Both the position numbers and the translations under genes were made by a program. A stretch of 33,242 bases of DNA from Natrinema versiforme JCM 10478 (GTDB lineage: Archaea; Halobacteriota; Halobacteria; Halobacteriales; Natrialbaceae): contig NZ_AOID01000005.1 of the NCBI RefSeq assembly GCF_000337195.1, positions 1-33,242 of the forward strand. Reading direction: 5' to 3'. The notes beneath the pieces were generated by a model. That model had not been told where the DNA came from and did no database searches. It saw nothing but the letters and a program-made list of their open reading frames with translations. Positions 1 to 33,242 of the stretch are shown in pieces (positions within the stretch are counted from its first letter, which is position 1; each line of letters opens with the position of its first letter).

Positions 1-7
1 CGCTCAG

Positions 8-26
8 AGATGTGTATAAGAGACAG
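8..26 (+). other. Tn5/Nextera mosaic-end adapter (artefact)
   Basis: Bases 8-26 read AGATGTGTATAAGAGACAG, the complete 19-bp Tn5 mosaic end used in Nextera library preparation. Bases 1-7 (CGCTCAG) are probably degraded adapter as well. The matching reverse complement closes the other end of the window, so both are sequencing artefacts and not a resident transposon. Reading frames that start here give the familiar adapter-encoded peptides MCIRDS and MYKRQ, which must not be taken as protein N-termini. Confidence 0.97.
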
Positions 27-963
27 CCTCCGGGATGCGGGCATCGAGGCGCGCAACCTCGCCGGCGGCATGGACGCGTGGGCGGAGCTGTACACGGCCC
101 GCGAACTCGAGCTCGACGCGCCCGCGACGGTCCTGCAGTACGACCGCCCCTCGAGCGGCTGTCTCGCCTCCCTGCTCGTCAGCGGCGGCGAGGCCGCGGT
201 GATCGACCCACTGCGGGCGTTCGTAGACCGGTACGAAGCTGACGCTGCCGACCGGGATGCGACGATCGAGTACGCCATCGACACCCACGTCCACGCCGAC
301 CACGTCAGCGGCGTCCGCGACCTCGCGTCGCGGGCCGACGCCGAGGCGGTCGTCCCCGACGGTGCTCGCGAGCGCGGGCTCGCGTTCGACGCTACGACCG
401 TCGGTGACGCCGCGGAACGCAGTTCCGCGAGCCCTGCTTCGCACGCTCAGCAGGACGGAGACGAAATCCGAATCGGCGACGCGACGCTGACCGTTCTGGC
501 GACGCCGGGTCACACGACTGAATCCGTCTCGTTTCGCCTCGAGGGCGACGACGCCCAACTCCTGTTCACCGGCGACACACTGTTTCTCGAGGGCGTCGGC
601 CGGCCGGACCTCGAGCGCGGTACCGAGGACGCGGCCGCAGCTGCGCGGCGACTGTACGAGACGCTTCAGCATCGAATTCTCGAGCAGTCGAGCGACACGA
701 TAATCGCGCCGGGCCACTACAGCGACGCCGCCGAGCCGCGAGCAGACGGGACCTATACCGCACGACTCGCGACCCTACGCGACCAGCTCGAAGCGCTCTC
801 GATGGACGAAAAAGAGTTCGTCGAGTACGCCACGAGCGACCTCCCGCCGCGGCCGGCAAACGACGAGCGGATCGTGGCCGTCAACCTCGGACGCGAAGAC
901 ATCGACGAGGAGACGGCCTTCGAACTCGAACTGGGACCGAACAACTGCGCGGTCGCTGACTGA
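27..963 (+). CDS. Rhodanese/MBL-fold hydrolase, persulfide dioxygenase-like (5' truncated)
   Basis: The protein lacks its N-terminus because the contig begins inside it; real coding sequence starts after the adapter. The first ~22 residues (LRDAGIEARNLAGGMDAW) match the end of a rhodanese domain. A metallo-beta-lactamase domain follows with THVHADH (HxHxDH), PGHT, TGDTLF and APGHYS, which supply the usual metal ligands. The 'FTGDTLFLEGVGRPDL' stretch is typical of the ETHE1/glyoxalase II-like branch, whose members oxidise persulfides or hydrolyse thioesters. Fusion to rhodanese favours a sulfur-transfer or persulfide role (inference). An in-frame palindromic insert at 411-454 encodes a Ser/Ala-rich loop just before the PGHT strand. 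The next gene is convergent on the other strand. Confidence 0.85.
411..454 (+). repeat. In-frame double-hairpin insert in the MBL gene
   Basis: Two consecutive inverted repeats lie within the coding sequence. CGCGGAAC (411-418) pairs with GTTCCGCG (422-429) around a 3-nt loop, and CCTGCT (433-438) pairs with AGCAGG (449-454). Together they encode a low-complexity loop of about 15 residues between two conserved parts of the MBL fold. The CTTCGCacGCTC core resembles the reverse complement of GAGCGAAG found in the lysA and purN/H elements, so this may be a diverged copy in the opposite orientation. Confidence 0.5.
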
Positions 964-977
964 CAGCGGCGACCGTC

Positions 978-1310
978 TCAGTCGTCCGCGACCGCGCCGT
1001 CGTTCGTCCCGTCTGCGAGGTCGCCCTCGATGCTCGGCGGGTACTTGCCGCGGTCGAGTTTCAGATCGGATTGGGGTCGCGCCATACAGGTCAGCGCGTA
1101 GTTTTCGGCCTCCTGCTCGGTGAGTCCGCGCGCGGCGGGCTGGGTGACCTCGCCCTCGACGATCTCGGCGGAACACGCCAGACACATCCCGACTCGGCAG
1201 GAGTACTCCTGAGCGATTCCCTCCTCGAGACACCGACTCAGGATCGTCTCCTTGTCGGTACAGGTGATGGTCTCACCCGTCCCGACGAACTCGATGGTGT
1301 ACGAAGTCAT
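978..1310 (-). CDS. [2Fe-2S] plant-type ferredoxin
   Basis: A 110-residue electron carrier. Cys38, Cys43 and Cys46 form the C-x4-C-x2-C loop (CRVGMCLAC), and the fourth ligand is Cys75, as in plant-type ferredoxins. The ATG at 1310 was chosen because MTSYTIEFVG begins the first beta strand. A longer in-frame start at 1334 would place the promoter region inside the gene. The C-terminus is acidic (DLADGTNDGAVADD), as expected for a halophile. Length is near the family norm, without the large insertion of the classical 128-residue haloarchaeal ferredoxin, so this is probably a secondary paralogue. The redox partner is not evident; the neighbour across the divergent promoter is a flavoprotein reductase, a possible electron acceptor (inference). 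Confidence 0.9.
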   Translation of the reverse strand: MTSYTIEFVGTGETITCTDKETILSRCLEEGIAQEYSCRVGMCLACSAEIVEGEVTQPAARGLTEQEAENYALTCMARPQSDLKLDRGKYPPSIEGDLADGTNDGAVADD

Positions 1311-1331
1311 ACGGCCCGATACGGACGACCT

Positions 1332-1350
1332 CACTAAAACTCTTTATCTA
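1332..1350 (-). promoter_or_regulatory. Putative promoter of the ferredoxin gene
   Basis: An AT-rich patch in a GC-rich background reads GTTTTAGT at 1333-1340 on the minus strand, about 25-30 nt upstream of the ATG at 1310, with AGATAAAG just beyond it. This spacing fits an archaeal TATA box driving a leaderless or nearly leaderless transcript. Confidence 0.4.
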
Positions 1351-1459
1351 GCCGCGGGAAACCAGTTCGCTGGTTCCGCGAGACGGCGTCGCGGTTCGTC
1401 TGCCGACTTCTCGACCGGCCCCGGTATCTGATTTCACCCTTGACTGTCCGACGAATCGA

Positions 1460-1467
1460 CTATAAAA
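1460..1467 (+). promoter_or_regulatory. TATA box of the geranylgeranyl reductase-family gene
   Basis: CTATAAAA lies 33-40 nt upstream of the ATG at 1500. Transcription would start near 1490 and give a 5' UTR of about 10 nt. The position argues against the upstream TTG at 1440 as the start. Confidence 0.65.
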
Positions 1468-1499
1468 CGTTTTCTTACCGCGGTGTCCACAGTAGTGGT

Positions 1500-2906
1500 A
1501 TGAGTACGCAGGAACAGTCGGCCGCCGCCACGACGACGGGAACGCAGTCGCCGGACGCAGTCGTCGTCGGAGCGGGCACCGCAGGGTGCTACGCCGCAGC
1601 GACCATCGCGCGGGAGGGGTATGACGTCGTCATCCTCGAGCGGAAAGACGAGGAGGAGGCGGGTCATATCGCCTGTGGCGACGCGCTGAAGGGTGCCGAC
1701 GCCTTCCCCGAGGCGATCCCGAAGTCAAAACTCGAGCCGGCCTTTACCAACACGGGCGTCGACCACGGCCGTTTCGAGATCCCCCAGGAGGACACCGTCC
1801 TCGAGATTCCGGTCCCCGGCGAACTCGCCGTCATCGACCGCTGGGAGTACGGCCGGCGGATCATCGACGGCGCGGGCGACGCCGGCGTCGACTTCCACTA
1901 CGATACCGTCGTGAAGAACGTCATCCAGAACGACGACGGCCGCGTCACGGGCGTCGAAGCCATCCGGAAGGGCGACCCCCTCGAGTACGAGGCCGATATC
2001 GTCATCGACGCGGCGGGCTCGCTGTCCGTGCTGCAGGACAACGTCGACTTCTCGGAGTCGACGTTCGACACCAACGTCGACTACAGCCACTTCTGTTCGG
2101 CATACCGCGAGATCGTCGAGGTCGAGGAGCCGGTCGAGTGGGACGACGCGCTCGTCTTCAAGCCGACCGAGCGCGCCGCGGGCTATCTGTGGTACTTCCC
2201 CCGGACCGACACCGAGATCAACGCCGGCTTGGGCTTCCAGATGACCGAGGAGCCGATGCAACTCGTCGACGACCTCAAACGCGACCTCGAGAACCGACCC
2301 GAGTTCGACGGTGCCGAGGTCGAGGACAAACTCGGCGCGGCACTGCCCACCCGGCGGCCCTACGATTCGGCCGTCCACCCGGGCTACATGGCCATCGGCG
2401 ACGCCGCGGGCCACGTCAACCCCACCACCGGCGGCGGCATCGCCGGCGCTGCCTACGGCGGTAAGTACGCCGCCGAGCGAGCCATCGAGGCCCTCGAGAC
2501 CGGCGACTTCAGCGAGGCCACCCTCTGGGAGTACAACGAGAAGGTGATGGACCACTTCGGCGCGCGCTACGCCGCCCTGGATGTCTACAACATCCTCTCC
2601 ACGGCCGTCGACGTCGACGACCTGATGGGCCTGCTCGCCGCGATGCCCGGCGACAAACTCGCCGAAGCCCTCTACTCCGGCAGCGCCGACATCGGGCTCA
2701 AACTCAAACTCGAGTCCCTGATCAAGAGCCGCGGCCACTGGGGTACCATTTGGAACCTCTACCAGACCAAGCGCCGCGCCGACGAACTCCTCGCTCACTA
2801 CGAGAACTACCCGACCAGCCCCGAGGGCCTCGCCGGCTGGCAGGCCCGCCGCGACGACCTCATGGAGAAGGTCTACGAGACGACTGGCGCGGACCCCAAA
2901 TACTAG
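1500..2906 (+). CDS. Geranylgeranyl reductase family FAD-dependent oxidoreductase
   Basis: This 468-residue flavoprotein belongs to the family that saturates geranylgeranyl chains; in archaea members reduce the isoprenoid chains of membrane lipids or related isoprenoids. An N-terminal Rossmann motif (VVVGAGTAGCYAA, ~residues 21-33) binds the FAD ADP moiety, followed by LERKDEEEAGHIACGDAL. The second FAD motif, GDAAGHVNPTTGGGIAGAAYGG (~residues 299-320), is diagnostic of the family. The ATG at 1500 is preferred because a TATA box sits just upstream. The family contains digeranylgeranylglycerophospholipid reductase and less specific paralogues; sequence alone does not choose between them. The gene ends next to a dispersed hairpin element (2908-3076) and is convergent with the M20 hydrolase. 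Confidence 0.88.
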   Translation: MSTQEQSAAATTTGTQSPDAVVVGAGTAGCYAAATIAREGYDVVILERKDEEEAGHIACGDALKGADAFPEAIPKSKLEPAFTNTGVDHGRFEIPQEDTVLEIPVPGELAVIDRWEYGRRIIDGAGDAGVDFHYDTVVKNVIQNDDGRVTGVEAIRKGDPLEYEADIVIDAAGSLSVLQDNVDFSESTFDTNVDYSHFCSAYREIVEVEEPVEWDDALVFKPTERAAGYLWYFPRTDTEINAGLGFQMTEEPMQLVDDLKRDLENRPEFDGAEVEDKLGAALPTRRPYDSAVHPGYMAIGDAAGHVNPTTGGGIAGAAYGGKYAAERAIEALETGDFSEATLWEYNEKVMDHFGARYAALDVYNILSTAVDVDDLMGLLAAMPGDKLAEALYSGSADIGLKLKLESLIKSRGHWGTIWNLYQTKRRADELLAHYENYPTSPEGLAGWQARRDDLMEKVYETTGADPKY

Positions 2907-2907
2907 C

Positions 2908-3076
2908 AACGAAATTTTGCTCTGCGCTCTGGCGAGACGACGCCAGCATCGCTGGCGCACGTCTCGCCGACGCTCGGCAAAATTTCGATCAAAAGCACTC
3001 CTCATTCCTCTCTGCTCGTTTCACTCGCTTCGAGTCATTCGTCGGCCCGCTCGCTCTCTTCGGTCGCTCGCGGCGG
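2908..3076. repeat. Dispersed hairpin element, copy 1 (post-stop)
   Basis: The element begins one base after the TAG of the reductase gene. Arm GAAATTTTGC (2911-2920) pairs with GCAAAATTTC (2977-2986). Between them, GGCGAGACG (2931-2939) pairs with CGTCTCGCC (2960-2968) around an inner CGCCAGC/GCTGGCG stem. Segments 2908-2926, 2973-3003 and 3041-3056 are identical to parts of a second copy at 9505-9676, whereas the central stem differs completely. It occupies most of the 271-nt gap between convergent genes, so it could act as a bidirectional transcription terminator or be a small non-autonomous mobile element (inference). Confidence 0.8.
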
Positions 3077-3177
3077 ATTTCGTGAACTGCCTGCCCTTCC
3101 CCGAGTCGCGGGCTCCTCGCGATGCTCGGAGCCCGCTCCCGGCCACTCCCGCTCGAGAGTAGCGTCGAAACTATCGA

Positions 3178-4461
3178 TCAGGAGCGTTGACGGCTGATCT
3201 CCTCTATCGAGCCCGCGAGCACGTCGATTCCGTGGCCGATGCTGTCTTCGTCGACGTCGAACGTCGCGGTGTGGTGGCCGCCGGGGTGGTCGGTCCCGAC
3301 GCCGACGTAGCAGGCGTGTCCGCCGTTTTCCTGCACCGCGCGCATGAGGAAGGTTGCATCCTCGCTACCCCCGAGTTCGTCGCGCTCGAGGACCCGCTCG
3401 ACGCCCCCCGTGTTGCTTGCGATGTCGGCGACGATCGAGACGAGTGCCTCGTCGCTGGTCGCGCTCGGTGCCTCCGCGCCGGTTTCGATGTCGACCTCGC
3501 AATCGTGCATCCGCGCGGCGCTCCGGAGGACCTGCCGGGTTCGCCCCTTCATGTACTCCATGAGGTCGGTCGTCTCGCCGCGGACTTCGGCGACGATTCT
3601 GGCCTCGTCCGGAATGACGTTCGCGGCGCTGCCACCCTCGACGACGCCCGCGTTGACCCGTGTCTTGCCGTCGTTGTGCCGGGGAATGCCGTAGAGATTC
3701 TGGACAGCAGTCGCCATCGCTTGGACGGCGTTTCGCCCCTGTTCGGGGTGACCGCCCGCGTGTGCTGACTCGCCTGTGAACTCGGCCTCGAGGTGTGAGA
3801 CTGCGAGAAAGCCGTCGATGCCGGCGACGATTTCCCCGGTCGGGTGATCGAGCCCGATGTGGACCGCGAGCAGGGCGTCGAGGTCCCGAACGTGCTCGCT
3901 TTCGGCCATCGACTTGCCGCCGCCGACGACCTCCTCGGCGGGTTGGAAGAATACCTTCAGCGTCCCAGAAAAGTCATCGCTGGCGGCGATCCGCTCCGCG
4001 ACGCCGACGCCGATCGTCGCGTGGGCGTCGTGGCCGCAGGCGTGCATCGCGCCCTCGTGGTCGGAGCGAAAGCCCGCCGCGGCGGGCGTGTGGGTCGGGT
4101 CGTCGGACTCCCGTCGCGGGAGCGCGTCGATATCGACGCGCAGGCCGACGGTCGGCCCCTCGCCGCGCTCGAGGACGGCGACCGCACCCGTGTACCCGCC
4201 CTCGAGTCGCTCGAGCACGTCCGGGTCGACGCCGGCGTCCCGCGCCCGTTCGTACCAGTGGGTAAGCTGTGCGTCCTCGGGGACCGCCATCCGGTGGTCG
4301 CCCGCGATGGCCTCGGGGCCGACGTGGAGGGCGTCGAGGTTGTCGCCCAGTCGGGACTCGAGTTCGTCGACAATTCGCGCGGTGGTGTAGAATTCCCTCC
4401 ACGCGGGCTCGGGCTTTCGGTGAAGATCTCGACGGAGTGAAACGAGGTCGTCCGCGGTCAT
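3178..4461 (-). CDS. M20-family amidohydrolase (AbgA/HipO-like)
   Basis: A 427-residue metallohydrolase of the M20 amidohydrolase type, which cleaves amide bonds of N-acyl amino acids or related compounds. The metal-binding motif MHACGHDAHATIG spans ~residues 139-150 (His140, Cys142, His144, His147), GLRVDIDALP lies at ~106-115, and QPAEEVVGGG provides the catalytic/metal glutamates. The dimerisation lid domain contains HLEAEFTGESAHAG, and DHPGGHHTATFDVDE gives the last histidine. The extended N-terminal part (HRMAVPEDAQLTHWYERARDAGV) recalls aminobenzoyl-glutamate hydrolase AbgA, but the substrate is not determined. The ATG at 4461 has a CTTTTTAC box at 4483-4490, about 25 nt upstream, supporting it over the upstream start at 4506. 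It is convergent with the reductase gene. Confidence 0.85.
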   Translation of the reverse strand: MTADDLVSLRRDLHRKPEPAWREFYTTARIVDELESRLGDNLDALHVGPEAIAGDHRMAVPEDAQLTHWYERARDAGVDPDVLERLEGGYTGAVAVLERGEGPTVGLRVDIDALPRRESDDPTHTPAAAGFRSDHEGAMHACGHDAHATIGVGVAERIAASDDFSGTLKVFFQPAEEVVGGGKSMAESEHVRDLDALLAVHIGLDHPTGEIVAGIDGFLAVSHLEAEFTGESAHAGGHPEQGRNAVQAMATAVQNLYGIPRHNDGKTRVNAGVVEGGSAANVIPDEARIVAEVRGETTDLMEYMKGRTRQVLRSAARMHDCEVDIETGAEAPSATSDEALVSIVADIASNTGGVERVLERDELGGSEDATFLMRAVQENGGHACYVGVGTDHPGGHHTATFDVDEDSIGHGIDVLAGSIEEISRQRS

Positions 4462-4556
4462 ATCCTGTCCTCGTCGGGAACGGTAAAAAGTGCTACCGAC
4501 GCTCACACGTCGAGAGGAGAGGGACTCCGGCTGTGTCAGTAGGACTCGAGGCTCGT

Positions 4557-4892
4557 TTAGTTTCCGCGGCCCGCGCCGTGGATCTGTTCGACTTCGGCCT
4601 CGATGTGGACCGAATCCGGAAAGCTCTGTGAGGCGATGTTGCGCGCGAGGCTGTCGTGGCCGTGAATCTCGAGTTCGCGGGTGAAAACAGTGTACTCCCA
4701 GGTGGAGAACTGCCGATCGTCGTCGGCGTGGAGCCGACAGCGTTGCGGGACCGAGTGCTTCTCGGGCGGGTGGGAGTGGGGTCCTTTCAGCGCTGCGCCC
4801 TTCCGTTCCGCGTTGGCTTTGATGTCCTCGACGATACCATCGAGCGCGGCGCGATCGCCGCTCTGGAGGGTGAGACGGGTGACGAAGGTCAT
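4557..4892 (-). CDS. uS10-like ribosomal protein paralogue
   Basis: A 111-residue protein. MTFVTRLTLQSGDRAALDGIVEDIKANAERKGAALKGPHSHPPEKHSVPQRC carries the uS10 fold hallmarks: a beta strand, a helix, then the KGPHSHPP loop equivalent to the KGP.PLPT loop of ribosomal S10. The C-terminal half (LEIHGHDSLARNIASQSFPDSVHIEAEVE) also fits uS10. It is not next to the EF-1alpha gene where canonical archaeal rpsS10 usually lies, so it is a second, non-canonical member (uS10/mL48-type); its place in the ribosome is unknown. The ATG at 4892 was chosen because the uS10 core starts there. An AT patch at 4928-4934 may be the promoter. Confidence 0.75.
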   Translation of the reverse strand: MTFVTRLTLQSGDRAALDGIVEDIKANAERKGAALKGPHSHPPEKHSVPQRCRLHADDDRQFSTWEYTVFTRELEIHGHDSLARNIASQSFPDSVHIEAEVEQIHGAGRGN

Positions 4893-5047
4893 GGCTGGTA
4901 CTGTCGCATACGTCGTCGGGCGGCGCGTAAAAACTTGCTGAGACGCACCGATCACCGGCGCGAACGGTGACCGACTGCAGTCGATCGGCCGCCGCCCGCG
5001 TGAAAATCGCGTCCGGAATCAGTGTCCGTTGGACGAACAGTCCGATA

Positions 5048-5056
5048 TTCTCTTAA
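5048..5056 (+). promoter_or_regulatory. Putative TATA box of the Nudix gene
   Basis: TTCTCTTAA lies about 24-32 nt upstream of the ATG at 5080, the right spacing for a leaderless transcript. It argues against the upstream TTG at 5029. Confidence 0.45.
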
Positions 5057-5079
5057 CGTCCCACCTATTAGCTCACTTA

Positions 5080-5520
5080 ATGGCAGTCGAAGCTACGAGC
5101 GCAGGCGCGATCCTCTTCCGCGATACGCGGGGCCGGCGCGAGTATCTTCTACTCAAGAGCCGCCCAGGCGATTGGGAGTTCCCCAAGGGCGGTGTCGAAG
5201 GAGATGAAGAGCTACAGCAGACGGCGATCCGCGAAGTAACGGAAGAGGCAGGTATCGAGCAGTTCCGACTACTCGACGGCTTTCGCAAGGACTACGACTA
5301 CGTCTTCGAGGCGAACGGCAAGACGATCCACAAGACCGTCCACCTGTTCGTCGCGAAGTCCTTCGAAGCGAGTGCGGAACTATCAAACGAACATCGCGAC
5401 CTCCAGTGGCGCGATTACGAACAGGCGATCAACACCGTCACGCAGGACGGCCCTCGAGAGATCCTCGAGGACGCCCACGAGTTTCTCGACGAACTCGAGG
5501 AGGAGGAGGACGAAGAGTAA
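5080..5520 (+). CDS. Nudix hydrolase, diadenosine tetraphosphatase-like
   Basis: A 146-residue Nudix enzyme. A complete Nudix box, G-x5-E-x7-REVTEEAGI, runs from the GG of FPKGGVEGDEEL (~residues 38-60). The protein opens with VEATSAGAILFRDTRGRREYLLLKS, and WEFPKGG directly precedes the box; both are typical of the asymmetric bis(5'-nucleosyl)-tetraphosphatase branch, which hydrolyses Ap4A to AMP and ATP. The C-terminus is an acidic coil (DELEEEEDEE). Substrate assignment is by family resemblance only. The start is supported by the TATA-like box just upstream. The DUF5787 gene lies 178 nt downstream on the same strand. Confidence 0.85.
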   Translation: MAVEATSAGAILFRDTRGRREYLLLKSRPGDWEFPKGGVEGDEELQQTAIREVTEEAGIEQFRLLDGFRKDYDYVFEANGKTIHKTVHLFVAKSFEASAELSNEHRDLQWRDYEQAINTVTQDGPREILEDAHEFLDELEEEEDEE

Positions 5521-5698
5521 GACACGCGACGGCCGTCGCCGCCGGTTGATTTCCACTGCGAGGAACCAACTACGTCTCGACAGACGGGACCGCGGTTCGT
5601 CCCGGACACCCGGCCAAGAGCGGTGCTGCCGTCGATCGCGAGCCGCGATCGCCGATCGATCGAGTAGCGCTTTTGCGCTCGTGGTTCAAACTCTCGGT

Positions 5699-6751
5699 GT
5701 GGCCTCTCACACTGCCGAGTTCGGGTTCGAGCTCCGGACCTGCCGCTGGGCCGAGCTCGCGTGGCCGCCGGGAGCGGAATCCGAAAGCGACGGCACCGCG
5801 ATCGTCGTCGCCCGCCAACTCGGCACCAAGCGCCGACGCTGGGACACTATCGTCCTCGAGTGCGACCTCGAGGCCCTCCGGCAGCGAGCGAACTTCGGTC
5901 TCGACCGGCTCGATAGCGATTTACTCCACGTCGTCCGGAACGCCCCGGCGGAGTGGACGTACTATCGCGACGCGCTCCCCCATCCGGGCTACCCGTGGCG
6001 GTACGTCCGCGAGGCGATCCACCGCGCCGACGACCGCGGAATCCTCGAGACCAGAAAAAACGGCAACCGGATCGAGATCCGGCGCACGTGGGCCTATCCC
6101 GACTGGGTCGAGCGGATCGTCGCCATCGAGAACAAACCGGATCTCGACGCCAGCGCTGCCCGCGCGCTCGGCTCGCAACTCGAGTACGACGTCGCGATGG
6201 GGTTGGCCGACGAGGTCTGGGTCGCGACCGAGGAAACGGGCGAGCGCGTCGATCCCGCGCTCTTCGAGGATCTGCCGGTCGCTGCGGGGATCCTCGCGCT
6301 CGACCCAGAATCACTGACGGCCGACGTGTCGTGGTACCCGCGCTCGCTCGCGGTCGACGAGCCCGGCACCCGCATCCTCGAGCGGCCCGACGGCGGGCAC
6401 CGAGACGACTCCGCCGCCCGGTTCGAGTACGTCGATCCGGCGACCAAAGCCGCAAAACGGCTCGCGATCGCCGAACGCGCCTACGAGCGCGGCTGGCGCT
6501 CGTTCGTCGACACGATGCGCCCCGACTGCCGGCACTTCGAACTGCGCGCTCGAGACCCACAGCAGGCGCTGCCGTACTGCGCCGCCAAGGGTCGCTGTCA
6601 GACGGCCGCCGAGTGTTCGGGTTCCTGTTCCGACTTCGAACCCGAGCCGCCGGTCTGGCGCACCCGCGGCTGGCCGATCGAGGGCGGGCCCGGAAAACGA
6701 TCGCAGCGGATTCTCGAGGAGCGCCGCCGGCGACGGCGACCGGGGCTGTAG
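5699..6751 (+). CDS. DUF5787 family protein
   Basis: About 350 residues, function unknown. The order of motifs recalls the haloarchaeal family DUF5787: EFGFELRTCRWAE at the N-terminus, AIVVARQLG, a helical segment with YPDWVERIVAIENKPDL (~residues 140-156), then KRLAIAERAYERGWRSF and a cysteine cluster (LPYCAAKGRCQTAAECSGSCSDF, ~residues 290-312) near the end. The IENKPDL stretch together with the Cys cluster is reminiscent of nuclease-like folds that bind a metal or Fe-S centre; this is inference. The start is uncertain: GTG at 5699 is placed closest to the conserved EFGFEL segment, and an in-frame GTG at 5681 is the alternative. The frame stays open upstream to 5372, but that part overlaps the Nudix gene and has no family character. 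Confidence 0.7.
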   Translation: MASHTAEFGFELRTCRWAELAWPPGAESESDGTAIVVARQLGTKRRRWDTIVLECDLEALRQRANFGLDRLDSDLLHVVRNAPAEWTYYRDALPHPGYPWRYVREAIHRADDRGILETRKNGNRIEIRRTWAYPDWVERIVAIENKPDLDASAARALGSQLEYDVAMGLADEVWVATEETGERVDPALFEDLPVAAGILALDPESLTADVSWYPRSLAVDEPGTRILERPDGGHRDDSAARFEYVDPATKAAKRLAIAERAYERGWRSFVDTMRPDCRHFELRARDPQQALPYCAAKGRCQTAAECSGSCSDFEPEPPVWRTRGWPIEGGPGKRSQRILEERRRRRRPGL

Positions 6752-6784
6752 CTCGATCCTCGTGCTCGAGTCTCAGTGTCCGTC

Positions 6785-7294
6785 TCAGTCGGCGTCGGAG
6801 ACGGAGACCTCGAGGTCGTCGCGCTCGACGGTCAGTCGGAACGTCGGCACGGTCCGGTACTCGACCTCAACGACGCCCTTGCGGCGCAGGCTCTGGAGGC
6901 CCGAGCGGACGTCCTCCGCCTCCGGATCGATATCGTATTCGTCCCGGAGACTGTGGAGCACCGACACCACGCTCTCGGAGCGCTCCTCGGGTCCGGCGAG
7001 CACCGCGACGATCCGGGCCTGTAACTCGGGGACGCGGATCTTCGACGGGACGCCGTCGTCCTCGGGGTCGCTTTCGATTCCCGGCTCGACGTCGACCAGA
7101 TCGGCCGCCTCCGCGGTCGCTCGGATCAGGCTGTTGTCGTCCCGAAAGTAGTAGTCCCCGAGTTCGTTCTCGAGGTACTGGTGGACCTCGCTGCCGCTTT
7201 CCATCCCCCATCGGTCCTGCAGCTCGGAATTCTTCGTCGGCTGTAGCTCCACTACGTCCGCCAACCGGTCCGTGGCCTCCTCCGAGAGCGTCAT
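6785..7294 (-). CDS. DUF5797 family protein, winged-helix-like
   Basis: A 169-residue protein recognised as haloarchaeal DUF5797 from MTLSEEATDRLADVVELQPTKNSELQDRWG and the LGDYYFRDDNSLIRATAEA segment. The N-terminal half looks like a winged helix (TKNSELQDRWGMESGSEVHQYLENEL), and a second helical module at ~residues 85-140 (IRVPELQARIVAVLAGPEERSESVVSVLHSL... SGLQSLRRKGVVEVEYR) resembles another DNA-binding wing. A transcription-regulator role is plausible but unproven. The ATG at 7294 was chosen over the upstream start at 7357, which would run over the likely promoter (AAAAGTACC on the minus strand near 7316-7325). It is convergent with DUF5787. Confidence 0.72.
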   Translation of the reverse strand: MTLSEEATDRLADVVELQPTKNSELQDRWGMESGSEVHQYLENELGDYYFRDDNSLIRATAEAADLVDVEPGIESDPEDDGVPSKIRVPELQARIVAVLAGPEERSESVVSVLHSLRDEYDIDPEAEDVRSGLQSLRRKGVVEVEYRTVPTFRLTVERDDLEVSVSDAD

Positions 7295-7453
7295 CGTGGA
7301 ACCGTATGCGTATCCGGTACTTTTGCGTTGCGTCCCGTCAGTTTCGTGGTCAGTCACGCCGAGCCGCCTGAACGCCTCCGATGAGCCGTCTCTCGCGGGA
7401 CGACTCGGATGGCGAGCAAGGATCGAACGGACCGGCTGACCGATCAGTTCGAA

Positions 7454-8743
7454 TCAATCGCTTCCGACGACCGGTACCGGGGCCGTCGCCTCGAGCGTCT
7501 CTTCGACCTGCGTATATACCAAAATCAGTCCGAGCGCCGCGAGCGCGCTCCCGAAGACGAAGGGTGCCTCGAAGCCGAATCTGATCAGCAGGCCCGAGGA
7601 CAGCGGGCCGGCGGCGATCCCGTAGCCGAAGGCCATCGTGAGCACCGACAACTTCGAGCCGGATTCGCCCTCGCCGGCGAGGTCGCCCGCGAGCGCCAGC
7701 GACGGCGCGAACACCATCGCGGCCGCGACGCCCTGGAACAGCCGGGCGACGAACATCAGCACGGAGGAGAACAGAAAGCCCTGCGCGAGCGTCGTCGGGA
7801 TCAGCAACACCATCCCGGTGACGATGAACGGCCGCCGGCCGTACCGGTCGCAGGCCCGCCCGATCGGCGTCTGGAGCACGACCTGCGCGATGATAAACGC
7901 CGCGAACTGCAGGCCGAACCAGGTCGCGCCCTGCTCGAGGCGGGCGTTGACCTGCGGCTGGATGGTCGAAAACAGCGCGATCGCGGTCGCCATGAAAAAC
8001 GACGCGACACCGAGCGTGAAGATCGGATCGAGCAGGTTGGGCCCCGACCGATCGAGGATCGGAATCGAGAGGTCAGCGCCGGCGTTTGCGGCCGCCGAAT
8101 CCGAATCGGAGACCAGGATGGTCACGAGCACGTAGCTGATCGTGGCAGTGATCGCCGCGGTGTAGAAGGCGGCATCGAATCCGGTGATCGTCACGCCGAT
8201 CGGGAGCGCGTACGGGCCGAGACTGACGACCGCGCCGGCCAGCGCCGGGCCGGCACCGAAGCCGACCAGTCGGAACGTGTTGTAGACGCCCATGTTCCCG
8301 CCGCGATTGCCGGTCGTCGCGAGTTCGTTGACGAGCGCGATCGAGGCCGGAATGATGAAGGACACGCTGACGCCCTGTAGTCCGCGGATGACCAGCAGCG
8401 AGACGTACGTCTCCGCGAAGACGTACGCGAGGTTCGTCAGCGCGAGGCCGGCGAGGCCGACCAGAATGAACGGCTTTCGCCGACCCAACCGGTCGGACAG
8501 GCGGCCGGTGAACGGCTGAAAACTGCTGTTGAGAAAGCCAAAGAGCGAGAGGATCAGTCCGATGATCATCGACTCCCCGAGGCCGAACGCCGTTCCGCTC
8601 ACCACGCCGCTGCTCACGTACAGCGGGATGACGATGATCAGAAACGAGTTCCCGATCCCGTCCGCCATCCGGGCCCCCGCCAGCGCGAGCACCCGTCGGT
8701 CCACGGCGAAGGGCGCGATAATCCGATCCACGAGTCTCCGCAT
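7454..8743 (-). CDS. Major facilitator superfamily transporter
   Basis: A 429-residue membrane protein with about 12 predicted membrane segments. The first half contains the MFS signature GRLSDRLGRRKPFILVG between TM2 and TM3 (~residues 79-95), and the second half carries the symmetric version GRACDRYGRRPFIVTG. A hydrophilic loop (SDSDSAAANAGADLSIPILDRSGPNLLDP) separates the halves. The pattern resembles drug/metabolite efflux antiporters, but the substrate cannot be read from sequence. A TATA box at 8768-8775 and an adjoining palindrome at 8777-8789 suggest a repressor-controlled promoter. The C-terminus is a short cytoplasmic tail. Confidence 0.9.
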   Translation of the reverse strand: MRRLVDRIIAPFAVDRRVLALAGARMADGIGNSFLIIVIPLYVSSGVVSGTAFGLGESMIIGLILSLFGFLNSSFQPFTGRLSDRLGRRKPFILVGLAGLALTNLAYVFAETYVSLLVIRGLQGVSVSFIIPASIALVNELATTGNRGGNMGVYNTFRLVGFGAGPALAGAVVSLGPYALPIGVTITGFDAAFYTAAITATISYVLVTILVSDSDSAAANAGADLSIPILDRSGPNLLDPIFTLGVASFFMATAIALFSTIQPQVNARLEQGATWFGLQFAAFIIAQVVLQTPIGRACDRYGRRPFIVTGMVLLIPTTLAQGFLFSSVLMFVARLFQGVAAAMVFAPSLALAGDLAGEGESGSKLSVLTMAFGYGIAAGPLSSGLLIRFGFEAPFVFGSALAALGLILVYTQVEETLEATAPVPVVGSD

Positions 8744-8767
8744 CGACTTTTCCTGCGTGACCCCGTC

Positions 8768-8789
8768 CGATTATAGTTTCGAATCGAAA
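8768..8789 (-). promoter_or_regulatory. MFS gene promoter with palindromic operator candidate
   Basis: On the minus strand CTATAATC (8768-8775) lies about 25-32 nt upstream of the MFS ATG (8743). Directly upstream of it is the perfect inverted repeat TTTCGA-A-TCGAAA (8777-8789), which covers the BRE position. A protein bound there would interfere with TFB/TBP assembly, so it is a candidate operator. Confidence 0.55.
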
Positions 8790-8858
8790 TGTTACCATGC
8801 CTGAGCGTCCGCCTCAGCAGGGCGGAGCTACAAGCCCGTCGCCCGCGTTCGTTCGGCC

Positions 8859-9113
8859 ATGGCCGATGTCAAACTCAGCCGGGTCGAGAACGTCTTCGCG
8901 AACCTCGAGTACCCCGTCACGAACGAGCAAGCTGCGACCGAATTCGAAGACACCACGCTCCTCCTCGCCGACGGCCAGCGTAACCTGGGCGCGCTCATCG
9001 AACAGAGCGGCAGCGACCGCTTCGAGTCGGCCGACGACCTCGAGTCGGAACTGCACAACGTCCTCCCGCGGGAGGCCGTCGGCGAGCCGTACCAGTCGGA
9101 GGGAGAGGGATAA
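8859..9113 (+). CDS. DUF5789 family protein
   Basis: An 84-residue acidic protein recognised as haloarchaeal DUF5789 (KLSRVENVFANLEYPVTNEQAATEFEDTTLLLADGQRNLGALI). It is predicted to be mainly helical, soluble and without cysteines. The motif 'LEYPVTNEQAATEFED...LADG' is the conserved core of this family of short proteins; no function is established. The ATG at 8859 is the only reasonable start. The 115-nt gap to the divergent MFS gene holds a short hairpin (TCCGCC...GGCGGA at about 8808-8826) just upstream of the gene. Confidence 0.72.
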   Translation: MADVKLSRVENVFANLEYPVTNEQAATEFEDTTLLLADGQRNLGALIEQSGSDRFESADDLESELHNVLPREAVGEPYQSEGEG

Positions 9114-9197
9114 GCGCCCCGCGACGGTCGGAGGGCGACCGATCAACGATCCTAAACGGGTCCCTTAAGTCGCTCGACCCCCGTAGCCCGGACAACG

Positions 9198-9506
9198 ATG
9201 GAATTCTGCGACGAATGCGGTTCGATGATGAAAGCCGAGGACGGCATCTGGGAGTGCGGTAGCTGCGGGTACACGGAACCGAAAGGCGACGCCGACCAGT
9301 ACGTCATCACCGACGACCAAGAAATCGGGGAGGTCATCGAGTCCTCCGGCGAAACGTCGCTGCCCGAAACCGACGCCCGCTGTCCCGAGTGCGGCAACGA
9401 CCGCGCCCACTGGTACATGCAACAGATCCGCGCGGCCGACGAGTCCGAGACTCGCTTCTTCATCTGTACCGAATGCGAGCACAAGTGGCGCGAGGACGAC
9501 AACTAA
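9198..9506 (+). CDS. tfs: Transcription factor S (TFIIS-like RNA polymerase cleavage factor)
   Basis: A 102-residue protein with two zinc ribbons: Cys4/Cys7/Cys20/Cys23 at the N-terminus and Cys62/Cys65/Cys90/Cys93 at the C-terminus. The hairpin of the second ribbon carries the invariant acidic pair Asp81-Glu82 (AADESETRFF), which enters the polymerase secondary channel and stimulates cleavage of backtracked RNA. Length and motif spacing match archaeal TFS, a relative of Rpb9/RPA12 and TFIIS. Keeping the DE pair indicates a cleavage-competent factor, not one of the inhibitory paralogues described in some archaea. CCCTTAAGTC near 9161-9170 may be the promoter. The stop codon TAA is shared with the beginning of the hairpin element at 9505. 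Confidence 0.95.
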   Translation: MEFCDECGSMMKAEDGIWECGSCGYTEPKGDADQYVITDDQEIGEVIESSGETSLPETDARCPECGNDRAHWYMQQIRAADESETRFFICTECEHKWREDDN

Positions 9507-9676
9507 CGAAATTTTGCTCTGCGGTCTATCGCGAGCGAGGCACTGAGCGCCTCGCTCGCGCTGTCCCTCGGCAAAATTTCGATCAAAAGCACTCCTCCTT
9601 CCCCGCCAGCCGCGCAACGCGCGGCTTCTGGGTCAGTCGTCGGCCCGCTCGCTCGGCCTCTGGCCTCGCTCGCGGT
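9505..9676. repeat. Dispersed hairpin element, copy 2 (post-stop)
   Basis: The element starts within the stop codon of tfs. GAAATTTTGC (9508-9517) pairs with GCAAAATTTC (9571-9580). The enclosed stem is a perfect 12-bp inverted repeat, 9530-9541 with 9549-9560, unrelated in sequence to the stem of copy 1. Segments 9505-9523, 9567-9597 and 9639-9654 are identical to copy 1 (2908-3076). A second hairpin, CCGCGC-AA-CGCGCGG-like, lies near 9610-9624. Reading frames through this element are spurious. Confidence 0.8.
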
Positions 9677-9737
9677 ACACCGGGACGGACGTTCCACAGA
9701 GTGGGATCACAACAATGAGATGATAACCGTGGCAGTA

Positions 9738-9745
9738 ATATAAAC
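9738..9745 (+). promoter_or_regulatory. TATA box of small membrane protein gene
   Basis: ATATAAAC lies 21-28 nt upstream of the ATG at 9766 within an AT-rich stretch (9718-9765), fitting a leaderless transcript. Confidence 0.6.
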
Positions 9746-9765
9746 ACTCTAATAATACTCATTCA

Positions 9766-9978
9766 ATGGCGGACGACGGGCCAGTCGAGAACTGGACGGT
9801 AAGGGACAGAATAAGCCTCGTTACAAAGGTATTGACCGCTATCGGGGCCGTTCAGTACCTCGAAAACATCATTGGACAACTGCAGTTCTATCAACGTGCT
9901 ACTCTCGTCGTCATCGCTGTCCTCGTTCTCGGGGAACTGCTGCAACGAACGCGACGAGTCATCGGTGCTGATGGTTGA
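9766..9978 (+). CDS. Small two-helix membrane protein (70 aa), unknown
   Basis: I do not recognise a family. A charged N-terminus (MADDGPVENWTVRDR) precedes a moderately hydrophobic helix (LVTKVLTAIGAVQYLENIIG, ~residues 18-37) and a strongly hydrophobic one (ATLVVIAVLVLGELL, ~residues 45-59), followed by a basic tail (QRTRRVIGADG). A well-placed TATA box at 9738-9745 supports real expression. The next small gene (10093) has the same arrangement: DR-x-(I/R)-SL near the start, a ~25-residue spacer ending in F, then (R/M)AT(L/I)..., so the two may be diverged tandem copies. The cytoplasmic side and any partner are unknown. Confidence 0.6.
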   Translation: MADDGPVENWTVRDRISLVTKVLTAIGAVQYLENIIGQLQFYQRATLVVIAVLVLGELLQRTRRVIGADG

Positions 9979-10092
9979 GTCACACCGTCCCGGATACGGC
10001 GGCCGGAACGCACGGCGATATCTCGCTCGAGAATCGGATCGAACCCTACGGTGGGTGACTGACATGGGAACGACTGGTTACAGGGGCATCCG

Positions 10093-10281
10093 ATGACGGC
10101 TGGAGAACCCCGGTTCGTTGACCGATTACGATCGCTGCTGGGTGCCCCGATCATCGCGCTGGTTCTCGTATATGTGGACTCGAGTCTCGTCGATCTCTCG
10201 TTGTTCCACATGGCCACGATTGCGCTCGTTCTCAGTGTCGGCATTCACGAGATCGCACCGCGGGTAGGAGAGATTTCGTAA
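10093..10281 (+). CDS. Small two-helix membrane protein (62 aa), unknown
   Basis: No family recognised. After MTAGEPRFVDRLRSL come two hydrophobic helices, LLGAPIIALVLVYVDSSLV (~residues 15-33) and HMATIALVLSVGIHEIA (~residues 39-55), then a short tail (PRVGEIS). It parallels the 70-residue gene 114 nt upstream in size and layout. No clear TATA box is visible before it, so it may be transcribed with the upstream gene. It ends 19 nt before the stop of trmI on the opposite strand. It could be a non-coding frame, but its hydrophobicity pattern and start position favour a real small protein. Confidence 0.5.
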   Translation: MTAGEPRFVDRLRSLLGAPIIALVLVYVDSSLVDLSLFHMATIALVLSVGIHEIAPRVGEIS

Positions 10282-10300
10282 CCGAAACGACGCGTAGCCG

Positions 10301-11092
10301 CTACTCGTTGCGCGCGACCGTCAGATATCCCGTGTGACCAACGGGCGCAGTCGTCGGCCGCGAGCCCCGCTCGTCGAACTGCATCTCGCGCTGGATCGTC
10401 TCTCGAGTCGTCACGTCCGCCAAGCCCACTTCGCGGGCCGTCTCCGCGACTGCTCGAGTCGACTCGATGAACGGACTGTAGACCGCGACGAAGCCGCCGT
10501 CGACGAGCAGGTCGGGCGCGTGCTCGACCATCGCGGGCGCGTCGGCCGTATCGAGGGTGAGCACGTCGAACGACGAGGGCTCGAGGGCGTCGATCTCTTC
10601 GGTCACGTCGCCGGTTCGGATGTCGACGTTGTCCTCGACGCCGCCGAGCGCCATGTTCTCGCGGGCGACGTCGGCGAAGTCGGCGTCCTGCTCGTAGGTC
10701 ACGACCGACGCGCCGGCCCGGGCCATCATCGCCGCGAGCACGCCCGTTCCGGTGCCGGCATCGAGCACGCGGTCGCCGCGGGCGATACCCGTCTCGCCGA
10801 TCACGAGGCCGATATCGCGGGGCACCATCGGTGCGCCCGTCCGCTCGAAGTGATGAAAGAGGTCCGGGCCGCGCAGTCGGCGCACCTGAAACTCGTCGCC
10901 TAGATGCGTCTCGAGGGTGTCGCCCGACTCCACGTCTTCGGGGACCTCGAGGACGCCGAGGTCGGTCCCCTGTTCGCCGCCGGGTTGGACGAGGTACTCG
11001 CGGTCGCCGCGGACGAGCAGGACCGGCACGCCGTCGCTGTCGGCGTCGGCCGCGTCTTCGTCCGTGCCGTCTGAGCCGCTCACGCGGGTCAC
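10301..11092 (-). CDS. trmI: tRNA (adenine-N1)-methyltransferase, TrmI-type
   Basis: About 263 residues. An N-terminal beta-barrel domain ([15 protein letters not shown]... [23 protein letters not shown]) is followed by [19 protein letters not shown] and a Rossmann methyltransferase domain with SAM motif [17 protein letters not shown] (~residues 109-125), VVTYEQD for ribose binding and [11 protein letters not shown] as motif IV. These are features of TrmI/Trm61 enzymes; archaeal members make m1A at tRNA position 57/58 (established for the family). The GTG at 11092 overlaps the TGA of the NAC gene by four bases (GTGA), indicating translational coupling. A GTG three codons later (11083) is an equally possible start. 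A distal Ser/Asp-rich N-terminus precedes the barrel. Confidence 0.88.
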
Positions 11093-11484
11093 TCGAGGGT
11101 CTCGATCGCCGCGGCGAGGTCGCCGTCGTTGTCCTCGAGTGCCGCACGGGCATCGTCCTCGCTGACGCCGGCTCGCGTGGCGACGAGTTCGACATCGTCG
11201 TCGGGAATCGACGGGCCGGCATCGCTGCCGGCGTCGGCGTCGGAACCGCCGGCGCTTGCGCCGGCCGATCCCGATTCGACCTCTTCGGGCGAGCCGATGA
11301 CCTGATAGGTCTCCTGCCCGCGGGCGTCCATCTTGGTGACCTCGGCGTCGTCGAACACGAGGTCGAACTCGTCGGTCCGAATGATGACTTCCTCGGCGTC
11401 GATGTCCTCGACGTCGATGCCCATCTGTTCCATCATCTGTTCCATCTTGCGCGGGTTGAGTCCGCCGCCGCCTCCTCCAAACAT
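11089..11484 (-). CDS. nac: Nascent polypeptide-associated complex protein
   Basis: A 131-residue archaeal NAC homologue, a ribosome-associated chaperone that works as a homodimer on emerging chains. [23 protein letters not shown] is the typical N-terminus, the NAC domain follows ([40 protein letters not shown], ~residues 24-64), and the C-terminal ~40 residues form a UBA domain ([36 protein letters not shown]). The linker is Ser/Ala/Gly/Asp-rich and contains a perfect 8-bp inverted repeat (11248-11265). The ATG at 11484 is preferred over the GTG at 11493. A minus-strand box AAAGTAAAA at 11510-11518 lies 26-34 nt upstream. It is co-directional with, and overlaps, trmI. Confidence 0.93.
11248..11265 (-). 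repeat. Hairpin in the NAC-UBA linker
   Basis: GCCGGCGC (11248-11255) and GCGCCGGC (11258-11265) form a perfect 8-bp stem with a 2-nt loop, inside codons for the Gly/Ala/Ser linker between the NAC and UBA domains. High GC and Gly/Ala codons raise the chance of such pairing, so it may be coincidental. Confidence 0.35.
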
Positions 11485-11616
11485 ACTCGCCACGTCGCCA
11501 CGGGCGACCTTTTACTTTGTTGTTCAGCCGAACCGGCGCGGGCTCCGGCACCCGAATTCGATCGCGGGAGCCGACGATCGACGTTTTCAATCGGCGCTGG
11601 CCCGTGGTGGTGCGTA

Positions 11617-12255
11617 ATGACCGACGCAATCGACGCCCTGCTCGAGGCACTCGAGCTGAAAGACGAGCGCCGGACGGGGTGGGTGCTCCGCGGGATCGAG
11701 TCGCCGGAATCGGTCGCCGCCCACACGTGGGGGACGGCCACGCTGTGTCTGCTGTACGCCGACCGAGCCGAGGGGGACGTCGACCGCGACCGCGCGGTGT
11801 CGATGGCGCTCGTCCACGATCTCGGCGAAGCGCGCACGGGGGACATCGCGACGCGAGCGGACGACGACACACAACGGGTCTCCGGCGAGGAAAAGGTGGC
11901 CCTCGAGCGAGCGGCCGTCACCGACCTCTTTGCTCCGTTCGAAAGTGGGAACGGAGATCGGGACCGCGATCGCGACCTCGAGTCCCTCTGGGAGGAGTAC
12001 GAGGCTCGCGAGACGCCAACCGCGCAGTTCGTCAAGGACATGGACCTGCTCGACAACTGCCTGCAGGCGCTCAAATACGAGCGCGGGGATCGGTACGACG
12101 AAACGGAACCGAACGACGCCTTCTCGCAGTACGAGAACCTCGACGAGTTCTTCGCGACGGCCGCACCGCGGGTCCGAACCGCGATCGGCGAAACCCTGTT
12201 CGCGGAAATCAAAGCGCGCTACGAACAGGAGATCGGCCGCGAGTGTCAGTTATAG
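11617..12255 (+). CDS. HD-domain phosphohydrolase (YfbR/HDDC2-like)
   Basis: A 212-residue HD-superfamily protein. Metal ligands are visible as His36 (ESVAAHTWG), His67-Asp68 with Glu71 (ALVHDLGEARTGDI) and an Asp near 141-143 (VKDMDLLDN). The order HTWG...HDLGEARTGDI...KxxDxLDNCLQALKYE is that of YfbR/HDDC2-type 5'-deoxynucleotidases, which dephosphorylate dNMPs; the exact substrate is not proven. A run of GDRDRDRD (~residues 113-120) is a low-complexity surface loop. The ATG at 11617 gives the family's usual length; the frame remains open far upstream but overlaps nac and trmI in antisense. It is divergent from nac. Confidence 0.85.
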   Translation: MTDAIDALLEALELKDERRTGWVLRGIESPESVAAHTWGTATLCLLYADRAEGDVDRDRAVSMALVHDLGEARTGDIATRADDDTQRVSGEEKVALERAAVTDLFAPFESGNGDRDRDRDLESLWEEYEARETPTAQFVKDMDLLDNCLQALKYERGDRYDETEPNDAFSQYENLDEFFATAAPRVRTAIGETLFAEIKARYEQEIGRECQL

Positions 12256-12296
12256 CAGCCGCATTGGTCGCTTGCGACCGCCTTTGACGGTCTCTG

Positions 12297-12785
12297 TTAG
12301 TCGTCCGCGGGCGCGCCCTCGCGGACGCTCACCGCCATCCCCGTCTCGAAGTCCCGAATCGCGCCGGCGTCGAGCCGCGCCGTCCCGACCGCGAGCAACT
12401 CGCCGCGCTCGTGGACGACCAGCACCTCGTCGCCCGGCCGGATCTCGTCGCCCACCTCGAGGACGAACTTCGTGAAGACGTTCTTCTCGTCGCGGACGAA
12501 CGGTTCGCTCTCGTCGTCGACGACGACGCGGTAGGCGGGCTCGGCGAGGGCCGCCTCGAGTCGGCGGCCGCCCTCGAGGCCGAGGGTGAACCGGCCGTCG
12601 ACGCCGAAGGAGACGATGCGGCTCCCGTCGGCGTGGACCTGTTGGGGGCGTCCCGAGGAGGTGCGTTTGACCGTCAGCGACTCGTCGGACGGGAACAGCG
12701 CCGCGCCCGCGCCCGAACCGAACTGGTAGTCCGCGATCGTCCGGAGCTGGGGCAGGCCCGCGCTCCCGTCTGCTGGCTCGCTCAT
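12297..12785 (-). CDS. PUA domain-containing protein
   Basis: A 162-residue protein with a C-terminal PUA domain: SRIVSFGVDGRFTLGLEGGRRL (~residues 54-75), then DEIRPGDEVLVVHERGELLAVGTARLDAGAI(R)DFETGMAVSVREG at the end. PUA domains bind structured RNA, and this arrangement resembles the RNA-binding end of archaeosine tRNA-guanine transglycosylase. The N-terminal ~50 residues (LPQLRTIADYQFGSGAGAALFPSDESLTVKRTSSGRPQQV) are conserved in stand-alone haloarchaeal PUA proteins. There is no catalytic domain, so a role as an RNA-binding accessory protein is inferred. The ATG at 12785 is preferred over 12863, whose extra residues look like shadow sequence. It is convergent with the HD gene (41-nt gap). 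Confidence 0.78.
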   Translation of the reverse strand: MSEPADGSAGLPQLRTIADYQFGSGAGAALFPSDESLTVKRTSSGRPQQVHADGSRIVSFGVDGRFTLGLEGGRRLEAALAEPAYRVVVDDESEPFVRDEKNVFTKFVLEVGDEIRPGDEVLVVHERGELLAVGTARLDAGAIRDFETGMAVSVREGAPADD

Positions 12786-12944
12786 TGGCCGGGATTCGGC
12801 GGGGCGGGTCGAAAGCCCTTCGACCTGACCGCGTGTCGGTCGTCGCGGCTCTCCGCGACGCAAGGTGGTTCCGTCGGCGGGAAACGAACGTTGTGCTGCC
12901 CGCTCCCAACACTCAACAAACAGACCTGATCGAAATGGTGAACG

Positions 12945-12952
12945 TTATAATA
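12945..12952 (+). promoter_or_regulatory. TATA box of 55-aa membrane protein gene
   Basis: TTATAATA lies 24-31 nt upstream of the ATG at 12976, consistent with a leaderless transcript. Confidence 0.6.
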
Positions 12953-12975
12953 ATCGATTCGGTACTACCGCCAGC

Positions 12976-13143
12976 ATGGACGTCACGCAAATCGGCCTCG
13001 GGGTCGCCCTGCTCGTCATCGGCACCCTGACGCTCGCCGGTCCGGCCGCGCTCGTTACGGGGCCGTTCGTCTATCTCTTGACCGGTTCAATCCTGCTCGT
13101 CTCGGGGTACGCGCTGTTGGTCGGACTCTGGCAGTGTCGCTAG
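12976..13143 (+). CDS. Small two-TM membrane protein (55 aa), unknown
   Basis: A 55-residue hydrophobic protein with two membrane helices: IGLGVALLVIGTLTLAGPAALV (~residues 6-27) and GPFVYLLTGSILLVSGYALLVGLW (~residues 29-52), separated by a tight Thr-Gly-Pro turn; it ends in QCR. A TATA box at 12945-12952 supports it. I do not recognise the family; haloarchaea carry many such short membrane proteins. It lies between the divergent PUA gene and the NYN gene on the other strand. Confidence 0.6.
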   Translation: MDVTQIGLGVALLVIGTLTLAGPAALVTGPFVYLLTGSILLVSGYALLVGLWQCR

Positions 13144-13211
13144 TCGAACTACCGTCCCCCTCTCGTTTTCGCCCGCCGGACAGAACTTCCAGGGCTCCGA
13201 ATCTCCCGCTC

Positions 13212-13709
13212 TCAGAGCAGGAACGTCTCGTGTCGATCGCCGAGATCGAGGAACGAGTCGGCCGCGGCGATCAACTCTTCGGCTGTCGAGGACTCGAAGG
13301 CCATCACTTCGACGCGAACTCCCTCGTGGCGCAGGTGAGAACAGAGCCGCGAGAAGTCGCCGTCGCCCGTACAGAGGACGACCGTGTCGACGTGGTTCGC
13401 CAGCGTCACCGCGTCGAGGCTCATCCCGACGTCCCAGTCGGCCTTTTTGGTGCCGTCGGAGAAGGTCTTGATATCCTTGATCTTCGGCTCGAAGCCGATG
13501 TCGATCAACGCCTCGAAGAAACTCTCCTCCTCGGGCGAATCCGCGCGGATGACGTACGCGATGGCGCGCGTGAGCTGGCGGTCTTGGACGGCCTTCTCGA
13601 GCAGCGCGGAATAGTCGATATTCCGGCTGTGAAGACTCTGTGCGGTATGGTACAGGTTCTGGGCGTCGACGAGAACGGCGACGCGCTGACCGGGATGAAT
13701 CTCAGTCAC
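13212..13709 (-). CDS. NYN domain protein (LabA/DUF88 PIN-like nuclease)
   Basis: A 165-residue protein of the NYN/LabA (DUF88) branch of PIN-like nucleases, expected to act on RNA. Conserved acidic residues are seen in VLVDAQNLY (~residue 15), KADWDVGMSLDAV (~residues 89-101) and TGDGDFSRL (~residues 114-118). The late part, GVRVEVMAFESSTAEELIAAADSFLDL, is the usual C-terminal strand and helix. The start is a GTG at 13709: a minus-strand ATTTTTAT box at 13733-13740 lies 24-31 nt upstream, which fits a leaderless GTG. Length is typical. The target RNA is unknown. It shares direction with htpX, 70 nt away. Confidence 0.85.
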   Translation of the reverse strand: MTEIHPGQRVAVLVDAQNLYHTAQSLHSRNIDYSALLEKAVQDRQLTRAIAYVIRADSPEEESFFEALIDIGFEPKIKDIKTFSDGTKKADWDVGMSLDAVTLANHVDTVVLCTGDGDFSRLCSHLRHEGVRVEVMAFESSTAEELIAAADSFLDLGDRHETFLL

Positions 13710-13778
13710 GTGGTATACTGTCGCGGGCCAGCATAAAAATCGCGGCGTTCGGTCGTCGCGTCGACCCGTCGGTCGCTC

Positions 13779-14603
13779 TCAGTTTCGAAGCTTCTGAATG
13801 CGTTTTTCCGTCGGCGGGTGGGTCGCGAACAGCTTCGAGAGCAAACTCTTGTCGGCGTTGAAGATACACAGCGCGTTCACGCTGTCTTGGACCTGCGCCT
13901 CGCGTCCCTGCGAGCCCTGCGAGATCTTCTCGAGTGCGCGGGCGAGCGGGTCGCCGCTGCCGATGTACTGGCGGGCGTCCTCGTCGGCGACGTACTCGCG
14001 GTACCGCGAGATGGCCAGCACGAAGACCATGACGAGCATTTGTGCGATGTTCGAGATGATCATGCCGACGAAGATACTGCCGATGTTGCGCTCGCCGCCC
14101 ATCATGTAGACCATGTAGGCGACCCAGCCGACCATCATCGAGATGGAACTCCCGAAGACCATCGCGAGGACGTCCCGGTTCTTGATGTGTGCGAGTTCGT
14201 GCGCGATCACGCCCTCGAGTTCGTCACGCTGGAGGAGTCGGATGAGTTCGGTCGAGACGACGACGACGCCCTTGCCCTTGCGACCGGTCGCGAAGGCGTT
14301 GGGGACGCCCATGTCCATGACCATCAGTTTGGGCTTTTTGATACCCATATCGCGGCACAGCGAGTCGGTCATGTGATGGATCTCCTGGTACTGCCCGTCT
14401 TCGGGCATCGGTTCGGCCTTTCTGGTCGCCGACCACGTCCCAATCTTGTACTGGATGGCCGGCAAGACGAGGAGCCCGACCAGAACGAGCGGCCACGCGC
14501 CCATCCCGAACATCGCCAGCCCGAAGGCTCCGACGAGCATGTAGAACGCGAACAGGATCGAGCCGACGATCGCCATTCGCACTTTCAGTCCGAAATCTGT
14601 CAT
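13779..14603 (-). CDS. htpX: HtpX-like M48 membrane zinc protease
   Basis: A 274-residue membrane metalloprotease involved in membrane protein quality control. Two N-terminal membrane helices (residues ~10-32 and ~36-53) precede the zinc motif HELAH (His135, Glu136, His139) with the HIKNRD extension. Two more membrane segments follow (~152-168 and ~175-198), and Glu203 in SRYREYVADEDA is the likely third zinc ligand. The C-terminal FATHPPTEKRIQKL is typical of HtpX. A minus-strand TAATTTATC box at 14628-14636 is 25-33 nt upstream of the ATG at 14603. Length matches the family. Confidence 0.93.
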   Translation of the reverse strand: MTDFGLKVRMAIVGSILFAFYMLVGAFGLAMFGMGAWPLVLVGLLVLPAIQYKIGTWSATRKAEPMPEDGQYQEIHHMTDSLCRDMGIKKPKLMVMDMGVPNAFATGRKGKGVVVVSTELIRLLQRDELEGVIAHELAHIKNRDVLAMVFGSSISMMVGWVAYMVYMMGGERNIGSIFVGMIISNIAQMLVMVFVLAISRYREYVADEDARQYIGSGDPLARALEKISQGSQGREAQVQDSVNALCIFNADKSLLSKLFATHPPTEKRIQKLRN

Positions 14604-14956
14604 AGATACCGGTAAGTAACGCTCGGGGATAAATTACGCGGAGTTGTATGTGAGATGCCGAACAGCACAGGGGTGCGGTCCGGTCAAAGACACAACGAAT
14701 AAGTCGGATCAACCCCGTTGAGCGTATATGCGCCACGTCGCTCCATCGACCGACGGTCCCGTCGTGAGCGGCGTCTGCCCTCGTTTTATCAAACGTAAAC
14801 GCGCGTGAGTGTGCTCGCGGCGGGCTGGCACCCCGTCCCGGGGACGTTTCGACCGCGCACGGACTTCCACCGACCACGACAGACAGCCGCCGATCGAAAC
14901 CGATACACCCTACCGATCGGCGGCCGAGACACGACCCACGACACCACACCCAACAC
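14604..14956. other. 353-nt intergenic region between htpX and dapA
   Basis: The htpX promoter lies at the left end. On the right, TTTTATC (14784-14790) is the most TATA-like sequence for dapA, which would give a 5' leader of about 140 nt. That leader holds a short GC hairpin (14831-14843) and a strong inverted repeat at 14886-14924. I see no tRNA, ORF with family features, or mobile element. Confidence 0.5.
14886..14924 (+). promoter_or_regulatory. Hairpin in putative dapA leader
   Basis: GCCGCCGATCG (14886-14896) is perfectly complementary to CGATCGGCGGC (14914-14924), an 11-bp stem with a 17-nt loop, ending 32 nt before the dapA ATG. With the CCCCG-TCC-CGGGG hairpin at 14831-14843 it gives the dapA mRNA a structured leader. 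It could be a cis-regulatory RNA or a protein-bound DNA palindrome. No archaeal lysine riboswitch consensus is recognisable. Confidence 0.5.
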
Positions 14957-15883
14957 ATGAGTTCACCTATCGACCTTTCGGGCGTCTTCCCGGCGATGTG
15001 TACGCCCTTCGACGAGGACGAACGGATCGATTTCGAAACGCTGCAGACCGACGCCCAGCGCCTCGAGGCCGCGGGCGTCGACGGGCTCGTCCCCGTCGGC
15101 TCGACCGGCGAATCGGCGACCCTGACCCACGACGAGCACGTCCGCGTCGTCGAGGCAGTCATCGAGGCCGTCGACGACGTGCCCGTCATCGCGGGCACCG
15201 GATCGAACAACACGCGCGAGGCGCTCGAGCTCTCCGAACGCGCCGCCGAAGCGGGCGCGGACGGCCTGTTGCTCATCTCGCCGTACTACAACAAGCCCGA
15301 ACAGCGCGGGCTGATCGAACATTACCGGACGATCGCGGACGCCGTCGACCTCCCGCAAATCGTCTATAACGTCCCCTCGCGGACGGGTCGGAATATCGAA
15401 CCCGACACCGTCGTCGAACTCGCGAGCCACGAGAACATTGCGGGGTTCAAGGCCGCAAGCGGCGACCTCGGACAGATCGGTGAGATCGCCGAGCGCACGA
15501 CCGACGAGGACTTCGCCGTCCTCTCGGGCGATGACGCGCTCACCCTGCCGACCATCTCGGTCGGCGGCACCGGGACGATCAGCGTCGCCGCGAACATCGA
15601 ACCCGAGCGGACCTGCGCGATGGTCGGCGCGGCACTCGACGGCGACTACGAGCGCGCACAGGACCTTCACCACGAACTCGGGCCACTGTTCCGCGGGCTC
15701 TTCGTCGAGACCAACCCGATTCCGGTCAAGGAAGCCATGCAGATCCGCGGCTATGGCCCCGCTCGCATGCGTTCGCCGCTCTCTCGGCTAGCCGACGAGT
15801 ACCGCGACGACCTCGAGGCGGTGCTCGCCGACCTCGAGCGCGACACGACGGAAGTCGCCGACGCGGCGGAGGGCGATCGATGA
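14957..15883 (+). CDS. dapA: 4-hydroxy-tetrahydrodipicolinate synthase
   Basis: A 308-residue TIM-barrel aldolase that condenses pyruvate with aspartate semialdehyde, the first committed step of the diaminopimelate route to lysine. The Schiff-base lysine is Lys165 (IAGFKAASGD), Tyr137 lies in QIVYNVPSRTGR, and the conserved GSTGES motif is at ~48-53. It is the first gene of the dapABD run: its TGA overlaps the dapB ATG by four bases (ATGA at 15880). A structured leader lies upstream. The family also includes KDG and sialic acid aldolases, but the dap context settles the function. Length is about normal with a slightly long acidic tail. Confidence 0.95.
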   Translation: MSSPIDLSGVFPAMCTPFDEDERIDFETLQTDAQRLEAAGVDGLVPVGSTGESATLTHDEHVRVVEAVIEAVDDVPVIAGTGSNNTREALELSERAAEAGADGLLLISPYYNKPEQRGLIEHYRTIADAVDLPQIVYNVPSRTGRNIEPDTVVELASHENIAGFKAASGDLGQIGEIAERTTDEDFAVLSGDDALTLPTISVGGTGTISVAANIEPERTCAMVGAALDGDYERAQDLHHELGPLFRGLFVETNPIPVKEAMQIRGYGPARMRSPLSRLADEYRDDLEAVLADLERDTTEVADAAEGDR

Positions 15884-16647
15884 CGGTCCGGCTCGGCGTC
15901 ACCGGCGCGACCGGCCGCATGGGCCGTGAGGTTCTGAGCGCCGCGACGGGCCGCGAGGACTGTGAGGTCGTCTTCGCCGTCAACCGCGAGCCCGACGGCG
16001 AGAGCGTCGAGGGCGTCGATGTCGAGTCCGCGGGCGAGTTCGAGTCGCTGGTCGCCGACCGCGAGCCGACCGCCGTGATCGACTTTACCGGCCCCGAGTC
16101 GGCCGCCGACTACGCGCGGGCCTGTGCCGCCGCCGGCGTCGCGTTCGTCACCGGGACGACCGGGTTCGACGACGACCAGTACGAGGCCCTCGAAGACGCC
16201 AGCGAGGACATCGCCGTCCTCCATGCACCGAACTTCGCGCGCGGCGTCCAGGCACTGGTCAACGTCGTCGGGGACGCAGTTCAGGACTTACCCGGCTACG
16301 ACGTGGAACTCGTCGAGACCCACCACAACGGCAAGCGCGACGCCCCGAGCGGCACCGCGAATCGCCTGCTCGAGGAGATCGAAGCCAACGGCGAGTTCAC
16401 CGAGCGCACGCACGGCCGCGAGGGCGAGGCCCCCCGCGAGGCGGGCGAGATCGGCGTTCACGCACTTCGGGCGGGCAACATCACCGGCGAACACGAAATC
16501 GTCCTCGCGGGTAACCACGAGGAAGTTCGACTCACCCACCGCGCGGAGGACCGCGGCGTGTTCGCCGCGGGCGCGGTCGACGCGGCGGTCTGGATCGCTG
16601 GACAAAAGGCAGGCTGGTACGACTTCGCAGACGTGATCAGCGAATGA
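15880..16647 (+). CDS. dapB: 4-hydroxy-tetrahydrodipicolinate reductase
   Basis: A 255-residue NAD(P)H-dependent reductase for the second step of lysine synthesis. The nucleotide-binding GATGRMGRE is at residues 9-17, followed by VIDFTGPE. The catalytic signature ETHHNGKRDAPSGTA is at ~146-160 and includes His148/His149 and Lys152. The C-terminal tetramerisation part ends in KAGWYDFADVI. The ATG overlaps the dapA stop (ATGA), and its own stop overlaps the dapD ATG in the same way, so dapA, dapB and dapD are translationally coupled. Confidence 0.96.
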   Translation: MTVRLGVTGATGRMGREVLSAATGREDCEVVFAVNREPDGESVEGVDVESAGEFESLVADREPTAVIDFTGPESAADYARACAAAGVAFVTGTTGFDDDQYEALEDASEDIAVLHAPNFARGVQALVNVVGDAVQDLPGYDVELVETHHNGKRDAPSGTANRLLEEIEANGEFTERTHGREGEAPREAGEIGVHALRAGNITGEHEIVLAGNHEEVRLTHRAEDRGVFAAGAVDAAVWIAGQKAGWYDFADVISE

Positions 16648-17480
16648 GCGCACTCGAGAGCGAGATCGGCGAGCTGTGGGACCGCAAACAGAACGGCGAC
16701 GTCAGCTCCGAGACCGCTGGCGAAGACGAATACGCGACCCTCGAGGCCTTTCTCGACGCGCTCGAGGACGGCGAGGTCCGCGCCGCCGAGAAACAGGGCG
16801 ACGAGTGGGAGGCAAATGAGTGGGTCAAACAGGGCATCCTGCTCAACTTCGGGCTCCGCGAGATCCAGCAGTACGACCACGGCGGCACCACGTACAACGA
16901 CGTGCTTCCGCTCGCGGACTCGAGCGCGTACGGCGACCGCGGGAGCCGCAACACGCCGGACGGCACGGTCGTCCGCCGCGGCGCGAACATCGGCTCGGAC
17001 TGCATCCTGATGAGCCCCGCCTTCGTCAACATCGGCGCTCGGGTCGGCGACGGCACCCTCGTCGACTCCTGCGATACGGTGGGCTCCTGTGCACAGATCG
17101 GCGACAACGTCAAACTCGGCGCGAACACGCTCATCGGCGGCGTCTTAGAGCCCGTCGAGAACGCGCCAGTCATCGTCGAGGACAACGTCTCGCTGGGCGC
17201 TGGCTGCCGGGTCACCAGCGGCTTCGTCGTCGGCGAGAACAGCGTCGTCGGCGAGAATACGCTGCTGACGCCGCGCATTCCGGTTTACGACCTCGTCGAG
17301 GATGAAGTCCTCTACGGCGAACTGCCCGCTGACCGGCGCGCCTTTACCCGGTTCGTCGAGTCCTCGATCAGCGACCACGACCTCTTCGACGGCGGGGCCT
17401 ACAAGCCCGCCGTCGTCGCGACGGATCTGGAGACGGAGACGCTCGAGGCGACCGAACGCGAAGACGCCCTTCGCGAATAG
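16644..17480 (+). CDS. dapD: Tetrahydrodipicolinate N-succinyltransferase
   Basis: A 278-residue left-handed beta-helix acyltransferase that moves a succinyl group from CoA to tetrahydrodipicolinate, committing the pathway to the succinylase branch. The N-terminal helical domain (ALESEIGELWDRKQNG) is followed by hexapeptide repeats with VVRRGANIGSDCILMSPAFVNIGARVGDGTLVDSCDTVGSCAQIGDNVKLGANTLIGGVLEP (~residues 108-170). The SPAFVNIGA...VDSCDTVGSCAQIG signature is diagnostic of DapD. A matching desuccinylase-type enzyme (dapE) lies downstream. The acidic C-terminal tail is a halophilic feature. Confidence 0.95.
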   Translation: MSALESEIGELWDRKQNGDVSSETAGEDEYATLEAFLDALEDGEVRAAEKQGDEWEANEWVKQGILLNFGLREIQQYDHGGTTYNDVLPLADSSAYGDRGSRNTPDGTVVRRGANIGSDCILMSPAFVNIGARVGDGTLVDSCDTVGSCAQIGDNVKLGANTLIGGVLEPVENAPVIVEDNVSLGAGCRVTSGFVVGENSVVGENTLLTPRIPVYDLVEDEVLYGELPADRRAFTRFVESSISDHDLFDGGAYKPAVVATDLETETLEATEREDALRE

Positions 17481-17510
17481 ACGCTCTTTCGGACGACTTT
17501 CTTACGACGA

Positions 17511-17576
17511 CAGTGGGACACACCACTCGACAGTGGCCGACACAGCCGCGGGTCCGTCTCCGAGCGATGTCCACTG
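17511..17576. repeat. CAGTGG/CCACTG inverted motif cluster before vapB
   Basis: CAGTGG occurs at 17511-17516 and 17531-17536, CCACT at 17523-17527 (giving CCACT-cgac-AGTGG) and CCACTG at 17571-17576. The group lies in the 154-nt gap between dapD and the antitoxin gene. Such repeats are common as toxin-antitoxin operators, but no clear TATA box is visible; a T-run at 17603-17608 could act as promoter element or as terminator for dapD. Confidence 0.35.
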
Positions 17577-17634
17577 GGGAAGAGAATACAGACCGTGGGA
17601 GGTTTTTTCACTGTTCCCCCGATAGAGAACTGTA

Positions 17635-17886
17635 ATGAGCAAACGGGCAGAGGCCGACGACCGGGGTCGAATCGTTATTCCCCACGAGATCCGTGAGCGA
17701 CACGGCGACCGGTACCGGGTCGTCGAACTCGACGATCGGGTCGAACTGATCCCGCTGAACGACGATCCGATCGAGGGGCTTCGTGATGCCGTCGGCGATG
17801 CCTTCGATGGCACGTCGATCGACGAGATCAAACGAGAGGCACGCGAGGGCGCTCGAGACGACGCGATGGACGACACGAGCACGTAG
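17635..17886 (+). CDS. vapB: AbrB/SpoVT-fold antitoxin (VapB-like)
   Basis: An 83-residue DNA-binding antitoxin. The N-terminal swapped-hairpin motif is clear: EADDRGRIVIPHEIRERHG (~residues 6-24) followed by YRVVELDDRVELIPL, the AbrB-type 'GRIVIP..IR' signature. The C-terminal half is acidic/helical (DGTSIDEIKREAREGARDDAMDD) and would occupy the toxin active site. The PIN-domain toxin begins 6 nt downstream, so this is a type II VapBC pair. It probably represses its own promoter; a repeat cluster lies upstream. Placement inside a lysine operon is unusual. Confidence 0.88.
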   Translation: MSKRAEADDRGRIVIPHEIRERHGDRYRVVELDDRVELIPLNDDPIEGLRDAVGDAFDGTSIDEIKREAREGARDDAMDDTST

Positions 17887-17892
17887 GTTCCG

Positions 17893-18273
17893 ATGATCTA
17901 CGCCGACACCGACTTCTTCATCGCATTAGTGAAAGACGACGACTGGCTGCAGGATCGGGCGGTCGAGATCGCACTCGAGAACGAGGGAGAGATCTACACG
18001 TCACGTGCCACGTTGCTTGAACTGCTCGTGATCTCCGATCGGTTCGAGTTCGATCGAATGGAAGCACTCACCTACGCGCTCGAGATCGCGTCGGTCCCCG
18101 AAGACGAAACCGTCCTGTTTCAGGCGGCGGACTACATGGAGCAGGCGGGACTCACTGCCTTCGATGCGTACCACGTCGCCTACGCCGACGAGGACCCGAT
18201 CGTTTCGTCGGACAAATCGATCGGCGAGGTGACGGCCGATCGGATCGCGATCGAAGAACGGGAATCGGAGTAG
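17893..18273 (+). CDS. vapC: PIN-domain ribonuclease toxin (VapC-like)
   Basis: A 126-residue PIN-domain protein. Acidic residues expected in the active site are present: Asp5 (MIYADTDFF), Glu43 (ATLLELLVI), Asp91 (TAFDAYHVAYA) and Asp107 (SSDKSI). VapC toxins cleave tRNA or rRNA when free of antitoxin; the target here is unknown. It directly follows vapB, and a 45-nt gap separates it from lysA, so lysA transcription may pass through the pair. All four residues are intact, so the toxin appears functional. Confidence 0.88.
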   Translation: MIYADTDFFIALVKDDDWLQDRAVEIALENEGEIYTSRATLLELLVISDRFEFDRMEALTYALEIASVPEDETVLFQAADYMEQAGLTAFDAYHVAYADEDPIVSSDKSIGEVTADRIAIEERESE

Positions 18274-18318
18274 CGGAGAACCCAAACCTTGAATTCTCAC
18301 GGTCACGTGGACCTGACA

Positions 18319-19728
18319 ATGACTGACGCTGCGGATTCGCTGCCCGTTCGCCGCCTCTCCGACTGGGACGCGGCCGAACTCCAGGGACTCGCTGAGGAGT
18401 ACGGTTCGCCGCTGTACGTCCTCGATCTCGAGCGCGTCCGACAGAATTACCGGCGGCTCGAGGCCGCCTTTCCCGAGGCCGACATCCTCTATGCGGTGAA
18501 GGCGAACGCGCTGGGCGACGTGCTCTCGACGCTTCGCGAGGCGGGCGCGGGCCTCGAGTGTGCCTCCGCGGGGGAAGTACAGCGGGCGCTCGAGGCGGGC
18601 GCGTCCGGGTCCGAAATTCACTACACGGCGGTCAACCCGCCCGCTCGCGATCTCGACTGGATCGTCGACGCGTGGGCCGAGCACCCGGACCTGACGGTCA
18701 CCGCCGGCTCCGAGGACACGATCGAGCGGCTGGCTGACCGCGGCTACGATGGGCGACTCTGTCTGCGCGTGAATCCGGGGATCGGTGCCGGCCACCACGA
18801 GAAGGTCAAGACCGGCGCAGCCGCGAAGTTCGGCGTCCCGGCCGAGCGCGCCGTCGACGTACTCACTGATGCCGCCGCCCGCGGTTTCGATGTCGTCGGG
18901 ATCCACGCCCACGTCGGCTCCGGCGTCTCGAGCGACCAACTCGACGCCCACCGGGAGTTCGTCGCGCGGATGGGGGATCTTGCTCGAGAGGTGAGCGAGG
19001 CGCTCCGCGCCTCGGATGGCCAAACGGGGAGCGAAGCGACCCGTGCGGCGGCCGATGCCGTCGGCGGCCTCGAGTTCGTCGACGTCGGCGGCGGCTTCGG
19101 GGTACCGTACCGCGAGGACGAGGAGCCCCTTGACCTCGAGTCGGTCGCGGACGCCACGCGCGACGCGCTGGGCGAGATCGACGCCGAACTGACGATCGAA
19201 CCCGGCCGCTACTTCGTCGCGGACGCGGGCGTGCTGCTGACCGAAGTGAACACCGTCAAGGACGCCCGCGAGACGACCGTCGCCGGCGTCGACGCGGGGA
19301 TGACGACGCTGATCCGGCCCGCGATGTACGACGCCTCTCACCCGATTCGAAACCTGACCGCTGACGCGGCGGCAACGGTCTCGAGCGGCGGCGACGACGG
19401 CCGTGAGACGGTTCCCCAGACCGTCGCCGGCCCGATCTGCGAGAGCGGCGACGTTTTCTGTACCGACCGTGAACTACCAGTAAGCAAACGTGGGGATATC
19501 CTCGCGATCGGCAACGCGGGGGCCTACGGCTACGAGATGGCGAACCAGTACAACTCTCGACCCCGACCCGCGTCCGTCGTCCTCGCGGACGGCGACGTTC
19601 GGCTCGCCCGTCGCCGCGAGACTGTCGACGACGTGACGCGGCCGGAGCGCGAGGCGCGGCGGGCCTCAAACGTAGACCGAAAGAACGACCACGAGCGAGC
19701 GAGCGACACCGACAACGATCAACGATAG
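18319..19728 (+). CDS. lysA: Diaminopimelate decarboxylase
   Basis: A 469-residue PLP enzyme of the alanine racemase-like fold that converts meso-diaminopimelate into lysine. Lys61 in LYAVKANAL binds PLP. Other motifs are VGIHAHVGSG, VDVGGGFGVPY, EPGRYFVADAGVLL and GPICESGDVF (the substrate-binding ESGD). The ATG at 18319 begins the real protein; an upstream TTG at 18289 is in frame but unlikely. An in-frame palindromic element at 18995-19043 inserts about 17 residues (SEALRASDGQTGSEATR) just before the VDVGGGFG strand. The C-terminus carries an extra charged tail (RRASNVDRKNDHERASDTDNDQR) not needed for catalysis. dapF starts 4 nt after the stop. Confidence 0.95.
   Translation: MTDAADSLPVRRLSDWDAAELQGLAEEYGSPLYVLDLERVRQNYRRLEAAFPEADILYAVKANALGDVLSTLREAGAGLECASAGEVQRALEAGASGSEIHYTAVNPPARDLDWIVDAWAEHPDLTVTAGSEDTIERLADRGYDGRLCLRVNPGIGAGHHEKVKTGAAAKFGVPAERAVDVLTDAAARGFDVVGIHAHVGSGVSSDQLDAHREFVARMGDLAREVSEALRASDGQTGSEATRAAADAVGGLEFVDVGGGFGVPYREDEEPLDLESVADATRDALGEIDAELTIEPGRYFVADAGVLLTEVNTVKDARETTVAGVDAGMTTLIRPAMYDASHPIRNLTADAAATVSSGGDDGRETVPQTVAGPICESGDVFCTDRELPVSKRGDILAIGNAGAYGYEMANQYNSRPRPASVVLADGDVRLARRRETVDDVTRPEREARRASNVDRKNDHERASDTDNDQR
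18995..19043 (+). repeat. Intragenic palindromic element in lysA
   Basis: This 49-nt element matches 25001-25049 in purN/H at 41 of 49 positions and in the same reading frame. It has a first hairpin, GAGGCGC (18997-19003) with GCGCCTC (19007-19013), and a constant second half, CGGGGAGCGAAGCGACCCG, which can also fold. It encodes SEALRASDGQTGSEATR, in a loop before the VDVGGGFG strand. Confidence 0.75.
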
Positions 19729-19732
19729 CACG

Positions 19733-20563
19733 ATGACTGTCCCATTCCAGAAGTACCACGGCACCGGCAACGACTTTCTCATCATCCACGCGGACGAACA
19801 CGTCCCCGATCGGGGGGCACTCGCCGAACGCGAGTGCGACCGGACCGACGGCGTCGGTGCCGACGGGGTCCTCTTTCTCGCCCTCGAGGACAAATTCGAT
19901 CCGCCACGCGTCGTGATGACGCTGTTCCAGCCCGACGGCGCGACGGCACCCATGTGCGGCAACGGCGCTCGATGTGCCGCCGAGTGGGCGATGGCTCGGA
20001 CCGGCACCGACAGCGTGATGATCGATACGCAGGCGGGCACCCTGCGCGCCGAACGCGACGGCGACGAGGTCGTCATCGAGATGACCGACCTGACGTTCGA
20101 CCCCGACGAGGTCCCCGTCGACGCCGACGCACCCGTCCTGAACGAGGAGATCGAGGGCCTCGAGGTCTCGATGGTCAACACCGGCGTCCCCCACGCCGTG
20201 AGCTTCGTCGACGATGTCGATGATGTCGACCTCGAGGAAGTAGCCCCGCCAGTACGCTACGCCGACGCCTTCCCGAACGGGACGAACGTCTGCGTGGCCA
20301 GCCCCGACGGGAACGGCGGCTTCCGCCAGCGAACCTACGAGCGCGGCGTTGAGGGCGAAACCGACTCCTGTGGCACCGGCGCGGTCGCCATCGCCGTCGC
20401 GGCCCGCCGCCTCGGCCTCACCGACGCCGATCCGGTTGATGTCCACCCGCCGGGTGGCCATCTCCGGATCAGCTTTAACGAGCGCGGCCGCCCGACCCTC
20501 GCCGGCCCCGTCGAACACGAGTTTGACGGCGAGGTAGCCGTCAAGTCGCCGGTCGAGCCGTGA
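19733..20563 (+). CDS. dapF: Diaminopimelate epimerase
   Basis: A 276-residue PLP-independent epimerase that interconverts LL- and meso-diaminopimelate. The two catalytic cysteines are Cys75 (APMCGNGARC) and Cys213 (TDSCGTGAVA), each in its conserved Gly-rich loop. The N-terminus, MTVPFQKYHGTGNDFLII, is diagnostic of DapF. The gene follows lysA by 4 nt, and its TGA overlaps the GTG of dapE (GTGA at 20560). Length equals the family norm, with an acidic insert (VDDVDDVDLEEV) typical of haloarchaeal versions. Confidence 0.96.
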   Translation: MTVPFQKYHGTGNDFLIIHADEHVPDRGALAERECDRTDGVGADGVLFLALEDKFDPPRVVMTLFQPDGATAPMCGNGARCAAEWAMARTGTDSVMIDTQAGTLRAERDGDEVVIEMTDLTFDPDEVPVDADAPVLNEEIEGLEVSMVNTGVPHAVSFVDDVDDVDLEEVAPPVRYADAFPNGTNVCVASPDGNGGFRQRTYERGVEGETDSCGTGAVAIAVAARRLGLTDADPVDVHPPGGHLRISFNERGRPTLAGPVEHEFDGEVAVKSPVEP

Positions 20564-21741
20564 CGGACACCGATTCCGCCGGCGGGGCCGCGAGCGACGC
20601 TTCGTTCGACCCGATCGCGTTCCTCGAGACCGCTGTCCAGCACCCGTCCCACGAGGACGTTGGTCCGATGCGGGAGTTCCTCTGTGAGACGCTCGAGGCC
20701 CGCGGCCTCGAGCCCCGGGTCGACGACGCCGGGAACGTGCTGGCGAGTCGCGGGCTTCCGGCGAGCGATGCCGAGACCCACGTCGTCTTGAACACGCACA
20801 TCGACACCGTCTCGCCGCACGTCCCATACGAGCGCGACGACGGTTGTGGCGATGCGGCTGACGCCGTCGATTCCGACAGCGGCGTCATCCGCGGCCGCGG
20901 TTCCTGCGACGCCAAAGGACCGCTCGCGGCTCTGCTCTCGGCCTTTTTCGCGGTCGAACCGACCGACAGCCGGGTCACGCTCGCGATCACCCCCGACGAG
21001 GAGGTGCTCTCGACGGGTGCCTACGCGCTGGTCGAGGGCGACGACTCGCCCACGCGCGACGCGGACGCGGTGATCGTCGGCGAACCCACCGATCTGGACG
21101 TCTGTACGGCCGCGAAGGGGCGGTTTCAGGGAATGATCCACCTCTCCGGTGCCAACGCCCACGCCGCCGAGCCCGAGACCGGAACCAACGCGGTCGCCGC
21201 CCTCGAGTCCGCCCTCAAGGCGGTCCGGACCTTCGGCGAGCGTGCGGACACGCCGCCGACCCACCCGCAACTCGGCGCGGCGACGCTCACCCCGACCGTC
21301 GTCGAGGGCGGCGAGGCGACCAATCAGGTGCCGGCCGACTGTGCACTGACGGTCGACCGCCGCAGTGTCCCGCCGGAGACGGCCGACGAGTTCCACGAGG
21401 CGCTAACCGCCCATCTGCGGGCCGCACTCCCCGAGGACGTGGGCCTCGAGTTCCGCTTTACCGACCGGCCGACGCCGTTTCTCGAGGCGTGGGACACCGA
21501 TCCCGATGCGGCAGTTGCCCAGACGCTCGCGACCGCCAGTGGCGGCGAGATCCGTCCCTTTACCGCGGCGACCGAGGCCTCTTACTTCGCGGCCGATTCC
21601 CCGACGGTCGTCTTCGGCCCCGGCGTGCTCGCCGACGACGAGGGGGCCGTCGCGCACGCGCCGCGGGAGTACGTGCGGGTCGACGCTGTCCGCGAGGCCG
21701 CTCGAGCGCTCGAGGCGACGCTCACAAAACTAGTCGGATAA
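20560..21741 (+). CDS. dapE: M20 peptidase, succinyl-diaminopimelate desuccinylase-like
   Basis: A 393-residue M20-family metallohydrolase. Metal-ligand motifs are visible in order: His80-x-Asp82 (LNTHIDTVSPH), Asp117 (GRGSCDAKGPLAALL), Glu147-Glu148 (TPDEEVL), Glu175 (GEPTDLDV) and a C-terminal His (VAHAPREYV). Position at the end of the dap cluster, coupled to dapF by a GTGA overlap, indicates removal of succinate from N-succinyl-LL-diaminopimelate. The M20 family also includes the LysK/ArgE enzymes of the AAA pathway, so without dapD beside it this would be ambiguous. The start codon is GTG. Confidence 0.88.
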   Translation: MTDTDSAGGAASDASFDPIAFLETAVQHPSHEDVGPMREFLCETLEARGLEPRVDDAGNVLASRGLPASDAETHVVLNTHIDTVSPHVPYERDDGCGDAADAVDSDSGVIRGRGSCDAKGPLAALLSAFFAVEPTDSRVTLAITPDEEVLSTGAYALVEGDDSPTRDADAVIVGEPTDLDVCTAAKGRFQGMIHLSGANAHAAEPETGTNAVAALESALKAVRTFGERADTPPTHPQLGAATLTPTVVEGGEATNQVPADCALTVDRRSVPPETADEFHEALTAHLRAALPEDVGLEFRFTDRPTPFLEAWDTDPDAAVAQTLATASGGEIRPFTAATEASYFAADSPTVVFGPGVLADDEGAVAHAPREYVRVDAVREAARALEATLTKLVG

Positions 21742-21856
21742 CGCTAACTCGGAAGGGTTTCGACGTGCTCGACTGCACGATCGTTCGAATTTGTTGATAG
21801 CTGACCGCTACGTCACGAGAGAGGTTCGAAGACTGAGAGCGACGAACGACGGCGGG

Positions 21857-22273
21857 TCAAATCGACATGAGGACGATCGCCAGCACGCTCAACAGGATCG
21901 CGGCGATCTTGCGAGGAGTGACGGTTTCGTCGAAGGCCACGATGCCGGCCAGCGAACTGATGACGATAAAGAGGCCGTAGATCGGCACGACGATACTGAC
22001 CGGCCCGAGCTCGAGCGCCCGGTAGTAGGTCAGCAGGCCGATGGTCAACAGCACGCCCATCGCGCCGATGTAGGGGGTGCGGGGATGGCGGAGGTACGGC
22101 CGTACCGGGAGGTCGCGATAGGCGATCACGAGGCCGATCGTCACGAACATGACGGCGTTCGAGAGGAAGACTGCCAGCGTGCTGGGGAGATCGGTCATTG
22201 CGACCGAGATCAGCGGCGCGACCAGGCTGTAGGCCAGACAGGCGACCAGCGACAGGCCCAGATACCGCCGCAT
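21857..22273 (-). CDS. Half-size EamA/DMT transporter subunit (second of pair)
   Basis: A 138-residue membrane protein with about five membrane helices. It has one EamA module, where most DMT transporters have two. The conserved end-of-module motif LTYYRALELGPVSIVVPIYGLFIVISSLAGIVAFDETVTPRKI occurs near residues 84-127. It starts at ATG 22273, overlapping the stop of the preceding half-size gene by one base (TGATG), with a GTG at 22276 as alternative. The two proteins are similar and most likely form a heterodimer resembling a full 10-TM carrier. Substrate unknown. Confidence 0.8.
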   Translation of the reverse strand: MRRYLGLSLVACLAYSLVAPLISVAMTDLPSTLAVFLSNAVMFVTIGLVIAYRDLPVRPYLRHPRTPYIGAMGVLLTIGLLTYYRALELGPVSIVVPIYGLFIVISSLAGIVAFDETVTPRKIAAILLSVLAIVLMSI

Positions 22274-22695
22274 CACTGCTCACCCCCGGCGGCGAGGTAG
22301 ATCGCGATCGCTGCGACGACGATGCCGGCACCGCGAGTCGCGGTCAACTCTTCGCCCAGAAAGAGGATTCCGATGATCGAACTCCCGACGATGAAAAGGC
22401 CGTAGATCGGCACGACGACGCTGACCGGCCCGCGCTCGAGCGCTTGGTAGTAGGCCAGAATGCCCGAGGAGAGAAACAGCCCGGCGATGTAGACGATGCC
22501 AGCAGACGGGGTCGTCACGTCGGCGAGGCTGCCGGCGTCGGTCACGACGAGGACGACCGTCGTCAGCGCGAGGAAGACCGTCGTCGAGAGGAAGAGCGCG
22601 ACCGCGGGCGGCACGTCAGACGTTACGACGCTCGTCAGCGGAGCCATCAATCCGTAGGCCACGAGGGCGACGAGCACCCACACGAGATACTCCAT
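22273..22695 (-). CDS. Half-size EamA/DMT transporter subunit (first of pair)
   Basis: A 140-residue membrane protein, again with one EamA module and about five helices: MEYLVWVLVALVAYGLMAPLTSVV is the first and LAYYQALERGPVSVVVPIYGLFIVGSSIIGILFLGEELTATRGAGIVVAAIAIYLAAGG is the C-terminal part. The GPVS(V/I)VVPIYGLFIV core is nearly identical to the partner downstream. The stop codon overlaps the partner start, so both are made from one transcript. The last residue comes soon after the final helix. Homo- or heterodimer pairing is inferred from family behaviour. Confidence 0.8.
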   Translation of the reverse strand: MEYLVWVLVALVAYGLMAPLTSVVTSDVPPAVALFLSTTVFLALTTVVLVVTDAGSLADVTTPSAGIVYIAGLFLSSGILAYYQALERGPVSVVVPIYGLFIVGSSIIGILFLGEELTATRGAGIVVAAIAIYLAAGGEQ

Positions 22696-22825
22696 ACCGA
22701 TTCTCGGCGCAGGCCGATTAATACTGTCACGGTCTCGGAATCAGGGACCGAGACTGGCTTCCGGAAATCGGATGCTGTCGGCCAGCCCAATCGACACGTG
22801 GACGGCGGATGCAGTCGGCCGTGAG

Positions 22826-24211
22826 TTACTCGAGTCCGCCCACTAGATCGCTTGCGACGCCGGTGTAGCCGGCCGGGGTCAGCGCGTGGAGTTCCTCGCG
22901 GATGTCCTCGTCGACGTCGAGGTCGTCGAACATCTCGCGGAAGTCCGCGAGCGTGACGTCTTTCCCGCGGGTGACGGCCTTGACCTGCTCGTAGGCGTCT
23001 GCCTGCCCCTCGCGGCGGAGGATCGTCTGGACGGCCTCGCCGATGATCTCGGGGGTGTCCGCGAGGTCGTCGCGCATGACCTGCTCGTTGGGGACGACCT
23101 TCGAGAGCCCCGCGGCGGTCTTGCCGTAGGCGATCAGACAGTGGGCGAAGGCCCCGCCGATGTTGCGCTTGACCGTCGAGTCCGAGAGGTCCCGCTGGAG
23201 GCGGGAGGTGGTGACGTAGTCCGCGAGGAAGGTCAGGTCCGAGTTCGCCTTCGAGAGGTTACCCTCGCTGTTCTCGAAGTCGATCGGGTTGACCTTGTGG
23301 GGCATCGTCGAGGAGCCGGTTTCGCCTTCGACGGCCTCCTGTCCGAGGTAGCGGTCGGAGACGTAGAGCCACATATCCAGATCGAGATCGAGCAAGACGG
23401 TGTTGGCCCCGCGGACGGCGTCGAACAGCGCCGCCAGATCGTCACAGGGGTTGACCTGCGTCGTGAGGGGCTCGAACTCGAGGCCCAGATCCGTGACGAA
23501 GTCCCGCGCGAACGCCGGCCAGTCGACGTCGGGATAGGCCGCGACGTGGGCCGCGTAAGTGCCTGACGCGCCGCCGAGCTTGCCGCTGAGTGCGTCAGTC
23601 GCTTGCCGGATACGGCCCGTGGCCCGGCCCAGCCGCGCGGCGTAGACGGCTATCTCCTTGCCGAAGGTCGTCGGCGTGGCGGGCTGGCCGTGGGTGCGCG
23701 CGAGCATCGGGAGGTCCCGGTACTCGCGGGCCATGTCGGCGAGGGCGTCCCGTACGCCGTACAGTTCGGGCAGCAGGACCTCGTCGACCGCGTCGCGGAC
23801 GAGTAGCCGGTGGGCGAGGTTGTTCACGTCCTCGCTGGTCAGCCCGAAGTGGATCCACGGCGAGGCGTCGCTGTCCTCGTCCAGCCGGTGGCGCAGGAAG
23901 TACTCGACGGCTTTGACGTCGTGGTTCGTCGCCTCGAAACCGGCGTGGCCCTCGGTCTCGAGTGTCTTGATCAGCCGGGCGTCCTCCTCGGCGAAGTGTT
24001 CGTACAGCCCGCGGAGGTGGTTGCGCTCCTCGAGGTCCATCTCGAGCGGCGTCGCCTCGAGTTCGGCGAGCGCGATCAGGTACTCGACTTCGACGCGAAC
24101 GCGGGCGCGCATGAGCGCGGCCTCGCTCGCGTACGGTGACAGCGGCGCGGTCCGGCCGTCGTACCGGCCGTCCAGCGGCGAGACGGCGTACAGGGCGTCG
24201 GTCTCGGTCAT
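22826..24211 (-). CDS. purB: Adenylosuccinate lyase
   Basis: A 461-residue member of the fumarase/aspartase superfamily. The signature SSTMPHKVNPIDFEN (~residues 285-299) contains the catalytic flexible loop serines. HFGLTSEDVNN and RTHGQPATPTTFGKE carry substrate-binding residues. The enzyme splits SAICAR and adenylosuccinate, releasing fumarate, in purine synthesis. The ATG at 24211 starts MTETDALYAVSPLDGRYDGRT, the usual PurB beginning; the frame continues upstream without family features. It is divergent from the purN/AICARFT fusion, with a 176-nt shared promoter region (24212-24387), suggesting coordinated regulation of purine genes. Confidence 0.96.
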   Translation of the reverse strand: MTETDALYAVSPLDGRYDGRTAPLSPYASEAALMRARVRVEVEYLIALAELEATPLEMDLEERNHLRGLYEHFAEEDARLIKTLETEGHAGFEATNHDVKAVEYFLRHRLDEDSDASPWIHFGLTSEDVNNLAHRLLVRDAVDEVLLPELYGVRDALADMAREYRDLPMLARTHGQPATPTTFGKEIAVYAARLGRATGRIRQATDALSGKLGGASGTYAAHVAAYPDVDWPAFARDFVTDLGLEFEPLTTQVNPCDDLAALFDAVRGANTVLLDLDLDMWLYVSDRYLGQEAVEGETGSSTMPHKVNPIDFENSEGNLSKANSDLTFLADYVTTSRLQRDLSDSTVKRNIGGAFAHCLIAYGKTAAGLSKVVPNEQVMRDDLADTPEIIGEAVQTILRREGQADAYEQVKAVTRGKDVTLADFREMFDDLDVDEDIREELHALTPAGYTGVASDLVGGLE

Positions 24212-24275
24212 GGTGCGAGTCTGTCCAGCGCGGTGCAAAAGCGTATCGAAACCCGGAGCGCTCGAGGCCACGTGC

Positions 24276-24335
24276 GTGCATACCTCTCTGGACAGATGAG
24301 AAAATACCGTCGTAATTATACACGATAGTGCATAC
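24276..24335. promoter_or_regulatory. purB/purN-H divergent promoter region
   Basis: GTGCATAC occurs twice in direct orientation at 24276-24283 and 24328-24335 between the two divergent purine genes. The AT-rich TAATTATA (24313-24320) is the best TATA candidate for the rightward gene, giving a leader of roughly 40 nt before the ATG at 24388. The repeats could be a purine-control site, but only two copies are seen. Confidence 0.35.
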
Positions 24336-24387
24336 ATACCCTTCCGAGACCGCAACCACTTTGCCGCTCGCGGGCGCGGGTTCGACC

Positions 24388-26082
24388 ATGACGCGAATCG
24401 CCGGGATGGCCGGCAACCGAGGGCGCAACCTGTTGAACATCGCCGATCGCAACCCGGGCGGGGCCGAACTGGCCGTCGTCCTGACGACCGACGCGGACGC
24501 GCCGGTGCTCGAGAGCGCGGCCGAGCGCGGGATTCCGACCGAGGTCGTCCCGCTCGAGGACGAGATGAGCCGCAGCGAGCACGAGGAAGCGGTGCTCGAG
24601 GCGCTGTCCGACTACGAGTTCGACCTCGTCTGTCTGGACGGCTACATGCGGATCCTCTCGGACACGTTCCTCGACGAGGCACCCACCACGCTGAACGTCC
24701 ACCCCGCCCTGCTGCCCGCGTTCCCCGGCATGGACGCGTGGGGCGACGCGATCGAGGCCGGCGTCTCGGTCACCGGCTGTACGGTCCACGTCGTGACTGA
24801 CGCGACCGACGAGGACGGGAACGTCGTCGAGGACGATGTCGACGCTGGCCCGATCGTCACCCAGGAGCCGATCCCGGTCTACGAGGGCGACGACGAGGAC
24901 GACCTCAAAGAGCGGGTCCTCTCCGAGTGCGAGTTTCGGGCGTATCCGCGCGCCGTGAAGTGGTTCGCCGAGGGCTCGGTCGACGTCGATCTCGAGGCGG
25001 GCGAGGCGCGAAGCGCCTCGGATAGTCGCGCGGGGAGCGAAGCGACCCGCAAGACCGGCGAGGTCGCCGTCGACGCCGATGTCGCGACCGCTGAGGGGGA
25101 CGATCACGACGGTCTGCCCGCCCGCAGGCTCGTCTCGGACGACCGCGCGGACACGCTCCGCTACGGCGAGAATCCCCATCAGGACGCCGCGGTCTACACC
25201 GACTACACCACGGACGAGGCAAGCGTCGTCCACGCCGACCAGCTAAACGAGGGCGCGAAGGCGCTCAGCTACAACAACTACAACGACGCCGACGGCGCGC
25301 TCAACCTGATCAAGGAGTTCGACGAGCCCGCGGCGGCGGTCATCAAACACACCAACCCGGCCGGCTGTGCGACCGCCGATTCGCTCGCCGAGGCCTACGA
25401 GAACGCCCTCTCGACGGACGCGATGAGCGCCTTCGGTGGCATCGTCGCGCTCAACCGCGAGTGCGACGCCGCGACCGCCGAGCAGATCATCGACTCGTTC
25501 AAGGAAGTCGTCGTCGCGCCCGGCTACACCGACGACGCTCTCGAGGTGCTCTTCGAGAAGGACAACCTGCGTGTGCTCGACGTGGGCGAACTCGGCGACC
25601 GAACTGAACGCTTTACCGAGAAGCCGCTGGTCGGCGGCCGACTCGTCCAAGAGCGAGACCTCCAGTCGATTTCGGCCGACGACCTCGAGGTCGTCACCGA
25701 ACGCGAGCCCACTGCGGACGAACTCGAGACGATGGTCTTCGCGTGGCAGACGCTCAAACACATCAAGTCGAACGGGATCCTCTTCGCGGACGGCACGGAG
25801 ACGGTCGGCATCGGCATGGGGCAGGTCTCCCGCGTCGACGCCGTCCGGCTGGCGGCGATGAAGGCCGACGAGCACGCCGAAGGGAAAGACGCCGAGGGCG
25901 CGGTCATGGCCTCGGACGCGTTCTTCCCGTTCCCGGACGGTATCGAGGAGGCCGCGGAGGCGGGTATCGAGGCAGTCATCCAGCCCGGCGGTTCGGTCAA
26001 CGACGAAGATGTGATCGAGGCCGCGGACGAGCACGGCATGGCGATGGCGTTTACGGGGCAGCGGTCTTTCAGACACGACTGA
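24388..26082 (+). CDS. purH: Fused PurN GAR transformylase / AICAR transformylase
   Basis: A 564-residue two-domain purine enzyme. Residues 1-~198 form a PurN-type formyltransferase, with AGNRGRNLLNI for the phosphate loop, catalytic Asn103/His105 (LNVHPALLPAF) and Asp152 (VDAGPIV). Residues ~247-564 are the PurH AICAR transformylase half (RYGENPHQ... SYNNYNDADGAL... Lys320-His321 in VIKHTNPAGCA ... TVGIGMGQVSRVDAVRLA). The IMP cyclohydrolase (MGS-like) domain of bacterial PurH is absent, so IMP closure must be done elsewhere (archaeal PurO is the usual enzyme). The linker contains an in-frame palindromic element (25001-25049). ATG 24388 is chosen over GTG 24328, which lies only 8 nt after the TATA-like box. 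Confidence 0.92.
   Translation: MTRIAGMAGNRGRNLLNIADRNPGGAELAVVLTTDADAPVLESAAERGIPTEVVPLEDEMSRSEHEEAVLEALSDYEFDLVCLDGYMRILSDTFLDEAPTTLNVHPALLPAFPGMDAWGDAIEAGVSVTGCTVHVVTDATDEDGNVVEDDVDAGPIVTQEPIPVYEGDDEDDLKERVLSECEFRAYPRAVKWFAEGSVDVDLEAGEARSASDSRAGSEATRKTGEVAVDADVATAEGDDHDGLPARRLVSDDRADTLRYGENPHQDAAVYTDYTTDEASVVHADQLNEGAKALSYNNYNDADGALNLIKEFDEPAAAVIKHTNPAGCATADSLAEAYENALSTDAMSAFGGIVALNRECDAATAEQIIDSFKEVVVAPGYTDDALEVLFEKDNLRVLDVGELGDRTERFTEKPLVGGRLVQERDLQSISADDLEVVTEREPTADELETMVFAWQTLKHIKSNGILFADGTETVGIGMGQVSRVDAVRLAAMKADEHAEGKDAEGAVMASDAFFPFPDGIEEAAEAGIEAVIQPGGSVNDEDVIEAADEHGMAMAFTGQRSFRHD
25001..25049 (+). repeat. Intragenic palindromic element in purN/H linker
   Basis: A 49-nt element, 41/49 identical to 18995-19043 in lysA and read in the same frame (GEARSASDSRAGSEATR here). 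GCGAGGCGC (25001-25009) pairs with GCGCCTCG (25013-25020) as a hairpin, then comes the constant CGGGGAGCGAAGCGACCCG. It lies exactly in the linker between the GAR and AICAR transformylase domains. Differences from the lysA copy are clustered in the loop and spacer, leaving the stems conserved. Confidence 0.75.
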
Positions 26083-26227
26083 GAATCAGTGGGGAGTGCC
26101 GGAAGACCAACTCGCTTTAGCGCTTTCAGCATGCCTAACAGCTGTAATCAGGTGATGCGGCCGAAGTTTCGATCGGTTACTGTGGTCGTGGCGACACCGC
26201 GAGATCTCTGTGATCGCCGCCTCTGCA

Positions 26228-27124
26228 TTATAATAAATCAATATACATGTCTTCCGGTGCTGCTTCGGCCCGGATCGTTACCAACCTCCCTTCCTGCGTA
26301 ACGTCGGTGATATCCACGCCGTCGTTCACAGAGTCCTCGTAGTTTGATCTGATCTCGCCGACATCGATCCCCCCTTCGTCGGGGTATAGGTCAACAAGGA
26401 CGTAATCGAGTTTCCCCTGGGATAGCTGTTGAGTTGTAACGTGTCCGACTCGCTCGTCGTCCGCGGCGGCGTCGACCTTCGTTTCGGTCGGTACCTCTCC
26501 CTCGATGACTAACGGAGAGCCAATCGAACCGAGCAGGTCGTCGAACGCGTCGCTTTCGTCGATAAACCGACTTTGGTCGCCCTCGAGGGTGTCGATCATG
26601 AGTTCGAGTTCCGTCCGCGTATCGCTGTCTGGCCCGTACGATCCGTAGGCCGCGAGCAGATACTCGTCGGACGCCGCGAATACGGACCCGCCCGAGGACT
26701 GCGTGTATATGTCGAAGTCGCCGTAACTGTTGGTGAACTCAAGTTCGCCGTCGGTACTCAGAATGTCACCTTCGAACGACCCTCTGAGGAGGTGGAAACT
26801 GTTAACGTCGAGTGCGTATTCGATCGAATCGACCGCGAGATTCTCGCCGAATCGCTCTCGGTACTGGTTACGTATCGAGTCCTCCTGTGTGAATTCGTCG
26901 CTCTCGAGCAATCCCGAGATATCGGTGTATCCGAACGGCCCTTCGCTAGCACCGATTTCGTCAGGGTCGTACAGCCACTTGGTGAAAGCCGTGGTCTCGC
27001 TTCCCCCATCACCGCTTTCCGGTTCGTCGGTTGTTGAGTCCTCACTCAATACGTCAGTACAACCAGCAAGCCCTGCAACACTGCCTACAACCCCCATCCG
27101 AAGCACGCTCCGTCTCGATTTCAT
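26228..27124 (-). CDS. Tat-exported lipoprotein, unknown function
   Basis: A 298-residue secreted lipoprotein. The signal MKSRRSVLRMGVVGSVAGLAGC has a twin-arginine motif (SRRSVLRMG) and a lipobox with Cys22 (GLAGC), so it should be exported folded and anchored by a lipid. A Ser/Asp/Glu-rich linker follows (SEDSTTDEPESGDGGSET), then a globular domain with no family I recognise; several aromatic/aspartate-rich stretches (YGDFDIYTQSS, AYGSYGPDSDTRTELE) look like extended beta structure. ATG 27124 is supported by the signal peptide and a TATA box 27-34 nt upstream; the upstream start at 27292 is not credible. Confidence 0.78.
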   Translation of the reverse strand: MKSRRSVLRMGVVGSVAGLAGCTDVLSEDSTTDEPESGDGGSETTAFTKWLYDPDEIGASEGPFGYTDISGLLESDEFTQEDSIRNQYRERFGENLAVDSIEYALDVNSFHLLRGSFEGDILSTDGELEFTNSYGDFDIYTQSSGGSVFAASDEYLLAAYGSYGPDSDTRTELELMIDTLEGDQSRFIDESDAFDDLLGSIGSPLVIEGEVPTETKVDAAADDERVGHVTTQQLSQGKLDYVLVDLYPDEGGIDVGEIRSNYEDSVNDGVDITDVTQEGRLVTIRAEAAPEDMYIDLL

Positions 27125-27150
27125 ACGAATCTGAAGCGTCACTATCCGTT

Positions 27151-27158
27151 TAAATATA
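27151..27158 (-). promoter_or_regulatory. TATA box of lipoprotein gene
   Basis: The minus strand reads TATATTTA here, 27-34 nt upstream of the lipoprotein ATG, inside a markedly AT-rich 148-nt divergent promoter region. This spacing implies a leaderless or nearly leaderless transcript. Confidence 0.6.
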
Positions 27159-27240
27159 TGGGATCTGTCTTGTATTCTCATATATAGTATAATTTCGACA
27201 GTTAGGTAGCATGTCTCTACCGCTCCGTCCCGAACCCGTA

Positions 27241-27248
27241 AGTTTATC
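27241..27248 (+). promoter_or_regulatory. TATA box of uORF/glycerate kinase transcript
   Basis: AGTTTATC lies 25-32 nt upstream of ATG 27273, the start of a short upstream ORF, and about 125 nt upstream of the kinase GTG. The transcript would therefore begin at or near the uORF start. Confidence 0.5.
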
Positions 27249-27272
27249 TGCTTCTGAATGACGGAACCCCCT

Positions 27273-27371
27273 ATGATCGACACAGAACGCAACTCTCAAC
27301 CGTCGGATTTGGGGCGAAGCACAACTGTTGACGTGACTGATCGGCCCGCAGTAACAGGTGACAACACGTGA
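27273..27371 (+). CDS. 32-residue upstream ORF coupled to glycerate kinase
   Basis: A short ORF begins MIDTERNSQ and ends VTGDNT. Its TGA (27369-27371) overlaps the kinase GTG (27368-27370) as GTGA, the same coupling used in genuine operons here. A TATA box at the right distance puts the uORF at the 5' end of the mRNA. No homology is recognised, and the peptide is hydrophilic. It could be a leader peptide that controls kinase translation, or a remnant of a longer protein N-terminus. Confidence 0.4.
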   Translation: MIDTERNSQPSDLGRSTTVDVTDRPAVTGDNT

Positions 27372-28711
27372 TCGAAGACCGCGATCGACTCGCCTCGAGC
27401 GAGGCCCGCGAGGCCGCACTCGCCTGTGTCGAAGCCGGGATCGAAGCGGGCCACCCCCGCACCGTCGTCCGCGACGCCGTCGCGCTCGAGGGCGACACCC
27501 TCCGGATCGCCGACGCGACGTACGATCTCACGGAATACGACGAGGTCGTCGTCCTCGGCGGCGGCAACGCCGCGGCACACGTCGCCGTCGCGCTCGAGAC
27601 CGTGCTGGGCGATCGGATCGACCGCGGCGTCGTCGTCACGGACGACCCCGTCGAAACGGAGCGCGTGACGGTCCGCGAAGGTGATCATCCGGTGCCGAGC
27701 GAGCGCGGCGTCGACGGAACGAAAGCGGTGCTCGAGGCGGCGGACGCGGCCGACGAACGGACGCTCGTGCTGGCGGCGATCACCGGCGGCGGCAGCGCCG
27801 TCATGCCCGCCCCCGCGGGCGACGTGTCGCTCGCCGATCTGCAGTCGACGACCGACGCCTTGCTCGAGAGCGGGGCCGATATCGGCGAGATCAACGCGGT
27901 CCGCAAACACCTCTCGGCGCTGAAGGGTGGCCGACTGGCTCGCCGCGCGGCCCCCGCGACGGTCGTCTCGCTGATTCTCAGCGACGTCGTCGGAAACGAT
28001 CTGAGCGTAATCGCCAGCGGTCCGGTCGCGCCCGACGCGTCGACGTTCGACGAGGCGCTCGCGGTCCTCGAGCGATACGAGATTGACCCGCCCGACGCCG
28101 TCACGGCACACCTCGAGCGCGGTGTGGCCGGCGAGATCAGCGAGACGCCGGGCCCCGCCGATTCGGCGTTCGAGACGGTCTCGAATCACGTCGTCGCCGA
28201 CGGGATGACCGTGCTCGAGGCGGCCAGCGACGCGGCGGCAGAGCGGGGCTATGACCCACTCGTGCTCTCCTCGCGCGTCCGCGGTGAGGCCCGCGACGCG
28301 GCCACGACGCAGGTCGCGATCGCGGAAGAGATTCGGGCAACGGGGACACCGGTCGAGCCGCCGGCCGTCGTCCTCTCCGGCGGCGAGACGACGGTGACGG
28401 TCCGGGGTGACGGAACTGGCGGGCCGAATCAGGAGTTCGCGACGAACGCGGCGCTCGAACTCGAGGCCGGCGGTGAGGGGGGAGACGGTAATATCGCGGT
28501 CGCCGCGGTTGACACCGACGGCATCGACGGCGCGACCGACGCGGCCGGCGCGCTGGTCGACGGCGAGACCGTCGAGGACCCCGAAACGGCGCGTGCGGCC
28601 CTTGAAGAAAACAATGTCTATCCGTATCTCGAGGCCCGCGACGGCCTCGTTCTGACGGGGCCGACCGGAACGAACCTGAACGATCTGCGGGTGCTGGTCG
28701 TCCGGTCGTAG
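27368..28711 (+). CDS. Glycerate 2-kinase (DUF4147/MOFRL family)
   Basis: A 447-residue kinase that phosphorylates glycerate to 2-phosphoglycerate. The N-terminal DUF4147 domain includes VVVLGGGNAAAHVAVALE, ITGGGSAVMPAP and the family motif INAVRKHLSALKGGRLA (~residues 176-192); DVVGNDLSVIASGPVAPD follows. The C-terminal MOFRL domain has VVLSGGETTVTV..GTGGPNQEFATNAAL and AVDTDGIDGATDAAGALVD (~residues 380-400). The GTG start at 27368 overlaps the stop of a 32-codon uORF. Immediately downstream and convergent is a GntP permease, a sensible transporter for glycerate or gluconate, supporting a sugar-acid catabolic role; haloarchaeal GK functions in fructose/glycerate metabolism (inference). Confidence 0.9.
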   Translation: MIEDRDRLASSEAREAALACVEAGIEAGHPRTVVRDAVALEGDTLRIADATYDLTEYDEVVVLGGGNAAAHVAVALETVLGDRIDRGVVVTDDPVETERVTVREGDHPVPSERGVDGTKAVLEAADAADERTLVLAAITGGGSAVMPAPAGDVSLADLQSTTDALLESGADIGEINAVRKHLSALKGGRLARRAAPATVVSLILSDVVGNDLSVIASGPVAPDASTFDEALAVLERYEIDPPDAVTAHLERGVAGEISETPGPADSAFETVSNHVVADGMTVLEAASDAAAERGYDPLVLSSRVRGEARDAATTQVAIAEEIRATGTPVEPPAVVLSGGETTVTVRGDGTGGPNQEFATNAALELEAGGEGGDGNIAVAAVDTDGIDGATDAAGALVDGETVEDPETARAALEENNVYPYLEARDGLVLTGPTGTNLNDLRVLVVRS

Positions 28712-28788
28712 CGTCCGCTCTGCCCGAGACGAGACGGGAGTCGAGAACGGGTATCCGATTCCCGGGTCAGCCGCGAACGGGAGCGATC

Positions 28789-30150
28789 TCAGAAGATCAG
28801 TCCCGCGACGTTTCGAAGCACGACGATCCAGAGGATACTCGAGACGCCGAGGACCAGCGTCGCGAGCGTCCAGGCCTGATAGGCCGTCTCCGTTTCCATG
28901 TCGGAGAACTCCGTGATAATCCAGAAATAGGAGTCGTTGGCGTGGCTGACGGTCATGCTCCCCGCGCCGATCGCGAGGACGGTAAACACCTGGCCGATTT
29001 CGGTGTTCAGGCCCAGCGAGCCCAGCAGCGGCGCGACGAGGCTGGCGGTGGTCAGGATCGCGACCGTCGAGGAGCCGAGTGCGGTCTTCATCGCCGCGGC
29101 GACGACGAAGGCGGCGAAGAGGCCGATACCGAGCCCGCCCAGCGTGTCGGTGATGAATCCCTCGAGGGGAAGCGCGGAGAGGACTTCGCCGAACGCGCCG
29201 CCGGCACCGGTGACGGCGAGGATGACGGCGGCGTTCGTGATCCCGTCGGAGACCCAGTCGTCGGTCACGTCGCTGGTGAAATCGGGTACGATCGCGAAGG
29301 CGATGAACGCGCCGATGATCAGCGCGACGGCGGGGTCGCCGATAAAGAGTAGCCAGCGCTGGAGGGTGCCGGTGATCAGTTCTGGACTGTCGGCCTCGGG
29401 ATAGGCGGCGATCGAGCCGAGCGCGATGAGCGCGATGGGGACGAGCAGCGGCGCGAACGATGCCGCGCGCGAGGGCATCGTGCCGTACTCGGCTTTGATC
29501 TCCTCGATCGTCATTTCCGGATCCGGATCGATGTGGTAGTTCGAGGCGACCCTGTCGGCCCACGTCGCAGCGACGAAGACGATCGGCGCGCTGACGATGA
29601 GGCCGGCGAGCATGACGAGGCCGATGTCGGCACCGATGATCCCTGCGGCGGCGATCGGGCCGGGCGTCGGCGGGACGAACACGTGGGTGACGTAGAGCCC
29701 GCCCGCGAGCGCTACGCTGAGGGTCGACAGCGAGAGTCCGGAGCGCTGGGCGAGCGATCGGTTCAGTCCGGAGAGGATGACGAATCCGGAGTCACAGAAC
29801 ACCGGAATGGAGACGATACTTCCCGTGATCGCCATCACTTGGGTCGTGTACTCCTCGCCGATGTAGCCGAGGATCGTCTCCGCGATGACGATCGCGGCAC
29901 CCGACCGCTCGAGGCAAGTGCCGATGATCGTCCCGGCGATGATGACGATCCCGATGTAGCCGAGGATGCCGCCGAACCCGTCGGTCACGAGCGAGGCGAC
30001 CTCCGCGGGGTCGATCCCCGCGACGAGGCCGGTCAGGTAGGCGGCGAGCAACAGTGCGAGAAACGCGTGCAGATCCAACTTCGCCGTGGCGACGATGATG
30101 AAGGCCACCGCCGCGGCGAGCAGCAGTATCAATGCGAATCCGTCGAGCAT
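28789..30150 (-). CDS. GntP-family permease (gluconate/glycerate type)
   Basis: A 453-residue transporter with about 12 membrane segments. Signature stretches include GFGGILGYIGIVIIAGTIIGTCLERSGAA, SIPVFCDSGFVILSGLNRSLAQRSGLSL and VTHVFVPPTPGPIAAAGIIGAD, all typical of the GntP/gluconate:H+ symporter family, whose members import gluconate, glycerate or related acids. The PPTPGP motif and the VFCDSGFV motif are characteristic. The end, VSHANDSYFWIITEFSDM, is also conserved. Facing glycerate kinase suggests D-glycerate as a likely substrate (inference). A 10-bp palindrome, GTTCATGAAC, sits between the probable TATA box and the ATG at 30150. Confidence 0.9.
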   Translation of the reverse strand: MLDGFALILLLAAAVAFIIVATAKLDLHAFLALLLAAYLTGLVAGIDPAEVASLVTDGFGGILGYIGIVIIAGTIIGTCLERSGAAIVIAETILGYIGEEYTTQVMAITGSIVSIPVFCDSGFVILSGLNRSLAQRSGLSLSTLSVALAGGLYVTHVFVPPTPGPIAAAGIIGADIGLVMLAGLIVSAPIVFVAATWADRVASNYHIDPDPEMTIEEIKAEYGTMPSRAASFAPLLVPIALIALGSIAAYPEADSPELITGTLQRWLLFIGDPAVALIIGAFIAFAIVPDFTSDVTDDWVSDGITNAAVILAVTGAGGAFGEVLSALPLEGFITDTLGGLGIGLFAAFVVAAAMKTALGSSTVAILTTASLVAPLLGSLGLNTEIGQVFTVLAIGAGSMTVSHANDSYFWIITEFSDMETETAYQAWTLATLVLGVSSILWIVVLRNVAGLIF

Positions 30151-30163
30151 GCGGTCGATCCCC

Positions 30164-30181
30164 GTTCATGAACTATGATGA
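30164..30181 (-). promoter_or_regulatory. GntP promoter with palindrome
   Basis: GTTCATGAAC (30164-30173) is a perfect palindrome starting 14 nt upstream of the permease ATG. On the minus strand it is preceded by the TATA-like CATCATAG (30174-30181). A repressor bound there would block transcription initiation. Confidence 0.45.
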
Positions 30182-30237
30182 GTGTGTCGGTCCGCCAGCG
30201 ATCGTGATATTCGAAGCAGGTGTAGAACGTAGATATA

Positions 30238-30251
30238 GCCCGATATCGGGC
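30238..30251. promoter_or_regulatory. 14-bp perfect palindrome GCCCGATATCGGGC
   Basis: A perfect 14-bp palindrome, GCCCGATATCGGGC, lies between GntP and the pseudo-amidohydrolase. It is immediately preceded by AGATATAG (30230-30237), which is TATA-like, and enclosed by wider inverted arms AGCAGGT (30215-30221) and ACCTGCT (30283-30289). It may be an operator or the start of an unannotated transcript to the right. Confidence 0.45.
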
Positions 30252-30260
30252 GAATAGAAT

Positions 30261-30350
30261 ATGTCGGTCGAAATTGCACAGAACCTGCTCGTCGATTCAA
30301 TCGCGAGCCGCGGTGGATCACCGGTCGTCGTGAGCGGAACAGTTGCGTGA
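30261..30350 (+). CDS. Possible 29-residue small ORF, unknown
   Basis: ATG at 30261 opens a 29-residue frame (MSVEIAQNLLVDSIASRGG... SGTVA) ending with TGA at 30348-30350. The TATA-like AGATATAG at 30230-30237 is 24-31 nt upstream, the spacing for a leaderless mRNA, and a perfect palindrome lies between them. The peptide is mildly amphipathic and matches nothing I know. It is too short to be sure it is coding; it might also be the remnant of a lost gene. Confidence 0.3.
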   Translation: MSVEIAQNLLVDSIASRGGSPVVVSGTVA

Positions 30351-30398
30351 GAGCGTCGCGAGCGACCGGACCGATGACGGCACGGCGTCGATCGAACC

Positions 30399-31232
30399 CT
30401 AACTCCGCTGTGTCGCAGCCGGCGCGAGTTCCTCGATCACGCGACAGGCATTTTTCGAGAACGCGCGCCGGAGCAGGTCTTCAGACACGTCGAGGGTCAA
30501 AATCTCCATGACGGCGACGTTGGGGTGGCAAGCGGGCGCGCCGCTGCCGAAGAAGACGCGGTCGGGGTGTTCTAACAGCGCCCGCTCGAGTTGCTCGCGA
30601 TACCGGACGAAACTCGTCTCGAGGTAGCAGTCGTCGTAGGCCTCGAGCAGGTCGATCATCTCGTCCATTAGCTCGCGGTTCAGGGGGTGGCCGCCAAAGC
30701 GGCCGACGACGACCGGAAACGAGCGCTCGAGGACGACCTCGGCAAGCGTCTCTGGCGGCGCGTCGACGCCGCCGCGGACGATTACCGGGAGGTCGACGTC
30801 CTCGAGCGCGGCGAGGACCTCCTCGTCGGGGTAGTCGTCGACGGTGGGGTCGAGGACGAAGCCGTGAAAGCGGTCGTCGTAGGCGTACTTCTCGATGTCG
30901 CTGGGGGAGGTGTGGTGGTCGTCGCGGCTGGCGACGGCGTTGCGAAGCCGCCCGGTGGCTTTCCGGCCGGGCGTCTGGGTGCCGTTAATCCGGGCGAAGG
31001 CGACGAAGGGCCGGTCGACGCTCCGTCTGGCGACGCCGTTGTTCGGCGCGAGGTAGCTCGTGTTGGGCTGTGACGGCGGGTAGACGACCGATTTGGTGAT
31101 TCCCGCCTGGTGCATCTCCCGCTCGAGCCGATCCGGCCCGATCGCTCGGCTGGCCGGGTCCCCACCCCCGTCGGTTGGCGGCAGCCGCGTCGCGATATCG
31201 ACGACGCGAAACTCGTGTTCCAACTCCAGCAT
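30399..31232 (-). CDS. Amidohydrolase-fold protein lacking metal ligands
   Basis: A 277-residue protein shaped like the COG2159 amidohydrolase TIM barrel: an N-terminal 'VVDIATRLPP' strand, LVYPPSQPNT-type loop (VVYPPSQPNTSYLAPNN), HGFVLDPTVDDYP, LPVIVRGG, VVVGRFGGHPLN, CYLETSFVRY and a late DRVFFGSGAPACHPN. In active relatives these positions read DxHxH, a His at the end of the LPVIVH strand, GHxGG and GSDxP; here they are ATR (residues 14-16), R, R and G. All four metal ligands seem to be lost, so it is probably not a hydrolase, or uses a different chemistry. It may be a structural or binding protein. It is divergent from the thermosome gene. Confidence 0.75.
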   Translation of the reverse strand: MLELEHEFRVVDIATRLPPTDGGGDPASRAIGPDRLEREMHQAGITKSVVYPPSQPNTSYLAPNNGVARRSVDRPFVAFARINGTQTPGRKATGRLRNAVASRDDHHTSPSDIEKYAYDDRFHGFVLDPTVDDYPDEEVLAALEDVDLPVIVRGGVDAPPETLAEVVLERSFPVVVGRFGGHPLNRELMDEMIDLLEAYDDCYLETSFVRYREQLERALLEHPDRVFFGSGAPACHPNVAVMEILTLDVSEDLLRRAFSKNACRVIEELAPAATQRS

Positions 31233-31344
31233 CTACCGACCAGTTTCGTGTCGACCCATATTTTGCTACCGGCCCGTCGACCGGGTCGCCTGTGTCCGGT
31301 TCACACGCGCAATCGCAAGACGGAGCGGTGGTTGGAGAGAAAGA

Positions 31345-31352
31345 CTTATATA
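31345..31352 (+). promoter_or_regulatory. Thermosome TATA box
   Basis: CTTATATA lies 35-42 nt upstream of ATG 31387 and follows a purine-rich stretch (GGAGAGAAAGA, 31334-31344) at the BRE position. The 5' UTR would be about 10 nt. Haloarchaeal chaperonin promoters are heat inducible. Confidence 0.65.
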
Positions 31353-31386
31353 GAAGTGCTAACGACATGGTTAGTGAGGAACAACG

Positions 31387-32964
31387 ATGGCACAACAGCG
31401 ACGCATGGGTGGGCAGCCCATGTTCATTATGAGCGAGGATAGTCAGCGAACGCAGGGCCGCGACGCCCAGTCGTCGAACATCATGGCCGGCAAGGCCGTC
31501 GCCGAGTCGGTACGGACGACACTCGGACCCCGCGGTATGGACAAGATGCTCGTCGACTCCGGCGGGGACGTCGTCATCACGAACGACGGCGCGACCATCC
31601 TCAACGAGATGGACATCGAGCACCCCGCGGCCCAGATGATCGTCGAAGTCTCCGACTCCCAAGAGGAGGAAGTCGGCGACGGGACGACCACGGCTGCGGT
31701 ACTCGCTGGCAACCTGCTGGGCGAGGCCGAGGACCTCATCGAGCAGGACGTCCACGCGACGACGATCGTCGAGGGCTATCACGAGGCCAGCGAGATCGCC
31801 CTCGAGGCGATCGCCGAGCAGGTCAACGAGGCCGACGTCGACGACGAAATCCTGCGACAGGTCGCCGAGTCGTGCATGACCGGCAAGGGCACCGGCGGAC
31901 TCACCGCCGAGTCTCTCGCCGAGACCGTCGTCGACGCGATCCGCCACGTCGATACCGACGCGGGCGTCGCACGCGACAACGTCACCGTTCACACGCAGAT
32001 CGGAGCCTCCTCGAACGCGACCGAACTCGTCCCCGGGATCATCGTCGACGAGGAGCCCGCCCACGACGGCATGCCGAGCGAGGTCGAGGACGCGTCGATC
32101 GCCATTCTGGACGTCGAACTCGGCGTCCGAACCGGCGATGTCGACGCTGAGTACGCCATCGACTCGATCGACCAGCTCAACGCAGCCATCGACGCCGAGG
32201 AAGGCGAACTCGAGGGCTACGCCGAAACCGTCGCCGAGAGCGGTGCTGACGTCGTCTTCACGACCGAAGACGTCAACGACCGCGTCGCTAACGCGCTCGC
32301 AAACGAGGGCGTCCTCGTCTTCGAGGGCCTCGGCGACAGCGACGCCCGACAGGTCGCCTCCGCGACCGGCGCGCGCCGCGTCGGCGACCTCGACGACCTC
32401 GAGGAGTCCGACTTCGGCTCGGCCGACCGCATCCACACCGAGACCTACGGCGACGACGACCTCGCCTTCGTCGAAGGCGGCGCGGCCGCCGAGACGGTCA
32501 CCGTCTTCGTCCGCGGCGGCACCGAACACATCGTCGACGAACTCGAGCGCGCCATCGGTGACGCCCTCGACGTCGTCGCGACGGCGCTGGAATCCGGCGA
32601 AGTCGTCCCCGGCGCGGGCGCGACCGAGATCGCGATCGCGGACAAGATCCGCCAAGAAGCCGCCGGTATCGAGGGCCGCAAACAGCTCGCCGTGACGGCC
32701 TTCGCCGACGCGGTCGACATCATCCCCCGGACGCTCGCGGCCAACACCGGCCGAGATCCCATCGACGTGCTCGTGGACCTCCGTGCCGCCCACGAGTCCG
32801 AGGGCCGAGCGGGACTGATCACCAGCGGCGACGAGGTCACGATCGACGATCCCTTCGAACACGGCGTCGTCGACCCCGCCGACGTCAAACGCGAAGCCGT
32901 CGAGAGCGCGACCGAAGCCGCCACGATGATCGCCCGCATCGACGACGTCATCGCCGCCGAATAA
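31387..32964 (+). CDS. Thermosome subunit (group II chaperonin), short CCT3-like
   Basis: A 525-residue group II chaperonin subunit. The opening [61 protein letters not shown] and the ATPase motif [13 protein letters not shown] (~residues 97-109) are unmistakable. The C-terminal equatorial domain holds [19 protein letters not shown]. The protein ends directly at [12 protein letters not shown], with no Gly/Met-rich or acidic C-terminal tail, and is ~30 residues shorter than the main haloarchaeal subunits, resembling the third, divergent subunit (CCT3) of Haloferax. A strong TATA box with purine-rich BRE precedes it, and a T-run at 32999-33004 follows it. An alternative start is the ATG at 31405. 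Confidence 0.93.
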
Positions 32965-32998
32965 CGTCGCTGTTCGCGGCAGCCGTTTCAGACACCCG

Positions 32999-33004
32999 TT
33001 TTTT
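32999..33004 (+). terminator. T-run terminator after thermosome gene
   Basis: TTTTTT followed by GTTT begins 35 nt after the stop codon (32962-32964). U-rich tracts of this kind terminate archaeal transcription, and no hairpin is required. Confidence 0.6.
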
Positions 33005-33050
33005 GTTTGGGCGCACGATACGGCGACGACCGTCGCTGTCGGCCATCATT

Positions 33051-33063
33051 GTTAAGTGTTAAC
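33051..33063. promoter_or_regulatory. Inverted repeat upstream of the HalOD1-like gene
   Basis: GTTAA-GTG-TTAAC (33051-33063) is a perfect inverted repeat ending 20 nt before ATG 33084, in an AT-rich promoter region. It covers the expected TATA/BRE position, so it could be an operator or part of the basal promoter. Confidence 0.45.
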
Positions 33064-33083
33064 ATTCATTAGTTAGATATGTT

Positions 33084-33224
33084 ATGTCCGGACCCGCTCC
33101 GCGAGAGACCCTGACGCCGATCGGTGCCACTGACGGTCGCACGGTCTACTACGACGAGGGGGAGGGAACCTACCACACGTGGTGTGACGACGGCGCGTAC
33201 GAGCCGGTGAGCACCGCCCTGCTC
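33084..33224 (+). CDS. HalOD1 domain protein (3' truncated)
   Basis: Only the first 47 residues are present before the adapter. TVYYDEGEGTYHTWCDDGAYEPVSTALLL looks like the beginning of halobacterial output domain 1 (HalOD1), a small domain found alone or after sensor and regulator modules in haloarchaea. The N-terminal SGPAPRETLTPIGATDGR is a typical disordered lead-in. The remaining residues in this frame (LSLIH) come from adapter sequence. An inverted repeat at 33051-33063 precedes it. Assignment is from a partial domain. Confidence 0.6.
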
Positions 33225-33242
33225 CTGTCTCTTATACACATC
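33225..33242 (-). other. Tn5/Nextera mosaic-end adapter (artefact)
   Basis: CTGTCTCTTATACACATC is the reverse complement of the Tn5 mosaic end (18 of 19 bases). Paired with the adapter at 8-26, it shows that both contig ends stop at library adapters. Confidence 0.97.

Follow-up and report, generated by a model that had tools for sequence, protein, structure and literature searches.

How is the lysine biosynthesis operon of the haloarchaeon Natrinema versiforme JCM 10478 controlled? The window, by which we mean the whole stretch of 33,242 nucleotides that was analysed, carries this operon on its forward (+) strand: dapA, the first gene of the regulated operon (14957-15883; NCBIfam TIGR00674, 343 bits against a cut-off of 206), dapB (15880-16647; TIGR00036), dapD (16644-17480; NF008808) and lysA (18289-19728; TIGR01048). 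Between dapD and lysA, genes for an AbrB-like and a PIN-domain protein (17635-18273; the latter matching PF01850, E 7e-10) form a VapBC-like toxin-antitoxin pair inserted into the operon; relatives of the AbrB-like protein occur in only 5 and relatives of the PIN-domain protein in only 4 of 80 dapA loci. These 80 haloarchaeal loci were obtained by scanning genome contigs with DapA, and counts of upstream features refer to 81 loci; as the loci are mutually related, such counts do not represent independent events.

A preliminary description had placed a structured leader in front of dapA that would not be a known lysine riboswitch. The leader itself holds up, and Rfam gives no riboswitch match, while the length, the promoter and the functional hairpin assigned to it do not. 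Judged from the comparison of sequences, this leader probably regulates in response to lysine, and we consider it likely that it does so as a leader-peptide attenuator, i.e. a device in which the position of a ribosome mediates the response.

The upstream regions of dapA have a fixed order of elements in common, namely the motif ATAAGT, a small ORF, a hairpin referred to as H2, a spacer that varies between loci and a tail rich in C and A. In the window, ATAAGT (14699-14704, + strand), a TATA-like element whose spacing marks it as the putative promoter of the lysine operon transcript, lies 29 nt 5' of the ATG of the small ORF (14728-14808, + strand), which encodes the peptide MRHVAPSTDGPVVSGVCPRFIKRKRA in 26 codons. 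Across the conserved leaders, the start codon follows 23 nt after ATAAGT, the ORF comprises 23-33 codons, and in 73 of 76 loci the distance from the first base of the conserved heptamer NATAAGT to the start codon is exactly 30 nt. Given this constant spacing, the small-ORF transcript is predicted to be leaderless, like 72% of the protein-coding transcripts in Hfx. volcanii (PMC4983044). Transcription of the lysine operon thus probably starts near 14728, on the ATG of the small ORF or directly beside it, which would make the dapA leader about 229 nt long. The earlier estimate of about 140 nt, which relied on the T-rich 'TTTTATC' at 14784, is wrong, because that stretch is part of the conserved small ORF and the promoter element that is conserved lies at 14699-14704.

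The small ORF stops ahead of H2 in 76 of the 81 dapA loci, with its stop codon beginning 2-10 nt 5' of the H2 core GCTC. The remaining five (L013, L015, L020, L075, L084) read into the hairpin, where an in-frame TAG in the loop terminates each of them; the GTAG/GTGG variation in this loop may therefore reflect a backup stop codon. Start codons interchange between ATG and GTG, and the stop codon is TGA in 53, TAG in 15 and TAA in 8 cases. When near pairs are compared, the last four codons show 6, 8 and 24 changes at codon positions 1, 2 and 3 (binomial p 1.6e-4), and the codon periodicity of substitutions over the whole ORF is weak (96/114/138). The fixed promoter spacing, the swapped start and stop codons and the third-position excess at the end argue that the frame is selected as an ORF, and this coding signature suggests that it is probably translated. 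The encoded peptide is variable apart from a constant, Lys-rich end.

It is this end that points to lysine. In the window, it contains the putative regulatory codons AAA CGT AAA (Lys-Arg-Lys; 14791-14799, + strand), with the Lys codons five and three codons before the stop. All 76 ORFs that stop before H2 have Lys within their final eight codons, and Lys makes up 31% of the last seven residues versus 0.8% of the residues elsewhere in the small ORFs. The preference for one codon is extreme: AAA and AAG occur at a ratio of 156:20 in the small ORFs versus 10:234 in dapA of the same loci (Fisher p ~1e-78, computed without correction for relatedness). The theory of bacterial attenuators expects regulatory codons to be read by the isoacceptor whose charging falls most readily (PMC1183508). 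The bias towards the rare AAA codon thus indicates tRNA sensing, and the small ORF, which the preliminary description had overlooked, is the probable sensor of lysine control. Some distant loci (L141, L143, L147) have only one terminal Lys codon, which counts against an attenuator.

The hairpin H2 (14811-14845, + strand) follows directly and is built from the stems P1 (14811-14816/14840-14845) and P2 (14820-14824/14832-14836). In 68 distinct sequences, 98.3% of the cells are paired and 7 of 11 pairs show double changes; these amount to 67 double-change cells, compared to 21.1 +/- 3.2 in shuffles, and the signal is lost upon sliding the partner. A separate GC hairpin reported at 14831-14843 (CCCCGTCCCGGGG) proves to be a misreading, its bases belonging mainly to the 3' arms of the larger H2. 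With the covariance model R1, which was used to search for H2, the genome of N. versiforme yields one strong match (E 3.7e-11); its next-best matches (E 0.058 and 0.076) read like coding sequence and were discarded. Of 392 Halobacteriales genomes, 316 have an R1 match, in nearly every case a single one, whereas none was found in the genomes sampled from the rest of the phylum. Wherever positions were compared, the H2 match lies immediately 5' of dapA; in the dapA loci, H2 and the dapA start are 79-207 nt apart. A second match in one relative (G055) is located inside a long gene and is attributed to chance. Among ten genomes without a match that were checked, six have a diverged leader (L125, L130, L133, L135, L146, L147), three have no leader (L149-L151) and one, from the same family (G169), has no dapA. 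Both the small ORF and H2 are retained in distant families, where P1 reads UCC/GGA instead of CUC/GGG.

A further hairpin, H1, lies within the small ORF (14734-14775, + strand; arms 14734-14744 and 14765-14775). RNAalifold found no consensus structure on the small ORF; tested as a named structure, H1 covaries in 32 sequences (23 double-change cells versus 7.0 +/- 2.1 in shuffles), and its region has a mean folding z of -1.8 over 76 loci.

A small ORF with rare Lys codons at its end, a promoter-like element at fixed spacing and a covarying, dapA-specific H2 together lead us to the attenuator reading. As the transcript probably starts on or directly beside the ATG of the small ORF, translation would begin once the RNA emerges. 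With ample Lys-tRNA, the ribosome would advance to the stop codon, within a few nucleotides of H2, and thereby mask the 5' arm of the hairpin; with Lys-tRNA being scarce, above all the AAA reader, it would stall 4-6 codons earlier, and H2 could form. The expression of the dap operon, which we expect to be on under lysine shortage, would then depend on whether the hairpin forms before RNA polymerase has left the leader. In folding calculations with a modelled ribosome, for which a footprint reaching from 18 nt upstream to 14 nt downstream of the A site was assumed, the probability of P1 is 0.00 when the ribosome stands at the stop codon, and 0.57 when it stands at the first of the terminal Lys codons, versus 0.65 in the free RNA. 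As H2 is masked in the one modelled state and kept in the other, it should be able to report the position of the ribosome.

The level of control and the permissive state of H2 are less certain than the sensor. The decision would most likely be made in transcription, by premature termination that may involve FttA/aCPSF1. Two points favour this level: the dapA start, far downstream of H2, is sequestered in none of the modelled states, and this archaeal terminator has been proposed to police the coupling of transcription and translation (PMC11616081). However, FttA reportedly has a preference for U-rich RNA (PMC11616081), which the C/A-rich leader downstream of H2 fits poorly. Furthermore, when the leaders and their folds were inspected, neither a conserved competing partner for the arms of H2, nor a U-rich terminator or U-tract directly after it was found, so that a classical terminator/antiterminator switch is not demonstrated. 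It also counts against an attenuator that dapA is absent from the published list of Hfx. volcanii uORFs in long 5'-UTRs (PMC4983044, Table 2).

Leaders of similar layout precede other amino-acid genes. Upstream of ilvB, all 30 loci from same-family genomes, and 17 of 19 loci from other families, have an ORF with a characteristic ending, such as IRIVGAx or IIVGV before the stop, and N. versiforme itself is among them. In the same-family leader ORFs, ATT and ATC occur at 42:10 versus 35:782 in ilvB, and GTA accounts for 33 of 41 Val codons versus 6 of 1467 in ilvB. The ilvB leader ORF is overlapped by a hairpin (GTAGGGGC..GCCCC), often followed by another one near a GGAG-like site before ilvB, suggesting translational control there. 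Upstream of pheS, which encodes the phenylalanyl-tRNA synthetase alpha subunit, a script found a Phe-rich ORF in 15 of 17 loci, typically ending in (S)GFGFFFAR before the stop; a T-rich box lies about 30 nt before the ORF start, and N. versiforme again has such a leader, the idea of which resembles bacterial pheM. Since the ilvB and pheS ORFs were sought by motif or by Phe content, what carries weight as evidence is that they recur at a fixed position downstream of a box resembling a promoter. Inspection of the regions upstream of trpC, hisG, thrC and pheA showed no ORF of this kind, and the layout is thus no general trait of haloarchaeal upstream regions. Directly upstream of trpC, a highly conserved palindrome (GTACATATGAGTACGTCGATGTAC) overlaps the promoter region, suggesting an operator and a repressor rather than attenuation.

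These leaders bear on the closest alternative, in which the same Lys codons act as the sensor and the output lies in translation (reinitiation at dapA) or RNA stability (nuclease cleavage), with transcription unaffected. The GC hairpins beside GGAG-like sequences with which ilvB leaders often end, and the failure to find a terminator after H2, speak for such an output. Sequestration of the dapA start is unsupported, as all modelled ribosome states leave the region around it equally unpaired (0.62-0.63) and 79-207 nt separate it from H2. The final 40 nt before the dapA ATG are poor in G and T (on average over 81 loci C 42%, A 33%, G 17% and T 8%; in the window, the C/A-rich, G-poor tail spans 14925-14956, + strand), and no Shine-Dalgarno sequence was seen in this stretch in the window and 80 related loci. 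On balance, an output of this kind is possible, and we regard it as a clearly lesser prospect than ribosome-mediated attenuation.

Alternatively, H2 could be a stand-alone element, i.e. a small riboswitch or a protein-binding hairpin, to which the small ORF would be secondary. Its wobble pairs U-G and G-U (columns 13-41 and 18-36 of alignment A1) are invariant and its loop GURGC is conserved in all 68 sequences, a constraint that exceeds the needs of pairing and hints at a protein or tertiary contact. Nevertheless, H2 is tied to a Lys-codon ORF at a distance of 2-10 nt, its loop supplies a stop codon where the usual one has been lost, and the ilvB and pheS leaders share the logic of the ORF with different hairpins, which makes this explanation improbable. 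Somewhat less probable still is a nascent-chain arrest of the TnaC or SpeFL type, in which lysine would be the ligand and the basic C-terminus KRKR would act within the exit tunnel: the Lys/Arg-rich ending, with Arg codons beside the Lys codons, is indeed conserved, yet the rest of the peptide is variable, the endings differ between loci (KRKRA, KKRP, KRKPTF, KRKRTHHY), and the peptide sequence does not explain the preference for AAA over the synonymous AAG. The small ORF could, finally, encode a functional small protein that lies upstream of dapA by happenstance, as its conservation and probable translation would allow; with its slight codon periodicity, an N-terminal part that tracks the pairing of H1, and only the Lys-rich end being constant, we find this very unlikely.

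As for the 11-bp perfect hairpin, here named H3 (14886-14924, + strand), its repeat (14886-14896/14914-14924) is present as described, and a perfect stem of at least 11 bp arises in just 2 of 1000 dinucleotide shuffles of 14784-14956, a region that as a whole folds unremarkably (z -0.99). Its conservation, however, is at best genus-level: all 11 pairs occur in the window only, the inner seven are retained in 12 near relatives, and there is no general structure at its position in the other dapA loci (mean z -0.5). That this lineage-specific stem, improbable by chance as it is, would be the control element of a 140-nt leader is the least likely explanation of all, since it is confined to the genus, its covariation signal is no better than in shuffles, and the promoter it requires would fall inside the conserved small ORF.

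With ribosome-mediated attenuation as the preferred reading, the dapA leader can be compared to known systems. Like the lysine riboswitch (L box, RF00168), it precedes lysine biosynthesis genes; that riboswitch, however, senses by binding its ligand, whereas the dapA leader is proposed to sense through translation, and RF00168 gave no match at the gathering threshold or up to an E-value of 5. T-boxes (RF00230) likewise sense tRNA charging before amino-acid and aminoacyl-tRNA synthetase genes, but use no translated ORF, which is central to our proposal; they gave no match either, and the Rfam scans returned no known riboswitch or leader. In Hfx. volcanii, 16 small ORFs were found in mapped 5'-UTRs of 150-250 nt; among them are an ORF of 26 aa upstream of pheS and one of 23 aa upstream of the gene for a Trp-tRNA ligase (Babski et al., 2016, PMC4983044, Table 2). 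They were not interpreted as leader peptides there; the latter may be another such leader. According to a study of archaeal transcription from 2021, neither attenuation nor antitermination has a known example in archaea (PMC8448881). Our own literature search, which was partial, found no report of archaeal leader-peptide attenuation, and a paper may exist elsewhere.

Attenuation is a textbook mechanism in bacteria, and it is the bacterial attenuators (trp, his, thr, ilvGMEDA, ilvBN, leu, pheST/pheM) that the dapA leader most resembles. In both, codons for the end product are placed just before the stop of a short ORF, RNA hairpins follow directly, and the regulatory codons are otherwise avoided by the genome; with the branched-chain amino acids and Phe-tRNA synthetase, even the pathways are partly alike. 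We know of no established bacterial example of a Lys-codon leader-peptide attenuator before dapA. Unlike its bacterial counterparts, the dapA leader belongs to an archaeal host, its small ORF is apparently leaderless and has no Shine-Dalgarno sequence, no intrinsic terminator with a U-run and no competing antiterminator were found, and H2 is unrelated to the bacterial hairpins and strongly conserved in sequence. It combines a short ORF with a coding signature, a cluster of cognate codons and a conserved structure that depends on the modelled position of the ribosome. As a terminator/antiterminator switch is not shown, its membership in the bacterial class is unproven, and we say that it works like these attenuators.

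The parallels at ilvB and pheS raise the wider, more tentative idea, which we hold at somewhat under even chances, that haloarchaea use a general, so far undescribed form of attenuation, in which leaderless small ORFs with many rare cognate codons would sense the charging of Lys, Ile/Val and Phe tRNAs and control transcription elongation of dapA, ilvB and pheS. If true, archaea would thereby gain their first known attenuation mechanism, and the steering of the archaeal RNA polymerase by the position of a ribosome would be directly evidenced. A conserved Lys leader, with parallels for Ile/Val and Phe in the same genomes, would mean that archaea, too, possess tRNA-charging sensors of this type, built on leaderless translation.
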